Assembly (NCBI GenBank): GCA_028293625.1
Contig: JAQGOL010000042.1
Span: 248,001 to 312,000, forward strand
Reading direction: 5' to 3'
Source of the DNA: Chthoniobacteraceae bacterium
Lineage (GTDB): Bacteria; Verrucomicrobiota; Verrucomicrobiia; Chthoniobacterales; Chthoniobacteraceae
DNA length: 64,000 nt
Shown here: positions 1 through 64,000 of the stretch, piece by piece
Layout of the letters: each line of letters opens with the position of its first letter
How positions within the stretch are numbered: the first letter of the stretch is position 1
The notes under the pieces: generated by a model
Databases searched by the model: none
What the model was told of the DNA's origin: nothing
Seen by the model: only the letters and a program-made list of their open reading frames with translations
Position numbers and translations under genes: made by a program

Positions 1-933
1 AATTCCAATCTCGGGAATTGCCAATCCATTCCCTTCGCTGCCGCTCATATAGGTCACCACGCGCGTCGTATCGGTCCGCAACGCAAGGACGATGAGATCA
101 TACATTGTCCGATAGTATTCCCCGGCTTGCGCCTTGGAGACGTTGCGATGAAAAGGGGCCGCGTCGACTTTGGGTTTCGGCACGTCAAGCCACGCATCAA
201 GCCGCTCGGTTCGCTGCTCCACATCGCGCACCGAATGCAGGTATTCATCCAGCTTGGTCCGGTCGTCGGTTCCAAGGGCCGTTCGCAACGACTTCGCTTC
301 ATCGAGCACCGCATCCAGAACGCTGCGCCGCTTATTCAGTGCCGCGCGTTGCGATGCCGCTCCACCCGCGGCCTCCCCGAACAGGCGGTCGAAGACATTC
401 CGCGGATTCTCCTCGGCGGGAAGCGGCACGCCATCGTGGGAAAAGGCAAGCGTCGACGAGTTGTTCGGCTGCCCTGTGCCGGAACTGATGGAAAGTTCAA
501 GTGAACCAAAACGCGTATGCTCGGAAGTAACCTCCGCCATCACCTGGTCGCATGAAATCGTATTGTTATATTGCCGGGCGCTTTGCGCGTCGATCTTCGC
601 GCCGGTAAGCCAGGTATCCGCGCAGACATGCGCCTGGCCAAGTCCGTTTGGATGATGCAACCCGCTGAAAATGGTCAACTCCTCGCGATGCGCCTCCAAT
701 GCTTTTAATGCCGGTGAAAACTCATAACCGCGTCCGGGCTTTGTCACCTGCCATGTCATGCCGTTGACTCCGTTTGGAATGTAAACAAAGACGCTGCGGC
801 GAGGTTTCGCCACGGCGGCGGCCGCGCGCAGCGGGGTCATCGCATCAAGTAGCGGCAATGCCACCGTGGCGCCGAGTCCGCGAAGAAAATGACGCCGGGA
901 AAGCAGCCAGCGCTGGGAAAGGATATGACTCAT
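1..933 (-). CDS. DUF1552 secreted protein, partial (cut by window start)
   Basis: The frame is open from an ATG at 933 to base 1, giving the first 311 residues; the C-terminus lies outside the window. The N-terminus has a twin-arginine motif (SRRHFLRG, residues 12-19) followed by a hydrophobic stretch, so Tat export is likely. The body fits DUF1552: an early segment RRSVFVYIPNG, then a sulfatase-fold-like region with FSGLHHPNG. In Planctomycetes and Verrucomicrobia this family is almost always encoded beside a DUF1592 cytochrome. Here it starts 25 bp after the stop of exactly such a gene, so the two are probably co-transcribed. The biochemical role of the family is not established; a partner in oxidative breakdown of a polymer or other carbon source is inference. 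Confidence 0.85.
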   Translation of the reverse strand, partial: MSHILSQRWLLSRRHFLRGLGATVALPLLDAMTPLRAAAAVAKPRRSVFVYIPNGVNGMTWQVTKPGRGYEFSPALKALEAHREELTIFSGLHHPNGLGQAHVCADTWLTGAKIDAQSARQYNNTISCDQVMAEVTSEHTRFGSLELSISSGTGQPNNSSTLAFSHDGVPLPAEENPRNVFDRLFGEAAGGAASQRAALNKRRSVLDAVLDEAKSLRTALGTDDRTKLDEYLHSVRDVEQRTERLDAWLDVPKPKVDAAPFHRNVSKAQAGEYYRTMYDLIVLALRTDTTRVVTYMSGSEGNGLAIPEIGI

Positions 934-958
934 AGGTAAATAATAACGAGGACGGTTA

Positions 959-3367
959 CTACCGGCGTTCAAAGAGTTCGCTTAAAACCAACGCTTCAAC
1001 TAATGACGCCAGCCGGAACTCTTTGGTCTGCTCGGCAATCTGCTTAAGTTCCGCCCGATCGGCGAACGTCATCCCACGGCGCAACGCATACGTGGCAAGC
1101 TTTTCACTCAAAACAACGGCGAACTTGTTGATATCAGCCGCCATCAGTTTTTTCAGCTCGGCTGCATTGGCGAACCTGCGGCCATCGGGCAGTTCACCGC
1201 TTGCATCAAGCAAAGGGTTTTCACCCGCTCCATCGCGCACTACCTCCTCAATGCGCCAATGCCCGATCGCGTCGTAGTTTTCAAATGCAAGGCCAAGCGG
1301 GTCGATCTTACGATGGCACGCCGCGCAATTGGCATCATCACGATGCGCTTCGAGTTTGGACCGCAGCGAAGCCTTCGGTTGATTCGGCGCGCTTGTCTTG
1401 ATCGCAGGCACGTTGGCGGGCGGCGGCGGCGGCGCTTTGCCGACAATCGATTCCAGCACCCATTTGCCTCGATGCACAGGACGATGCCGGGTGCCATCCG
1501 ATGTCAAACTAAGGACAGACGCCTGGGAAAGGAGTCCGCCACGGTGATCTTCCGGTTTAAGCGTCACCCTGCGCATTGTTTCTCCGCTCACCCCTTCAAT
1601 GCCATAATGGCCCGCCAGCCGTTCATTTAGCATCGTCCAGTCCGATTCAAGGAATTCGCGCACGCCGAGATTGCGATCGAGCACTTCACGGAAAAAGGAG
1701 GTCGTTTCGCCCAGCATGCTTTTTTCCAGATAACCGTCGTAGTCAGGGTAAAGCTTTTTGTCGGGTTCGAACATGCCGACCCGCCGCAATTGTAGCCATT
1801 GCCGGGGGAACGAACCGGAGAATGCGCCCGCCTTCGGATCGTGCAGCATGCGGCGCACTTCGGAGAGCAATACGGCGGGCTGATGGAGCGTGCCCTGGCC
1901 TGCGAGTTCTTGAAGCTGCTCATCGGGCATCGTGCTCCAGAGAAAATAAGAGAGCCGCGATGCCAGTTCCCAATCGTTGAGACGCGCTGCCGGCGCATCG
2001 GCGGAACCTTCCACCAAATAAAGGAAATTGTTTGAGCAGAGCACCGCCAGCAGTCCGGTTTTGACCGCCGATTCAAAGTTGTCGCCAAGTTTTTGGGCGT
2101 TCTCGAAGAGCTTTTGCAGCCGATCGGCCTCAACCGGCTTGACCGGCCGCCGGTAAGCGCGCGTGGCGAATCGCGACAAAATCTCACGCGCATACGCCGC
2201 ATCGTTGATATTGGAACCAAAGAAGATCCGTTGATGGGCGGGAGGTGGCCACGATTGTTGCACAGGGCCGTCCCACTCCACCCAATCGAGGAGGATTGTC
2301 GGCCAGATTGGTTTGAAATCCTCATCGGTCAGTTTGATCTGCCACGGCTGCCGGGACTTCATATTAAAGAACGGCTTTGAGTTAAGCGGGCGGGAAGCGC
2401 GCTCCTCAGGATTCGGCCCGGGAACCGCGTTCACGATGCGCATGAGATGCGTGCCGACGGGAAGATGCGCGCGAAACTCCAAAACAACTGGCGCATCCTC
2501 GGGGGCTTCAACATCCTGCTCAAAGAGCGTCCGGTTGAGATCCGTTGCGTAGATCCGCAGCCGGGCCGCGCGGCCGCCTTGTGCCCGCAACCCGCTTAGC
2601 TTTACCCGGACAATATATTCCCCGGTCGTCTTGACATGGAGATCGTACGCATCAAGCGCTCCGTTGTTTGGCACGATATCGATGCGGGTCTTTTCCAAAA
2701 TCCCTTTCGCGGCGAGCTCCTTTCCCACGTCGCCCCGAACCCGACCCATTTCGGAAGTCCATCGGATAAGCTCACGCTTTGGTTCAGCTCCAAGCGCGAG
2801 CGCTTCGTTTAAGACCGTCTCCGCCGCGGCCAGATATTTTTCCACATGCGACGGAGAAAGGGTGAGCACCGAGCCGACGCGCTCAAACCCCTGCCAATCG
2901 GGATCCTCGGGCAATCCCGTTGGATCGGTGGCGTCGTAAGTGACCCCCAGCAGATCGCGGATCGTGTTGGCGTATTCTTCGCGGGTGAGTTTATGGAAAG
3001 AAACCCGTTGAGCCGTCGCCTGGCGCGCGGCCTCGGCTTCATGCAATTGCGAGGTGATCCAGTCGGCGATCCGGGCGACGGCATTTGCGTCCGGCTGCTT
3101 TTCGTCCTCGGGCGGCATCTCCGCGGCGCTCATCCGCTCCATGATATCGGCCCACTGCATCGCTGCTTTTGGGGATCTGAAATCGGGGCCAATGGTATCA
3201 AGACGCAGATCGCCCTTTTGCTTTTTTTCGCCATGGCATCGGATGCAGTGCTCCTGAAAAAAAGGAACGACGCGCTGCTCAAACTCGCCCGCCGCCAAGC
3301 CAGCATTCCCGCCGCCAAACAACGCGACACTGAGTAAAAAAACGCAGGCGATTGAAAGACGCGGCAT
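959..3367 (-). CDS. DUF1592-family (PSCyt3) multidomain cytochrome-like protein
   Basis: This 802-residue protein starts with a signal peptide (about residues 1-26). A PSCyt1-type haem motif CIRCH sits at residues 41-45. The DUF1587 segment follows (KLTREEYANTIRDLLGV), then DUF1595 (RAYRRPVKP), DUF1592 (RLSYFLWSTMPDEQL), DUF1588 with a second haem-like motif CAACH near residue 681 (followed by RKIDPLGLAFENYD), and C-terminal DUF1585. The complete domain order matches the standard family architecture, so it appears intact. The product is probably exported and binds c-type haem. It lies between a DUF1501 gene upstream (stop 3413, 45 bp away) and the DUF1552 gene downstream. Substrate unknown. 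Confidence 0.92.
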   Translation of the reverse strand: MPRLSIACVFLLSVALFGGGNAGLAAGEFEQRVVPFFQEHCIRCHGEKKQKGDLRLDTIGPDFRSPKAAMQWADIMERMSAAEMPPEDEKQPDANAVARIADWITSQLHEAEAARQATAQRVSFHKLTREEYANTIRDLLGVTYDATDPTGLPEDPDWQGFERVGSVLTLSPSHVEKYLAAAETVLNEALALGAEPKRELIRWTSEMGRVRGDVGKELAAKGILEKTRIDIVPNNGALDAYDLHVKTTGEYIVRVKLSGLRAQGGRAARLRIYATDLNRTLFEQDVEAPEDAPVVLEFRAHLPVGTHLMRIVNAVPGPNPEERASRPLNSKPFFNMKSRQPWQIKLTDEDFKPIWPTILLDWVEWDGPVQQSWPPPAHQRIFFGSNINDAAYAREILSRFATRAYRRPVKPVEADRLQKLFENAQKLGDNFESAVKTGLLAVLCSNNFLYLVEGSADAPAARLNDWELASRLSYFLWSTMPDEQLQELAGQGTLHQPAVLLSEVRRMLHDPKAGAFSGSFPRQWLQLRRVGMFEPDKKLYPDYDGYLEKSMLGETTSFFREVLDRNLGVREFLESDWTMLNERLAGHYGIEGVSGETMRRVTLKPEDHRGGLLSQASVLSLTSDGTRHRPVHRGKWVLESIVGKAPPPPPANVPAIKTSAPNQPKASLRSKLEAHRDDANCAACHRKIDPLGLAFENYDAIGHWRIEEVVRDGAGENPLLDASGELPDGRRFANAAELKKLMAADINKFAVVLSEKLATYALRRGMTFADRAELKQIAEQTKEFRLASLVEALVLSELFERR

Positions 3368-3412
3368 GGCAAAACAAAAGAGTCGCTCCAGCCTGCAACT
3401 CTTTGAAGTTCT

Positions 3413-4867
3413 TTACGCCAAAATCGCTTTTACAAGTTCCCCATGCACGTCAGTCAACCGAAAGTCCCGCCCCTGAAAGCGGTAGGTCAGTTTTTCATGA
3501 TCAAATCCGAGCAGATGCAGGATCGTGGCGTGGAGATCGTGCACATGCACCTTGTTCTCCACGACGCCGAATCCGAGTTCGTCCGTGGCGCCGAAAATGC
3601 CCGGTTTCACTCCGCCGCCTGCCAGCCACATTGTAAAAGAATCGACATGATGATCGCGTCCCACAGTGGCGCGATTTTCGCCCATTGGTGTGCGGCCGAA
3701 TTCGCCGCCCCAAATCACCAGGGTATCTTTGAGAAGACCGCGTCGTTTCAGATCGAGCACAAGCGCGACCGAGGCCTGATCGACTTCGCGGCAGCGTTGC
3801 TCAATGGAATCGCTCAGATTATTTTTCGCATCGCCGTGATGGTCCCAATCGGTGTGATAAAGCTGAACAAATCGCACCCCGCGCTCCACCATCCTCCGGG
3901 CGAGCAGACAGTTATTGGCAAAAGAAGGTTTGCCGGCTTCCGCCCCATAGAGGGCAAGCGTTTCCGGGGTTTCCTTTGCAAATTCCATCAGTTCCGGCGC
4001 GCTGGTTTGCATCCGGCACGCCATCTCATAAGCGTTGATGCGGGTCATGATCTCCGGGTCGCCCACTTCATCGAGCCGGGCGTGATTAAGCGCGGAGACG
4101 GTGTCGTAAAAGCTGCGCTCGCGCTCAGGTGTAATTCCTTTGGGACTGCGCAGGTTTAAAATCGCATCGCCGCCGCTGCGAAATGGCACCCCTTGGTAAG
4201 AAGTCGGCAAAAAGCCGCTGCTCCAAAGTGAATTGCCTCCCCGCGGTCCGCGCGGTCCGGATTGGAGCACAACAAAACCCGGTAAATCGCGCGACTCGCT
4301 CCCCAGCCCGTATGTCACCCAGGAACCCATCGCAGGGCGGCCCGGAACCTGAAACCCGGTATTCATGAAGAGCTTGGCCGGGCCGTGGTTGAAGACATCG
4401 GTGGTCATTCCCTGCAACCAGCAGACTTCATCGGCGATCTGCCGGTGATGCGGAAGCAGTTCGCTCAATGTAATCCCGCATTCCCCCACCCGCTCAAACT
4501 TGCGATTCGATCCAAGAAGCGTTTCGTTGCCTTTTAAGAAAGCAAACCGCTTTCCCGCCATCAGACTTGGCGGCGGGATCTGGCCCGTGAATTCACGCAG
4601 CTTTGGTTTATCTTCAAAAAGATCGAGCTGGCTCGGGCCGCCTGCCATGAAGAGAAAAATGACGTTCTTTATCTTTCCGGGAAACTGCGGCGCGCGCGGC
4701 TCCATCGGGCGGGCCGGATCGATGGCTTGATTGCCAAACCCGTCCTCTGCCAGCAGTTCATTAAGTGCGAGCGCACCGAGGCCGACGCCGCATCGGCCAA
4801 AAAAATGACGGCGCGTAATGTCATGCGTAATCCGGCGCTCGGCTTCGGAGAGTTGTGCACGATTCAT
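3413..4867 (-). CDS. DUF1501 family secreted protein
   Basis: This protein has 484 residues. The N-terminus carries a Tat-type signal: RRHFFGR at residues 19-25 followed by a hydrophobic helix. The body is typical of DUF1501, an alkaline-phosphatase/sulfatase-fold family: NVIFLFMAGGPSQLDLF near the start, VIWGGEFGRTPMGE and GRDHHVDSFTMWLAGGG in the C-terminal part, and a closing segment HDLHATILHLLG. The family is normally found next to DUF1549/DUF1553 cytochromes, and here it starts 6 bp after the stop of one, which indicates one transcript. Whether it is a hydrolase is not shown by the sequence. Confidence 0.92.
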   Translation of the reverse strand: MNRAQLSEAERRITHDITRRHFFGRCGVGLGALALNELLAEDGFGNQAIDPARPMEPRAPQFPGKIKNVIFLFMAGGPSQLDLFEDKPKLREFTGQIPPPSLMAGKRFAFLKGNETLLGSNRKFERVGECGITLSELLPHHRQIADEVCWLQGMTTDVFNHGPAKLFMNTGFQVPGRPAMGSWVTYGLGSESRDLPGFVVLQSGPRGPRGGNSLWSSGFLPTSYQGVPFRSGGDAILNLRSPKGITPERERSFYDTVSALNHARLDEVGDPEIMTRINAYEMACRMQTSAPELMEFAKETPETLALYGAEAGKPSFANNCLLARRMVERGVRFVQLYHTDWDHHGDAKNNLSDSIEQRCREVDQASVALVLDLKRRGLLKDTLVIWGGEFGRTPMGENRATVGRDHHVDSFTMWLAGGGVKPGIFGATDELGFGVVENKVHVHDLHATILHLLGFDHEKLTYRFQGRDFRLTDVHGELVKAILA

Positions 4868-4873
4868 GGGAGG

Positions 4874-7798
4874 CTATTCACGGGTGATAAAAGCGTCGGC
4901 ATTCAGGATGGCGCGCGCGGCGCAAACCAACGCGGCGGCCACCGGCGGCGGGGTGCCACTCGCGGCGAGTTCTTTATTCATCAGCGCTGAGGCAGCCGCC
5001 ATGTCGTTTTGAAGAGCCGCGACCTGCCCATCATAGTAGCCGCGCACGATCGCGAGTTCTTTTTCGGAAGGCATCCGGCAAAAACAAAGGACCAGCGCGC
5101 GTTTGAGCCGTGCTTCGGAGATGAGATCGCTTTCTCCAGGCAACTCTTTCAAAAGGCGGGCGGCGAGGCCCTGTGCCATCTCAAAAAACGCCTGGTCATT
5201 GGCCAATGTCAGCGCTTGAAGTGGTGTGTTTGAACGGGCGCGCCGGGTGCAGACACTTTGGAAATCGGGCGAATCGAACGTGGTGAAAAGCGGGTATGGA
5301 GCGCTGCGATAAAATGCCGTGTAAAGGGCACGCCGATATCGATCAGGCCCAAGGCTGGCGGTCCATTTGCGCGCCGTCTGGGTAAAGGAATAAACCCCGT
5401 CGGGCTGCGGCGGACGCACGCTTGGCCCGCCGATTCGCTCATCGAGAAGGCCGCTCGCCGAAAGCGCCGTATCGCGAATGATTTCCGCCTCAACACGAAC
5501 CCGTTCCTGCCGTGCAAGGAGCAGGTTGCGTGGATCTTTTTCCAAAAGCTCAGGCCGGGCCGTGGATGATTGCCGGTAAGTCGCCGAGGTGACGATGAGC
5601 CGATGCATCGCTTTTAAAGACCACTCACGGCGGATAAACTCGCTTCCCAGCCAGTCGAGAAGTTCAGGATGCGTCGGGGCGGATCCTTGTGATCCAAAAT
5701 CTTCATCCGTCTCAACAATGCCGCGCCCGAAATAACGCATCCAAAGCCGGTTCATCGTGACCCGTGGAGTGAGCGGATTTTCCGGGCTGACCAGCCATCG
5801 GGCCAGATCGAGCCGGTTGCCAAACCGGGCCGATTTTGTGCTAAACGCGGCGTTGACCGCGCCGATGACTCCCGGGTTTAACGGCCCGAGTTTTTCATCC
5901 GGACGAAGAAAATCGCCACGCTGGAAAAGAAAAGTCTCCCGCGGCTTCTCGACTTCCTTCATCACCATCAGCTGGGCGATGTCCGAGGTGGCATCGTTCT
6001 CGCGCTTGACCTTGGGAGGCTTGGGAAGCCCTTCCGGCACCCCGCTTTCCTCGGGGCTGAAATCAATGGCAAACCGGCCAATCAGATAACTCTGATTCAA
6101 GTCGTGATGCAGCCGGATCTCGACCGGCTTATCGCTGACCACAATCGGCTTGGATAAAACAAAGAGCGCTTCGTGCGGCGCGTTCATCTTCACTTTGCTC
6201 TCTTTGCCGGTATTGATTGCCCAGCCCGTCTTCGGATTGTCATCCAGGACGCCGCTGATCGGATAGTTCGCCTGCTCATGATCAGCGAACGCCGTCGCGA
6301 TTGGCTGCTCTTCGCCTCCGACTGAAATATCAAAACCGGTGAGCACAAAATTGCCGTTGCTGGCCGTGCCCGGCCCGCGATGCGGAAGGGAATCGTCCGT
6401 CAGGACACGCAGACGGATTGCCGAGATCTGCTTGAGACCGGTCTTTGCGACGATTCGGTAGACGTCGTTTGAGGCGCCGCGGCCATCGGATAAAAGCGAG
6501 TTATCTTCGAGCAATCGAAAGCCCGCGCCGGTCGATGTATCGAATTCCAGATACTGTGCCGGAGTCCAAACGGTCGTTTCATTTGGCGGCTTCCGGACAG
6601 GTGTGCCTTCGTTGATTTCGGTCCCGGGCGGCTTAGCCGGCTCGGCAGCGATGGGCTGGCCGAAAATCTCGCCCCGGACGATTTCGATCGTGGCGCCTTT
6701 GTTGTTGATATCTTCGCCTTGATTGAAAAAGGCGAACATTTCGTAATACTCCCGATGGCTGATCGGATCAAACTTATGGGAATGGCATTGTGCGCAGCCA
6801 ACCGTTAACCCGAGCCAGACAGCACCCGTCGTGTTAACCCGATCAATCACCGCCTCGACGCGGAACTGTTCAGGTTTCACGCCGCCCTCCTCATTGATTA
6901 GTGTATTGCGATGGAAAGCCGTGGCAACGAGCTCGCTCTTTGACGGCTTTGGAAGCAGGTCGCCGGCAAGTTGTTCGATGGTGAAACGATCAAACGGCAC
7001 GTCGTCGTTGAGCGATTTGATGACCCAATCGCGGTAAGGCCACATCATCCGGTCGCTATCGACTGTGTAGCCGTTGGAATCGGCATAGCGCGCCTGATCA
7101 AGCCAATGCCGGCCCCAGCGCTCGCCATAATGGGGATTTGCGAGCAGCCGATCCACGAGCCGTTCATATGCATCGGGGAGCGGATCGCTCGCAAACGCGT
7201 CGACTTCCTCCGGTGATGGCAGCAAGCCGATCAGATCGAGCGAGACGCGGCGAATCAAAGTGGTGCGGCCGGCTTCCATTGACGGCGGGATTCCCGCCTT
7301 TTCAAGGCGCGAAAGAATAAAGTGATCGATCGGATTTTTCGGCCAGGACGCCAGTTTCACCTCGGGAACAGCTCCCTTGCTCAACGGCATGAACGACCAG
7401 TGGCCCTGATAATCGGCTCCCTGCTCGATCCATTTTGTCAGAAGCGCGATCTGCTCTTCGCTCAGACGCGCTTTTTTACTTTTGGAAGGCGGCATCGCTT
7501 CATCCTTGTCGTGTGTGGTAATGCGCTCAACCAATGCACTTTTTTCAGGATGCCCGGGAACGATCGCCGCGTATCCGCCCAGGTCGGCCATCGCGCCTTC
7601 GGCCGTATCAAGGCGCAGATCCGCTTCGCGGTGCTTTTCGTCCGGGCCGTGGCAATAAAAGCAGGTGTTGGAAAGAATCGGACGGATCTGATCGTTAAAC
7701 CCGATCCTGGCCGGCGGTTCGGCGAAGAGCTGTAAAGAATGGATTAAAAAAAGGAGCACCGCCAGCGAAGGCGAAGCGACCCGGGGAGAATGAAGCAT
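4874..7798 (-). CDS. PSD1/PSCyt1 (DUF1549/DUF1553) secreted cytochrome
   Basis: This 974-residue protein is the first gene of the minus-strand operon. A signal peptide covers about residues 1-26. The PSCyt1 haem motif CFYCH is at residues 46-50, followed by LRLDT typical of the family. DUF1549 spans roughly residues 145-370 ([15 protein letters not shown]; second haem-like motif CAQCH near residue 337, followed by SHKFDPI). A central region of about 250 residues looks like a carbohydrate- or ligand-binding insertion ([12 protein letters not shown]). DUF1553 is C-terminal ([31 protein letters not shown]). Family membership is clear; the substrate is not. The promoter should lie in 7799-8059, shared with a divergent gene. 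Confidence 0.93.
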
Positions 7799-8059
7799 CG
7801 GGGAGAAACTATTTTGTCATCTATTAACCCGGCGCCGCAAACAATCTTTACCCGATCAAAGGAGGAAAAACGCGCCTCGCGACGGCCCACTGTTGGACAC
7901 CCGTTGGTCTTTCATGCGGCGTTAATCCTTGCGATGGGAGCACTCCCCCGCGTATCGCTCATCCCACACCCGTATTTTGATCGATTCTTCCGCATCATCA
8001 CACGCTCGACAATCGTTTCCCGGCGTTTACAGTCGCCCCTCATTTCCTCAGGCATCCCT

Positions 8060-8662
8060 ATGAGCGCACTCTTTTTAAAGCGATTTTTCCAACGACCCAT
8101 GCAAGTGGCGTCGATCATCCCCAGTTCCAAAACGCTCATCCGGAAAGTGGCGGAAAAAATGGACTTCAACGGCCCGCGCATCATTGCCGAATACGGGCCC
8201 GGTGAAGGATGCCACACGCGCGAGATTCTCAAGCGGATGAATCCGGAATCGCACCTGATGCTTTTTGAACTCGATCCGGAGCTGGCCCAGCATCTTGAAG
8301 AACAGTTTCGCGATGACAAACGCGTCATTGTGCTCAACTCGGATGCCTGCAATCTCAACACGGCGCTCGCCCGGCGCGGTCTGCCGCATTGCGATTACAT
8401 CGTCTCCGGCATTCCTTTCAGCATTCTGGAGCCGGCCAAAAAGCGTGAATTGCTTCAGCACACTTTTGAAGCGCTGAAAAACGAGGATCACGCCGCATTT
8501 GTCATTTATCAGGTAACAAACGAGCTTGTGGCGCACTGCAAACATTTTCCCCGCGTCGAGAGCGAGTATTGCCTGCAAAACCTGCCTCCGATGTTCGTGA
8601 CCAAGTTCTACAAAACCGCGAACGGTCACGCACATGTCAACGGTAGGAACGGCAAACATTAA
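8060..8662 (+). CDS. Class I SAM-dependent methyltransferase (PmtA/KsgA-like)
   Basis: The product has 200 residues if started at ATG 8060. An open frame extends upstream to 7790, but those 90 residues look non-coding and would run into the divergent cytochrome promoter, so I prefer 8060. The fold is a Rossmann methyltransferase: the SAM motif is IIAEYGPGEGCHTREIL, followed by an acidic turn (LFELDPELAQHL) and the motif IVSGIPFS in the position of the KsgA/PmtA NxPF-like loop. Similar proteins are annotated as phospholipid N-methyltransferases or rRNA adenine methyltransferase-like. The segment MQVASIIPSSKTLIRKV near the N-terminus favours the PmtA-like phospholipid group. Exact substrate is uncertain. 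Confidence 0.8.
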   Translation: MSALFLKRFFQRPMQVASIIPSSKTLIRKVAEKMDFNGPRIIAEYGPGEGCHTREILKRMNPESHLMLFELDPELAQHLEEQFRDDKRVIVLNSDACNLNTALARRGLPHCDYIVSGIPFSILEPAKKRELLQHTFEALKNEDHAAFVIYQVTNELVAHCKHFPRVESEYCLQNLPPMFVTKFYKTANGHAHVNGRNGKH

Positions 8663-8692
8663 AATGCCGCGTGTTTCGAGAACGCGCATTTT
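8661..8692 (+). terminator. Hairpin overlapping the methyltransferase stop codon
   Basis: An imperfect inverted repeat (left arm 8661-8675, right arm 8681-8692; core CGCG/CGCG, A-rich 5' side and TTTT at the 3' end) begins inside the stop codon of the methyltransferase gene. Stem plus terminal T run fits a Rho-independent terminator. Confidence 0.5.
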
Positions 8693-8719
8693 CAGAAAAA
8701 TCAGAGGTTCATAGCAATT

Positions 8720-8739
8720 GCCGGGAGGGTCCTCCCGGC
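8720..8739. repeat. Perfect 9-bp inverted repeat upstream of fumC
   Basis: GCCGGGAGG at 8720-8728 and its exact complement at 8731-8739 form a very stable GC hairpin about 110 bp before the fumarase start. There is no T run after it. It could be a second termination element, an mRNA 5' structure or a protein site. Confidence 0.4.
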
Positions 8740-8847
8740 GAGCCGTTTCCGTTCATTCACGTTGATGACGGTTACTTTTTATAGCGTTCGGCATGGTTTT
8801 CCAAAACGCGCTTTCATTTCCGATGCGCGATTGTGCAAACTCAAGGA

Positions 8848-10260
<1,413 letters not shown>

Positions 10261-10269
10261 CCTTAACGG

Positions 10270-10298
10270 AATGCGGCCGGGAAACGCCCGGCCGCATT
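10270..10298. terminator. Bidirectional terminator between fumC and mdh
   Basis: A perfect 12-bp inverted repeat (10270-10281 and 10287-10298, arms AATGCGGCCGGG and complement) with a 5-base loop lies in the 45-bp space between the two convergent genes. The A/T ends of the arms on both sides suit termination from either direction. Confidence 0.75.
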
Positions 10299-10305
10299 GA
10301 CGGGT

Positions 10306-11292
10306 TTAGCCAAGCAGCTCGGCCACGAGCGCCTTTTCTTCTTTCAACTCAGCGACTGTCGCGTCGATTTTCACCCGGCTGAACGGAGTGACCGGCACCC
10401 ATTTCGCGATTTCAATGGCTCCATCCTCACGGGTCCGAATCGGGAACGAAGAGATCAGGCCGGCCTCCACGTCGTATTCGCCGCGGGAACAGAGCGCCAC
10501 GCTATACCAATCGCCATCGGGCGTGGGAGTGCGCAATGAACGGACCGTGTCGACGACCGCGTTGGCTGCCGAGGCCGCCGAGGACGAGCCGCGCGCTTTG
10601 ATAATCGCCCCGCCGCGCTGCTGCACGGTGGAGATAAATTCCGTTGCCAACCAGTCGTGATCGGTAATGACTTCCGTGGCCGGGCGTCCGTCGATCCGCG
10701 CATTATAAAAATCCGGATATTGCGTGGAGGAATGATTTCCCCAGATCGCCAGATTACTCACGCTGGTGACATCGACACCGGCCTTGATCGCGAGCTGCGA
10801 TTTGGCGCGGTTTTCATCGAGGCGCGTCATGGCAAACCAACGATCCGACGGCACGCCCTTGGCGTTGTTCATTGCGATAAGGCAATTGGTGTTGCACGGA
10901 TTGCCTACGACAAGCACCCGCACATCGCTGGCGGCATTGCGTTCGATTGCTTTTCCCTGGCCGATGAAAATCTTGCCGTTGATCCCGAGCAGATCCTTGC
11001 GTTCCATCCCCGCTTTGCGTGGCACGCTGCCAACCAGCAGCGACCAGTTTACCCCGGCAAATCCTTCGTCCAGGTTCGCGGTCGGCACGATTCCTTTGAG
11101 CAGCGGGAATGCGCAATCCTGAAGCTCCATTACCACGCCGTTTAAAGCGCCAAGCGCCGGCTCAATTTCAATCAAATGCAGGATGACCGGCTGGTCGGGC
11201 CCGAACATCGAGCCTGAAGCGATGCGAAAGAGCAAAGAATAACCGATCTGGCCGGCGGCGCCGGTGATTGCGACACGAATGGGAGCTTTCAT
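10306..11292 (-). CDS. mdh: Malate dehydrogenase
   Basis: NAD-dependent oxidation of malate to oxaloacetate. The 328-residue product has the dinucleotide motif [14 protein letters not shown] at residues 10-23, as in the cytosolic-type bacterial MDH group (Burkholderia, Chlamydia and others) rather than the lactate-dehydrogenase-like group. The substrate-binding segment [16 protein letters not shown] and the [13 protein letters not shown] segment contain the conserved arginine and aspartate residues, and the catalytic histidine is in WGNHSSTQY near residue 186. Full length, no anomaly. It is transcribed towards fumC and shares a terminator with it. The 141 bp upstream (11293-11433) should hold its promoter. 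Confidence 0.96.
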
Positions 11293-11433
11293 AAGGTTGG
11301 ATTAGGAGGGGGATTCAAAAAAAGAGGTGCGAGCTTCAACAAATGTCGCCGTTCATCAACCTAAAATCGATCATCGTGCCCTCTTAGTCGACCTCAACGC
11401 GTCTGGCCGGAAGCGGAGTCAGGATTAAACAAA

Positions 11434-13158
11434 TCAGATCAGCCGCCCGGTCTGTGCCAAAAGCGAACGCACTTCGGTCATTTTTTGATTCAGCGCCTCG
11501 TCATTGCTCCAGTCCTTCACGGAAGTCGCCAGACGCTGGCTCCAATTTGCCTCGGAAACCGCACCCGGCACATTGAAGCGCTGCGTGGTTCCAAACAGGT
11601 CGGTAATCATGCAAATCGCCAGCCAGGAGTTGGAACGAAATAAGGCGGCGAGAAACTTTGTATGGACGGCATCAAATAGGGTGATGCACGGGACATCAAA
11701 CCCGGCCCAGGCCGCAAACTGACGCACTTCCCGCCAGGTGGCATCGCGTTCGGCCGCAAGCGCATGAGGCTGATGCAACGCTTCTTCAATCACCCGCATC
11801 CAGCGTTCCCAAATCGCCCTGAGCGGCTCATGATCGTGCGTGGCAAAAGCGGCGACCGAAAGCCGGTCGTATTCAGCGCCCGCCACAAGCTCTTTGTCGG
11901 CCGTGTGTTCCCAGAACGGAATCCGGAATCCGGGAATTTGAAGCGAATGCAGGCTCGGACGGACATACTCCGGCACCGTGCCCAGATCTTCACCAATAAG
12001 CCTGAAATTGCCGGTCTCCTCCAGCAGCACCCGCAAAAACGCCTCGCCTTGCACGCGATTGGCAGCTTTGCCTTCCGGCGTTTCATCATCGTGCTCGCGA
12101 AAACGCGGCAATTCCCCGTCCGTAAACAACATCGCTTCCTCTTTGGTGCGCGGAAGAAACTCCGCGTTAAGCTGCGGGCGCCACGGAAAACTATAAATCC
12201 GATAAAAACCAAGCACGTGATCGATTCGAAAGAGATGGAACACGTCGCGCACCATGCGGACCCGGCGGCGCCACCAGGAGAAGTTATCCTCGCGCATTTT
12301 TGTCCATCGATAGAGAGGCACTCCCCAGTTCTGCCCCCATTTGCATGTGAACGCGTCGTCTTTAAAAAGGGGTTCGGGCGGCGCGCCTCCACTCCAGCGA
12401 TGATCGAAAAGATCGGGTTCACCGAATACATCGGCGCTATAATAACTGACTCCAAAAGGCACATCGCCCATGAGCGCCACTCCCTTTTTTTCCGCATGCA
12501 ATTTTACCGCCTGCCATTGGCCCCATGCAATCCACTGCACGTACATAAAAAAGCGCATCTCAAGCTCAAATTGACGGCGCTCCTTGACCGGGAGATTTTT
12601 TAGCCAAAGCCACGCAGCCGGCGCAGTCTGCCGATCCTCGGGCCAGGTATCCCAGCGTTCGGTGCCGCCGTTTGTTTCCATGAGTACGCGAAAAAGCGCA
12701 TACGGAGAAAGCCACGCCTCCTGTTCGAGCTGGAAAGCACGGAATCGACGAGCCCGTGTATCATTCCGTTTCCAGCTTGTGCGGGAGAAATTAGCGAAAG
12801 CCCGCCGCAGCAAAGACTGCTTGAGTCCTTTGATCAGTGGATAAGCGACCGGGCCCGACCGCAGCGCAGCGAGGCCGTGGGTAAGCTCCGCAATATCGGC
12901 CTTGGTAAGATCCTCCACCTGTGCGATCTCAATAGTCGTCGGATCGAGCGCTACTGAGGAAATCGCATTGTAAGGCGAGTTATCGTTGCCGGTTTCATTG
13001 ATCGGAAGCAACTGCACTACGCCAAATCCGAGGTCCGCTGCCCAATCGACAAATTCGCGCAAGGCGCCCACATCGCCGATGCCAAGATCGTTTTCTCCCC
13101 GAAGGGCAAACAGGGGCGCCAGCAAACCGGCAAGCAACTTCTCAGGAGTCAGCGTCAT
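11434..13158 (-). CDS. malQ: 4-alpha-glucanotransferase (amylomaltase, GH77)
   Basis: MalQ transfers alpha-1,4-glucan segments between maltodextrins and works in glycogen or maltodextrin turnover. The product has 574 residues. The N-terminus has the GH77 hallmark GIGDVGALREFVDWAADLGF and LLPINETGNDNSPYN. The three acidic active-site residues of the family are visible: Asp313 in FRIDHVLGF (nucleophile), Glu390 in GEDLGTVPEY (acid/base) and Asp442 in ATHDHEPL. GDVPFGVSYYSADVF is the usual substrate-binding loop. No carbohydrate-binding module is fused. There is no other maltodextrin gene beside it in this window; it sits 141 bp upstream of mdh on the same strand and may be separately transcribed. 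Confidence 0.95.
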   Translation of the reverse strand: MTLTPEKLLAGLLAPLFALRGENDLGIGDVGALREFVDWAADLGFGVVQLLPINETGNDNSPYNAISSVALDPTTIEIAQVEDLTKADIAELTHGLAALRSGPVAYPLIKGLKQSLLRRAFANFSRTSWKRNDTRARRFRAFQLEQEAWLSPYALFRVLMETNGGTERWDTWPEDRQTAPAAWLWLKNLPVKERRQFELEMRFFMYVQWIAWGQWQAVKLHAEKKGVALMGDVPFGVSYYSADVFGEPDLFDHRWSGGAPPEPLFKDDAFTCKWGQNWGVPLYRWTKMREDNFSWWRRRVRMVRDVFHLFRIDHVLGFYRIYSFPWRPQLNAEFLPRTKEEAMLFTDGELPRFREHDDETPEGKAANRVQGEAFLRVLLEETGNFRLIGEDLGTVPEYVRPSLHSLQIPGFRIPFWEHTADKELVAGAEYDRLSVAAFATHDHEPLRAIWERWMRVIEEALHQPHALAAERDATWREVRQFAAWAGFDVPCITLFDAVHTKFLAALFRSNSWLAICMITDLFGTTQRFNVPGAVSEANWSQRLATSVKDWSNDEALNQKMTEVRSLLAQTGRLI

Positions 13159-13305
13159 GCGCCGGTCTCATAAAGTTGCCGCCGCGGATGCGCAAGCGGC
13201 GTTTTAAGAATGCAACGCGGGAAGTAACGTGCGCCGGACTTTCCTTTTTATTCTCCTGCTCTGCGTCACGCACGGGCCGCTGGTGTGCGATTTGACTTTG
13301 ACAAT

Positions 13306-14685
13306 ATGACTCCCTACTCCTCTCCACCCGTCATGCCAGGCTCTACTCGAAGCAGTGCGCGCTCAATTTCCTGGCTGACAGCGACCTGCCTTGTCGTGGC
13401 CAACATGGTCGGTACCGGAGTCTTTACCAGCCTCGGATTCCAGGTCGGCGATCTTCCTTCCGTTTTCACCCTTATGGTTCTCTGGCTGCTTGGCGGCGTT
13501 TGCGCGTTGTGTGGAGCGCTTTCCTACGCCGAACTGGCTGCCGCGATGCCCCGCTCGGGCGGCGAATACCATTATCTCTCTGAGATCTATCATCCCGCTG
13601 TCGGTTTTCTCGCGGGCTGGATCTCTGCCTCGGTTGGATTTGCCGCTCCCGTGGCGCTGGCGGCGATGGCTTTCAGCACCTATTTCTCCAGCATTTTCCC
13701 CAATGTAGCTCCTTTGCCGGTCTCGTTGGCGGTGGTCGCGTTGGTGACTACGATTCACCTGCGGGGCGGCACCATTGGCAGCATCTTCCAGAACGCGGCC
13801 ACTTCACTCAAGGTGCTACTCATTCTGGCGCTGATCACTTTCGGATTCACCTCCACCCACCAGGAACCGGTCAGCTTTCTGCCACAACCCGGCGATGCGA
13901 AGCTGATGACAAGCACTCCTTTCGCCATCAGCCTCGTCTTCGTCATGTATGCTTACTCGGGTTGGAATGCCTCGACCTATATTGTTGGCGAAATGCGCGA
14001 CCCGGCTCGGGATATTCCGCGCTCGTTGGGACTTGGAACCCTCCTCGTAATCACACTTTACCTCGCCCTCAATGCCGTGTTCCTGCTGGCGGCCCCAATG
14101 CCGGAACTCGCCGCCGCCAAGGATAACGTCGCGCATGTCGCTGCGGCACACATTTTTGGCGCCACCGGCGGCCGGTTTATGGCGGGGCTCATTTGCGCGG
14201 GCCTTATTTCCACCATCAGCGCGATGATGTGGGTTGGACCTCGGGTTACCATGGTGATGGGAGAAGATTGCTCCGCGCTGAGCTGGCTGGCATTCAAGCG
14301 CAATCAAATCCCTGTTGTCGCCATCGGCGCCCAGGCGCTGGTTGTGATCGTGCTCCTCTGTACGGCGACCTTCGCCTCTGTGCTCACTTACGTGCAGTTC
14401 AGCCTCACCTTCTGCTCTTTTCTAACCGTGCTCGGCGTTTTTGTTCTGCGCTTTACTCAACCCGCTCTGCCGCGCCCTTACAAGACGTGGGGCTACCCGG
14501 TGACCCCGCTCATCTTTCTGGGTGTAAGCGCCTGGATGTTATGGCAGATCCTCGTTTCGCGTCCGGCAGAATCACTCTGGGGACTCGTCACCGCGCTGCT
14601 CGGGCTGGCACTTTATTTTTTCTCACCCACACGGCCCGCTGCTGGAGCCCGATTGGAAAACGGACCTGCAAATCCACGTTTATGA
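13306..14685 (+). CDS. APC-family amino acid permease
   Basis: This 459-residue integral membrane protein (ATG 13306; an in-frame GTG at 13285 is possible) has about 12 hydrophobic segments. The first helix has the APC substrate-binding break motif MVGTGVFTSLGF, followed by LSYAELAAAMPRSGGEYHYL, which is diagnostic of the amino acid/polyamine/organocation superfamily. A later helix reads VMYAYSGWNASTYIVGEM. Substrate cannot be assigned; the LAT/APC-type amino acid exchangers are the closest group I recognise. Its stop codon overlaps the start of the following secreted-protein gene (ATGA at 14682-14685), so the two are translationally coupled. Confidence 0.92.
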   Translation: MTPYSSPPVMPGSTRSSARSISWLTATCLVVANMVGTGVFTSLGFQVGDLPSVFTLMVLWLLGGVCALCGALSYAELAAAMPRSGGEYHYLSEIYHPAVGFLAGWISASVGFAAPVALAAMAFSTYFSSIFPNVAPLPVSLAVVALVTTIHLRGGTIGSIFQNAATSLKVLLILALITFGFTSTHQEPVSFLPQPGDAKLMTSTPFAISLVFVMYAYSGWNASTYIVGEMRDPARDIPRSLGLGTLLVITLYLALNAVFLLAAPMPELAAAKDNVAHVAAAHIFGATGGRFMAGLICAGLISTISAMMWVGPRVTMVMGEDCSALSWLAFKRNQIPVVAIGAQALVVIVLLCTATFASVLTYVQFSLTFCSFLTVLGVFVLRFTQPALPRPYKTWGYPVTPLIFLGVSAWMLWQILVSRPAESLWGLVTALLGLALYFFSPTRPAAGARLENGPANPRL

Positions 14686-15707
14686 AATTCTGTTTATCAA
14701 TTCTCTTCGTCCTCTGCGCCATCGCTTCCGGCAGCGTGGCACAAACCTCTTCCCCGAACGATCGGGCGCGCTACCTTGCCGGTCTGCCAGTGCGCAATTC
14801 CGCCTTCGATCCGCTCACCCGTGGCGGCTCCTACCCTGAACACGTCGCATACCTTAACAAGTCCTGGGCGAAAAAAGAGGGCCTTGCCCTGAATCCGGTC
14901 CGCTCCTGGGCAGCGGGCGCCGGCGGCGATTTTCACAACCGGTCCGGCACTCTCTATTACATGTTCAGCGGGCCTGATTTTCTCTACGCCCACAGCCTCT
15001 TTCCCAACGCTTCAACCTATATTCTTTGCGGCACGGAACCGGTCGGTAACGTGCCCGAGCTTACCCAAATTCCGCGCGAAACCCTTGATGCTTCCATGGC
15101 CGACCTGCGCCGGGCCTTGAACACGATGCTGAATTTCAACTACTTCGTTACCAAGGAAATGCGAGTCTACCTACAGGGAGGCCAGCTTGGCGGAACGATG
15201 CCCGTGCTCTATGTCTTCCTGGCCCGGCTCGGCTGCACAATCCAGGAAGTAAGCCTCGTATCGACACCCTCGACTGGAGTGCGGATTGTTTTCACCGGCC
15301 CCAATGGCGGCTCAAAGACTCTTTACTATTTTAAGACGGATCTTTCCAATGGAAGCAGCAGCGGTTTCCTTCGCTGGTGCGCAAGCAAAGGTCCCGGGAT
15401 GAGCCTGCTAAAGGCTGACTCTTATTTGCTGCATAACGACGGGTTCTCGCAGGTGCGCAGGTTTATTCTCGATAACAGCCGGGTAATCGTTCAGGATGAC
15501 GCCGGGATCCCATTGCGGCAGTTTGACGATCGCTGGACGCTCCGGTTCTATGGAGATTACGCCGCTCCTATTGAACTCTTCAAACAATACCAGCAGCCCG
15601 ACCTGGCAGCCGCTTATCAACGCTCACCCCGGCAACCTCTCTCTTTTGCATTCGGTTATCATTGGCAGCGCGAACGCGCTGTTTTGATGGTCGCCACCCG
15701 CAAATAA
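14682..15707 (+). CDS. Secreted protein of unknown family, copy 1 of tandem pair
   Basis: The product has 341 residues with a clear Sec signal peptide (residues 1-20, AIASGSVAQ cleavage region). I do not recognise the family. It is homologous over its whole length to the next gene. Shared segments include YMFSGPDFLYAH, a TEPVG/IEPVG turn, PVLYVFLAR followed by GC, a WC pair in the middle and a C-terminal PLSFAFGY. Three or more conserved cysteines suggest disulfides in the periplasm. Translational overlap with the upstream amino acid permease suggests a related role, perhaps ligand capture or processing, but that is inference. The start is fixed by the ATGA overlap and the signal peptide. Confidence 0.85.
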   Translation: MKFCLSILFVLCAIASGSVAQTSSPNDRARYLAGLPVRNSAFDPLTRGGSYPEHVAYLNKSWAKKEGLALNPVRSWAAGAGGDFHNRSGTLYYMFSGPDFLYAHSLFPNASTYILCGTEPVGNVPELTQIPRETLDASMADLRRALNTMLNFNYFVTKEMRVYLQGGQLGGTMPVLYVFLARLGCTIQEVSLVSTPSTGVRIVFTGPNGGSKTLYYFKTDLSNGSSSGFLRWCASKGPGMSLLKADSYLLHNDGFSQVRRFILDNSRVIVQDDAGIPLRQFDDRWTLRFYGDYAAPIELFKQYQQPDLAAAYQRSPRQPLSFAFGYHWQRERAVLMVATRK

Positions 15708-15712
15708 GCTCT

Positions 15713-16783
15713 ATGCGCTTTAAACTGCTCGCCCTTGCCGCCAGTCTGCTTGGATCCCAGCTTCTGGCAGAGGAAACTCCAACTCCCGACGATCAGGCTC
15801 GGTTTCTTGCCGGACTGCCGGTGACCGGAACGCCGCTTCAGCCCATTGCCCGAAGCGCTGCATGGACTGAACACGCAGCCAGGCTGGAGTCGGCCTGGCA
15901 GAAACTCGAAAACCGCCAGCTCACGCCGATTGGAGCGTGGTCAACTCATTACCTGAGCGCGACCGCGGCTGGGCACGCTCCGCTTTTCTATATGTTCAGC
16001 GGGCCGGACTTCCTTTACGCCCATGCTTTTTTCCCGAGCGCCTCGACCTACGTGCTTTGTGGAATTGAACCGGTCGGCTCGCTGCCTGATATAACGCAAC
16101 TCCCTCGCGAGGCGCTTGAACCCTCCTTGCAGACGCTCGGCCAGGCGCTCGGTTCCATCCTAAGCTTCAGCTTCTTCATCACCAAAGAGATGAAGGTGCA
16201 CCTTGAAGAGACCCGGCTCAGCGGCACGCTTCCGGTCCTTTATGTTTTCCTTGCACGCTCCGGCTGCCACATTGACGACGTCCGCCTGGTTGGCCTCGAC
16301 AAAGACGGCACGCTTATAGAAGGAAAAGGTCCGACTTCCGGCGTTAAAATCGTCTTTACTTCGCCCGGAGGGCAGCCTGCTCAAACACTCTACTATTTTT
16401 CAAGTGATCTATCCGATGGGCCGGCCGACAAAACCGGGTTCTTGAAATGGTGCGACTCGCTGGGGGAAGGTGATGGGTTTCTAAAAGCTGCTTCCTACCT
16501 CATGCATGGTGGCAACTTCAACACGGTCCGTAAATTCCTTCTTTCCCACAGCAAAGTCATCGTGCAGGACGAGTCCGGAGTTCCGATCAAATACTTCGCA
16601 CCAGCCGATTGGCGGTTGCGCTTTTTTGGAAGTTATCCCGGTCCAATTGAAATCTTCAAGCAACATACCCAGCCGCTCCTTAAGGAACTTTATAGGCAAA
16701 GCAATCCGCCTCCACTAAGCTTCAGCTTCGGCTATCGCTGGCATCCCTCCGAATCAACCCTCATTCTTGCGGAGAGAAAATAG
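15713..16783 (+). CDS. Secreted protein of unknown family, copy 2 of tandem pair
   Basis: The product has 356 residues from ATG 15713, five bases after the previous stop; the signal peptide is residues 1-18 (SLLGSQLLAEE). It is a full-length paralogue of the preceding gene, with the same order of conserved blocks (YMFSGPDFLYAHAFFP, CGIEPVG, PVLYVFLARSGC, TLYYFSSDLS, VIVQDESGVP, PLSFSFGYRW) and a short insertion in the middle (about residues 195-207). I recognise no catalytic motif. Its 3' end overlaps the convergent serine hydrolase gene by 23 bp. Function unknown. Confidence 0.85.
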   Translation: MRFKLLALAASLLGSQLLAEETPTPDDQARFLAGLPVTGTPLQPIARSAAWTEHAARLESAWQKLENRQLTPIGAWSTHYLSATAAGHAPLFYMFSGPDFLYAHAFFPSASTYVLCGIEPVGSLPDITQLPREALEPSLQTLGQALGSILSFSFFITKEMKVHLEETRLSGTLPVLYVFLARSGCHIDDVRLVGLDKDGTLIEGKGPTSGVKIVFTSPGGQPAQTLYYFSSDLSDGPADKTGFLKWCDSLGEGDGFLKAASYLMHGGNFNTVRKFLLSHSKVIVQDESGVPIKYFAPADWRLRFFGSYPGPIEIFKQHTQPLLKELYRQSNPPPLSFSFGYRWHPSESTLILAERK

Positions 16784-17816
16784 CGTTTTTCTTCGCGATC
16801 CCAAGTAGAAGCCGTAGAAAATCGCCATCGGAAAACCGGGCATTGAGGCCTTGTCGTACGACGATCAGGTCGAGCGAGGGAATGACAAAAAGCCGCTGGT
16901 AGCCTGAGCCGATGGCAGCCACCAGATCCGCTGGCGCATCCCGGCAAATACAGGCGTTGCGCCAGTCCTGCTGCTGGCGCTTGAGTTCGAGCATGTTTTC
17001 GATATCGAACTCGCGTGCTCCAGGCTGATTAGCGGCGCGATTGTTCCAAAAGCCCATTCCAAATGCGGGATTGGCATTTGTTCCGCGCATACATTGGGCC
17101 AGGGATTTCGCGGTCAGCACAGGCGCTCCGTGTTGCAAAATAAGCCGGCCAACCCGCGCCCATTGCTCCGCGGTGAGTTCAAAGCCTGAAGCCAGCAGCG
17201 GGTTGCCGGTGCGATCGGCTTTGTAACGCTGCGATCCGAGCCCAAGCGGTTTGAGGACTTTTTTTTCCAGAAAGTCCGTCGGCGTTTGATTCCGGAGAGC
17301 CAGCTTTCGCTTGAGCACCTCGTCGAATACCTGCAATGCAGCCGGGCCATAAATAAACCGTTCTCCGGAATCGGCCACGGACGTCACCCTCAGTGCAACC
17401 GCATTACGATCAGGCACCTCGTCGCTGTGAAGGTGGAACTCCGAATCGAGTCCGCTTGTAAAGTTCAGCAGTTCGCGAATGGTTACGCCCGACTTTCTTC
17501 CCTCCGCGCGCCATTCAGGGATCGTCTCAGAAACCCGTTCATCAAGACTTAAGACCCCCTGCTCTTCGGCCTGGAGCGCCGCAAGGATCCAGAATCCTTT
17601 TGTGCCACTGTAAATCTTGTGTGGTTCGCGCGAAGAAGCGCCATTGCTGTAATGACTGAAAATTTCTTTGCCGTTCTGAATCACGAGCATCGAGAAACCC
17701 CTCCGGTTCGCCGAATAATCGGCAGCGGATTGAAGCTGGGTGCGGCTTAATTCGCCCGCGCGCGACGCCGCTGCAAAATAAAGAAGGAAAAGCAGGATTG
17801 ATGATACGGGTTTCAT
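16761..17816 (-). CDS. Beta-lactamase/penicillin-binding-like serine hydrolase
   Basis: The product has 351 residues from ATG 17816, where a lipoprotein-free Sec signal begins (MKPVSSILLFLLYFAAASRA); an upstream in-frame start at 17891 would put 25 polar residues before the signal and is unlikely. The fold is that of class C beta-lactamase and related esterases. The catalytic SxxK is SGTK in YSGTKGFWILAAL, and NFTSGLDSEF is the usual downstream block. The second motif that is normally YxN reads YGP here (ERFIYGPAALQVF), as in a subgroup of the family. A role in beta-lactam resistance should not be assumed; peptidase or esterase activity on cell-wall or small ester substrates is more likely. 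Confidence 0.85.
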   Translation of the reverse strand: MKPVSSILLFLLYFAAASRAGELSRTQLQSAADYSANRRGFSMLVIQNGKEIFSHYSNGASSREPHKIYSGTKGFWILAALQAEEQGVLSLDERVSETIPEWRAEGRKSGVTIRELLNFTSGLDSEFHLHSDEVPDRNAVALRVTSVADSGERFIYGPAALQVFDEVLKRKLALRNQTPTDFLEKKVLKPLGLGSQRYKADRTGNPLLASGFELTAEQWARVGRLILQHGAPVLTAKSLAQCMRGTNANPAFGMGFWNNRAANQPGAREFDIENMLELKRQQQDWRNACICRDAPADLVAAIGSGYQRLFVIPSLDLIVVRQGLNARFSDGDFLRLLLGIAKKNAIFSPQE

Positions 17817-17921
17817 TGGCGCGCCACCGTCGATGGGTTCGTCGCTTCTTTCAACTGTTGGAATGCCGGTTGATATCACTCTTGACGGCAAATTCTAAGT
17901 GCTCAGATTCCCAGGTTAATT

Positions 17922-18359
17922 ATGCCAGATCCCTTGGATAGCTCCGCGCCCGTGGAAATCGCAAAGACCGATTCCGGTTTGTCGCCCAATGTCGCAGCGG
18001 GAATTGCCTGCATCTTCTCGCTTATCGGCGGCATTATTTTTCTTCTACTTGAAAAGAAAAACGCGTTTGTCCGATTTTGGGCCATGCAGTCGCTGCTTTT
18101 GGGCGTTGCCGCCTTCGGCGCCGCGGTCCTCTTTCCAATTGCTCATTTCATTCTCGCGCATCTTCCCTTGATAGGAGGTTTGATGGCGTTTCTTCTTTGG
18201 CTGCTATATCTGTTTTTCGAGATCGTATGGGTTGTCGTTTACCTGATGACGATTATCAAAGCGTTCTCAGGCAGGGAATGGGAACTCCCGTGGCTCGGTC
18301 GGCTCGCGCGCCAACAGCTCGCTAAGTTGGATGCGAAACAGCTTCCCCCGGAGATTTAG
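17922..18359 (+). CDS. DUF4870-like small membrane protein
   Basis: The product has 145 residues with three or four hydrophobic helices and the features of DUF4870: a first helix starting NVAAGIACIFSLIGGIIFLL, a basic/aromatic turn EKKNAFVRFWAMQS, two further helices and a tail with an amphipathic segment. The family is widespread and has no established function. It is divergent from the serine hydrolase (105-bp gap) and converges on the barrel gene with only 5 bp between stops. Confidence 0.8.
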   Translation: MPDPLDSSAPVEIAKTDSGLSPNVAAGIACIFSLIGGIIFLLLEKKNAFVRFWAMQSLLLGVAAFGAAVLFPIAHFILAHLPLIGGLMAFLLWLLYLFFEIVWVVVYLMTIIKAFSGREWELPWLGRLARQQLAKLDAKQLPPEI

Positions 18360-18364
18360 CGGCC

Positions 18365-19534
18365 TTAAAAAAGGATGCCCAAGGTAAGCTGCGCGCCGCG
18401 TGTATAGACCTCGTAGATGAGCCCATCGTGGCGGTAATTAACGAACAGGCAACGATATCCCGCTTCGGCAAAGACTCTTTTGGAAAGCTGGCAGCCCAGC
18501 GCGCCGTAAACCTGCCATGTCAAATCCGAGCCGACGCCGAAGCCGCCGATATCCCCGCGTCCTGTAAGATAAAAGGCATTGCTGAGGTTATATCTGGCGC
18601 GAAAGCCAATATACGGATCAAACCAGTCATTTGACTTGGAGTAGGTGCTGCCAAGCGTGCGTTTAAGAGTGCGGCTGATCGCTCTTTCCAGATCGGCTTT
18701 TGACGCGTCAACCCGCCGCCTGACTTCCGCTTCACTCATCCGGGCCCGCCCCCTTAAAGAGGAAGCTATTTGCGCGGCCCGCTCCTCGATAATCGAGCGG
18801 ATACGCGCCTTCAATCGATCCGCCGCCGCCGCGCCAAGAGGACCAATCGGCAATACCGGCTTCCGTCCCTCCAGTATCTCCAGGTCATCGGAAAGTCGGG
18901 CATCCACGGCAGCGCGGATTCGCTCCCTAAACCGGCCATTACTTAAAATACCAAGCAATCTATCTCGAATCTGATCGCTTGCGGCATCAACCAATCGGGC
19001 GCTTTCGGCCTCAATGGAGTCATCGTTGCGGTGTAACGCAATCTCCTGGTATAGGTTTGTATAGCGGGTTCCCAAGAGTAAATCGAGCCATCCCCTTGGC
19101 GTATCAACCACTCTCCAACTCAACGAAAAATCGATCAGATACTCATTAACCTGAACATCCACACTGGAAAGCATTCCACCGGTACCTACATTGTCGGATA
19201 ATCCAAGATATAGAAACCCGTTCTCGATCCCGAATCGGCCTTTCCTGGCTTCCCCCTCAAAGGCAGCGGTAAAATCGACATGCCGAAGGATTGTATCGAC
19301 CCCGAGGCTGATATGGGAGGTATCGCCATTTACTCCGACATCGCCATAAACGCCCGCCAGCCATGACGGGCTGCCCGGCTTAAACTGCCAGCGTTCGGGA
19401 TTTTCAACTGGAATCGTCTCCTTTTTCTCCAACTCGATTTCACCGGCGCTGCCAAGGCGGCCCTTAACAAGCAATAAGCAGATCGAAACTCGAAGGTAAG
19501 TTCTGATACACAAAAAAAAGCGGCGCGCTTTCAT
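18365..19534 (-). CDS. Probable outer-membrane beta-barrel protein with helical insert
   Basis: The product has 389 residues. A signal-like N-terminus (MKARRFFLCIRTYLRVSICLLL) is followed by alternating hydrophobic strands such as WLAGVYGDVGVNG, VDFTAAFEGEAR and YLIDFSLSWRVVD. From about residue 170 to 285 the character changes to a charged, helix-forming region rich in Arg, Glu and Ala (DAASDQIRDRLLGIL; RLKARIRSIIEERAAQIASSL; VDASKADLERAISRTLKR). Barrel-like strands then resume (DPYIGFRARYNLSNAFYLTG; FAEAGYRCLFVNY), and the protein ends in phenylalanine, as barrels assembled by BamA do. I do not recognise a named family. Outer-membrane location is inferred. Confidence 0.65.
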   Translation of the reverse strand: MKARRFFLCIRTYLRVSICLLLVKGRLGSAGEIELEKKETIPVENPERWQFKPGSPSWLAGVYGDVGVNGDTSHISLGVDTILRHVDFTAAFEGEARKGRFGIENGFLYLGLSDNVGTGGMLSSVDVQVNEYLIDFSLSWRVVDTPRGWLDLLLGTRYTNLYQEIALHRNDDSIEAESARLVDAASDQIRDRLLGILSNGRFRERIRAAVDARLSDDLEILEGRKPVLPIGPLGAAAADRLKARIRSIIEERAAQIASSLRGRARMSEAEVRRRVDASKADLERAISRTLKRTLGSTYSKSNDWFDPYIGFRARYNLSNAFYLTGRGDIGGFGVGSDLTWQVYGALGCQLSKRVFAEAGYRCLFVNYRHDGLIYEVYTRGAQLTLGILF

Positions 19535-19724
19535 TAGTTTATTTCAAGGATGGTTTTATGGGGTGCGACCCATGCCATCGACGTCCATTAATGCGGTGGA
19601 TGTGATAAATTCGATACACCACGAATTTGCCACTTTTTTGCCACCATCTCTTCCGGGAAATCGGGGTCAGTCCGGCGGCTAAAGGCGCCCCGTAATCCGA
19701 TCCAACCGCCGGCAACCGCCCGGC

Positions 19725-21500
19725 TCAGATGTTTCCCTTTTTGAACTCTTTAATCAAATAATCGCAACTACGCCAGGTGAGCGCCAGGATCGTCAGGGTC
19801 GGATTCTTGTAAGGATTCGATGCGAACGGGCCGCCATCGGTGACAAGCAGGTTTGGCACTTCCCACGCCTGGCAAAACGCGTTGAGCACGGAATCCTTTT
19901 CGGCCGCACCCATGCGCGTGGTGCCGATCTCGTGATTGACTGAGCCGCCCGCCGTGATTGCCCGGGCGCCATTGAGTTCCGGTGGCCGCGACGGGGTGCC
20001 GCCCATGGCGGTGATAATCGAAGCGAAAGTTTTTTGCATATGCACAGCCTGGTTAAGCTCGTGATCGCTCCACTTAAACTTAAAGCGCAGGACCGGTATG
20101 CCCCATTGATCCTTCTTATCGGGATCGACTTCGCAGTAGGAATGCTCGTTGGGGATCATCTCGCCTCTTGCGTGGAAGCTGACAAAAGTGCCGAAGTAAC
20201 GCCGGGTTTCCTCCTTTAGTTTTTGTCCGTAAAGGCCGCCGGTAAATTTCCCAATTGAACTTGGAAGTCCCATGGATGGCATCTGCCGTCCGCCGCTATG
20301 GCCAATGTAATAGCCGCGCGGAAATCCTAACTTCCCTTCCAACGCCTCCTTGTGCAGCCACCATGGAATATAGAGATGAAAGCCGGAGACGCCGTCCTCG
20401 TTGTAGGAAGGCGAGTTCTCCAACGCCGGGATCTGGCCGGACATCTCGCCGCCGGTACTGTCGGTCAGATGCCGCCCGACATGGCCTGAGTTATTGGCCA
20501 GCCCGTTGGGAAAAAGCGCGCTCTTTGAGTTCAATAAGATCCTGGCCGACTCGCATGCGCTTGCTCCAAGAATGACGGAGCGGGCGGCGGCGTGCATTTC
20601 CTTGCCCGTCGCTTTATCTATATAATGCACCCCGGAAGCGTTGCCGCTTTTATCCAGCGTTACTTCGCGCACCATGGCATCGGTAACGATGTCGAGGTTG
20701 CCCGTTTCCAACGCCGGAGGAATCAGGACTGTCGTCGATTGAAAGTTGGCTTTGATCGCACAACCGCGCCCGCATGGAGTGGCATAGAAACAGGCGGCGC
20801 GCCCGTTGAGGGCCTGGGTGAGAATGGCCATGCGCGAGGCCGCCATCGGGATTCCCAATCCTTTGCATGCGCGTTGCATGAGCAACTCATAGGCGCGCGG
20901 CTGCGGCGGTGGCTGCAGGACGCCCGCGGGCGAATCGGGGACATTTTCAAGCCCTTCATTGGATCCAAAAACGCCGATCAACGCTTCGGTCTTGTCGTAG
21001 TAAGGCGCCACCTCCTCATAGCCAATCGGCCAGTCAACACCGAGGCCGTCGCGGGAGTGCGGCTTGAAATCATACGGCCCCATTCGCAGCGAGACACGGC
21101 CCCAGTGATTGGTGCGCCCTCCTAACATTCGAGCCCGCCACCACATAAAAGATTGGGTCGGCTTCATCCGGTCGCCGTTGTCGCCTTCCACCCACGAACC
21201 GTCATCAACAGCCTTCTGCGTGAGGTATGGTTCGCCTGGCACTTTCCAGCCGCCATTGACCGTAGCGTCGAAATAGCCGTTTGGTTTATCGACGGTTCCG
21301 ACCCCGCGCAATGGCGCATCGGCCGGCCCTTCAAACATCGGGGTCTCGGTAAGCGGATCGTAGTTACGCCCCGCCTCCAGCATAAGCACCTTGAGGCCGG
21401 CTTTTGATAGAACGTAAGCTGCCATGCCGCCGGCAGCACCTGAACCGACTACAATCGCATCGTAGCGCGTTTGTGTTTTGGAGGGGGTAACCAATGCCAC
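19725..21500 (-). CDS. GMC family FAD oxidoreductase (copy 2)
   Basis: The product has 591 residues. The FAD-binding motif VVGSGAAGGMAAYVLSKAG is at the N-terminus, followed by LMLEAGRNYDP. The middle has GGRTNHWGRVSLRMGPYDF, and the C-terminal GMC_oxred_C domain has GGSVNHEIGTTRMG and VTDGGPFASNPYKNPTLTI. The GTG start at 21500 is supported by alignment with the paralogue at 22282-24048, whose ATG falls at the same position. Proteins of this kind are dehydrogenases for sugar alcohols, gluconate-like acids or other alcohols. It lacks its own signal peptide and probably leaves the cell with the Tat-tagged small subunit encoded just upstream. Confidence 0.92.
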   Translation of the reverse strand: MALVTPSKTQTRYDAIVVGSGAAGGMAAYVLSKAGLKVLMLEAGRNYDPLTETPMFEGPADAPLRGVGTVDKPNGYFDATVNGGWKVPGEPYLTQKAVDDGSWVEGDNGDRMKPTQSFMWWRARMLGGRTNHWGRVSLRMGPYDFKPHSRDGLGVDWPIGYEEVAPYYDKTEALIGVFGSNEGLENVPDSPAGVLQPPPQPRAYELLMQRACKGLGIPMAASRMAILTQALNGRAACFYATPCGRGCAIKANFQSTTVLIPPALETGNLDIVTDAMVREVTLDKSGNASGVHYIDKATGKEMHAAARSVILGASACESARILLNSKSALFPNGLANNSGHVGRHLTDSTGGEMSGQIPALENSPSYNEDGVSGFHLYIPWWLHKEALEGKLGFPRGYYIGHSGGRQMPSMGLPSSIGKFTGGLYGQKLKEETRRYFGTFVSFHARGEMIPNEHSYCEVDPDKKDQWGIPVLRFKFKWSDHELNQAVHMQKTFASIITAMGGTPSRPPELNGARAITAGGSVNHEIGTTRMGAAEKDSVLNAFCQAWEVPNLLVTDGGPFASNPYKNPTLTILALTWRSCDYLIKEFKKGNI

Positions 21501-21594
21501 GCAAAAAGGGGTTTAAAGGTGAATCAACCGCTAAATCGCAATCCCTTTTTACCGTCGCTATCGGGATGACGGATAAGAAGAGTAAATCGCCTGC

Positions 21595-22221
21595 CTATGC
21601 CAAACCCAAATGTTTCAGGACTTCGGGCGGCGGCCCTTTGAATTCGGCCATCGGGGTGTTGCCGATATAACCGAGGTCTTTCCAGCCTTCAGGCGTTGTA
21701 TAAAATCCGCCCGCCACCAGGTTCCGCATCCGGGAAAAGAATTCGGCCCCTTTTTTATGCTCGGGTTTAGCGCGCGCGGCACTGCAAATATCGTCGCAGA
21801 TCTGTTGCTTTTCAGCTTCAGCCAACTCGGAGAAGCTCTTGTTAAAACGCGCCGCGGATTCTTTCTCAATCCAGGCCAGGCCGGCGCGGATTGCTTCACG
21901 ATCACCGACCTGCTGCGGATAAGGTGCGCTTACCCATTCATTCACAAAATCGGGAACCCCAACCGCGCTGGCGGAAGGCGAGCGTTCATCGGCGGGAATG
22001 ATTACATCGCAGAGCGCCGTCACGGTTTTCATTTCCTCCGCGGTAAGAATGCGTTCCCAGGGGATGATTTTCTTGTGGAGATTCGGGTCGGTCCCAATGC
22101 CGGTGGGCAGGCCGGGCAGACCGAATGCCTCAAAATCGAGCGCGGAGACGGTGGCCGCCGCGCCAAGGATCCACTTGACGGCATCGCGGCGGCTGACGGA
22201 ACGAGGAGAGGAGAGGTTCAT
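21595..22221 (-). CDS. Gluconate 2-dehydrogenase subunit 3 family protein
   Basis: The product has 208 residues. The N-terminus has a twin-arginine signal (VSRRDAVKWILGAAATVSAL, residues 8-27). The remainder fits the gluconate 2-dehydrogenase subunit 3 family: LTAEEMKTVTALCDVIIPADERSPSASAVGVPDFVNEW. In the known enzymes this subunit carries the Tat signal for the flavoprotein subunit, which has none. Here it lies between two GMC genes (60 bp after one, 94 bp before the other), so one chaperone/small subunit may serve both. No cytochrome c subunit is encoded in the window. Confidence 0.9.
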   Translation of the reverse strand: MNLSSPRSVSRRDAVKWILGAAATVSALDFEAFGLPGLPTGIGTDPNLHKKIIPWERILTAEEMKTVTALCDVIIPADERSPSASAVGVPDFVNEWVSAPYPQQVGDREAIRAGLAWIEKESAARFNKSFSELAEAEKQQICDDICSAARAKPEHKKGAEFFSRMRNLVAGGFYTTPEGWKDLGYIGNTPMAEFKGPPPEVLKHLGLA

Positions 22222-22281
22222 CTGGGGAATCTTCTAAATGTTGCGAAAAAGGCGGTTGGAGAAACTTTCTTTGGGACCCAA

Positions 22282-24048
22282 TCAGCCGATGTTTCCCTTT
22301 CGGAGTTCGTCGGCGAGATATTCGGAACTGCGCCACGCCAGCGCCATGATCGAGAGCGTGGGGTTCTTGTCGGCATTGGAGGCAAACGGGCCGCCATCGG
22401 TCACAAACAAGTTTTTAACTTCCCAGGACTGGCTCCATTGGTTGAGCACGGAGTCGCGCGGGTTATCGCCCATGCAGGTGGTACCGACTTCGTGAATGAT
22501 CGTGCCACCGGCCATGATCGCCTTCGCGCCGTCGAACTCCGGTTTGCCTGCCACCTTTCCGCCCATTCCCTCGATGATATCGACAAACGTTCGCTGCATG
22601 TGAGCCGCCTGCTTTGTCTCGTGGTCGCTCCATTTCCAATGAAAACGCAACACCGGGATCCCCCATTTATCCTTCTTATCCGGATCGAGTTCGCAGAATG
22701 AATCGTCGTTTGGAATCATTTCACCGCGACCGGCAAACCCGATGAACGAGCCATAATAACGGCGTGCATCCTCCTTGAATTTCTTTCCGTAGCTGCCGCC
22801 CGTCAGGTTATCGGGTGCGGGATTATTCATTCCGGGCATCCGGCGTCCGCCACCGAACTCGATGTGATAACCGCGAGCGAACCCGAGTTTGCCCGCGAGC
22901 TGTTCCTGGTATTTCCACCATGGCATATACATGTGCATGGCCGAGGCGCCGTCTTCGTTGTGCGGCGGGCAGTTTTCCAGGATTGGAATCTGGCCGCTAA
23001 GGCTGGTGCCGACACTATCCATCAAATAGCGTCCAACCTTTCCCGAACCGTTGCCGAGGCCATTCGGAAAGAGCGCGCTTTTTGAGTTTAAAAGAATCCT
23101 TGCCGATTCGCATCCGCTTGCAGCGAGAACGACTACGCGCGCTTTGGCGTGCATTTGCATGCCGCTTTTTTTGTCCACATAATGGACGCCGGTCGCCCTG
23201 CCCGACTTGTCGATGGTCACCTCATGCACCATCGCGTCGGTGATAATGTCGAGATTGCCGGTTTCCAGCGCGGGCGGCAGGAGAACGGTTGTCGATTGGA
23301 AATTCGCCTTAATCGAACATCCGCGTCCGCAATCGGTGGCATAAAAACAAGCGGACCGGCCATTGATCGGCTTGGTGAGAATGGCCTGATGCGATGGGAT
23401 GACCGGAATGCCCAGCGGTTTGCATGTCTTCTGGGTCAACAACTCGTAACCGCGCGGCGCGGGCGGCGGCTGAAGCACGCCGGGCGAGGAATTGGGAGTA
23501 TTTTCAAGCCCTTCGTTGCTTCCCCACACGCCGACGACCGCTTCGGTTTTATCGTAAAAAGGCGCCAGATCATCATACCCGATCGGCCAGTCGAGCCCGA
23601 GGCCGTCGCGCGATTTTGGCTTGAAATCATACGGGCCCATCCTCAGCGCGATCCGTCCCCAATGGTTGGTGCGGCCCCCAAGCATGCGCGGCCGCCACCA
23701 CATGAAATTTTGCGTCGTGCTCAGCGCGCCCCAATCGCTCGCCTCGGTCCATTGCCCCTCTTTTTTGACCACATAAGGTTCGTTCGGGACAGTCCAGCCG
23801 CCATCAACCGTCGCATCGAAAAAGCCAAAGTGTTTGTCCGGGGTAGCCGCCCCTCGCAATGGCGCATCCTTTGGCGTCTCGAACATCGGCGTCTCGATTT
23901 CCGGCTCGTAATTGCGGCCCGCTTCGAGCATGAGAATTTTGACACCCTGCCTTGCAAGCACGTACGCCGCCATGCCGCCTCCCGCTCCCGATCCCACGAT
24001 AATGACGTCATAGCTCGGCTGCGTTTTGGAAGGGGTGATAAGGGGCAT
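22282..24048 (-). CDS. GMC family FAD oxidoreductase (copy 1)
   Basis: The product has 588 residues and is a close full-length paralogue of the 19725-21500 gene. It has the FAD motif IVGSGAGGGMAAYVLARQG, the GGRTNHWGRIALRMGPYDF block, a cysteine cluster region CFYATDCGRGCSIKANF shared by both copies, and a C-terminal GGTIIHEVGTTCMG with VTDGGPFASNADKNPTLSI. First gene of a three-gene minus-strand operon. The family oxidises alcohol groups and passes electrons to a membrane acceptor; substrate unassigned. It needs the adjacent Tat-bearing subunit for export, by analogy with gluconate and fructose dehydrogenases. Confidence 0.92.
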   Translation of the reverse strand: MPLITPSKTQPSYDVIIVGSGAGGGMAAYVLARQGVKILMLEAGRNYEPEIETPMFETPKDAPLRGAATPDKHFGFFDATVDGGWTVPNEPYVVKKEGQWTEASDWGALSTTQNFMWWRPRMLGGRTNHWGRIALRMGPYDFKPKSRDGLGLDWPIGYDDLAPFYDKTEAVVGVWGSNEGLENTPNSSPGVLQPPPAPRGYELLTQKTCKPLGIPVIPSHQAILTKPINGRSACFYATDCGRGCSIKANFQSTTVLLPPALETGNLDIITDAMVHEVTIDKSGRATGVHYVDKKSGMQMHAKARVVVLAASGCESARILLNSKSALFPNGLGNGSGKVGRYLMDSVGTSLSGQIPILENCPPHNEDGASAMHMYMPWWKYQEQLAGKLGFARGYHIEFGGGRRMPGMNNPAPDNLTGGSYGKKFKEDARRYYGSFIGFAGRGEMIPNDDSFCELDPDKKDKWGIPVLRFHWKWSDHETKQAAHMQRTFVDIIEGMGGKVAGKPEFDGAKAIMAGGTIIHEVGTTCMGDNPRDSVLNQWSQSWEVKNLFVTDGGPFASNADKNPTLSIMALAWRSSEYLADELRKGNIG

Positions 24049-24131
24049 GGCTGTTCGTTATCGGCAGCATCGGCTCCATATTCAACCCCAAGTTCGCGGC
24101 GTTTTTGAAACTTGTGCGAATGGCACCCTGC

Positions 24132-25016
24132 TCAACGTCCGGGCGCCCAATACGTTTGCACATAATCTTTCACGGCTTCCCTCCAGGGACGCGGGCTCAC
24201 ACCGCCAAGCCGTGCCAGTTTTTCACTTGAAACCGCCGTGTAAACCGGGCGTTTTGCGATAAAGGCCTTCAGGTCAGCCATTTTCAGCGGAGCCACGGTG
24301 CGTCCTTTCATTTGAACCCCGGCCGCCACCGCGCAATCAATCGCGTATTGCCCATATTCCTGCCAGGTGCATTCACCCTGGTTTGCGAGATGCAGAATGC
24401 CACCCTCGGAAATTTCCGATAGAAACGGCCTCAACAGCCGGGCAGCCTCAATGGTATATGTCGGCACGGAAATCTTGTCGCCGATTGCTTCAAGAACTTC
24501 GTTCTCAACGGCACGATTTAAAATCCCATCAATAAAGCTCGGCCTGTCGGGTCCGAAAACCCACGCGACACGCACCACAAGGTGCCGGTTGGAAATCTTC
24601 AGCAGCTCTTTTTCCCCGGATAATTTCGAAGCGCCATAAACACTGATTGGGCTCGCCACATCATCCTCGGTATAAGGCGTCCGTTTCTCGCCATCAAAGA
24701 CGTAGTCCGTGCTGATGTGAACGCACCGCGCGCCTTTTTCTTCACAGATCTCTCCCAGGAGTGCTACGGCCGTTGAGTTCAGTAAAAAAGCTTCCTCCTG
24801 ATAGGTCTCGCAACGATCTACATTGGTTTGCGCGGCACAATTGACGAGCACATCAAATTCGAGCGGTTGCAAAGCCGCCCGCATCGCATCGGCATTCCCG
24901 ATATCGAGCGAGGCGTGATTAAAGCCAATCACACTATCCCCCGCCCCGCTCCACTCCCTGGCCAGGGCCGCACCGAGTCGTCCGCCACTTCCAATAATAA
25001 TTACGCGAAGGTTCAT
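24132..25016 (-). CDS. RmlD-like dTDP-4-dehydrorhamnose reductase family protein
   Basis: The product has 294 residues from ATG 25016 (an 11-residue TTG extension looks spurious). It is an extended short-chain dehydrogenase: N-terminal IIIGSGGRLGAALAREW for NAD(P), VNCAAQTNVDRCE, STDYVFDG, then the YxxxK active-site motif in YGASKLSGEKELL. This fits RmlD/StrL-type sugar-nucleotide reductases. No rmlA, rmlB or rmlC is in the window, so activity on dTDP-rhamnose is not secured. It lies 72 bp after a GT2 gene on the same strand, suggesting use in surface glycan synthesis. Confidence 0.82.
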   Translation of the reverse strand: MNLRVIIIGSGGRLGAALAREWSGAGDSVIGFNHASLDIGNADAMRAALQPLEFDVLVNCAAQTNVDRCETYQEEAFLLNSTAVALLGEICEEKGARCVHISTDYVFDGEKRTPYTEDDVASPISVYGASKLSGEKELLKISNRHLVVRVAWVFGPDRPSFIDGILNRAVENEVLEAIGDKISVPTYTIEAARLLRPFLSEISEGGILHLANQGECTWQEYGQYAIDCAVAAGVQMKGRTVAPLKMADLKAFIAKRPVYTAVSSEKLARLGGVSPRPWREAVKDYVQTYWAPGR

Positions 25017-25088
25017 TTTATTTTTCAAATACCAGCACCAAGGGGACAAGGCGAAGGCGAAAGTCTTTCGCCGACTGGAAAAATGCCG

Positions 25089-25793
25089 TCATCTTGTCAT
25101 TCGCCGGAGATCCCGCAGCATCCGAATGCTATCGCGGAAAATGTGAACTTTGCTGTCGGGCGAATTGAGCCATTCCACGGGAAGATCAGCAATCGTGTAG
25201 CCTAGACGTTCGCCAAGTAGAAGCACTTCAACATCGAATGCGAACCCATCCAGCTTCTGCCGCGCGAAAATCGCCCGCGCCGCTTCGCGGCGGAACGCCT
25301 TGAATCCGCACTGGGTGTCATGCAGGGAGGCGAGCCGCGTTTTCTGCAGGATGCGATTAAAAAGCCGGCCCATGGTGCGGCGCAACCATGCTTGCCGCCG
25401 CGTGATCCGGCTCGCCGCATGGGCGCGATTGCCAACCAGGATCGCCACCTCGGAGTGAGCCTGGAAATAATCGAGAAACGGCCCGATCTCCTTCAATGGC
25501 ACACTGAGATCCGCGTCCATATAAAAGAGGAAATCTCCCCGGGCGCGCTGCATCCCGATCCTCACGGCGTGTCCTTTTCCCCGATGCAAAGAGCTGCCAA
25601 TGATTTCGAAACCGGGATGGGTTGATGCAAATGCATTGGCGAGATCGAGGGTGGCATCACTGCTCTGTTCGACCACGACAATCACTTCGCTTTCCCATAA
25701 CAGCTCCCGCCGAAATGCCTCCAGAAGGCCGAGGGCTGGCGGCAATCGCTTTTCCTCGTTCCAGGCTGGGATGACGATTGAAAGAAAAGGCAT
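25089..25793 (-). CDS. Family 2 glycosyltransferase (dolichyl-phosphate glucosyltransferase-like)
   Basis: The product has 234 residues from ATG 25793, which begins the GT-A fold directly (MPFLSIVIPAWNEEKRLPPAL). An open frame runs up to 25883 but would add 30 residues and overlap the divergent promoter region. The donor-binding DxD motif is in YMDADLSVP near residue 92, and DTQCGFKAFRREAAR is typical of polyprenyl-phosphate mannose/glucose synthases (Alg5/DPM type). It probably makes a lipid-linked monosaccharide as donor for GT-C enzymes such as the two encoded divergently at 25874-29196. There is no C-terminal transmembrane segment. Confidence 0.87.
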   Translation of the reverse strand: MPFLSIVIPAWNEEKRLPPALGLLEAFRRELLWESEVIVVVEQSSDATLDLANAFASTHPGFEIIGSSLHRGKGHAVRIGMQRARGDFLFYMDADLSVPLKEIGPFLDYFQAHSEVAILVGNRAHAASRITRRQAWLRRTMGRLFNRILQKTRLASLHDTQCGFKAFRREAARAIFARQKLDGFAFDVEVLLLGERLGYTIADLPVEWLNSPDSKVHIFRDSIRMLRDLRRMTR

Positions 25794-25873
25794 GGCGGCG
25801 GCGAGAAATTGAAGCGTGTGCACCATGTTGTTCGCCGCTACGAAGAGACAATCCCAGCCCAAAGCCGCACTCT

Positions 25874-27490
25874 GTGTCTTCAAACTCCTCTATCGTTGCC
25901 GCCCCGCATGTGATCCCACGCAGGAAATGGGAACCCTGGATCTGGGGCGTCATCATCATCACCGCGCTGGTCTGGCGGCTGGTTTGGCTCGATGGCAAGC
26001 CGCCGCATTTTGACGAAGGCGTCAACGGCGCGTTTGTCGACGGTATGACCCGGCAAGGTTTTTATTCCTACGACCCGGGTAATTTCCACGGTCCGCTGCA
26101 TTTCTACATTCTCTTTATCGCGCAGACTTTGCTCGGCCGGCATAATTGGGTGCTGCGTTTGCCGGTTGCCCTGATCAGTACCGGATGCGTGGCAATGCTC
26201 TTTTTATTCCGTCCTTATTTCGGACGGCGTGCCTGTCAGATCGCCGCGTTGTCGATGGCACTTTCTCCGGCGATGGTCTTTTACGGCCGATACGCGATTC
26301 ATGAAAGCAGCCTGCTTTTGTTCCTCATGTGGGCGGTTTTGGGAATCCTCGGGCTTTGGCGCTCCGGCCAAAAGCGTTTTTTATGGGCAACCGCGCTTGG
26401 AATCACGGGCACCATTTTAACAAAAGAAACGTATGTGATTCACGTGGTGGCAGCGCTGCTCACTCTACCCGCTCTCCTTCTGCTTGAGCTCGTTTCCAAG
26501 TCAGCACCTCTTCCTTTCACCCGGCCTCAATGGAACCGTTTTGATTTCACGACGATTGCCTGGGTCTGCGCTGCCCTGATCCTTTTTTTCTACACAGGCG
26601 GTTTCCTCGATTGGCCATCGCTGCCGGGCCTCTGGGAGACCTACCGGCTCTGGTTCGCCACGGGCAACGGAGCCGCGCCCTGGCATGAAAAGCCGTGGTA
26701 TTATTGGATTGAACTGCTTGCGCGGTACGAATGGCCCGCCCTTGTCGGTCTGGCGGCTTCACTTTTTGTCATCGCACCAGGACGCTCCCGGCCTGGTCGC
26801 GCGCTGGCGATCTGCGGGTTGGGCACATTGGCCGCCTACAGTCTTATTCCGTATAAAACGCCATGGTGCCTGATAGTCCTGATATGGCCTTTCCATCTCT
26901 TTTTCGGGATCGGCATCGATCAGACGATCAGGTCGCTGGACAAATGGGTAGTGTCAGTCGGTGCGGCGGGCGCGCTCGCCTATTCCCTGGGCATTTGTTA
27001 TCTGCTGAACTTTCGCGAATACACCAACGCCGAAGAGCCGTATGTCTATGTGCAGACTTTGCCCGACGTCAACAAGCTGATCAAACCGCTCGATTTCCTC
27101 ACGTCCCGTGACCCGCGCAATTTCCAACTTCCCGGCTTGATCATCACACCGGAATTTCACCCGTTTCCCTGGATGCTGGGCGATTTCACGCACGTCACTT
27201 TCCTCACGCCGTCCGAAGAACTACCCCGCAACCTCAGTGACGCCGAGTTTCTTCTCGTTGATACGGCACTCGTTGGAGAAGTCGAGGCGCGGCTCAATGA
27301 GCCGTATTTCAAAGAGCCGCTTACCGTGCGCGGAAGTTCAAACGATGAAGCGGTGCTCTATCTGCGGGCAAAGACTTTCACGCTCTGTTTTCCGCAACGT
27401 GCCCCGGAATTCATTCCAAGCGCTCCAATTGAACAACTCTTTCCCGAGCCCGTCGCACCCGGCCCGTCGCTACCATCCGAGGATTTATGA
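25874..27490 (+). CDS. GT-C-like polytopic membrane protein (TIGR03663/Agl23-like)
   Basis: The product has 538 residues from GTG 25874; the frame is open from a TTG at 25778, but the extra residues are polar and overlap the divergent gene. It has about ten transmembrane helices after WEPWIWGVIIITALVWRLVW. The first periplasmic loop has PPHFDEGVNGAF with the acidic pair expected in GT-C glycosyltransferases, then FHGPLHFYILF and FYGRYAIHESS, which match the TIGR03663 family (flippase activity-associated, Agl23-like). It would use a lipid-linked sugar at the outer face of the inner membrane. It overlaps the next gene by ATGA. Confidence 0.8.
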   Translation: MSSNSSIVAAPHVIPRRKWEPWIWGVIIITALVWRLVWLDGKPPHFDEGVNGAFVDGMTRQGFYSYDPGNFHGPLHFYILFIAQTLLGRHNWVLRLPVALISTGCVAMLFLFRPYFGRRACQIAALSMALSPAMVFYGRYAIHESSLLLFLMWAVLGILGLWRSGQKRFLWATALGITGTILTKETYVIHVVAALLTLPALLLLELVSKSAPLPFTRPQWNRFDFTTIAWVCAALILFFYTGGFLDWPSLPGLWETYRLWFATGNGAAPWHEKPWYYWIELLARYEWPALVGLAASLFVIAPGRSRPGRALAICGLGTLAAYSLIPYKTPWCLIVLIWPFHLFFGIGIDQTIRSLDKWVVSVGAAGALAYSLGICYLLNFREYTNAEEPYVYVQTLPDVNKLIKPLDFLTSRDPRNFQLPGLIITPEFHPFPWMLGDFTHVTFLTPSEELPRNLSDAEFLLVDTALVGEVEARLNEPYFKEPLTVRGSSNDEAVLYLRAKTFTLCFPQRAPEFIPSAPIEQLFPEPVAPGPSLPSEDL

Positions 27491-29196
27491 GGTTTGTAAC
27501 CAGCGTTCTTTACGGCGTCAGCAGCTCGGTGCTGGCCGCGCTCAGCCTCGGATATTTCCGCCACGGTTTAACCGATCTTATCGCGGCGATTGCACTCGGT
27601 TTCGGCCTCGCCGTAACCGCGATGACATTGTGGCAAGATCCGCCCCGGCTCAACTTCCAGCCTTCCTCCGTCGGCCCATCGGAATGGGGAGCGATCGTCC
27701 TGTTTGCTCTTTTTTCACTGCGCGCATTCCTCTGGCTCATTTTCAGGGATCGCGATCTGATTCGCGTCCTCTCGCCAAACAACCTTGGCGATATGTCGCT
27801 GCATATCACCTATATCCGGCAACTCGCCAACGGGGTGCCGATCTGGCCCGAAAACCCAATCTATGCGGGGGCAACACTGACTTACCCGCTTGGCACCGAT
27901 CTTTTTAACAGCCTGCTCGCCCTTCTTGGCGTCGACCTCTTTCGCGGCCTGATCTGGGTCGGGCTCGGCGGCTCGCTCCTGACTGGCATCGCGCTTTGGA
28001 ATTGGGGCCGCGGATTTGTCATTGCCGGGTTTCTCTGTAACGGCGGTTTACTCGGATTTTCCTGCTTTTCACAAGGAACGCTCAGCGATTTTCAATCCGA
28101 TGCCGCCTGGAAAAGCATTCCACTTGCGCTTTTTGTCACCCAGCGCGGACTCCTTTATGCGCTTCCTGCCGGACTCGCGCTCCTTTGCAGCTGGCGCACC
28201 CGGTTTTTTTCAATCCCGCAAAAAGAAGGGCAATGGCAAATGCCGCTTTGGGGCGAGATCCTTTTGTACGCTTCACTTCCGCTTTTCCATCTGCACACAT
28301 TTCTCTTTCTATCCTTCCTGCTCGGCTGCTGGTTTTTTTGCATGCCGCAAAAGCGGAAACCGCTGGCTCTGTTGATTGGCGGTGCGCTGCTTCCGGCTAC
28401 CGTGCTCGTATTGGTTGTCACCGGCATGTTCAAAGGCGCTTCAGTGCTCGGATGGCAGCCCGGCTGGATGCAGGGAGAGGATGGCTTTTTTGAATTCTGG
28501 ATAAAAAACTTCGGGCTCCTCCCGCTTTTTGTCGGCGCACTCTGCTCGGTTTTGGTCAACCGGCAAAACAGCCGCTGGCCCATGGCGATCAGCCTCCCTG
28601 CGCTTCTGATTTTCTTTCTTTGCTGCTTTGTCAAATTCGCGCCATGGGCCTGGGACAATACCAAGCTCATGATCTGGTCCTACCTCGCGCTTCTCCCGTT
28701 TCTTTGGAGCGAGGTCATTGCACGTTTCCCTCAACCAGTGCGATGGATCAGCTGCACCATCCTCTTTTTCTCCGGATTCGTCTCCCTGCTGGGCGGCCTC
28801 GGGTCGCAACCTCGCGGCTACGAACTGGCGCTGCGCTCCGAGCTCGATGCCGTTGAATACGCCGTGCGGGATCTGCCCGTTAACGCCCGGTTTGCCGCCG
28901 CGCCGACTTACAATCATCCCGTGCTGCTGGCCGGACGTCTCCTGGCGATGGGTTACGAAGGCCACGTCTGGAGCCACGGTTACGATTTTGCAACCCGCCG
29001 CGATGAAGTTAAAGCGCTCATGAATGGCGCCCCGCACTGGCGCCAGATCGCGGCACGGCTCAATGTGCGTTATATCTTCTGGGGCGCTCTTGAAGAGGAA
29101 GCATTCCCGCTCTCCACCCAGCCGTGGAAGCTTGTGGCGCCGGCTGTTCGCCAAGGCGATTGGGGAGAAATCGTCGATTTGGCGGGCTCGTTATAG
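27487..29196 (+). CDS. Polytopic membrane protein, probable GT-C glycosyltransferase
   Basis: The product has 569 residues with a dozen or more hydrophobic helices and a soluble C-terminal domain of about 120 residues (AVRDLPVNARFAAAPTYNH; WSHGYDFATRRDEVKAL). No named family is secure. The first large loop contains SPNNLGDMSLHITYIRQL, an acidic position similar to GT-C enzymes. The ATGA overlap with the preceding Agl23-like gene indicates coupled translation and likely joint function. The product may be a glycosyltransferase or an oligosaccharide-transfer component; the sequence alone does not decide. Confidence 0.7.
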   Translation: MRFVTSVLYGVSSSVLAALSLGYFRHGLTDLIAAIALGFGLAVTAMTLWQDPPRLNFQPSSVGPSEWGAIVLFALFSLRAFLWLIFRDRDLIRVLSPNNLGDMSLHITYIRQLANGVPIWPENPIYAGATLTYPLGTDLFNSLLALLGVDLFRGLIWVGLGGSLLTGIALWNWGRGFVIAGFLCNGGLLGFSCFSQGTLSDFQSDAAWKSIPLALFVTQRGLLYALPAGLALLCSWRTRFFSIPQKEGQWQMPLWGEILLYASLPLFHLHTFLFLSFLLGCWFFCMPQKRKPLALLIGGALLPATVLVLVVTGMFKGASVLGWQPGWMQGEDGFFEFWIKNFGLLPLFVGALCSVLVNRQNSRWPMAISLPALLIFFLCCFVKFAPWAWDNTKLMIWSYLALLPFLWSEVIARFPQPVRWISCTILFFSGFVSLLGGLGSQPRGYELALRSELDAVEYAVRDLPVNARFAAAPTYNHPVLLAGRLLAMGYEGHVWSHGYDFATRRDEVKALMNGAPHWRQIAARLNVRYIFWGALEEEAFPLSTQPWKLVAPAVRQGDWGEIVDLAGSL

Positions 29197-29413
29197 AAAC
29201 CGGATAGCCGGAAAGAAAAGCGTGCCGGACCACAAAAACTAACGGGAATAACTTGCGCGTGGAGCGGATACGTGTTCAAAAGAACACGTGCCAAATCTTT
29301 TCCTTACTCCGACACGTCCGGCGTTTACCAAGGTGCGTATGAGGAAGGTGGGTATCCACCTGCCTAGGGCATATCACCCGGCTTACCGACACATCTCCTC
29401 CAAAATCAGGGCC
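29197..29413. other. Intergenic region with two hairpins
   Basis: This 217-bp stretch contains no convincing gene. It has a perfect 8-bp inverted repeat at 29270-29289 (ACGTGTTC, four A, complement), followed by a pyrimidine-rich run, and a second hairpin at 29346-29361 (AGGTGG, loop GTAT, CCACCT). The first could terminate the glycosyltransferase transcript or bind a repressor; the second lies just before the small membrane-protein gene. No tRNA or known riboswitch motif was recognised. Confidence 0.4.
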
Positions 29414-29812
29414 ATGAAAACGATCACTCAGTATCAGCCGCTCATTTTTGGGAAAATGCAGAAGCGCACTGAATTACGGGAGATTCAGCGGACGAATATC
29501 CTGAATATCGTTGGAAAATGTTTGCCCGTGATTTATGTCGCGGCTGGCATCGGCTTGATGATGGATACCGGATACATGCTCTGGGACTGGCAGTTCTGGT
29601 TGGTGATGGCTCCTTTTTTTGTGGCGTTCGAGGCAGCGTTCCTGGCGCTCTCCCATCAAGCCGTCTTGAAAAGAGCCGCAATGATCCATGCCGAGGAAAA
29701 ACACGAGGAGACACATTCCTCGCGGTGGAGTTTCAATGCATTTCGCCCATTGTTTGCCCGTTCGCTGCGGCATCGCCGGATTCTGAATTATCCGCTTGTT
29801 CGAGTAAACTGA
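29414..29812 (+). CDS. Small membrane protein of unknown function
   Basis: The product has 132 residues from ATG 29414; an earlier in-frame start at 29288 would pass through the hairpin region and is not favoured. There are two adjacent hydrophobic helices (about residues 34-53, LPVIYVAAGIGLMMDTGYML, and 55-78, WQFWLVMAPFFVAFEAAF) between a charged N-terminus (KRTELREIQRTN) and a basic C-terminal tail (RSLRHRRILN). I do not recognise a family. Single gene with its own upstream region, converging on the DUF4230 gene. Confidence 0.55.
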   Translation: MKTITQYQPLIFGKMQKRTELREIQRTNILNIVGKCLPVIYVAAGIGLMMDTGYMLWDWQFWLVMAPFFVAFEAAFLALSHQAVLKRAAMIHAEEKHEETHSSRWSFNAFRPLFARSLRHRRILNYPLVRVN

Positions 29813-29849
29813 CCCGCCGCCGGGTGAGCGAATGCCCCTCTGATTTTCC

Positions 29850-30506
29850 TTATGGCGCAGCCCCTTCCGTCATCAACTCGCGCTTTCCGGAAACCCGGAC
29901 TTCAATATCAAATTGCGTCCCGAATTTTTCACGCAACCGCGCCGTGATCATTTCCAATGCTTCTTTTTGCAAGCCTGCCTCGCTCGCTTTTTGCCGTGCC
30001 AAAATGGGTAACCCGCGCAGTTCCGCTTCCAATTCGGGCGCGCTGACTTTGTTCCAAATCCCATTCTGAAGGGAAAGAACCTCCACGCTTTGAGCGTCGA
30101 CACTCAGGATCCGCGGAGGAGGTACTTCAACAAAAACGCGGCGTCCCTCGATCCGAACGGAGAAAGGTTGCGCGAGATCGAAGCCGGCTTTGATTTGATA
30201 AACACCGCGCAATTTGACGCGCTTGGTGCTTTTGAGCCATTGCGACTCCGAATCGTGTTCCACCTGGGTTACACGGCTCACCACCGCAAGTTCGATCAGC
30301 GATTTGCTTTGCTCAACAATAACCCGGTTATTAACGGTGACCTTTGGTTGAACATTTAGCACTTCAGCAAAACCAGCGCTCACCTGACGCGCGGTCCGGG
30401 CCGGGAACGATTCGAGCCTGTAAAAAATCCATCCGACCAGCGCCGCCAGGATCGCTAGGATCAAGACGCACATCATTCGCCAACTGATCCGCGAATCAGC
30501 GCTCAT
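29850..30506 (-). CDS. DUF4230 domain-containing membrane-anchored protein
   Basis: The product has 218 residues. One N-terminal transmembrane anchor (MMCVLILAILAALVGWIFY, residues 11-29) precedes a periplasmic domain that fits DUF4230: VTVNNRVIVEQSKSLIELAV, a strand-rich region VKLRGVYQIKAGFDLA, and a C-terminal amphipathic helix (ALEMITARLREKFGTQFDIE). The family is of unknown function; its members resemble stomatin-like accessory proteins in size and topology only. Single gene. Confidence 0.75.
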   Translation of the reverse strand: MSADSRISWRMMCVLILAILAALVGWIFYRLESFPARTARQVSAGFAEVLNVQPKVTVNNRVIVEQSKSLIELAVVSRVTQVEHDSESQWLKSTKRVKLRGVYQIKAGFDLAQPFSVRIEGRRVFVEVPPPRILSVDAQSVEVLSLQNGIWNKVSAPELEAELRGLPILARQKASEAGLQKEALEMITARLREKFGTQFDIEVRVSGKRELMTEGAAP

Positions 30507-30619
30507 TGGAAGACAGACCCATCGGGATGGAGAGATTCATGAGACTACGTGCGGTGCCGACTCTAGCGGCGAATACGGCCCGCGAAATGTCAAATCTCGG
30601 GGGCCAATGTCAAAATTGG

Positions 30620-31411
30620 CTACTGCCTGGCCTCAGCGGATCCAGGCGTCATGCTGAGGTCTCCTTCATTGAGACGGCGTTTAAAAAGCTCCAATGCGAT
30701 CGAATAACATTGAGCGGCCAGCACCGGGTTGTAACGAGGACCTTCATCGCGCAGAAAGGCGTGGGCCGCATTGAACTCGAGCCATTGAAAATTGGTGCCC
30801 GACTGATGGAGAACCTCCTGAATAAGACGCCGGCCTTCATACGGCACATGCGGATCCTGACGGCCGAAAATCATGAGCAGTTCACCTTTGATCTCACCGG
30901 CCGCCGCGCGATCCAGCGTGTTATCTTTCATACCCTCGCCGAGGCCGTGTTTATGAATATCGGTCGCGTAAAAGCACGCCGTCGCCACCACATCGGGATT
31001 CATCGCCGCGCGAAACGCCAGGTGGCCGCCGATGCAGATTCCCATCACACCGAGCTTCCCGGTGCTGGCCGGATGGGACTTTAAATAAGCGAGCACAGCT
31101 TGAGCGTCGTTGTCGTAGTCCGCCACCGGCTTGGTTGTTTTCAGCGCGTTGCCTCGATCCGCGCCTGCGCTGTCGTAAGGGAGCACTGTCCCGGCCGGTT
31201 CGTATTCGTGAAAAATTTCAGGCACCGCCACGACAAAACCGTGTCCCGCCAAAAACGCCGCCGTACGCCGAATCGGCCCGGTGACTTGAAAGATCTCCGA
31301 GAAGAGCATGATGGCCGGGTATTTGCCACCAGCAATCGGCCTGAAAATAAAGGTGCGAATCGGACCGCTCGGAGTGGGGAGATCGACAAACTCGTGATCG
31401 GTGATAGTCAT
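30620..31411 (-). CDS. Dienelactone hydrolase family protein
   Basis: The product has 263 residues and an alpha/beta-hydrolase fold of the dienelactone hydrolase type. The nucleophile is cysteine (GICIGGH, Cys about residue 126). The acid is Asp about 185 in FGRQDPHVPYEG, and the base is His about 217 in NAAHAFLRDEGPRY. The N-terminal block PAIMLFSEIFQVTGPIRR is typical. There is no signal peptide, so it is cytoplasmic. DLH proteins hydrolyse lactones in aromatic catabolism, but most genomic members have unknown substrates and no ring-cleavage gene is nearby. Confidence 0.88.
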   Translation of the reverse strand: MTITDHEFVDLPTPSGPIRTFIFRPIAGGKYPAIMLFSEIFQVTGPIRRTAAFLAGHGFVVAVPEIFHEYEPAGTVLPYDSAGADRGNALKTTKPVADYDNDAQAVLAYLKSHPASTGKLGVMGICIGGHLAFRAAMNPDVVATACFYATDIHKHGLGEGMKDNTLDRAAAGEIKGELLMIFGRQDPHVPYEGRRLIQEVLHQSGTNFQWLEFNAAHAFLRDEGPRYNPVLAAQCYSIALELFKRRLNEGDLSMTPGSAEARQ

Positions 31412-31538
31412 GATGCGGTTGTTTGAAGAGCAATTGCATCAGGCCGTCAACGGACCTTTTGAAGCGGGAAAATTTGATATGCGTTTTCACAGCAATTCGG
31501 TTCCATTACGCCGAGTGAAACAAAGCGGTGAACCCCTT

Positions 31539-32432
31539 TCACGCGAGGGATCCGAAAGCGATTGCCTCGAAATGTTCATCCGCCTTGTGCACTTCCTTCC
31601 AAGCCAGCGCATCGGTGGAAACGAGCAGCCGCCCTTTCCATTGAGTGCCGACAAAAAGGCCGCCGCCAAAACAGGCCGTCAGCGGCGCATTGAGATTCGG
31701 TTCCCGTTTCCACTCAATGCCGTCGAGGGAAAAATAGGTCGCCCCGGCCCCGATTGCGGTGAATTTTTCGCCCGTCCAAACCACACTGTTAAGATGTTCG
31801 CCTTCGTTGCCACGTTCCGGCGCGCTCCAGGTCAGTCCGTCTTGACTCTGCATTCGCAATCCATGCAAGCCGACGCCGACAAATCTCCCGTTTCCCGCGG
31901 AATCGACAGCGCCAAAAGTGATATCAGCCAGGGTATCGATCGGCTTGGTGCCGGGCGCATCGATCCAGGTTGTCCCGCCGTCATTTGAAACGGCGCGCCG
32001 GCCGCGATCCCCCACCCCGACTACAACTCCTTTCCCAAAAGCGAGCCGGCGAAGGATCGCCTTGCCGGAAACGCTTATATAATCGCTCCAGGTTTTGCCA
32101 TCGGGTGAGGTCACAACGAACGGTCCCGAGGCGCCCACCGAGCCCGGATCACCGCCGACACCAAGAAATTGACGCCCGTCAAAACCGAGTCCCCGGATGT
32201 ATTTGCTGTATTTGGCTTCCTTTTTTCCGGTCTCCCAAGCAACGCCATCGGAGCTGGCGGCGTAAATATTGTCGCCGCCATAGCTGCCGACCGCCACAAA
32301 ACGACCGAGCCCAAATGCGACGGCGCGATATGTTTCGCCCTCCTTCCCGATTTGCAGGTTCTTCCAATCGACTCCGTCTTGCGACGCGATCCGATAACCG
32401 TTTTGACCGACCGCAACAAAAAGCAGAGGCAT
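31539..32432 (-). CDS. Beta-propeller protein with repeated SxDGxxW motifs
   Basis: The product has 297 residues consisting of seven or so short repeats of the BNR/sialidase-like or YCF48 type: IASQDGVDWKNLQ, ASSDGVAWETG, VTSPDGKTWSDY, VSNDGGTTWID, MQSQDGLTWSAP, FSLDGIEWKRE and VSTDALAWKEV. Each is followed by a strand such as FVAVGSYGG. This is the pattern of photosynthesis-system assembly/YCF48-like propellers, with no photosynthesis implied. No signal peptide is present at the chosen ATG, unusual for this group, so either the start is misplaced or the protein is cytoplasmic. It diverges from pyrG. Confidence 0.7.
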   Translation of the reverse strand: MPLLFVAVGQNGYRIASQDGVDWKNLQIGKEGETYRAVAFGLGRFVAVGSYGGDNIYAASSDGVAWETGKKEAKYSKYIRGLGFDGRQFLGVGGDPGSVGASGPFVVTSPDGKTWSDYISVSGKAILRRLAFGKGVVVGVGDRGRRAVSNDGGTTWIDAPGTKPIDTLADITFGAVDSAGNGRFVGVGLHGLRMQSQDGLTWSAPERGNEGEHLNSVVWTGEKFTAIGAGATYFSLDGIEWKREPNLNAPLTACFGGGLFVGTQWKGRLLVSTDALAWKEVHKADEHFEAIAFGSLA

Positions 32433-32439
32433 GCCGCCT

Positions 32440-32487
32440 CTTTTAGCGCGACCGTATCAAATTGGAATCAATCCCGAACGCTAAAAG
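32440..32487. repeat. 9-bp inverted repeat in the divergent promoter region
   Basis: CTTTTAGCG at 32440-32448 is repeated in inverse at 32479-32487, separated by 30 bp, between the propeller gene (start 32432) and pyrG (start 32672). The spacing suits a dyad for a regulator or two half sites; no binding protein can be named. Confidence 0.35.
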
Positions 32488-32671
32488 AAACTTCAGGCCG
32501 ATGATCCCCGGACATTCGGGATTTCCTCTGCTTGCAATAGAGGGATACGGTTGGGATTTTCCAAATTCAATGTGCGGAGACCGCAGATGCATTGCCCTGT
32601 CAGGAGAATTCGGCTTTGCTGCGCGGCTTTCCCGCCCAGAGTTCGATCCAGCCCACCCATTTTTTGATTTT

Positions 32672-34273
32672 ATGAAATACATTTTTGTTACCGGCGGCGT
32701 GGTTAGCTCGTTGGGAAAAGGACTTGCCGCGGCTTCCTTGGGCACGTTGCTGGAACTGCGCGGCCTTAAGGTCGTGCTTCAGAAATTTGATCCGTATCTG
32801 AACGTCGATCCCGGCACGATGAACCCGTTCCAGCACGGCGAAGTTTACGTGCTTCACGACGGCGCGGAGACCGATCTCGACCTTGGCCATTACGAGCGAT
32901 TCACCAACTCCAATCTTTCACGCTCAAACTCCACCTCCAGCGGCCAGGTCTACGAGACGGTGCTGGCGAGGGAACGCCGTGGAGATTACTTGGGCAAAAC
33001 CGTGCAGGTCATCCCGCACATCACCGATGAAATCAAAGCCCGGCTGCGCAAACTCGCGCACGAGCAGCCGTGCGATGTGCTGATCACTGAGATCGGCGGC
33101 ACCACCGGAGATATCGAGGGATTGCCGTTTTTGGAGGCGATCCGTCAGTTTGTTTTGGAAGTCGGTGCCCAGAACGTGGTCATTATGCACGTGACCCTGG
33201 TTCCGTATATCAAGGCCGCCGGGGAACTTAAAACCAAGCCTTCCCAGCAATCGATCGCCAAGCTGCGCGAAATCGGACTCCATCCCCAGGTGCTCATCTG
33301 CCGCACCGAACATCCGCTGGGCGATGATGTGCGCCAGAAACTCTCCGTGTTCTGCAACGTCCCCCTCGATGCCGTCGTCGAAGCCCGCGACGTCGATCAT
33401 ACCATCTATGAGATGCCGCTCATGCTTCAGCAGGAGAAACTCGACGATACCATCTGCCGGCTCCTCGCACTCAATCAGCCGCAGGCTGACATGACCAACT
33501 GGCGCAAGTTCGTCAACCGCATCGTTCGTCCTAAAAAACGGGTCAAAATCGCTGTCGTCGGAAAATACATCGAGTTGCAGGACGCTTATAAATCGATCTA
33601 CGAATCGCTCACCCACGCCGCTGCCAGTGTCGACTGCGGCACCGATCTTCTGCTGGTTGATGCCGAGGAGCTTGAAGAAAAAGATCCCTCTCTGGTGCTG
33701 AAAGATGTCGCGGGAATCCTGATTCCTGGCGGATTCGGTGATCGCGGCGTCGAAGGAAAGATCCGCGCGACGCAATTTGCCCGGGAAAACTCGGTGCCTT
33801 ACCTTGGGCTTTGTCTGGGAATGCAGGTCGCTTCCATCGAGTTTGCGCGCAATGTCTGCGGACTCAGGGGCGCCAACAGCACGGAATTCGACACGAAAGC
33901 CGAGCACCCGATCATCGACCTGCTCGAAGCGCAAAAGGACATCACAGATAAAGGGGCTTCAATGCGGCTCGGCACCTGGCCGACAAAAATCGTGGCCAAC
34001 ACCCGCGCTTTTCAAGTCTACGGCAGGGACGAAATCACGGAGCGTCACCGGCATCGCTACGAGTTCAACATGAACTACCGGGCCCAGATGGAAGCGCAGG
34101 GATTTGTCATCAGCGGCACTTCGCCGGACGGATTGCTTGTCGAGTTGGTTGAACTAAAAGATCACCCATGGTTTCTGGCGTGCCAGTTTCATCCGGAATT
34201 CCAATCAAAGCCGAACAAGCCGCATCCGCTTTTTAAAGGGTTTGTGAGCGCCTGCCTGGCGCACGGCAGCTAG
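32672..34273 (+). CDS. pyrG: CTP synthase
   Basis: Converts UTP to CTP using glutamine and ATP in the cytoplasm. The product has 533 residues from ATG 32672, where the family sequence begins ([17 protein letters not shown]); the frame is open 210 bp further upstream but that part has no homology. The synthetase domain carries the P-loop [11 protein letters not shown] and the [10 protein letters not shown] segment. The C-terminal class I glutamine amidotransferase domain has the nucleophile in GLCLGMQ (Cys about 381) and the His/Glu pair in QFHPEFQ (about 507-509). Length is normal (about 535). No neighbouring pyrimidine gene. Confidence 0.97.
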
Positions 34274-34290
34274 CCTCGCCGCACACGCGG

Positions 34291-35262
34291 TTATTTCCGC
34301 TCCCAGCCTTCCTTGCGCGCAAGCATCTCGGCAATGTCGAGCGGCCATTCGGGATCCTTAAGCAACTCGCTGCCGGTATTGCGCAGCTCGCGGTAGGTCT
34401 CCACAAAGATCTCATTTTCCGGGGAATTCTTCACCCCGAGCGCCGGGTACCGGCGAATCGCTTCTTTCTGGGAGCGCTGGGTAATCTGCGCCGGAGTCGA
34501 CTCCTTATCCGCGGCGGCAATTACGGCATCGAGTTCCTTGGGCGACATGCGTGCCGGTTCCTCCGGGCTCGGTTGACCCACGAGTTCCACCGCATCGCGC
34601 GCAATGCGCGGATGCAGTTCGCCAGCCACGAAAACAACTTCACCCTCCTTTTCCTCTTCAAAAGGAAAGATATCGCCGGCCTTAAGCTGATACGATTTGC
34701 GCCCGATCAATACCCGTGTGTCGTGCAACACCTTGATGGCAGGTCCGGTGACGGTTCCCGGCGCGGCAACGCCAGGCACGCTGGTCAGCAGCGGCAACTC
34801 AACAACGGGCGCGAGAGTCGCCGGCGCCGCCTCTTCCGCTACTGGCTCGCCCCGCGCCGCGAGATTTCCCGCCAGCACATCATACCCGTGTTCCAGCACG
34901 GCCACCGAAGCGCCGACAAAACTCAATACCGCCAACGCGAAAAAAGGTCCGTTGCGTTGCTTGAACAAACGCGCCCGGGCCATCATCCAAAGCAATCCGC
35001 AGGCGACAAGGCACGTGGCGAGCGGCACCAGGGCACGCTGCCCGGCCACCAGATTCCCAAACACCGCGAGCACCAGAGCCAGAAGGAAAAAGAATCCGCC
35101 AGCCAGGAGATTGCGCCACCCATGCCAGCCTGAACGGGACCGCACCTGAACGTAAATCGGCACAAAATTTTCGTCCGGCGCTCCGCCGGGCTGCATCGCC
35201 ATGGGGCGGGTTTTGGGCCGCTTATCGTGGGGTTCGTTGTCGGGAGTCTCAGGGGATTTCAC
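34291..35262 (-). CDS. Membrane protein of unknown function with SH3-like tail
   Basis: The product has 323 residues from GTG 35262; ATG codons at 35202 and 35196 and a TTG at 35376 are alternatives, and no ribosome site decides. After a charged N-terminus (PETPDNEPHDKRPKTRP) come three or four hydrophobic helices (LLAGGFFFLLALVLAVFGNL; ACGLLWMMARARLF; GPFFALAVLSFVGASVAV). A Pro/Val/Ala-rich linker leads to a soluble part containing IGRKSYQLKAGDIFPFEEEKEGEVVFVAG, reminiscent of an SH3-type fold, and a charged helical tail. No family recognised. It converges on pyrG with 17 bp between stops. Confidence 0.65.
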   Translation of the reverse strand: MKSPETPDNEPHDKRPKTRPMAMQPGGAPDENFVPIYVQVRSRSGWHGWRNLLAGGFFFLLALVLAVFGNLVAGQRALVPLATCLVACGLLWMMARARLFKQRNGPFFALAVLSFVGASVAVLEHGYDVLAGNLAARGEPVAEEAAPATLAPVVELPLLTSVPGVAAPGTVTGPAIKVLHDTRVLIGRKSYQLKAGDIFPFEEEKEGEVVFVAGELHPRIARDAVELVGQPSPEEPARMSPKELDAVIAAADKESTPAQITQRSQKEAIRRYPALGVKNSPENEIFVETYRELRNTGSELLKDPEWPLDIAEMLARKEGWERK

Positions 35263-35393
35263 AGGGGAAGAACTCTTAGAGCGTGTGCAAGCAAAGTCCA
35301 CCGAAGAGAGAAGGCAAGTGACGCGCCTCTTATTCCTGTGATGCGCGCCGATGCGTGACTCAAACCACGGAAACAATGGAGAAGGCGCCCGAA

Positions 35394-36731
35394 TCAGAAG
35401 TGCTCGGTCTGGCCGTCGTATCCATGACTCACCAGGCAGGGATGATCGATCAGCGCCAGGATATGGCGCGTCATATTGAGCTTCGATTCAAGAAATGCGT
35501 CGTCATGCATCGGATCATGATGGGTGATGATCCAGCGGCGCACGCCGGCGAATTTTGCGAGCAGGCAAATATTTGAGACCGAACTGTGCCCCCAGCCTAT
35601 TTTATCGGGATACTCGTCGTTGGTATATTGCGCCTCGTGGATGAGCACATCGACTCCCGTTAAAAAATCAATCATCGAACGGTACGGACAAACCATCGGG
35701 TGATCGATCGTGATCCCAATGGGCGAGCCGGTGTATCCCATCATGAATTCATTATCCGGCACCCACGCAATCGTATAGCCACCCGCCTCGATCTTATAAC
35801 CGACCGTTGCGCCAGGATGCTGCGCGAATTCCCACCAGATCTTCACATCGCCCACCACGATCGGATTTTCATCCAGATGCCGGAACCGGATGCTCGAATT
35901 AAGATCATCCATCTGGACCGGGAAATATTCGCGGTCCAATTGACCGCGGAAAATGGATTTCAGATCTTTGCCGAATTTCTCCGCCCCATAGATGCTGATC
36001 TCAAAGCCGGGCGCGTAGGCGGGAGCAAAAAATGGGAATCCTTGAATATGATCCCAATGGGTGTGGGTGATGAAAAGATGGAGATTGCGGGTGGCTTGGT
36101 TGAGCAGGGCAAGCCCGAGATCCCGAATGCCGGAGCCCGCGTCGAAGATGAATTTATCCTGTCCGTAAGTGACTGAGAGACACGATGTATTGCCGCCGTG
36201 TCGCAGGAATCGAGCGCCCGGAGTCGGGGTCGAGCCGCGAGTGCCCCACAAGCTAAAGCGCCCGCTGTCGACATCAAGCCGCGGTTTATAGGCTTCCGTG
36301 ACGACGGTGCTCTCTTCCTGCACGGTCCCAAATGCCGCTGCTCGCCGGCGCCGGGTGAAAAACGAGTCTACTTTTTCAACAAGCTGCCGCATGTCAAATG
36401 GCCGCAACAGCAGATCGACACGGCCCAGTTCCGTCAGCGTGCTCTGATTAAGTTGCAAGTCCCGCGGCAGGCAGAGGATCACTCCCGTCTTGGAGCAGTG
36501 CACTTCCTTCTGAAGCAACTTCAATACGTTCAACCCCTGCAACTGCGGCATGACAAAATCGATAATGGCCAGGTCCGGCACAAGTTCGCGCGTTTTGGCA
36601 ATGAATTCATCGCTCCCGGTCGCCACTTCCACGATGTAATCCTCCCGGCGCAACGCCTCAAGCATCCGTGCAGCGGTCACGCGCACCTCTTCACCAATAA
36701 GTATTTTGCCTTTGGAATTCAGGGTGTTCAT
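35394..36731 (-). CDS. Receiver-like domain fused to a metallo-beta-lactamase hydrolase
   Basis: The product has 445 residues from ATG 36731 (the open frame extends to 36803). Residues 8-125 resemble a response-regulator receiver: the phospho-acceptor aspartate is present (Asp58, LAIIDFVMPQLQG). However, the acidic pair is reduced to GEE, the conserved Thr/Ser is not obvious (GVILCLPRD), and the conserved Lys is Arg110 (LLLRPFD). Residues 160-440 are a metallo-beta-lactamase fold with the metal motif THTHWDH (His223, His225, Asp227, His228), a WGTRGSTPTPG entry block, WGHSS and ITHHDPMHDD. It may be a cAMP phosphodiesterase-like or other phosphoesterase regulated by the degenerate receiver; substrate unknown. 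Confidence 0.82.
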   Translation of the reverse strand: MNTLNSKGKILIGEEVRVTAARMLEALRREDYIVEVATGSDEFIAKTRELVPDLAIIDFVMPQLQGLNVLKLLQKEVHCSKTGVILCLPRDLQLNQSTLTELGRVDLLLRPFDMRQLVEKVDSFFTRRRRAAAFGTVQEESTVVTEAYKPRLDVDSGRFSLWGTRGSTPTPGARFLRHGGNTSCLSVTYGQDKFIFDAGSGIRDLGLALLNQATRNLHLFITHTHWDHIQGFPFFAPAYAPGFEISIYGAEKFGKDLKSIFRGQLDREYFPVQMDDLNSSIRFRHLDENPIVVGDVKIWWEFAQHPGATVGYKIEAGGYTIAWVPDNEFMMGYTGSPIGITIDHPMVCPYRSMIDFLTGVDVLIHEAQYTNDEYPDKIGWGHSSVSNICLLAKFAGVRRWIITHHDPMHDDAFLESKLNMTRHILALIDHPCLVSHGYDGQTEHF

Positions 36732-36884
36732 CGCGCGGCCGGATAGTTTGCGCGAAGTGAACAAAAAAAATCTTCTAATGGAAGCGGGAATCGGCGGGAG
36801 CAAGAAATGGAGAACGCGCCGCGGCGCCTCCCCTCAGCCATCGGTATTGCCAATACAGTGGAAAAACCGCTTGTGGGACACCTG

Positions 36885-38264
36885 TCAGAGCATCGTGCCG
36901 CGCAAAAAGAGGAGCGCGACGTTGAAATAAATCATCAGCCCGGTCACATCAACCAATGTCGCCACAAACGGCGCGGAGGAAGTCGCCGGATCGAGGCCGC
37001 ACCGGCGCAAAAGGAGCGGCAGCATGGAGCCGCTCAAAGTGCCCCAAAGAACAATGCCCACCAGTGCGAACGCCACGGTCAAAGCGACCAACGCATGATG
37101 CGGCCCGTAAGAATCGGAAAAGAGCGACCACGCTTCGATCCGCAAAAATCCAATAATCCCGAGCGTGCTTCCGAGCATCAACCCACAAATAATCTCTTTG
37201 CGCATCACGGTCCACCAATCCGAAAGTGTCACCTCACCCAGCGCCATCGCGCGGATAATCAGGGTTGAAGCCTGCGAGCCCGAATTGCCGCCACTGGAAA
37301 TAATGAGAGGCACAAAGAGTGCCAGCACGAGCGCCTTTTCCATATCGTGCTCGTAATGTTTCATTGCCGTGGCGGTAAGCATCTCGCCCAGAAAAAGAAC
37401 CACCAGCCACGTGCCCCGTTTTTTCACCATCTCGAAAATGGGCGCCTCCATGTAAGGCTCTTCGAGCGCTTCCAACCCGCCCATTTTTTGGATATCCTCG
37501 GTCGCCTCCTCTTCCTGCACGTCGAGCATGTCGTCGACAGTGACGATCCCAAGCAACTTTTCTTCCGAATCGACCACGGGCAATGTGTTGCGATCGTATT
37601 TCTTAAAGAGAGTGAGCGCCATTTCCGCGTCATCCGTAGCCCGCAACGCGACAAATGAGCTGTCGTGGATCTCCTGCACCTTCGTACTCAACGGCCGCAA
37701 CAAAATTTCCCGGATCCGGATGTCGTCGATAAGCCGCCCGTGTTCGTCGGTCACATAAATCACGTTTAAGGTTTCCGAATCGCTCCCGTTTTCGCGGATA
37801 TAATCGAGCACCTGCTGCACGGTCCAATGCGCCCGGACACTGATCAAGTCCGGTGTCATCAGCCGGCCGACGCTGTCCTCGGGGTAATTAAGGAGCCGTT
37901 GCGCCACCGCGCGTTCGTCCGGAGAAAGAAGGGTAAGCAGCTGGGCGACCGCGGCCCCTGGCAATTCTTCAAGCAACGCGGTCCGATCATCGGGCGACAT
38001 GTCGTTGAGAATGCGGGCGGCATCCTCACGGCCCATCGCCTTCAGCGTGGCGTGCTGGACGTCGGGCTCCAGATATTCGAGCACGTCGGTGGCGAGCGCG
38101 TGCGGCAAAATCCGGAATACAACCGCCTGATCCTCATCGCGCAAATCGGTAATCAACTCCGCGATGTCCGCCGGTGAAAATTCCCCCAGAACCTCGCGCA
38201 ACGCCGTGAAATTGCGCGCTTCAATGAGCTCTTTGAGTTCCGGTCCAATGAGGTTGCCTAACAT
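36885..38264 (-). CDS. mgtE: Magnesium transporter MgtE
   Basis: Mg2+ channel/transporter of the inner membrane. The product has 459 residues from ATG 38264; alternative starts at 38285 and 38327 only add residues before the family start. Domain order is complete: N domain of tandem helical repeats (LLEELPGAAVAQLLTLLSPDERAVAQRLL), two CBS domains (SVGRLMTPDLISVRAHWTV; DRNTLPVVDSEEKLLGIVTV), a connecting helix, then five membrane helices with the pore motif IISSGGNSGSQASTLIIRAMALG. The cytosolic domains sense Mg2+ and gate the pore. No M-box riboswitch was recognised in the 167-bp upstream region, which is shared with divergent dnaX. Confidence 0.96.
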   Translation of the reverse strand: MLGNLIGPELKELIEARNFTALREVLGEFSPADIAELITDLRDEDQAVVFRILPHALATDVLEYLEPDVQHATLKAMGREDAARILNDMSPDDRTALLEELPGAAVAQLLTLLSPDERAVAQRLLNYPEDSVGRLMTPDLISVRAHWTVQQVLDYIRENGSDSETLNVIYVTDEHGRLIDDIRIREILLRPLSTKVQEIHDSSFVALRATDDAEMALTLFKKYDRNTLPVVDSEEKLLGIVTVDDMLDVQEEEATEDIQKMGGLEALEEPYMEAPIFEMVKKRGTWLVVLFLGEMLTATAMKHYEHDMEKALVLALFVPLIISSGGNSGSQASTLIIRAMALGEVTLSDWWTVMRKEIICGLMLGSTLGIIGFLRIEAWSLFSDSYGPHHALVALTVAFALVGIVLWGTLSGSMLPLLLRRCGLDPATSSAPFVATLVDVTGLMIYFNVALLFLRGTML

Positions 38265-38431
38265 GAGTCTCACCGTTCTGCGCATCGAGGCGGGATGCGT
38301 CCAGAAAAACGTGCTCCTGATTGGCAACGTCCCGTCCGTTCACCTTGTTCATCCCAAACCAATTGCGGCGCGGCTGAAATCGGCCATCACTTTTTGTTGG
38401 CCGGGCAGAGCCCCGCCGCTAGCGTCCATCT

Positions 38432-40249
38432 GTGAGCTACACGGTTTTCGCCCGCAAATATCGCCCCCAGACGTTCGACGACGTCATTGGACAGGAGCAC
38501 ATCACCACCACACTCAAGAACGCCATTGAGCAGAACCGACTTGCGCACGCTTATATTTTTGTCGGGCCGCGCGGCACGGGAAAAACGTCCACCGCGCGGA
38601 TCATGGCGAAGGCGCTCAATTGCGTAAACGGGCCAACGCTGCATCCATGCGGGGTCTGCGACGCGTGCAAAGAGATCGCAGCAGGCACAAGCCTCGACGT
38701 GCTCGAATTCGATGCCGCCTCCAACACTCAGGTCGATAAAATCCGCGAACTCATCATCGACAACGTCAAATATGCGCCGACCCGCGGAGCTTACAAACTG
38801 TACATCGTTGACGAGGTGCATATGCTTTCCACGTCGTCCTTTAACGCTCTTCTAAAAACCCTCGAAGAACCGCCCGCGCACGTCAAATTCATTTTCGCCA
38901 CCACGGACCCTCAAAAGGTCCCAACCACCATCCTGAGCCGCTGCCAGCGCTTTGATCTCAAGCGCATTCCGGCCCCGCTCATTTCCAATCATCTGCTGGG
39001 GATCGCCGCCAAGGAAGGAATCGCCCTTTCAAACGGCGCCGCCGATACCCTGGCACGGGGAGCTGAAGGCGGCATGCGCGATGCCGAATCGATGCTGGAC
39101 CAGCTTGTCGCCTTTTGCGGCAACACCATCGAAGAGGAAGACGTGCTCACCGTTTTCGGGTTCACCGCGCGTGAAACCGTTTCAAGCCTGTGCGATCATC
39201 TCATTGACGCCAATGTGCCCGATGCATTGCGGCTCATTCACGCTCAGGCCGAGGCGGGCAAAGATCTCAGCCGCCTGATGAATGATCTCATCACCCACTT
39301 GCGCAACCTGCTCGTTTCCAAGGCCGATCCCGATGGAATGAAGGACGACCTGGGCGAGGAAGCACTCGCCCCGCTCGTTGAACAGAGCGAGCGCCTGCAA
39401 ATGAGCCAGCTTCTGGAGTTGATCGAGCAGTTTGCCGAAGCCGAGTCGCGCATGAAATGGGCGCCGAATAAGAAAATGCATTTTGAAATCGCCGCGATCC
39501 GCGCGATTCAAACCTTGAGCCAGGCAAGCCTGAGCGACGTGCTTGATACGCTAAGCGCATTGCGTGACGGCAAAGAAATCGCACGCCCTGAACCCCGCGT
39601 TGCCGCCGTCCCGCGCCCGGTCCGTCCCGCGGCAGCCACGGCTCCCGCCAAACCAAAAATCGCCGCCCCGGTTCGACCCGCGGAAACGGCTCCCGTTTCC
39701 AAACCCGAGCCAGCTCCGCCTCTTCCCGTGGCGGCCGCGCCTCTCCCGAAGCCCGCGCCTCTTCCTGTGGCCGCCGCGCCAGCGCCAAAGGCCGCGTCTC
39801 CGGCGCCGAAGGTTGAACCTGCTGTTCCGAAATCCGATCCGGTGGAACCGAAGCCGCAAGCTGCGGTTCCTGAAATGAGCATTGAAACGCTCTGGAAAAC
39901 ATTGGTTACCGAGGTTCGCAGGGATCGTCCTCTGATCGCCATGTGGGTCGAGGCCGGCATGCTGCTTGATCTTGGCAAAGATGCCGCGACCATTGGATTT
40001 CCGCCCGATGCTTCCCTCGCCCAGGAATACTGCGAGCAAGCCACCAACCGCAAATTTCTCCAGGATCTCGCCAGCCGGCTGACGGGGCACCCGCTAAAAC
40101 TGCGCTTTGTAAAACGCGAAGGACTCGCCATCGAACCGGTCGCGGCACTAAAAACCGAGCCGGCACGCGATCCTCTTGAAGAATTCAAAGACGATCCGTT
40201 AATTCGCAAAGCACTCGAAATTTTCAGGGCTGAGATTCAGCCGGTTTAA
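38432..40249 (+). CDS. dnaX: DNA polymerase III subunit gamma/tau
   Basis: Clamp-loader ATPase. The product has 605 residues with GTG start at 38432. The AAA+ part has the standard entry FARKYRPQTFDDVIGQEHI, Walker A GPRGTGKTSTARIMAKAL, the zinc module CVNGPTLHPCGVCDAC, Walker B YKLYIVDEVHML and the sensor/arginine-finger region TTILSRCQRFDLKR. After residue about 385 comes a Pro/Ala/Lys-rich linker of some 100 residues, then a C-terminal domain similar to the tau-type region (IETLWKTLVTEVRRDRPLIAMW). I saw no clear A-run frameshift site for a short gamma form. It is followed 13 bp later by ybaB, the classic dnaX-ybaB pair; recR is not next in this window. Confidence 0.96.
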   Translation: MSYTVFARKYRPQTFDDVIGQEHITTTLKNAIEQNRLAHAYIFVGPRGTGKTSTARIMAKALNCVNGPTLHPCGVCDACKEIAAGTSLDVLEFDAASNTQVDKIRELIIDNVKYAPTRGAYKLYIVDEVHMLSTSSFNALLKTLEEPPAHVKFIFATTDPQKVPTTILSRCQRFDLKRIPAPLISNHLLGIAAKEGIALSNGAADTLARGAEGGMRDAESMLDQLVAFCGNTIEEEDVLTVFGFTARETVSSLCDHLIDANVPDALRLIHAQAEAGKDLSRLMNDLITHLRNLLVSKADPDGMKDDLGEEALAPLVEQSERLQMSQLLELIEQFAEAESRMKWAPNKKMHFEIAAIRAIQTLSQASLSDVLDTLSALRDGKEIARPEPRVAAVPRPVRPAAATAPAKPKIAAPVRPAETAPVSKPEPAPPLPVAAAPLPKPAPLPVAAAPAPKAASPAPKVEPAVPKSDPVEPKPQAAVPEMSIETLWKTLVTEVRRDRPLIAMWVEAGMLLDLGKDAATIGFPPDASLAQEYCEQATNRKFLQDLASRLTGHPLKLRFVKREGLAIEPVAALKTEPARDPLEEFKDDPLIRKALEIFRAEIQPV

Positions 40250-40262
40250 AATTTTCTATTCT

Positions 40263-40577
40263 ATGAACATACAGAAAATGATGAAGCAGGCGGCCAAGAT
40301 GCAGGAGCAAATGGCTCAGGCGCAGGCCGAACTCGCGCAAAAAACGGTGACCGCCACGGCCGGAGGAGGCAAGGTCACGGTGGTGGCCAACGGCGCCGGC
40401 GATGTAATTTCAATCAAGATCAACAAGGAGGTCGTTGATCCCGAGGATGTTGAGATGCTGGAGGAACTCGTCCTGATCGGCGTGCAAAAAGCCATCGAAG
40501 AAGGCAAAGCGCTTGCCTCAAACGAAATGGGCAAATTGACCGCGGGAATGGGACTTCCTCCTGGCCTCGGATTCTAA
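40263..40577 (+). CDS. ybaB: YbaB/EbfC family nucleoid-associated protein
   Basis: The product has 104 residues and is a small dimeric DNA-binding protein of the nucleoid. The N-terminal helix is MNIQKMMKQAAKMQEQMAQA. The core strands are VTATAGGGKVTVVANGAGDV and ISIKINKEVVDPEDVEMLEE, ending in the family tail KLTAGMGLPPGLGF. Length and sequence are standard. It is 13 bp downstream of dnaX and surely in its operon. Confidence 0.96.
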   Translation: MNIQKMMKQAAKMQEQMAQAQAELAQKTVTATAGGGKVTVVANGAGDVISIKINKEVVDPEDVEMLEELVLIGVQKAIEEGKALASNEMGKLTAGMGLPPGLGF

Positions 40578-40589
40578 ACGAGCCGCCAC

Positions 40590-43583
40590 TTACTTGCGCG
40601 CCTCAGGGGTGACAGTGAGCTCAAGGCGCTTGCCATCACGTTCAACGACGACCTTGATCGGCTGCCCGATTTTTACCGCGTCAAGGGCGTAGGTATAATC
40701 GTAAATGTTGGCGAGTTTAAGACTCGCAAATTCCACGAGCACATCGCCCCCTTTGATCCCGCCCTTCTCCGCGGGGCTCCCGCCGCGCACGCCGCTGAGT
40801 TTTACGCCTTTTACTTCCGTCGTGTAATCGGGAATGGTTCCAAGATAAGCGCGCAACGTTTCCCGTGAACCGCCCGCTTCCTTGTCGCTCCGCTCCACGC
40901 GTGCCAAATCGGGCCGCTCGGGAGCGCTCGCTACATCGAGCACAATCTGCTGAGCCATCCTGGCAATCCGTTCAGCGCCTTCGTAGTTGAGTTTTTCCGC
41001 CGTGTCAGTCGGCCGATGATAATCCTCATGCGCGCCGGTGAAAAAATTGAGGACAGGGATGCGTTTGGGATAAAAGCTTGTCGTGTCGGTCGGAAGATAT
41101 GGGTCGTCCTGAAGGACAAGATTAAACCCGGCGGCGACGTTGCGTTTCTCAATCAGCTTGGTCCAGAGCTTCGAGGAACCGACCCCTTGAATGGTCAGCT
41201 TGTTCTCTTTTAAACGGCCCACCATGTCGAAGTTGATATAGGCGGCCACCTGCTTGAGCGGCACCGGCGGTTTTTCGCAGAAAGCGGCTGAACCGATAAG
41301 CCCGATCTCTTCGCCTGACCAAAATGCGAACACGATGCCGCGGCGAAACTTATCGGGATGCGCGGCGCGTTCCCCGGCCAAAGAGGCCGCCAACTCCATA
41401 ATCACAGCCACGCCCGAGCCATTGTCATCAGCCCCGGCATGGACCTTTTCTTCCTCGCCCGACCGCGCCATCGAACTTGAATTCGAACCAAGTCCCAGGT
41501 GATCGTAATGAGCGCCCACGATCACATACTCGCAATCCTTTGTCTCTCCGCCCGGAGGCAACCAGCCGACCACGCTGCGATCCGTCTTCTTGATGTGCTC
41601 AACACCGGCTTCTAACCGCACCCGCACTTTGGGCAATACGAACCCGCCTTCCGCATGCGGATTCTCGGTATCGAGCCCCGATTGCAACGTCTTAAGATCT
41701 TTGCCCGATGGGGCCAGAAGCGCACCGGCCAGCTTGCCGCTAATTGAGTGCGCGATAATTCCCGAACCGGCCAGGGTGCCGTCACCCGTCAACGCGATCA
41801 GGTCGCCTGCCTGAGGCGAATTGGGACCCGCGACAAAAAGGACCGCCTTTGCGCCCCGTTCCCGGGCCATCATCGCTTTATATCGAAGGCCCGCGTAACG
41901 ATTTAATTGCGCGCGCCTCTGCGGATCGACTTCCTCGGGCACATAACGAAGTATAAGGACCACCTTATCCTTCACATCGAGGCCCTCGTAAGAATTGTAG
42001 CGGCCGCCGTTGCCTTCCGGCACCGAAAGCCCGTATCCGGCGAAAACCACTTCGCCTTCAACCTCAGCACTGTCGCTAAAAGAAAGCGGTCGAAAATCGA
42101 CGTCTGAAGCAAATTCCGCGGCGGGCCCATCGCTTTGAAGCGTGATTCGATTTTTGCCAGGCAACATCTTTACTCCTGCGTCGAATTCAAAAGGCTGAAA
42201 GAATTCGTTTCCAAGCGGCTTCACCCCGACGCTTTGCAAATACTCGGCGAGAAAATTTGCGGAGGCTTCCGCTCCCGGCGTACCAGTCATGCGTCCCTGG
42301 CGCGCGGGATCAGCCAGCCAATCGACTTCGGCGTGTAAATCGGCGGCTGCGATGGTCGAGGTGAGTGTGGCGCCATTAACATGGACGACCGCTCCGGCCG
42401 CCTTCGGCAAAGGCGACGTCTCATTTTCCTGCTCGATCCGATGCTTGTCAGCGGCCTGCGCCTGCGCTTCGATTGCCTTGAGTTCCTCGGCAGAGCGCTG
42501 GCGTTTTGGCGATTCTTCCAGCGCTTTTACCGCCGCCGGATGATTCCAGTTTGCCAGAAATAACTGCGATTTTTTGTCTCCGGTCCGATTGGAGGTCCAG
42601 CTCAAGCGTTTTCCATCGGGCGAAAAGACCGGCAACCCGTCAAAGCCATCGGTATCCGTGACGCGAACCGGCTCATGAATTCCTTTCACATCGACGATAA
42701 ACAATTCGAAGTTTTCGAATCCGAATTTATTGGAGGTAAAGATGATGTACTGACCACTTGGATGATAAAATGGCGCCCAGGACATCGACTTGAAATCGGT
42801 GATCCGCTGCACGTCCGAGCCGTCTGTTTTCATGGTGAAAACGTCCGCATTCATCCCGCTGGCATCAAATCGGCGCCAGATGATGCGCTCTCCGTCGGGC
42901 GAAAAGAACGGCCCTCCATCGTATCCGGGTGAACTCGTCAGCCTGCGCTGATCGCTCCCATCGGAATTCATAATATAGATGTCGCCGAAATAGGCGGGAT
43001 CCTTCTCAAAACGCGCCTTGTCCTCGGCGGAAAGCTTTTCAACTGGAAAAGCAGCGCGGAGCGAACAGAAGACGATCTTCTTTCCATCCGGGGAAAAGGA
43101 ACCTTCCGCGTCGTAACCAGGCGCATCGGTGAGCCGAGTCATCTCTGTGCCGTCTTGTTGGCACGAAAAGATATCCATCGCCGGGTCGTAGTCCCATGAA
43201 TAACGGCGTTGTTTGCCCGAGGCACGAAACTCCAATTCCGCGGCTTGTTTAGCCTGCGCCTCGGGATCGAGCTGAGTAGACGCAAATAAAAGCCGCGATG
43301 TGCCCGGCTGAAAAAAAGCGCAGGTTGTCTTGCCTATGCCGGAGGAAACCCGGGCACTCTCCCCGGAAAGCAGATCCAGAAGGTAGATCTGGTAGAAAGG
43401 ATTCGCTTCCTCACGTTCGCTTTGAAAGACAAGCAGATTTCCATCACCATGGAAGTAACCTTCCCCGCTCCGTTTCCCTTCAAATATCAGCTGCCGCGCG
43501 TTGCTGAGAAAGCCCGTTTCCGCGGCAGGTGATTCAATAGTTAAGAAGAACAGCGCGGCGAAACAGGCCAGTATCCGTGACAT
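40590..43583 (-). CDS. Secreted TolB-propeller/M28 peptidase/PDZ protein
   Basis: The product has 997 residues from ATG 43583, which starts a signal peptide (MSRILACFAALFFLTIESPA). Residues about 25-370 form a TolB-like propeller with repeats such as AEGSFSPDGKKIVFCS, GGPFFSPDGERIIWR and GLPVFSPDGKRLSW. Residues about 400-880 are an M28 zinc aminopeptidase with an inserted PA domain; metal ligands are His and Asp in GAHYDHLG (about 689-692), Asp in GADDNGSG, Glu in WSGEEIGL, Asp in NFDMVGR and His in HEDYHRPTDTAEKL. A C-terminal PDZ domain (about 905-990) has GGSPAEKGGIKGGDVLVEF. It should cleave peptides in the periplasm or outside; the propeller may gate or dock substrate. It converges on ybaB. 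Confidence 0.92.
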   Translation of the reverse strand: MSRILACFAALFFLTIESPAAETGFLSNARQLIFEGKRSGEGYFHGDGNLLVFQSEREEANPFYQIYLLDLLSGESARVSSGIGKTTCAFFQPGTSRLLFASTQLDPEAQAKQAAELEFRASGKQRRYSWDYDPAMDIFSCQQDGTEMTRLTDAPGYDAEGSFSPDGKKIVFCSLRAAFPVEKLSAEDKARFEKDPAYFGDIYIMNSDGSDQRRLTSSPGYDGGPFFSPDGERIIWRRFDASGMNADVFTMKTDGSDVQRITDFKSMSWAPFYHPSGQYIIFTSNKFGFENFELFIVDVKGIHEPVRVTDTDGFDGLPVFSPDGKRLSWTSNRTGDKKSQLFLANWNHPAAVKALEESPKRQRSAEELKAIEAQAQAADKHRIEQENETSPLPKAAGAVVHVNGATLTSTIAAADLHAEVDWLADPARQGRMTGTPGAEASANFLAEYLQSVGVKPLGNEFFQPFEFDAGVKMLPGKNRITLQSDGPAAEFASDVDFRPLSFSDSAEVEGEVVFAGYGLSVPEGNGGRYNSYEGLDVKDKVVLILRYVPEEVDPQRRAQLNRYAGLRYKAMMARERGAKAVLFVAGPNSPQAGDLIALTGDGTLAGSGIIAHSISGKLAGALLAPSGKDLKTLQSGLDTENPHAEGGFVLPKVRVRLEAGVEHIKKTDRSVVGWLPPGGETKDCEYVIVGAHYDHLGLGSNSSSMARSGEEEKVHAGADDNGSGVAVIMELAASLAGERAAHPDKFRRGIVFAFWSGEEIGLIGSAAFCEKPPVPLKQVAAYINFDMVGRLKENKLTIQGVGSSKLWTKLIEKRNVAAGFNLVLQDDPYLPTDTTSFYPKRIPVLNFFTGAHEDYHRPTDTAEKLNYEGAERIARMAQQIVLDVASAPERPDLARVERSDKEAGGSRETLRAYLGTIPDYTTEVKGVKLSGVRGGSPAEKGGIKGGDVLVEFASLKLANIYDYTYALDAVKIGQPIKVVVERDGKRLELTVTPEARK

Positions 43584-43652
43584 GCGGTAGGAATACCAAC
43601 GAGGCGAAGGAGTGACAAGGTCACTTTCCGTCATCCGCTTCGGCCGCTTGTC

Positions 43653-44351
43653 CTACCAGTTCTTAACCCACTTCGGGGAATCCTTGAACGGTCCGGGGGC
43701 GCCGCCATCCGGTGCGTCAGCGCGGTTGGAGCCGCCCGTCGACCATAGATCAAAAGTGGAATTATATCCAACCGGCGGGCCTACTTCCGTCAGGCGATTC
43801 GCAGACGCTTTGGAGCGCAAGGCATCCGCATAAACCTGCTCCTGAAACGCGTAACCAGTGGAGTAACCATAGCAATTGCCCCATGGATCCTGAATCCAGT
43901 TTACCAGGATTACCTTCCCGTCCTTTTTCTGAGTATTCAGCATGTCAGGCTTGAACTCGTAATAGGTCTTCTCATTGGCGTTGGGACGGAAGTCGCGATC
44001 TACTTTGTCTCCGCTCAGTTCCTCGTATAAAAACTGGCTTGCCAATTGATACTTCTTGGCCGTCGTCCCCGATCCAGTCGGCACGGCATCCTTGCGCGGA
44101 TCAAGGAAATCGGTCCCTGCAATCGCAGTCGGCTCTGTGACTCCAGCCAGACGCGGGTAAGATCCGTTGTCGGATCGATAGTTTTCGCACGCGGAGCTAA
44201 GCGCCGCGATTTCGCCTGTGGCGCGATGCATTGCTGCATTCCGATGAGCCAGACTGCTGACGCCAATTACCAGCGACGTAAGCACGGTAATAATGACGAT
44301 CACGGTGAGTAACTCGACCAGCGTGAAACCGCGGACGGTGGAGCGCTTCAT
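43653..44351 (-). CDS. Type II secretion/type IV pilus pseudopilin (PulG-like)
   Basis: The product has 232 residues. The class III prepilin leader is short and cleaves at the usual site (MKRSTVRG then FTLVELLTVIVIITVLTSLV), with the conserved Glu at +5 of the mature protein. The first helix is hydrophobic, followed by HRATGEIAALSSACENYRSDNGSYP as in GspG-type major pseudopilins. The C-terminal part is longer than E. coli GspG and has a WQ/IQDPWGNCYGYSTG motif typical of the family in PVC bacteria. It is the last gene of the pilus operon, 84 bp after pilC. Confidence 0.88.
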   Translation of the reverse strand: MKRSTVRGFTLVELLTVIVIITVLTSLVIGVSSLAHRNAAMHRATGEIAALSSACENYRSDNGSYPRLAGVTEPTAIAGTDFLDPRKDAVPTGSGTTAKKYQLASQFLYEELSGDKVDRDFRPNANEKTYYEFKPDMLNTQKKDGKVILVNWIQDPWGNCYGYSTGYAFQEQVYADALRSKASANRLTEVGPPVGYNSTFDLWSTGGSNRADAPDGGAPGPFKDSPKWVKNW

Positions 44352-44435
44352 AATAAGATTAATGGGGGGCTAAAGAGCGGCCGATTCTGGAGTGGATACT
44401 CTGGATCTGAAAAAGACGTTTGAAAACAAAGGGAA

Positions 44436-45722
44436 CTAACCGGCCTGCATTCCCTGGATGATGCTGATCAGCGGCATGAAGAGCGCAATAACGATCGTTC
44501 CGACAATCAGCGCCAGGAGCACAATCATGATCGGCTCAAGGAGTGACGTTAGACCTTCCACGGCATTATCGACTTCATCATCGTAAACTTCCGCGATCTT
44601 GAGAAGCATCTCGGGCAACTGGCCTGTTTCTTCACCCACGTCGACCATCGAAATCACCATCGGAGGAAAGACGCCGCTGGCTTCAAGCGGTTGAACGATC
44701 GATTCACCTTCCTTGACGGCGTCATGCACCTTCGTTACCGCGTCGGCCACAACAGCGTTGCCGGCCGTGTCGCGGGTAATATTGAGCGCCTGGAGAATGG
44801 GAACGCCGCTCGTTACCAAGGTGCCGAGGGTCCGGCTAAACCGCGAGATTGAGCTTTTTCGGGAAAGATCGCCAAAGAGCGGCAATTTCAGTGCGATCCG
44901 ATCGAGCGCCTGGCGGCCGTTTGGATTGCGCGAGATCATTTTATAGGCAACCACAAACACCACGATGCCGGCGATAATGTAATACCACTGACCCTTGATG
45001 ATGTTACTTGCCTGAATGACCATCAGAGTAATTCCAGGCAGCGGTTTGTTCCCGAGCATTTCCTTGAAGATCTGCTCGAAACGCGGAACGATAAACGCCA
45101 GCAAGAAGACCATGATCAACATTGCGATCATGAGCACGATGACCGGATAAGCCATCGCCGCGACTACTTTGTTTTTGATCTTCTGCGCCTTCTCCTGGAA
45201 CTCAGCAAGACGCTGCAAAACGATTTCAAGCACACCGCCAAGCTCGCCGGCTTTCACCATGTTGATGTAAAGCTTGTTGAAGATGCGAGGATGCTGAGCC
45301 ATCGACTCGGAAAACGTGCTGCCACCTTGCACCGCATCGGCCAGCGCATTGATTGTGTTTTTTAAAACAAGATCCTTTTCCTGCTTGGCCAGTACTGTCA
45401 ATCCACGCAAAAGCGGAAGTCCCGCGTCAATCAGCGTCGCCAACTGCCTGGTAAAAATCATCAGCACTTTGCCGCTGACCGTTTTCCGGGCAAACATGCC
45501 GGGCCCGCCCGATTTGGATTTGGGCGCCGCGGCGGTCTTGATCGCTTTCTGGACCTTCTTGGACTGCTTGACAGCCGTCCCCTTGCCCTCCTCGGTCACG
45601 CTGGTTGGAAAATAACCAGTCTGGCGCAATTGGCCCACAACGTCGTTAGCCGAGGCGGCTTCAAGCACGCCTCGCGATTCTTGTCCGCGGGCATCCAGCG
45701 CGATATATTCAAATTTAGCCAT
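44436..45722 (-). CDS. pilC: Type IV pilus/type II secretion inner-membrane protein PilC
   Basis: The product has 428 residues, GspF/PilC family, the inner-membrane platform of the pilus or pseudopilus machine. The N-terminus is FEYIALDARGQESRGVLEA. Two cytoplasmic helical domains (LATLIDAGLPLLRGLTVL; GTLVTSGVPILQALNITRD) each precede membrane helices (VLMIAMLIMVFLLAFIVP; LEPIMIVLLALIVGTIVIA). Full length. A 158-bp spacer with a hairpin separates it from the upstream pilB copy. Confidence 0.95.
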   Translation of the reverse strand: MAKFEYIALDARGQESRGVLEAASANDVVGQLRQTGYFPTSVTEEGKGTAVKQSKKVQKAIKTAAAPKSKSGGPGMFARKTVSGKVLMIFTRQLATLIDAGLPLLRGLTVLAKQEKDLVLKNTINALADAVQGGSTFSESMAQHPRIFNKLYINMVKAGELGGVLEIVLQRLAEFQEKAQKIKNKVVAAMAYPVIVLMIAMLIMVFLLAFIVPRFEQIFKEMLGNKPLPGITLMVIQASNIIKGQWYYIIAGIVVFVVAYKMISRNPNGRQALDRIALKLPLFGDLSRKSSISRFSRTLGTLVTSGVPILQALNITRDTAGNAVVADAVTKVHDAVKEGESIVQPLEASGVFPPMVISMVDVGEETGQLPEMLLKIAEVYDDEVDNAVEGLTSLLEPIMIVLLALIVGTIVIALFMPLISIIQGMQAG

Positions 45723-45836
45723 AAAGGGGGGAAATGGTCACCCGTGCAGGGTTCGAAGAGATTGTTAAGACCCGAAAGAGAGGTTGTCGATGATGTTTTG
45801 AAAAGGAATCCCCTAATAAAAACGGGGAACTCCTGC

Positions 45837-45853
45837 GAGCGCGGTTGGCGCTC
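45837..45853 (-). terminator. Hairpin between pilB copy 2 and pilC
   Basis: A 6-bp perfect stem (GAGCGC at 45837-45842 and GCGCTC at 45848-45853, loop GGTTG) lies just downstream of the pilB copy at 45881, in the spacer before pilC. It has no strong T run. It could be a partial terminator or a transcript-processing site that tunes pilC-pulG expression. Confidence 0.35.
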
Positions 45854-45880
45854 TGTCAGACTGCAAAAAACGGAGGCGGA

Positions 45881-47566
45881 TCAGGTATACTTCAGCACTT
45901 CTTCAATCGTGGTTTCCCCGTCGTAAATGCAACGCAGCCCATCCTGCCGCAGCGTCGTCATGCCGAGCTCAATGGCTTTCTGCTTCAGCACCACGCCCGG
46001 AGCCCGCTCATTGATGAGTTCCCGGATCGGATCACTCATATCAAGCAATTCGTAGATCCCTTTTCGGCCTTTATAGCCGGTATTATTGCAAGCCTCGCAT
46101 CCTTTTCCGTAGTAAAAATTCTTGTCTCCAATCTCGTGCGGAGAAAGCCCAAGCTGCGTAAGCACGGCTTCAGAAGGTTCATAGGGAGTGCGGCATCCCG
46201 TGCAGATTTTACGAATCAGGCGCTGGCCAAGAACGCCTTCAAGCGCTGCCGAAATCAGGAACGGCTCAACCCCCATGTCAACCAGACGTGTGACAGCTCC
46301 GGGAGCGTCGTTGGTATGCAGCGTCGTGAAGACCAAGTGACCGGTCAGCGACGCCTGAATGGCAATCTGAGCCGTCTCGATATCGCGCGTTTCCCCTACC
46401 ATGATGCGGTCAGGATCCTGCCGCAAAAAGGCGCGCAGCACTCGGGCAAAGTTTAATCCGATCGCTTCATTAACCGGGACCTGAATGATCCCTTCAATAT
46501 CATATTCAACCGGGTCTTCCGCAGTCAGCACCTTGGAATCAATGGTGTTGATTTCATTGAGCGCCGCATAAAGCGTGGTCGTTTTGCCCGAACCGGTAGG
46601 GCCCGTGACAATAAAGATGCCGTTTGGCTTCTCAATGGTCTTGAGAATGTAGTTATGGATGTGCGGCGGCATCTTGAGCGCCTCAAGGCTCAGATTGACA
46701 GCAGCCCGATCGAGCACCCGCATAACCACGCTTTCACCGAACTGAGTCGGCAGGGTGGAAACACGCAGATCGACCTGGCGTCCGCCAATGATCTTTTGAA
46801 TACGTCCATCCTGCGGCAGGCGGCGCTCGGCAATGTTAAGGTTCGCCATCACCTTCACGCGCGATGTGACCGGTCCCGCCAGATGCCGCGGCGGAGGCGA
46901 CATTTCATAAAGCGCACCGTCGACACGGTAGCGGATTTTAAATTCGGTTTCGAATGGTTCAAAATGAATGTCAGATGCGCGATCCTGAATAGCCTGGAAA
47001 AGGATCAGATCGACATACCGAATGATAGGAGTCGCGTTCGCCTCAGCCTCGAGATTCTTTTCATTGATCTGCGAATCCGGTCCGCCGAACTCCATCTCGC
47101 CGCCAAGCTGGGCGAGAATCTCGTCCATGCTGGAAGCATCGTTCCCGTAATGCTTCTTAATGAGTTCATCGATCTGGTAAACCGCTGCGACGAGGACCTG
47201 AATTTCTTTGCCCAACGCAAAACGGAGATCTTCTGCCGTTTGCGAATTCAACGGGTCAGCCAGCGCGATCTGGATCGTGTAACCATCGGTGCCAAGCGGC
47301 ATGGCACGGTGCAGCACGGCCAGCGAGGCGGGAATCAGGCTGATGACCTCCGGCGCGGGTTCATAACCGGCAAGGCCGACAAAGTCAGTGCCCATCGACT
47401 CGGCTACCGTCTGGTAGTATTCGTCCTCGGTGAGAATTCCGTAGTCCACCATTGTCTGGGTAAGACTTTTGCCAGTGCGGTCAACTTCTTGGGCAATATC
47501 GTTGATCTGATCGCGATCGACGATGCCTTGGTCGGCGAAAAGTTCGAGGACTTGTTTTGAGTTCAT
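45881..47566 (-). CDS. pilB: Type IV pilus assembly ATPase PilB (copy 2)
   Basis: The product has 561 residues, GspE/PilB secretion ATPase. The N-terminal GspE_N-type domain has LELFADQGIVDRDQINDIAQ and TEDEYYQTVAESMGTDFV. The ATPase core has Walker A GPTGSGKTTTLYAAL, an Asp-box region and the AIQASLTGHLVFTTLHTNDA Walker B/His box. The C-terminal zinc knuckle is CTGCRTPYE with CEACNNTGYKGR. All motor residues expected for an active enzyme are visible. It begins 20 bp after pilT. Confidence 0.95.
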   Translation of the reverse strand: MNSKQVLELFADQGIVDRDQINDIAQEVDRTGKSLTQTMVDYGILTEDEYYQTVAESMGTDFVGLAGYEPAPEVISLIPASLAVLHRAMPLGTDGYTIQIALADPLNSQTAEDLRFALGKEIQVLVAAVYQIDELIKKHYGNDASSMDEILAQLGGEMEFGGPDSQINEKNLEAEANATPIIRYVDLILFQAIQDRASDIHFEPFETEFKIRYRVDGALYEMSPPPRHLAGPVTSRVKVMANLNIAERRLPQDGRIQKIIGGRQVDLRVSTLPTQFGESVVMRVLDRAAVNLSLEALKMPPHIHNYILKTIEKPNGIFIVTGPTGSGKTTTLYAALNEINTIDSKVLTAEDPVEYDIEGIIQVPVNEAIGLNFARVLRAFLRQDPDRIMVGETRDIETAQIAIQASLTGHLVFTTLHTNDAPGAVTRLVDMGVEPFLISAALEGVLGQRLIRKICTGCRTPYEPSEAVLTQLGLSPHEIGDKNFYYGKGCEACNNTGYKGRKGIYELLDMSDPIRELINERAPGVVLKQKAIELGMTTLRQDGLRCIYDGETTIEEVLKYT

Positions 47567-47586
47567 GGTGGGGAAAATAAAAAAGG

Positions 47587-48666
47587 TTAGCGTACCTTGC
47601 GCGGCTTGGAATCGCCGATGAGTTGAATGGCTGCCTGCGGATCCTGCGCTTTGGTGACGACCTGCTCGTAGCTAATCAGGCCATTGAGATAGTGGTTCAC
47701 CAGCGAAGCTTCAAGCGACACCATCCCATACTTCGAACCGGTGAGGATGTCGTTGGAAATACGAAAGGTTTTATTGTCACGAATCAGCGCGGCGATCGAA
47801 GGCGTGTTGATCATGATCTCAAATGCGGCCACGCGTCCCTTGCCATCAATGCGAGGCAGCAGCAGCTGGGAAATAACGGCTTTGAGATTTGTGGAAAGCT
47901 GCGTGCGAATCATCTCCTGCTGATCGGAGGGAAACGCATCGATAATCCGGTCCACGGTTCGCGATGCACCGGTGGTGTGAAGCGTGGAAAAAACCAGGTG
48001 ACCGGTTTCCGCCGCCGTGATCGCGGTTTCCATCGTTTCAAGATCGCGCATTTCACCCACCAAAATCACGTCAGGATCCTGCCGCAGCGCCCGGCGCAGG
48101 CCATCGGCGAAAGTAGGCAGATCGACCCCGATCTCGCGTTGATTGACGATGCCAACCCGATGATCGTGATAATACTCGATCGGATCTTCAATGGTGATGA
48201 TGTGACTGCGCTTCGTGGAATTAATCACGTCGATCATCGTCGCCAGCGTGGTGGTCTTGCCCGAGCCGGTCGGCCCTGTCACTAACACCAAGCCACGGGG
48301 AAGGCTCAATAGCTCGCGCACCGCCGAAGGAAACCCGATTTCATCGAGCGTCAATAGCCGGCGAGGCACCAGCCGAAGCGCAATGCCAATAAACCCTTTC
48401 TGCCGGTAAACGCTCACGCGGAAACGGTTCTCGCCCCGGAAACTAAACCCGAAGTCAACGCTCCCCTCCTCGTTGACGCGCTGCATGTTCCCATCGCTCG
48501 TGATTGCCCGCGCCAGCGTCTCGGTGTTCTCGGCAGTAAGCGGCGCAATCTCTAACTTCACCAATTCCCCGCGCAACCTTAATACCGGCGGCGAGCCAAC
48601 CGAGATATGCAAATCCGAAGCGCCTTCGTCGATGACGAGGCGCAAAAGATCTTCCATGGGTGTCAT
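47587..48666 (-). CDS. pilT: Type IV pilus retraction ATPase PilT
   Basis: The product has 359 residues. PilT powers pilus disassembly from the cytoplasmic side. The N-terminal PAS-like domain is LLRLVIDEGASDLHISVGSPP, Walker A is GPTGSGKTTTLATMI, the Asp/His boxes are EDPIEYYHDHRVGIVNQREIG and GHLVFSTLHTTGA, and the AIRNLIRE-like retraction motif region is present in diverged form (IAALIRDNKTFRISNDI). Standard length. It lies between two pilB copies in one operon. Confidence 0.95.
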   Translation of the reverse strand: MTPMEDLLRLVIDEGASDLHISVGSPPVLRLRGELVKLEIAPLTAENTETLARAITSDGNMQRVNEEGSVDFGFSFRGENRFRVSVYRQKGFIGIALRLVPRRLLTLDEIGFPSAVRELLSLPRGLVLVTGPTGSGKTTTLATMIDVINSTKRSHIITIEDPIEYYHDHRVGIVNQREIGVDLPTFADGLRRALRQDPDVILVGEMRDLETMETAITAAETGHLVFSTLHTTGASRTVDRIIDAFPSDQQEMIRTQLSTNLKAVISQLLLPRIDGKGRVAAFEIMINTPSIAALIRDNKTFRISNDILTGSKYGMVSLEASLVNHYLNGLISYEQVVTKAQDPQAAIQLIGDSKPRKVR

Positions 48667-48767
48667 ACGAGAGCGGGGAGGAAAACCAAGTGAATGAGGG
48701 AGGAACTCAGTTGGAGAAAGTAAGGCGGCGTGTTTTAAGCAGCGGCGGCTCGCACGCAGCCGGCTTG

Positions 48768-50465
48768 TCAGTCGGCGTCGGCCGCGGAAACGCTGATAAC
48801 TTCCTCCGCGCTGGTAAGGCCTGCGAGAACTTTCCGAATGCCATCCTCCCGAAGGCTGCGCATCCCCATCTCTCGGGCGCGCTTTCTTAATTCAACGGTG
48901 GATGCCTTGTTATTAACCATATGACGAACTTCGTCATCGATCAGGAAGATTTCAAAAATACCCATCCGGCCTTTATAGCCGAGATGTTTGCAGTTCTCGC
49001 ATCCGGCGCCCTTCATAACGGTCGCCTCGCCCAACTGTGAGCGATCAAGCCCAAGAGCGCTGATTTCGCTTTCGCTCAATTCATGCGGCTTCTTGCACTT
49101 GGGACAAAGCTTGCGGACCAGGCGTTGCGCAACAATGGCGCGGACAGCCGAGGAAACAAGGAACGGCTGCACACCGATATCGACCAACCGCGCAACTGCT
49201 GAAGGCGCATCATTAGTATGCAAGGTTGAGAAAACCAAGTGACCAGTCAGCGACGCGTTGATGGCGATGTTAGCCGTCTCCGCGTCACGAATTTCACCGA
49301 TCATGATGATGTTAGGCGCTTGCCGCAAAATCGAACGGAGTGCGGCAGGAAAAGTCATGCCGATATCCGTGTTAACCTGAACCTGGTTGATACCGCCCAT
49401 CTGATACTCCACCGGATCTTCCACGGTGATCAGCTTCTTATCGGGCTTGTTGATATAATGCAGGCAGCCGTAAAGCGTCGTCGTTTTTCCCGAGCCTGTC
49501 GGACCGGTTACCAAAAGGATTCCATCAGGCAGCTTAAGAAGCTGCTCGAAGATCTCCTGATCGTCCGAAAGAAAGCCGAGCTGCGGCAAACCCAAAGCCA
49601 GCGAACTCTTATCGAGAATACGCATGACGATCGATTCCCCATGAGTGGTTGGCACGGTCGATACACGCAAATCGACCTGTTTTTTACCCATCTTGGCCTG
49701 AATACGGCCATCCTGTGGAAGCCGCTTTTCGGCGATCGACATCGAACCCGTCATGATCTTCAGACGCGAAATAATCGCACTCTGAAGTTTCTTGGGCGGA
49801 TTGTTCATCTCATGAAGCACGCCGTCGATACGGAACCGGACACGGAACCGTTTTTCCAATGGCTCAAGATGAATATCACTGGCCCGCATGTTGTAAGCCT
49901 CGAAGAGCATCGAGGTCACCATCTTGATAATTGGCGCATCGCCCGTGTCGCCATCGGTATCGACGGTTTCCACATCGCCAATGAGGATTTCTCCATTGAT
50001 CTGGCCGGTGAGTTCATCCACCGCGTCCTCGGCCGTGCCGTAAAACTTCCGGATCGCCGAAAGGATGGAGTCGGGAGTCGCGCAGACAAACTCAAGGTCC
50101 CGCGGAGCCAGCCGATGCTGAAGCGCATCGAAAATGTCGAAATTGAGAGGATCGCTCACGGCAATCATCAATGCGGAATCCGTGAAGGCAATGGGCACCA
50201 CCTTGAAGCGGCGCGCCACATCCGACGGCATCTGCTCAAGCACTTCCGGGGAGAGAGTCATCTGCGCCAGATCGACAAAATCCATGGCTGAATGAGCAGC
50301 CAAGGCGCGAGTGATATCTTCCTGGGTGAGTTCACCGGTGCGGATGAGGACAGCGATGACAGATTCTCCCGCATGAGCTTCGCCGCGAGCCTGCTCCAGC
50401 TGGGAGCGGGTTACGAGAGCGGTTTCAAGCAGGATTTCGAGGGTAAATTCTTCGTTTGCAGCCAC
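48768..50465 (-). CDS. pilB: Type IV pilus assembly ATPase PilB (copy 1)
   Basis: The product has 565 residues from GTG 50465; another GTG at 50525 would add 20 proline-rich residues without family similarity. The N-terminal domain has LETALVTRSQLEQARGEAH and TQEDITRALAAHSAMDFV. The ATPase has Walker A GPTGSGKTTTLYGCL, the Asp-box GRDIETA-like region (GEIRDAETANIAINASLTG) and the zinc knuckle CPKCKKPHE with CENCKHLGYKGR. It appears catalytically intact. First gene of the operon; promoter expected in 50466-50660, divergent from apt. Confidence 0.93.
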   Translation of the reverse strand: MAANEEFTLEILLETALVTRSQLEQARGEAHAGESVIAVLIRTGELTQEDITRALAAHSAMDFVDLAQMTLSPEVLEQMPSDVARRFKVVPIAFTDSALMIAVSDPLNFDIFDALQHRLAPRDLEFVCATPDSILSAIRKFYGTAEDAVDELTGQINGEILIGDVETVDTDGDTGDAPIIKMVTSMLFEAYNMRASDIHLEPLEKRFRVRFRIDGVLHEMNNPPKKLQSAIISRLKIMTGSMSIAEKRLPQDGRIQAKMGKKQVDLRVSTVPTTHGESIVMRILDKSSLALGLPQLGFLSDDQEIFEQLLKLPDGILLVTGPTGSGKTTTLYGCLHYINKPDKKLITVEDPVEYQMGGINQVQVNTDIGMTFPAALRSILRQAPNIIMIGEIRDAETANIAINASLTGHLVFSTLHTNDAPSAVARLVDIGVQPFLVSSAVRAIVAQRLVRKLCPKCKKPHELSESEISALGLDRSQLGEATVMKGAGCENCKHLGYKGRMGIFEIFLIDDEVRHMVNNKASTVELRKRAREMGMRSLREDGIRKVLAGLTSAEEVISVSAADAD

Positions 50466-50660
50466 GTCGGGAGGGGGAAAATTACAAGACTCTGGTGGGA
50501 CGGAAATGAACGGCGCGAACGCCACTCATTCATTTATGAGCCTTTCTTACGAACCCCTCCTCCGGTTGTCAAAGGCCATCAAGGAGAATCTGGAAAAGGC
50601 GTCTAATTTTTTCAACGAGCGCCTTGCCACTTCCCCCGCGCTTTGCCACAAGCAACCGCC

Positions 50661-51191
50661 ATGGACACGCCTCCCATTCAAAGACTTCGCGATGCGATCC
50701 GCGACATTCCGGATTTTCCAAAGCCGGGCATCGTCTTCAAAGACATCACCCCGATCCTTGCCGACCCACAGCTTTTCAAACTTTCCATCGACGGATTCGT
50801 GGAGGCGACCCGGCCACTGCGGGTCGATAAAATCATCGGTATCGACGCGCGCGGTTTTGTTTTTGGCGCCGCGGTCGCCTACGCGCTTGGTGTCGGTTTT
50901 GTGCCCATTCGCAAAAAAGGCAAATTGCCATTCCAATGCGAATCGGCCGCCTACCAGCTCGAGTACGGCGAGGCCGTCGTCGAGATCCATGTCGACGCCA
51001 TCAAACCGGGGGAACGCGTTGTCATCATTGATGATTTGCTGGCCACCGGAGGCACCGCCGCCGCCGCCAGCCTGCTCGTGCGGCAGATGGGTGCCGTCCT
51101 TCTTGAAGCGCAATTTCTGGTTGAACTCGGTTTTCTCAATGGCGCGATCCGTCTTGGTCCCACGCCCATCCGCTCATTTTTGAAATTCTAG
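50661..51191 (+). CDS. apt: Adenine phosphoribosyltransferase
   Basis: Salvages adenine to AMP with PRPP. The product has 176 residues from ATG 50661 (an in-frame TTG at 50643 is less likely). The N-terminus is IRDIPDFPKPGIVFKDITPIL, the adenine-binding region IIGIDARGFVFGAAVAYALG, and the PRPP-binding motif VVIIDDLLATGGTAAAA. The length is standard. Next gene starts about 100 bp downstream on the same strand. Confidence 0.96.
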   Translation: MDTPPIQRLRDAIRDIPDFPKPGIVFKDITPILADPQLFKLSIDGFVEATRPLRVDKIIGIDARGFVFGAAVAYALGVGFVPIRKKGKLPFQCESAAYQLEYGEAVVEIHVDAIKPGERVVIIDDLLATGGTAAAASLLVRQMGAVLLEAQFLVELGFLNGAIRLGPTPIRSFLKF

Positions 51192-51290
51192 AAGCAAGAG
51201 CGGCGGGAAAAGACGCCGATCCAGCCGAACTTCCACTCTTTTTTGCGATTGCGGGACTTCAGGCATGGAGCTGGCTATGGATATGGGAGA

Positions 51291-53075
51291 ATGCAGTCTC
51301 CATTTCCCACGCATTATACTGAGCGTCCGCTCTCAGCTGAGGATTCTGTCGCCAGCGAGCCGCTGGAGGCGATCCTCAAGCGGATCGCCTGCGACCTCAT
51401 GGCGGAAAATGAAGGTGAACCGCCGGATTTGCTCTTGCTGGTGTTGTCGAAAATCTTCGTCAGCCATTTTGTTTTTCTCCTCGAACTGGCCACCCCTGGC
51501 TCCCCTCACCCGCATTCCCACCGGCTTACCCTGGCCGCGCGAGGAGAGATCTGGAGCAGTGCCACCTTTGAACTCAATCAAAGCGCCTGCGCCAGGAGTC
51601 TCGAAACTGGTTTTTTAAATTGTCCGCACGGTGCACGACTTCAGTTTCCCGAAGACAGCCTTCTGACCGCGCTTGAAATCGAGAGCCTCCTGGCCTGCCC
51701 GGTGTCGGCCCATGGCGGGCAGCCATTGGGCGTCTTTGGCCTGCTCGGACGAAGCGAATCGCGCACCTCGCAAGCCACCGCGGAGAGTGTTCTCCAAATT
51801 TATTCCTCCCACATGGCGGCGGGAATCGACTGCCGACGCGCCCGCCAATCGCTGGCTGCGGAAAAAGCGCGTTCCGGTACCGCGGAAGCACGGCTCAAAC
51901 GCAACAACCTCGAGTCGCTCGGAAACGCGGCAAGCGAGATTGCCCACGATTTTAATAACCTGCTCACCGCCGTCCTCGGCAATCTCTCCCTTGCATTGCG
52001 GAGCCGCGGCCTAAGCGCCCAACTCTGCGAGCAGCTCACCGCCGCCAAATCGGCCGGGCTGCGCGCTCACGAGCTCGCCCAGCAACTTCATTTTTTTGCG
52101 GCAGCAGCTGCTCCGGTCAAAACGCGTGCCGCGGTTGGCGAACTGGTGCGCGACACTTTCAGCTCTTTAGAGGGTGTTGCCGGAAGCGTTGTAGTGCCGG
52201 CCGAGCTGTGGATCGCGGAAATTGATCGCGCCCAAATTGGGCAGGCACTCCATAATGTCAGCCTTTACGCGCGGAAATGCATCCCGGCTGGCACGCCGAT
52301 GGAAGTTGCCTGCACCAATTTAACGATCGAGCACGACGATCCCCGGCTTGCGCTCGACGCGGGTCATTACGTGGTCATCTCCTTTAAAAAACAAGGAGAC
52401 TTCCCGGACGATGACTCCTCTGAATCGGGCATCGCCCTTCAAAACCAGGGGAGCGATCTCAGCATCGTCGCGGCACGTTCCATCATCCATGGCCATGGCG
52501 GGCTTATTCGAAGCAATGCGCGCCCCGGCACGGGAATCGTGTTTGAAATTTTCCTTCCGGCGGTGCCGGAAAAGGCGCTCGTTCCTTTTCCTGCCACCGT
52601 CCTGGATAAAAGCATCGAAGGGTCGCGCATCCTTGTCGTAGACGACGAGGAAGCACTCTGTGAATTACTCGCCGATGCGCTCGAACCGCTCGGATGCGAG
52701 GTCTGCAATACCCAGGATGGCAACGAGGCGCTTTCACTTTATGGACAAGCCATGAGGGAAGGTCGCCCGTTCAACTTGGTCATCACCGATCTGCTGATGC
52801 CCTTTGGAATCGACGGCCTTGAACTCGTGCGCGGCCTCCAAACACTCGATCCCCAGGTCCGTGTGATCGTTTCAAGCGGACACTCCACCGACCCGGTGGT
52901 CGTCTACTATCGCGAACACGGCTTTTGCGGAGTCCTCTCCAAGCCATACGATCTTGCCGAGCTCGAACGCGTGGTCAAGGCCGCCATGCTCCCGACTGAC
53001 ACGGAGGCCGCGCCAGCGGCTCCTACGACCAGTGACTGGACAGTTTTTCCCAAAGCGCACGCTCTTCTGGCGTAA
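51291..53075 (+). CDS. Hybrid sensor histidine kinase with degenerate ATPase domain
   Basis: The product has 594 residues from ATG 51291. Residues about 25-185 look like a GAF-type sensor; there is no membrane segment. The dimerisation/phosphoacceptor box is conserved (SEIAHDFNNLLTAVLGNLSL, His219). The ATPase domain that follows is eroded. The N box reads LHNVSLYARKCIP with Tyr326 in place of the key Asn, no DxGxG motif is found, the lid is about ten residues, and the G2 box is GSDLSIV instead of GTGLGLS. The C-terminal receiver is intact (VDD at 450-452, Asp500 in VITDLLMP, Lys551 in SKPYD). Probably a pseudokinase that acts as phosphatase, docking protein or receiver. Its 3' end overlaps the convergent DnaJ gene by 53 bp. 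Confidence 0.85.
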   Translation: MQSPFPTHYTERPLSAEDSVASEPLEAILKRIACDLMAENEGEPPDLLLLVLSKIFVSHFVFLLELATPGSPHPHSHRLTLAARGEIWSSATFELNQSACARSLETGFLNCPHGARLQFPEDSLLTALEIESLLACPVSAHGGQPLGVFGLLGRSESRTSQATAESVLQIYSSHMAAGIDCRRARQSLAAEKARSGTAEARLKRNNLESLGNAASEIAHDFNNLLTAVLGNLSLALRSRGLSAQLCEQLTAAKSAGLRAHELAQQLHFFAAAAAPVKTRAAVGELVRDTFSSLEGVAGSVVVPAELWIAEIDRAQIGQALHNVSLYARKCIPAGTPMEVACTNLTIEHDDPRLALDAGHYVVISFKKQGDFPDDDSSESGIALQNQGSDLSIVAARSIIHGHGGLIRSNARPGTGIVFEIFLPAVPEKALVPFPATVLDKSIEGSRILVVDDEEALCELLADALEPLGCEVCNTQDGNEALSLYGQAMREGRPFNLVITDLLMPFGIDGLELVRGLQTLDPQVRVIVSSGHSTDPVVVYYREHGFCGVLSKPYDLAELERVVKAAMLPTDTEAAPAAPTTSDWTVFPKAHALLA

Positions 53076-53964
53076 GCGTGGTTGGCAGCGTCACGGTCAA
53101 TTTCACGTAAAAATCACCGCGCGTCCCCTCCGAGGTCGGCAGGCCCCGTCCTTTGAGCCTCAGTTTGCGGCCGGGTTGTGAACCGGCGGGCAGCTTTAAG
53201 CGGATCGACCCTTCAGGCGTTGGCACTTCAATCTCCGCGCCCAGAACCGCTTTCCAAGCCGGCGCTTCAAGCTCGTAAGTTAAATCCGCGCCTTCCACCC
53301 GGTAATCCGGATGCCGTTCAAATCGGACCCGGAGGTAAAGGTCACCCGCAGGCACTCCTTGCGCGGCCGTCCCGCCCTGCCCCGCCAGCCGAATTCGCTG
53401 ACCTTCACGCACCCCTTTTGGAATTCGCACCTCATACGTTTCGGCCCGGTGCGCGCCATCACGTTGAAACGAGATTTTCTTCTTCGCCCCGTGAAAAGCA
53501 TCCTCGAGGCTTACCAGCAAATCCGCCTCGATATCCTGGCCCTTCAGTTCTTCTTCCTGCGCACCGCCAAATCCACCAAACGGATTGCCCGCTCCGCGGC
53601 CGGCTTTGCCGCTGAAAAACTGTTCAAAAAAATCGCTGAAGCCGGTCCCTCCAAAACTGGCGCCGCCGCCCGGCTGCGGACCTGCCCCGCCCATGCCGCC
53701 CCCCCAGCCCGGACGCCGCTGACCCGCATCAGGACGATCCCAGTCCGCGCCGAGAGTGTCATATTTTTTGCGCTTCTCCGGATCGCCAAGGACCTCGTAT
53801 GCCTCGTTGATTTCCTTGAATTTTGCCTCCGCCGACTTCTTGTCCTTGGCCACATCCGGATGATGCACCCGCGCCAGCTTGCGAAAGGCGCTACGGACCT
53901 CGTCTTTGGTTGCGGTCTTTGATACTCCGAGTGTTTGGTAATAATCTTTGTACTGAACAGGCAT
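53023..53964 (-). CDS. DnaJ/CbpA-type co-chaperone
   Basis: The product has 313 residues from ATG 53964. The J domain (residues 1-70) has the HPD motif in VHHPDVAKDKKSAE, then a Gly/Phe-rich linker (GWGGGMGGAGPQPGGGASF). The two C-terminal substrate-binding domains (IRIPKG-like segment EVRIPKGVREGQRIRLAGQG; EVPTPEGSIRLKLPAGSQPG) lack the zinc finger of full DnaJ, so this is the CbpA/class B type. It stimulates DnaK and may bind DNA in some species. Last 53 bp overlap the convergent kinase gene. No dnaK is nearby. Confidence 0.93.
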   Translation of the reverse strand: MPVQYKDYYQTLGVSKTATKDEVRSAFRKLARVHHPDVAKDKKSAEAKFKEINEAYEVLGDPEKRKKYDTLGADWDRPDAGQRRPGWGGGMGGAGPQPGGGASFGGTGFSDFFEQFFSGKAGRGAGNPFGGFGGAQEEELKGQDIEADLLVSLEDAFHGAKKKISFQRDGAHRAETYEVRIPKGVREGQRIRLAGQGGTAAQGVPAGDLYLRVRFERHPDYRVEGADLTYELEAPAWKAVLGAEIEVPTPEGSIRLKLPAGSQPGRKLRLKGRGLPTSEGTRGDFYVKLTVTLPTTLTPEERALWEKLSSHWS

Positions 53965-54098
53965 AAGCGGCTCCAACCTACTCATCATGCAGCCCTGCTG
54001 ACAACCAGTGCCTTTGCAAAAGCGAAAGCGGCTTCAAAACCGGGCATGCAAAGGGGATGAACTCCTAAACCTGCGTGCGATGAATCTCTTTTGATTTT

Positions 54099-55166
54099 TT
54101 AAACGTTTTGTAGCGATACACCAGCAGCCAGTGCATTTGGCTTAGTAAAAAGATAGTGCGACACAATCCATTCCTCGCCGTTATCAAATGCCCAAAGTTC
54201 GGCGCACGCTAAAAAGAAAACACGCCAGTAAACCCACCAGCGCCGGGTTTGCTCCAGTCCGTAGGTTTCACTAAAAAGAGGCCATATTTCAGAACGATGC
54301 GTGTCCATGTTGCGAAGCCACGCTTCAGCCGTCCTGGCGTAATGAGTGCCTGAGACGCGCCAATGTTTGCTGATCCTAAGATCGTTTTGAAAGTAGAGAA
54401 GCAGATCATCCGAGGGCATCTGGCCGCCGGCAAAGAAGTATCGGGTCATCCAGTCCGAGGGACCGCGATCTTCATAATGGTAAGCCATCTGGCGATGGGT
54501 GAAGATATGCACAAAGAGCTTTCCTCCCACCTCTAACCAGCGGGCAACCTTGCCCATGAGCAACTCATAATTCTTCATGTGCTCGAACATTTCCACCGAG
54601 ACCACACGATCAAAGCCGCCATCGGCTTCAAACACGTTCATGTCGGCCGTAATGATCGTCAGATTCTTAAATCCACGGCGTTGCGCTTCCTCATCAATAT
54701 AAAGCTTCTGAGTCCGCGAGTTGGATACTCCCGTGATCCGCGCCTTTGGATAATGTTCAGCCATCCACAACGAGAGCGATCCCCAGCCACAGCCAAGCTC
54801 AAGAATCCGCTGTCCGTCGGCAAGCTCAGCCCGCTGACAGGTTAGCTTCAACATCGCCTCCTCAGCTTCATCGAGCGACACGACGCCTTCGCTCCAATAG
54901 CCGGAACTATACTTGATTCGTTTGCCCAGCGCCAACTGATAGAACCGGGTTGGCACCTCGTAATGCTGTTCGTTGGCCGCGCTGGTTTGCACGGCGATCG
55001 GACTCCGTTTCAACCCATCAATATGCGCCTGCAATAACGCCCCCTGCGCCTCCACATCCGCGCCGCGTTTCTCGCGCAATGTCTGTTTAAGCAGGCGCCG
55101 GATGCCGACGCGTATCAAACAATCAGGAAGCGAGTTGGTTTCAAGCAACTGGTCGAGCGAGATCAT
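54099..55166 (-). CDS. Coclaurine N-methyltransferase-like SAM methyltransferase (Cfa superfamily)
   Basis: The product has 355 residues. The SAM motif is [20 protein letters not shown] (from residue 121). The rest agrees better with plant coclaurine N-methyltransferases and their bacterial relatives than with Cfa: [55 protein letters not shown] and [14 protein letters not shown]. The histidine of the Cfa bicarbonate site (HIFPG in the paralogue at 56593-57870) is Tyr here (RYFFAG). It ends the lipid operon and overlaps the DUF1295 gene by ATGA. The substrate may be an unsaturated acyl chain or an amine; an alkaloid is not implied. Confidence 0.88.
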
Positions 55167-55951
55167 GAATTCGATAAATGGGTTTTCCTAAACCACGGAA
55201 CAAATGCACTCGTTGTCCGCTGATACTCCCGGTAAAGGGCTCCCTTGCTTTTTAACGCATACTCTTCGGTCAACGGGATGCCGGTTACTTTGAAAAGGAA
55301 ATAGAGCATCAAAAACGGGCAGATCAGCCCGGTCCAGCCCCACGGCGACCCGAGCGCGGCAATGCTGAATCCAGCCCAGACAAGTGATTCAAAAAAATAG
55401 TTTGGGTGCCTGGAGTATCGCCACAAGCCGCCCTGGCATACCGCGCCGCGATTTGCCGGCTCGGATTTAAATCGTCTCATCTGTTCGTCAGCGAGTGATT
55501 CCCCCATCAGCGCCAGTGCGGCCAGGATTAAGCCGGCGATTTCGATTGGACGCAGAGTCGACGAATCGTTGAATGACGCTGCCAGGAAAGGCAATGAAAA
55601 GAGCCCGACGACGAGCGCCTGCAATTCGAAAAAGACCAGGAACATGCCCCGCCCTCTCCATCGCTCACGCAGCTTTTCATACCGGATATCCTCCTTTGGA
55701 TGATGCTTAATCACCCGCAGGAGGATATACGTGCCCAGTCTCAAACTCCACGCCGCGCCGATTAGGGCGAATGCACCTTTGCGAAGTGGATTCCCAGGTC
55801 CGCTCAACGCATAAAATGGCGCCAGCACCGCGATGCCGTATGAAAAAGCAACATCGAGCAGCCCGTAATTTTCAATTCTTACGCTGACAGCCCAGGTCAA
55901 CGCAAAACAGGTCAGCGCGATTAATAGTCCGGTCCCTAGTAGGAGAAGCAT
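55163..55951 (-). CDS. DUF1295 (steroid 5-alpha-reductase-like) membrane protein
   Basis: The product has 262 residues with six or seven hydrophobic helices. The C-terminal motif [18 protein letters not shown] is characteristic of DUF1295 and related membrane reductases and methyltransferases of the ICMT/5-alpha-reductase superfamily, where it binds NADPH or SAM. It overlaps the following methyltransferase start by four bases, so the two products are probably made in equal amounts. In this operon it could reduce a double bond of a modified acyl or isoprenoid chain; that is inference. Confidence 0.88.
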
Positions 55952-56033
55952 AGGTTAGACGGATGGCGGACAAAGCAAAGAGTTCCCACAAGCCGCATCG
56001 AAGCAAAAATCGAGAGAGGCACTTGAAACGACA

Positions 56034-56372
56034 TCAGCTTTGCCGTCTGCGGAGCAAAAGCTCTTCGATCCCGGCGCCCGCCGGCAATCGAAACAGCTGG
56101 ATGAGCAGATAGCTGGCCATCGCGATATTTCCAAGAAGCAAGATCGCCAGCAACCAGAGAACCCGGACCGCCACGGAAGTTTCTTTGTAAGCCACCCAAA
56201 TGTAGAAGGTAAGAAAGGCAAAATAGGTATCAAAAAGCGTGGCGATAAACCAGGGATGACCGGCAACAGGACGCGGGATATTCCAGAGTGCAACGCTGCT
56301 GCTCGCCCAGCTTGTCACGGCAAGCATCGTCACAAGGACAATGAGAAACCCAATTCGAAGCAGGCAGATCAT
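56034..56372 (-). CDS. DUF1475-like small membrane protein
   Basis: The product has 112 residues from ATG 56372, which overlaps the preceding stop by four bases and so decides the start. Three hydrophobic helices: ICLLRIGFLIVLVTMLAV, PWFIATLFDTYFAFLTFYIW and VRVLWLLAILLLGNIAMASY. The second (WFIATLFDTYFAF) matches DUF1475, a family found in lipid-modification clusters of several bacteria. No enzymatic residue is evident. Confidence 0.75.
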   Translation of the reverse strand: MICLLRIGFLIVLVTMLAVTSWASSSVALWNIPRPVAGHPWFIATLFDTYFAFLTFYIWVAYKETSVAVRVLWLLAILLLGNIAMASYLLIQLFRLPAGAGIEELLLRRRQS

Positions 56373-56581
56373 TCCCCGGATTGGCTCTCGCTTCTCTTCA
56401 GGCCGAGTGCTTCGTAACACTTGCAGTTGCCGGAAAGCGCGCGGTAGATGAGCCACGCACCGCCGATAAGAAGCAGCGGGCGACGAATGGCGCCAACCAT
56501 GAGTGCCGCACCAAGGATGCCAGTGGCAAGGCGTTCAGTGTCGCTTATATTGACTGGAGATCTTGAATTATTGGATGACAT
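56369..56581 (-). CDS. YgaP-like/DUF2892 small membrane protein
   Basis: The product has 70 residues. It fits the DUF2892/YgaP membrane module: NISDTERLATGILGAALMVG, then RRPLLLIGGAWLIYRALSGN and the Cys pair of CKCYEALGL. Stop and next start share ATGA at 56369-56372. Its role in the operon is unknown. Confidence 0.8.
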   Translation of the reverse strand: MSSNNSRSPVNISDTERLATGILGAALMVGAIRRPLLLIGGAWLIYRALSGNCKCYEALGLKRSESQSGE

Positions 56582-56592
56582 GGATTGAGGAG

Positions 56593-57870
56593 TTAAGGAA
56601 CGGCGGGAGGACGGTTCAGAGTGCGATTATTGGGCCGCGTATAGATTGCCTGAACCACGCTGATATTGCGACTGGCAAACGCAGCTTCACAATATTGCAG
56701 GTAATAATTCCATTTCCGAAGAAAACGCGCATCAAACCCCAGTGCCCGCACTTCCTCTAAGCGCGTATTGAAAGTCTCCCACCACGTATGGAGCGTTCTG
56801 GCATAGGAGGCACCCAAATCTTCAAGATGATGAAGGTAAAGATCGCTGGTTCGATTAATGGCCTCATTGACGCGGCCAACGCTCAAAAGAAGCGAACCGG
56901 GGAAGATATGTTTTTGAATCCAGTCAACTCCCCTGCGCAACTCGGCATGCCGCGAATCCGGCACGGTGATATATTGAAAACCAGCCAGACCGCCGGGCCG
57001 AAGCAGCTCATTGATTTTCGAAAAATAAGTTTCCAGGTAACGGTCTCCCAAAGCTTCCATCATTTCAATGGACGCCACCTTGTCATATAAACCAGTGATA
57101 TGGCGGTAATCCTTCAGCTGGACGTCGATCTTTCCGGAAAGCCCCTCCTTTTCAATCAGCTCCCGAGCGAACCTGAATTGTTCTTCCGAAATGGTCACGG
57201 TGGTGATACGGCATCCAAAGTGTCTCGCCGCGTGGAGGCTGAAACCGCCCCAGCCAGTCCCAATTTCAAGCAGATGATCAGTGCTTTGCAAATGCAGCTT
57301 CCGGCAAAGCACGTCATACTTTGCAATCTGTGCCGATTCAAGCGATTGCGCCGGATCGGTGTAGTACGCGCTCGAGTAAGTCATCGTTGCATCAAGCCAA
57401 AGCCGGTAGAATTCGTTCCCCAGATCGTAATGCTCCGATATATTGCGCCGGCTGATATCGACACTGTTAGGACGCAGCCAATGTCCCACCCGATTGACTA
57501 TCTTCAGAGAGTTAAAAAGAAAAGCCCGGGTCCGCGATCCGGACATGCCCGGGGAGTTTTCGACATTTAAAATAGCCCAGGCGATCACCTGCTCGATGCT
57601 GTCTGTTTCCCAGTCCCCATCGACATACGATTCGCCAAAACCGATATCGCCAAACAACACGCATTTTTGAAAAAAAACAGGGTCGCGCACGGCAATGCAT
57701 GCGCTGGTGCCGGCGCCTTGAGTTCCGAACTCCAAAGTCCTCCCGCCCGGGAGCTCAAGCTGCAAATATCCAAGATTCATCCGCGCGAACGCACGCAGAA
57801 CCAGAGTCTGATAGATGCCATGGGAAACAGGCAGAGGGGCGGGCATCACTTTAGTCGTGGTGTCGTTCAT
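56593..57870 (-). CDS. cfa: Cyclopropane-fatty-acyl-phospholipid synthase
   Basis: The product has 425 residues. Cfa adds a methylene from SAM to a cis double bond of membrane phospholipid acyl chains. The N-terminal lipid-binding domain (about residues 20-110) precedes the SAM domain LEIGTGWGGFSLHAARHFG (from 201). Bicarbonate-site residues expected in active Cfa are present: Glu269 in ASIEMMEALGDRY and His321 in QKHIFPGS, with ARTLHTWWETF carrying the tyrosine region. Standard architecture. It overlaps the DUF1365 gene start by ATGA and precedes the small membrane proteins by 11 bp. Confidence 0.95.
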   Translation of the reverse strand: MNDTTTKVMPAPLPVSHGIYQTLVLRAFARMNLGYLQLELPGGRTLEFGTQGAGTSACIAVRDPVFFQKCVLFGDIGFGESYVDGDWETDSIEQVIAWAILNVENSPGMSGSRTRAFLFNSLKIVNRVGHWLRPNSVDISRRNISEHYDLGNEFYRLWLDATMTYSSAYYTDPAQSLESAQIAKYDVLCRKLHLQSTDHLLEIGTGWGGFSLHAARHFGCRITTVTISEEQFRFARELIEKEGLSGKIDVQLKDYRHITGLYDKVASIEMMEALGDRYLETYFSKINELLRPGGLAGFQYITVPDSRHAELRRGVDWIQKHIFPGSLLLSVGRVNEAINRTSDLYLHHLEDLGASYARTLHTWWETFNTRLEEVRALGFDARFLRKWNYYLQYCEAAFASRNISVVQAIYTRPNNRTLNRPPAVP

Positions 57871-58706
57871 CGATTTTTTTCCGCAATGGAGGAGTGAGGA
57901 TTAAGCACGCCTTGCTGAAGATGGGCGTTGGCGGCCTTGGAATGAAATGGAATGCGCTTGAGCCAAAGCAGAAAGGCCTCCCAATGGATTAAAAAAATCA
58001 CGCGAAGCGTCAGGAACGGGTATTTAAGAGCAAACCAGGCAAGCCGCGCGCTTGTCAGTGCAACGCGCCTCCCTGTGAGTGTGCTAAGGAGAATACGTTG
58101 CGATCCTTCAATATCATCGATTTTGATGGCAAGAAATTCGTCGGGCACGCGTAACCTGAAATCGAACTTCACTTCCAGGCCGGAGAAGGGCGAGACATAA
58201 AAATGTTTCGGAGTAACCAGGTGAAAAAGATTCGCCTCGCCGCGATGCGGAAGGAGATACGGCTTCATTTCGCCGAACGTATTGCCGACCTGCGCGACAG
58301 CGCAGAACGGCTCGCCTTGCGCATTGAAGCAATAATAGAACGAAATCGGGTTGAATATATAACCCAAGACCCTGGGTAATGTGATCAGCACAGCACGGCC
58401 GCCTTCCGGGAAATCGATTCCGCTTTGCTTCAGGTAAACAATGAGGTTTTCCTTGATCGTACCACCGGTCAGCGTCAGGTGGTCGCGATCGCGGAACGAG
58501 TATAGATTCCAGCGGTTCCGGCTAAACCCAATTAGCCGCGAATCCAATCCGTCAATTTCATCCAGATCGATGCAAAGATAAAAGAGCCGGTAGCTGAAGC
58601 GATGCTGCCTGGGGCTCAGACGATGATGCATGACCGAGCATTCATACAGGCACGAATGCCGGCTTGAATTCGTGGTGGCTTCGAGGGCGTGTTCTAACTG
58701 CCCCAT
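57867..58706 (-). CDS. DUF1365 domain-containing protein
   Basis: The product has 279 residues from ATG 58706 (the frame opens at 58736). It fits DUF1365: CLYECSVMHHRLSPRQHRFSY at the start, FCLDLDE-like LYLCIDLDEIDGL, a central GYIFNPISFYYCF and AQVGNTFGEMKPYLLP, and HFYVSPFSGLEVKFDF. The family is nearly always next to a COG2907 flavoprotein and a Cfa-like methyltransferase, as here. Function unproven. There is no signal peptide; one weak hydrophobic segment near the C-terminus (FALKYPFLTLRVIFLIHW) could associate with the membrane. It overlaps the flavoprotein gene by 13 bp. Confidence 0.93.
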   Translation of the reverse strand: MGQLEHALEATTNSSRHSCLYECSVMHHRLSPRQHRFSYRLFYLCIDLDEIDGLDSRLIGFSRNRWNLYSFRDRDHLTLTGGTIKENLIVYLKQSGIDFPEGGRAVLITLPRVLGYIFNPISFYYCFNAQGEPFCAVAQVGNTFGEMKPYLLPHRGEANLFHLVTPKHFYVSPFSGLEVKFDFRLRVPDEFLAIKIDDIEGSQRILLSTLTGRRVALTSARLAWFALKYPFLTLRVIFLIHWEAFLLWLKRIPFHSKAANAHLQQGVLNPHSSIAEKNR

Positions 58707-59968
58707 ATAGGCTCTCTTGTTAGGCTCCGGGCACATTCGAGCGCGCTGGTAAAGCCGTCTTCATGAAACCCGTATTTAAACCAGGCGCCGCAAAAATAGG
58801 TCGTCTGATTTTGATGATTAAGGGCCGGGAGCTCGCTTTGAGCCGCGACCGCCGCAAGATCAAAGAGCGGGTGCTCATATTCAATCTCACGCAGCACACT
58901 GCCCGGGGCGATTCGATTAGCCGCATTGAGCGAGACAAAGTAGTTCTCGCGCTCGGATACACCCTGCAGGCGATTCATCCAGTAATGGGTTGTCGGCAGC
59001 AAACGGCCGTCTTCACCCTTTTCGACCCGGTAATTCCACGAAGCCCAACACCGCGGCGTATGAGGCATGACTGAACTGTCGGTATGCACCGTGGCCAAAT
59101 TCCGCTGATACTTAAATTTACTTAGCAACCGGACCTCGGTTGCAGTCGGTTCCGCCAGCAACGCCAGCGACTGGTCGCCATGGCATGCCATAATTAGCTT
59201 GTCGAATTCTTCCTTGTTCCCCCGGCAATCCTCGATGATCACTCGATCCGTCCCCCGAATGACCCGCACGGCCCGGCGCCCCAGGTGGATGCGGTCCTTG
59301 AACGGGAGCGTCATTTTCTGGACGTATGACCTGGCCCCATCGGTTACCGTCCGCCACGGGTGCTGCGTGTGAAGTCCAAGAAAACCGTGGTTGTGCCAGA
59401 ATCTTAAAAGTGTCCTGGCCGGAAACTCGAGCATCAGATCAGGCGGCGTCGACCAGACCGCGCCACCCATCGGAACCAAATACCAATGCAGCATATCCTC
59501 GCCGTATCCGCGTTTGGTAATATATTCGCGCAGCGTGCAATCGGAGAAGCGCGGATCTTCCAGGGCGGCAACCGCTTCAGAGTTAAACCGATTGATATTC
59601 ATCAGCATCCGCCAGAAGCGCAGGTTCCAGAGATTGCGCCGCTGGCCAAAAAGCAGCCCAAGGCTCGACCCGTTGTATTCAAGGTTTGCCGGACGATACT
59701 GGACACTAAATGACATGTCTGTTGGCTTGGTCTCAACATTCAACTCACGAAACAGCCGGGTAAGATTCGGATAAGTCGTCTCGTTGTAGACCATGAACCC
59801 GGTGTCGATCGGAATCAGGCGCTCCTGCTCCGGGACAATGATCGTATTGGTATGGCCGCCCGCGTAATCGTTCTGCTCGTATAAGGTTAAATCAAACTCC
59901 TTATGCAGGAAATGCGCGCACCCGAGCCCTGAAATTCCGGTGCCAATAATGGCCAGCTTTTTCCTCAT
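58694..59968 (-). CDS. COG2907-like FAD/NAD(P)-binding oxidoreductase
   Basis: The product has 424 residues from ATG 59968; the frame is open to 60106, but the extra residues are not related to the family. The FAD motif IIGTGISGLGCAHFL begins at residue 6, followed by LYEQNDYAGGHTNTI, typical of the COG2907 amine-oxidase-like flavoproteins. Later blocks are VYNETTYPNLTRLF, HWYLVPMGGAVWST and a C-terminal FCGAWFKYGFHEDGF. Relatives act on unsaturated or methylated fatty acids in furan- and methyl-branched fatty acid pathways. Here it starts 8 bp after the desaturase stop. The reaction (hydride removal or addition on an acyl chain) is inferred. Confidence 0.92.
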   Translation of the reverse strand: MRKKLAIIGTGISGLGCAHFLHKEFDLTLYEQNDYAGGHTNTIIVPEQERLIPIDTGFMVYNETTYPNLTRLFRELNVETKPTDMSFSVQYRPANLEYNGSSLGLLFGQRRNLWNLRFWRMLMNINRFNSEAVAALEDPRFSDCTLREYITKRGYGEDMLHWYLVPMGGAVWSTPPDLMLEFPARTLLRFWHNHGFLGLHTQHPWRTVTDGARSYVQKMTLPFKDRIHLGRRAVRVIRGTDRVIIEDCRGNKEEFDKLIMACHGDQSLALLAEPTATEVRLLSKFKYQRNLATVHTDSSVMPHTPRCWASWNYRVEKGEDGRLLPTTHYWMNRLQGVSERENYFVSLNAANRIAPGSVLREIEYEHPLFDLAAVAAQSELPALNHQNQTTYFCGAWFKYGFHEDGFTSALECARSLTREPIWGS

Positions 59969-59976
59969 TGAGGCTC

Positions 59977-61068
59977 TTAAAGTTCCCGGCGAAAACCGCG
60001 CGCGGCCTCGGCATAGACACTCGCCGGCACGGGCCGCAAATCCCAGATGATCCCGGCCCACGAGAGCATCTTTAGAACATAATAAGTCACGTCGATTTCC
60101 CACCAATAGAACCCCTGGCGGGCGGCTCCCATGAACCGGTGATGATTGTTGTGCCAGCCCTCGCCAAGCGTGACCAGAGCCAGGGCAAGATTGTTGCGGC
60201 TTTCATCTCCGGTCTCGAAGCGGCGGTTTCCAAAAACGTGAGCCAGAGAATTGATCAGGAGCGTGCCGTGCAGAAGCACGACAGTGCTGATAAAAAATCC
60301 CCAGACCAATAGCTGCGTTCCGCTCGTATGCAGCGAGGGAGCAAAGTAACCGAGCACGGCGCCGGTTATATAAAGCAACAGCGCCAAAACCGCCGGGACA
60401 ACCAGGTCAAACCGGTTCAGAAACACCAACTCCGGATACTTGGCGAGGTCCCGGATTGCTTCATAGTTGGTTGGGAAATTCTTGCTGCTTGTCATCCAGC
60501 CGATATGCGACCACCAAAAACCGCTGATTGTCGGCGAGTGCACGTCGTGTTCCTGATCAGCATGCTTGTGGTGATGACGATGTACCGCTGCCCACCAGAG
60601 TGCCCCGCGCTGCACCGCGGTATTTCCGAGCGCGGCAAAGCAAAACTGGGCGGCGCGTGACGTATGAAATGTCCGGTGCGAAAAATAGCGGTGATAAAAA
60701 CCGGTGATTGCAAACATTCTCACCAAATAAAGGACAACTGCCATCCCCGCGGCCATCCGGCTCCATCCGGTCCAGATCACGCCGAGGCAGCCCAGATGCA
60801 GGAAAGCAAACGGCAGACAGCGGCGTAATTCAAAGCGGTCCTCCTTTTGCCTGACCGCCGCAGCGCCCTCAGGAAAATAGTCGGAGTCAAAAAATTGACG
60901 GAGAGTGATCAGGCTGCGGGAAAAGGAGTCAGTCAACGAAAGGGGTGGTTCGGTCGGCATGAATGGCACTGCGGTTATCCGGGAGATACCCGATGCCGGA
61001 TGCAGCGAAAAGACGATTTGCGCTTTTCCAGACTCGTGAACCGGCGTTGGCTTTTCCTTGGCATCCAT
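59977..61068 (-). CDS. Fatty acyl desaturase (acyl-CoA delta-9 type)
   Basis: The product has 363 residues from ATG 61068; an internal ATG at 60960 would shorten the soluble N-terminus by 36 residues and cannot be excluded. It has the three histidine boxes of membrane desaturases: HRYFSH (126-131), HRHHHKHAD (about 163-171) and HNNHH (306-310), with hydrophobic helices between (LGCLGVIWTGWSRMAAG; VVPAVLALLLYITGAVLGYF). This fits the acyl-CoA/acyl-lipid delta-9 group (SCD/OLE1 type). It would supply the cis double bond that the Cfa and other enzymes of the operon modify. First gene of the operon; promoter within 61069-61187, divergent from the esterase. Confidence 0.94.
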   Translation of the reverse strand: MDAKEKPTPVHESGKAQIVFSLHPASGISRITAVPFMPTEPPLSLTDSFSRSLITLRQFFDSDYFPEGAAAVRQKEDRFELRRCLPFAFLHLGCLGVIWTGWSRMAAGMAVVLYLVRMFAITGFYHRYFSHRTFHTSRAAQFCFAALGNTAVQRGALWWAAVHRHHHKHADQEHDVHSPTISGFWWSHIGWMTSSKNFPTNYEAIRDLAKYPELVFLNRFDLVVPAVLALLLYITGAVLGYFAPSLHTSGTQLLVWGFFISTVVLLHGTLLINSLAHVFGNRRFETGDESRNNLALALVTLGEGWHNNHHRFMGAARQGFYWWEIDVTYYVLKMLSWAGIIWDLRPVPASVYAEAARGFRREL

Positions 61069-61187
61069 TCAGGGACGGCTCGCGTTTTATCCCGCCCCAC
61101 GCTCTTCTTTTCAGCCAATCCTGCTTTTAATGCGTGAAGCGCGCCGACGATTGCAAAAGCCGACCGGCTCGAGGCGTTAAGCTGACC

Positions 61188-62252
61188 ATGAAAACCACCC
61201 TTTTTATCTTATTGCTGGCCATGAGCATCTCCTTGTCCCCTGCCCAAACTGCGCCTGCCCGGCTCGAAGTGCTTGAAATCCCCGGAGAAAAACTGGCGGA
61301 CAATCCGCTCCGCGACCCGGTCAAGCGGCGCGCTGCCGTTTTCATGCCCAAGGGGTACGTCAAAGGGACGGAATTGCCGGTTGTCTATTACCTGCCGGGA
61401 TACGGAGCCTCCTCCGAAGATTTCATTCGGGATCCGAGCGCCTTTGCGCATTTGATTCAGCAATTGGCCAACGACGGATTGCCCCTGATCATTGCCGTGG
61501 TCGATTGCCGCAATCGCTGGGGCGGCAGCCAATATCTGAATTCACCGGCGCAAGGTGATTATGCGGATTATGTCTGCCAGGAGATTATTCCAACGGTCGA
61601 GAAATGGTTGCAAATCGCGCCGGCCGTTTCGCAGCGCATCATTGCGGGTCATTCAAGCGGTGGCTACGGGGCGCTGATGCTTGGGATGAATCACCATGAA
61701 CTTTTTGGAAACGTCGTTGCCTTGGCGCCCGATGGAGAGTTTGAGGTGACATGCGGCGATTGGTTCAAGGAACGCGCGCTGACCCGGCTGACCGCCGCCG
61801 ATATCGAGACGATCATGCAGGGACCCGCCTCGGAGGCGCGTGAACGCGGAGGACTTGTCGAGTTGCTCGCCGGATTGTCCGCCGCCTTCGCCCCCGAAGG
61901 CAGAAGTGCGCCGGGCCGTTTCCGGTGGATCCTCGATGAAAAGGGAAAACGCCGACCTGAGGTCTGGGCGCAATGGCTCGCGCTCGATCCGCTGGAAATC
62001 ATCAAAGAGCGCAGTATCGCTTTCGCCCCCAGCCAGGGGATTTATCTCGACGGCACGACCCAGGACGCGACTCTTAACAATGTGGCTGCGCGCCACATTT
62101 ATGATGCGCTTCGGAATCGGCATCAGCCGCATTGCGCCCATCATGAAGCGCCCGGTGATCACATGCATGCGTTGCCACAACGACTTGAACGCGGGCTTTC
62201 ATGGGTGTTCGGAAAGCCGCTTAAAGAGCTCCCGTTGCCCTCGGACCGTTAA
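61188..62252 (+). CDS. Secreted esterase of the esterase D / S9-like alpha/beta-hydrolase group
   Basis: The product has 354 residues from ATG 61188, starting a signal peptide (MKTTLFILLLAMSISLSPAQ); an in-frame start at 61134 adds residues before the signal. Early block RRAAVFMPKGY and LPVVYYLPGYGASSEDF fit the esterase D/feruloyl-esterase-like group. The nucleophile is serine in AGHSSGGYGALML (about residue 155). An acid region is IYLDGTTQDAT and the base is His in PGDHMHALPQRL. Probable periplasmic or extracellular ester cleavage; substrate unassigned. Divergent from the lipid operon. Confidence 0.85.
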   Translation: MKTTLFILLLAMSISLSPAQTAPARLEVLEIPGEKLADNPLRDPVKRRAAVFMPKGYVKGTELPVVYYLPGYGASSEDFIRDPSAFAHLIQQLANDGLPLIIAVVDCRNRWGGSQYLNSPAQGDYADYVCQEIIPTVEKWLQIAPAVSQRIIAGHSSGGYGALMLGMNHHELFGNVVALAPDGEFEVTCGDWFKERALTRLTAADIETIMQGPASEARERGGLVELLAGLSAAFAPEGRSAPGRFRWILDEKGKRRPEVWAQWLALDPLEIIKERSIAFAPSQGIYLDGTTQDATLNNVAARHIYDALRNRHQPHCAHHEAPGDHMHALPQRLERGLSWVFGKPLKELPLPSDR

Positions 62253-62357
62253 ACGCTCAGATCATGCCGCGTTTCCAGACGCCATCCTGCGAAAAAAGCC
62301 TGCTCCGTGCATTGCAAAAGAGATCAAAACATCCCCTCGGTCCGATTGTCTTTTATC

Positions 62358-62645
62358 ATGTCTGACGAAACACACTCCGCCTCTTCGCAGCGCAACTCCC
62401 TGGATGAACTTGATCTCATGATCCCCGATATGGATTCGGAATCCGCGGAAGCGCAGGTGAAAGGCATTCTGGAAAAATTGCCGGGCATCCAGGGAGTGCG
62501 TCTTGTGCAACGGGGGGCGTTTATTCGCTACGACGCGCAGACAATGAATCACGAGCAAATCTGCGCGATGATCCGTCAGGCTGGATTCCGTGCGAGCACC
62601 TTTCAGGATTCAAAAACGGGAAAAACGGGCATCTCATCCCAGTAA
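62358..62645 (+). CDS. HMA-like ferredoxin-fold protein without metal cysteines
   Basis: The product has 95 residues from ATG 62358 (an earlier in-frame start at 62307 is less likely). The pattern of hydrophobic residues is that of the heavy-metal-associated (HMA/CopZ) beta-alpha-beta-beta-alpha-beta fold: AEAQVKGILEKLPGIQGVRL, then FIRYDAQTMNHEQICAMIRQ and AGFRAS. In the place of the metal loop MxCxxC the sequence reads DMDSES, so copper or cadmium binding of the usual kind is not expected. It could be a small partner protein or bind anions or other metals. Confidence 0.65.
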   Translation: MSDETHSASSQRNSLDELDLMIPDMDSESAEAQVKGILEKLPGIQGVRLVQRGAFIRYDAQTMNHEQICAMIRQAGFRASTFQDSKTGKTGISSQ

Positions 62646-62724
62646 GCGGCGGCGGGTGAGCGGAACGGAATGGACGGTTTGGTTGGATGCCAATAGGTTG
62701 GTACCATCCTCTGCAGTGACCGCC

Positions 62725-64000
62725 ATGACCACGCCACGCGAAAAAGGTTTTGTAAAGTCGCCGCCCACACAGCGCCCTCTGCTGATCTTCGACGGAGAAT
62801 GCAATTTTTGCCGGCATTGGATTGCCCGCTGGCAGGAGATGACGGGCTCCCGAGTCGATTATCGTCCCTACCAGGAAGTCGGAACCGAGTTTCCGGAGAT
62901 TCCGCAGGAAGCTTTTCAGAAAGCCGTGCAGCTCGTTGAACCTGATGGCCGCCTGTTCGACGGGGCCGACGCGGTTTTCCGGCTGCCTGATTTTGCTTCC
63001 ACCGGAGGGCGCTTTTACCGGTTGTTACGGTCGCTGCCCGGGCTTCTGGCTGCGGCACGGCCCGCATATCGCTTTGTTTCTTCCCACCGCCCGTTTTTTT
63101 CCCTGATCACACGGCTGTTTTGGGGAAAAACTTTTCGAAAACCGGCATTCCTTTTCAGCCGCTGGCTTTTCCTGCGAGTTCTTGGCCTGGTCTACCTGAT
63201 CGCCTTTGTCTCACTTGCGATCCAAATTCTCGGACTCGTTGGCGAACGAGGGATTCTGCCGGCCCGCCAATTCTTCGACGCCGCAGGTGCGCAGCTTGGC
63301 TTTTCTCGCTATTGGATACTGCCAACCGTCTTTTGGTGGAATGCAAGTGACGCTTTTCTTGTCGGCATCTGCTGGGCGGGCGCCGGCATTTCGGCATTGC
63401 TCGTCGCCGGGATTTGGCCGAGCGCATGCCTTGCGTTGCTCTGGCTGCTCTATCTTTCCCTTTGCGTGGCCTGTCGCACCTTCCTCGGCTATCAATGGGA
63501 CGCGCTTCTTCTCGAGACCGGCTTTCTGGCAATCTTTCTCATCCCCCTCTTTGAAATGCGTCCGCGCTGGAATCTGGAAACGGGCGGTTCGCGAGTGGCA
63601 CGCTGGCTCCTGCTCTGGCTCGCGTTTCGGATTACCATTGAATCGGGCTTGGTAAAACTCGCCAGTCACGATCCCGCGTGGGCCAATCTGACGGCATTAA
63701 CTTATCATTACGAAACCCAGCCGCTGCCGCTTTGGACTGCGTGGTTTGCCAATCAATTGCCTCTTTGGATCCAAAAAATGAGCTGTGCCGGCATTTTCGT
63801 GGTGGAGCTTGGAGCCCCGTTTTTAATCATCGCTCCACGCAACCTGCGGCTCGCCGGCGCCGGAGCGATGATCGCCCTCCAGGCCGGCATCGCAGCTACG
63901 GGTAATTACACGTTTTTCAACCTGCTTACCGGAGCCCTTTACCTCCTGCTTCTTGATGACGCCCCATGGCCGGTCTCATGGAAAAAGGTGTTGGAAAAAA
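62725..64000 (+). CDS. DCC (DUF393) domain fused to lipase-maturation-factor-like membrane protein, partial
   Basis: The frame is open from ATG 62725 to the end of the window (425 codons); the C-terminus is missing. Residues about 18-125 are a DCC/DUF393 thiol domain with LLIFDGECNFCRHW (CxxC) and YRPYQEVG. From about residue 150 onward it is a multi-helix membrane protein of the lipase maturation factor (LMF1) type: GERGILPARQFFD, GYQWDALLLETGFLAIF and TYHYETQPLPLWTAW. These blocks match the LMF family well. A CxxC thiol domain on the N-terminal side of an LMF membrane protein suggests disulfide handling of secreted lipases or other proteins; substrate is inference. Confidence 0.85.
   Translation, partial: MTTPREKGFVKSPPTQRPLLIFDGECNFCRHWIARWQEMTGSRVDYRPYQEVGTEFPEIPQEAFQKAVQLVEPDGRLFDGADAVFRLPDFASTGGRFYRLLRSLPGLLAAARPAYRFVSSHRPFFSLITRLFWGKTFRKPAFLFSRWLFLRVLGLVYLIAFVSLAIQILGLVGERGILPARQFFDAAGAQLGFSRYWILPTVFWWNASDAFLVGICWAGAGISALLVAGIWPSACLALLWLLYLSLCVACRTFLGYQWDALLLETGFLAIFLIPLFEMRPRWNLETGGSRVARWLLLWLAFRITIESGLVKLASHDPAWANLTALTYHYETQPLPLWTAWFANQLPLWIQKMSCAGIFVVELGAPFLIIAPRNLRLAGAGAMIALQAGIAATGNYTFFNLLTGALYLLLLDDAPWPVSWKKVLEK

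Follow-up and report, generated by a model that had tools for sequence, protein, structure and literature searches.

Results

Gene Layout at the Locus

The window, which is the whole stretch of 64,000 nucleotides that was analysed, comes from a 6.8 Mb assembly of a Chthoniobacteraceae bacterium of the phylum Verrucomicrobiota (GCA_028293625.1, contig JAQGOL010000042.1, positions 248,001 to 312,000). It includes a permease gene, gene A and gene B, located head to tail in this order on the forward strand (Table 1). The listed start codon of the permease gene is GTG, and an in-frame ATG is found at 13306-13308 or slightly further downstream. The first-pass annotation, made from the sequence alone, had described two paralogues with signal peptides lying 5 bp apart, the first one overlapping the stop codon of an APC permease by ATGA. 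This arrangement is seen in the sequence, and a Pfam match confirmed the nature of the upstream gene. The ATGA overlap likely results in translational coupling of the permease and gene A.

Table 1. Coordinates of the genes and features at the permease-A-B locus (positions are those of the window)
Feature	Position	Strand	Basis
APC amino-acid permease, LAT-type (SLC7-like) by sequence, 466 aa	13285..14685	+	PF13520, E 5.6e-46
ATGA overlap, permease stop/gene A start	14682..14685	+	sequence
Gene A, exported protein with predicted class I methyltransferase fold, 341 aa, ATG start	14682..15707	+	ORF, AlphaFold model and fold matches
Gene A signal peptide, MKFCLSILFVLCAIASGSVA	14682..14741	+	read by eye
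A residues 95-99, FSGPD, loop after predicted strand 1 (90-93), place of SAM motif I	14964..14978	+	conservation and model
A residues 119-122, EPVG, end of predicted strand 2 (112-117), place of the ribose-binding acid	15036..15047	+	conservation and model
A residues 244-247, KADS, end of predicted strand 4 (239-243)	15411..15422	+	conservation and model
A residues 271-272, QD, end of predicted strand 5 (266-271)	15492..15497	+	conservation and model
Spacer between A and B, 5 bp	15708..15712		sequence
Gene B, paralogue of A with the same motifs, 356 aa, ATG start	15713..16783	+	sequence and alignment
Gene B signal peptide, MRFKLLALAASLLGSQLLA	15713..15769	+	read by eye

Past the signal peptides, the A and B amino acid sequences align over their full length with 49% identity and 68% positives (E 6e-120), a resemblance well above chance. 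All the sequence blocks that had been quoted as common to both proteins are present, but the cysteines they share, which had been listed together with the blocks, are not conserved across the family. In the family alignment, C116 and C233 are kept at weighted frequencies of about 53% and 69%, and therefore they are not family-defining. The idea of a cysteine-based disulphide was abandoned after no invariant cysteine was found in the family. Conservation of the export signal was assessed by the hydrophobicity of the N-terminus rather than with a signal-peptide predictor. A strongly hydrophobic N-terminus ahead of the conserved domain was found in 81 of 85 relatives, in agreement with the signal peptides read in A and B. 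The same threshold was passed by 2 of 22 cytosolic controls of the TPMT family, a rough figure in that some of the control sequences were in the wrong frame.

Family Identity and Distribution

Neither A nor B matched any Pfam or NCBIfam entry, even at E 1, and the family has no match in PHROG. A profile search of the PDB sequences returned nothing above chance (best E 0.05), and only scattered chance matches were obtained when each member of a 38-member alignment was compared with Pfam. By sequence the family is thus as unfamiliar as it had appeared at first reading, when no known domain was recognised.

Relatives were found by an alignment-based scan of GTDB, where a query consisting of one protein had given none. 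At least 577 places, confirmed by tblastn in a collection holding one genome per GTDB species, include relatives. The family is present in 21 of the 40 genomes of the window's own family and in 147 of the 213 genomes of the host order; it is patchier across the phylum, with 26 of 387 genomes drawn from Verrucomicrobiota. Among the 80 loci that were kept, 33 rows are assigned to Pseudomonadota, mostly Bradyrhizobium and Hyphomicrobium, with identities of about 40-43%. These copies form a single clade within the diversity of Verrucomicrobiota (FastTree, support 99), the pattern expected from one transfer. In this tree the A and B proteins of the window also fall into separate subclades. Both subclades include orthologues from other families, which indicates an old duplication after which both copies were retained. 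This history fits the earlier suggestion that both are functional. A phage or plasmid origin was considered and rejected, since no relatives were detected in viral contigs or plasmids and there was no PHROG match.

Link to the Permease

Whole genomes searched with a profile of the permease revealed a discrete permease subfamily, whose presence was scored as strong matches (E <= ~1e-95). In the host order, 139 genomes have both the permease and the exported protein, 8 have only the exported protein, 9 have only the permease, and 57 have neither (Fisher P 3e-33, uncorrected for relatedness). The window's own family includes 20 genomes with both genes, 18 with neither, and 1 of each discordant kind; the concordant presence or absence is also observed within its genera (g1, g2, g7 and g8). 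Many of the discordant genomes are incomplete assemblies, and the match in one of those with only the exported protein (G042) is marginal (E 2e-4).

In 116 of the 158 loci with enough upstream sequence, a co-oriented permease gene precedes the partner at a distance of at most 1.4 kb, and the adjacency extends to Bradyrhizobium, Hyphomicrobium and further Verrucomicrobiota families. When the two genes are adjacent, the start of the partner is most often no more than 25 bp away from the stop codon of the permease (80 of 108 pairs), and the 4-bp overlap found in the window is repeated in 23 of the 108. Genomes G001, G027, G041, G043 and G083 keep both genes although they are on separate contigs. 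An intervening gene was found in three loci (L268, L270 and L272), and that of L268 codes for an Fe/Mn superoxide dismutase. The apparent frames of 700-900 aa in many loci were dismissed as open by chance except for that of L175, a true fusion where permease and partner share a stop-free in-frame ORF of 860 codons (one MAG, weak evidence). The frame in L180 also joins permease and partner but contains Ns. The neighbours examined are lineage-specific and do not share a common pathway. In the most distant clade, an alpha/beta hydrolase gene has been added to the operon.

The coupling of permease and partner is nearly obligate across Verrucomicrobiota. It had been proposed from the gene order in the window, and the counts described above make it stronger than first stated; the opposite case, relatives occurring mainly away from a permease, was checked and failed. 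The permease and its exported partner are a real and conserved two-component module, which is undescribed: in a search of the open-access literature, neither a SAM-dependent methyltransferase that is exported nor a permease-partner module of this kind was found. A, B and the permease very likely constitute one functional module.

The Permease Subfamily

The nearest solved relative of the permease is BasC (6f2g, E 3.4e-40), followed by human y+LAT1, b0,+AT and Asc1. Residue K176 of the permease, in TM5, aligned with BasC K154, and Y259, in TM7, aligned with BasC Y236. Across 26 coupled permeases, K176 is at least 90% conserved and Y259 is invariant. K154 and Y236 of BasC are described as fully conserved in LATs, which are exchangers, and as governing the sided affinity of BasC (PMC6472337). 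Having the LAT hallmark Lys and Tyr, the permease is, judging from its sequence, a LAT-type amino-acid exchanger.

Predicted Fold

The AlphaFold model of A, built with 71 sequences, had a pLDDT of 92.1 and a pTM of 0.90, and that of a Bradyrhizobium relative (residues ~50 to the end) reached 90.0 and 0.90. The two models represent two phyla but are not fully independent because most of their alignment rows are common to both. In Foldseek, the PDB entry ranked first for the A model was mouse TPMT (E 7e-5, probability 1.00). Most of the next matches were methyltransferases as well, and the TM-scores were low (0.31/0.43). When the top 1000 candidates were realigned in VIA, 50 of the 50 matches listed were class I SAM-dependent methyltransferases or larger proteins containing a domain of this type; the best Z among the matches listed was 9.0, and TPMT (2bzg) had a Z of 8.9 with 4.1 Å over 174 aa. 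The Foldseek candidates for the Bradyrhizobium model were weak and mixed, including FAD enzymes and kinesins. In VIA, all 50 of its 50 matches listed were class I methyltransferases, the best one being TPMT (Z 9.1, 3.6 Å over 173 aa). According to the tool's own warning, Z values of 7-8 are common by chance, and the argument for the fold is based on the uniformity of the matches listed in both runs instead of on single Z values. A two-lobed binding-protein fold was absent among the matches listed, a list that cannot exclude that fold, and no Pfam SBP domain was matched; likewise, the matches listed for both models, which cannot exclude other folds, include no glycosidase-like fold. The first-pass annotation had hinted at a periplasmic capture or processing function. 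The models point to a class I methyltransferase-like fold rather than to a classical binding protein or a hydrolase, and the A/B family very probably has a Rossmann fold of this kind. An hhalign comparison of the A/B family with the TPMT and Methyltransf_25 profiles gave 0.1%, while the positive control, TPMT against Methyltransf_25, gave 98.5%. In view of the lack of profile homology and of a GxGxG motif, the family is not classed as a methyltransferase.

Conserved Residues and Putative Cleft

The loops that follow strands 1, 2, 4 and 5 are the sites of cofactor and catalytic residues in class I methyltransferases. The corresponding positions in A were deduced from the strand order of the model (Table 1). 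The GxGxG of motif I after strand 1 is absent across the family, which has FSGPD in its place, with one strongly conserved Gly; the weighted conservation is about 0.99 for F95, G97 and D99, 0.97 for P98 and 0.81 for S96. E119, located 21 residues past P98, has a value of 0.96; the most distant clade carries Q at this position. K244 and S247, both at about 0.99, belong to a motif that reads KADS or KAAS in the family, and the pair at the end of strand 5 has values of 0.91 (Q271) and 0.99 (D272). Few residues of the family are conserved as strongly as F95, G97, D99, E119, K244, S247, Q271 and D272. The 28 positions after the four strands average 3.19 bits versus 2.08 elsewhere, an excess with a P of 0.0003 when compared to randomly placed windows. 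With its strand-end loops conserved, the predicted cofactor or substrate pocket looks maintained.

Discussion

A and B very likely act, once exported, as partners of the LAT-type exchanger whose gene precedes theirs. A mechanism based on the exchange of SAM and SAH, which ties together the fold, the export and the exchanger, is tentatively proposed. The exported protein would be a periplasmic enzyme of methyltransferase-like activity, and the permease would supply the methyl donor, moving cytoplasmic SAM out and SAH or another amino acid in. That this SAM/SAH exchange feeds a periplasmic methyltransferase-like reaction is a possibility with odds clearly below even. With more reserve still, bacteria of two phyla might carry out extracytoplasmic methylation through SAM/SAH exchange by a LAT-type permease and an exported non-canonical methyltransferase. 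Several observations argue against the participation of SAM. Neither the window nor any of 18 loci showed a riboswitch for SAM, SAH or other ligands, and the neighbours examined include no SAM-metabolism gene. The missing GxGxG, the hhalign value of 0.1% and the low Foldseek TM-scores point in the same direction, and SAM is not known to occur in the periplasm. Furthermore, the permease has an ordinary alpha-amino-acid LAT signature, which makes a small neutral amino acid a simpler substrate.

About equally likely is a role without catalysis, where the methyltransferase fold has been repurposed as an accessory that captures or senses the permease substrate in the periplasm, which might be an amino acid or derive from SAM, and delivers it or gates the transporter. 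The export of the protein, its near-obligate coupling to a transporter, the loss of GxGxG, the lack of a methyltransferase sequence signal and the conservation of the putative cleft residues speak for this role. However, APC permeases do not normally need a binding protein, in some genomes the copies are apart from the permease, and the Lys, Asp, Gln and Glu conserved at the strand ends look as suitable for catalysis as for binding. The strong conservation of D99, K244, S247, Q271 and D272 could also reflect another chemistry on a Rossmann-like fold, by which a periplasmic enzyme releases or modifies an amino acid for import by the permease. The alpha/beta hydrolase in the operon of the most distant clade is in line with this unlikely alternative, but the structural relatives among the matches listed are methyltransferases and not hydrolases or oxidoreductases.

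Animal LAT light chains require an ectodomain partner, 4F2hc or rBAT, and the module could be a bacterial counterpart of these heteromeric amino-acid transporters in which the LAT-type permease is bound, and thereby stabilised or regulated, by an exported protein that is soluble. The closeness of the permease to BasC and to the light chains y+LAT1, b0,+AT and Asc1, the tight translational coupling of the adjacent pairs (starts within 25 bp in 80 of 108, 4-bp overlap in 23 of 108) and the single natural in-frame fusion (L175, 860 codons) are consistent with such an assembly. Nevertheless, the signal peptide of the partner looks cleavable and is found in place of a membrane anchor, no invariant cysteine is available for a disulphide, and the predicted fold is unlike that of the heavy chains, which are glycosidase-like; BasC, from bacteria, has been studied without a partner (PMC6472337). 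The conserved cleft would also be left unexplained by a purely structural role, and we consider this proposal the least probable of those discussed. A purely structural subunit and an enzyme with other chemistry are both less likely than the SAM-based mechanism and the ligand-binding accessory. Riboswitches, neighbours and literature do not decide between the SAM-based mechanism and its rivals.

These findings define an undescribed family that is gained and lost jointly with one transporter subfamily and that occurs in Verrucomicrobiota and in Alphaproteobacteria of the Bradyrhizobium type, with hundreds of genomes carrying it. The partner family is a handle on this orphan transporter subfamily. 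A methyltransferase fold predicted in an exported protein is unexpected outside the cytoplasm, and it raises the question of whether SAM or a SAM-like ligand reaches the periplasm by transport and is used in that compartment. If neither is, the fold would have been recruited as a transporter partner, with a role similar to that of the outer subunits in the heteromeric amino-acid transporters of humans.

The A/B family resembles class I methyltransferases such as TPMT, histamine N-methyltransferase, COMT and PPM1/LCMT1 in its predicted Rossmann fold with a C-terminal strand, in the long helix ahead of strand 1, in the acidic residue that ends strand 2, and in the conservation of polar residues where strands 4 and 5 end. 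In contrast to them, it is exported, lacks GxGxG and detectable profile similarity, contains additional strands and helices inserted between the second and the fourth strand, and has a near-obligate amino-acid permease partner. The permease is like the LAT/SLC7 exchangers, including BasC (6f2g), in its sequence, TM5 Lys and TM7 Tyr, but its subfamily is a discrete one, encoded together with a partner that is exported. The heteromeric transporters formed by a LAT light chain and 4F2hc or rBAT also pair a permease of the LAT type with a second protein at the outer face of the membrane; whereas 4F2hc and rBAT are membrane-anchored, glycosidase-like and disulphide-linked, the partner described here is soluble with a predicted methyltransferase fold. 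The transport reaction proposed for the permease is that of mitochondrial SLC25A26, a SAM/SAH exchanger (PMC9239748). SLC25A26 belongs to another transporter family and has no exported partner, and for the permease of the window we infer the reaction.

Genes Adjoining the Permease and Its Secreted Partner

A serine hydrolase gene converges on gene B, the second of the two partner paralogues in the window; the ends of these two genes share 23 bp. Genes of the cluster to which this hydrolase belongs (c2) recur 3′ of the partner in other loci. A different hydrolase, of the alpha/beta type, is encoded immediately 5′ of the permease in the related loci L047, L048, L049 and L050 of the most distant clade (27% identity).

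In three loci of the Verrucomicrobiota family f18 (L268, L270 and L272), an extra gene separates the permease from the partner. The one in L268 codes for an Fe/Mn superoxide dismutase whose N-terminus is Tat-like, and those in L270 and L272 resemble it as judged by eye. In locus L175, known from one MAG contig, permease and secreted partner lie within a single open frame of 860 codons, where the partner signal peptide becomes an internal hydrophobic segment.

Features in the window and in other permease–partner loci
Feature	Location	Strand	Note
Beta-lactamase-family serine hydrolase	window 16761-17891	-	PF00144
389-aa protein	window 18365-19534	-	signal-like N-terminus
Two cyclopropane-fatty-acid-synthase-like methyltransferases and DUF1365 protein	window 54099-58736	-	PF02353
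Alpha/beta hydrolase	L047 4955-5917	+	
Alpha/beta hydrolase	L048 5593-6618	+	
Permease–partner fusion	L175 2214-4793	+	
Intervening gene	L268 7394-8245	-	

Other Genes in the Window

The 389-aa protein, for which a convincing match was not found in Pfam, has a long charged helical middle and a C-terminal half that looks like a beta-barrel. The PF02353/DUF1365 genes are likely a lipid-modification cluster, which is unrelated to the permease–partner module.
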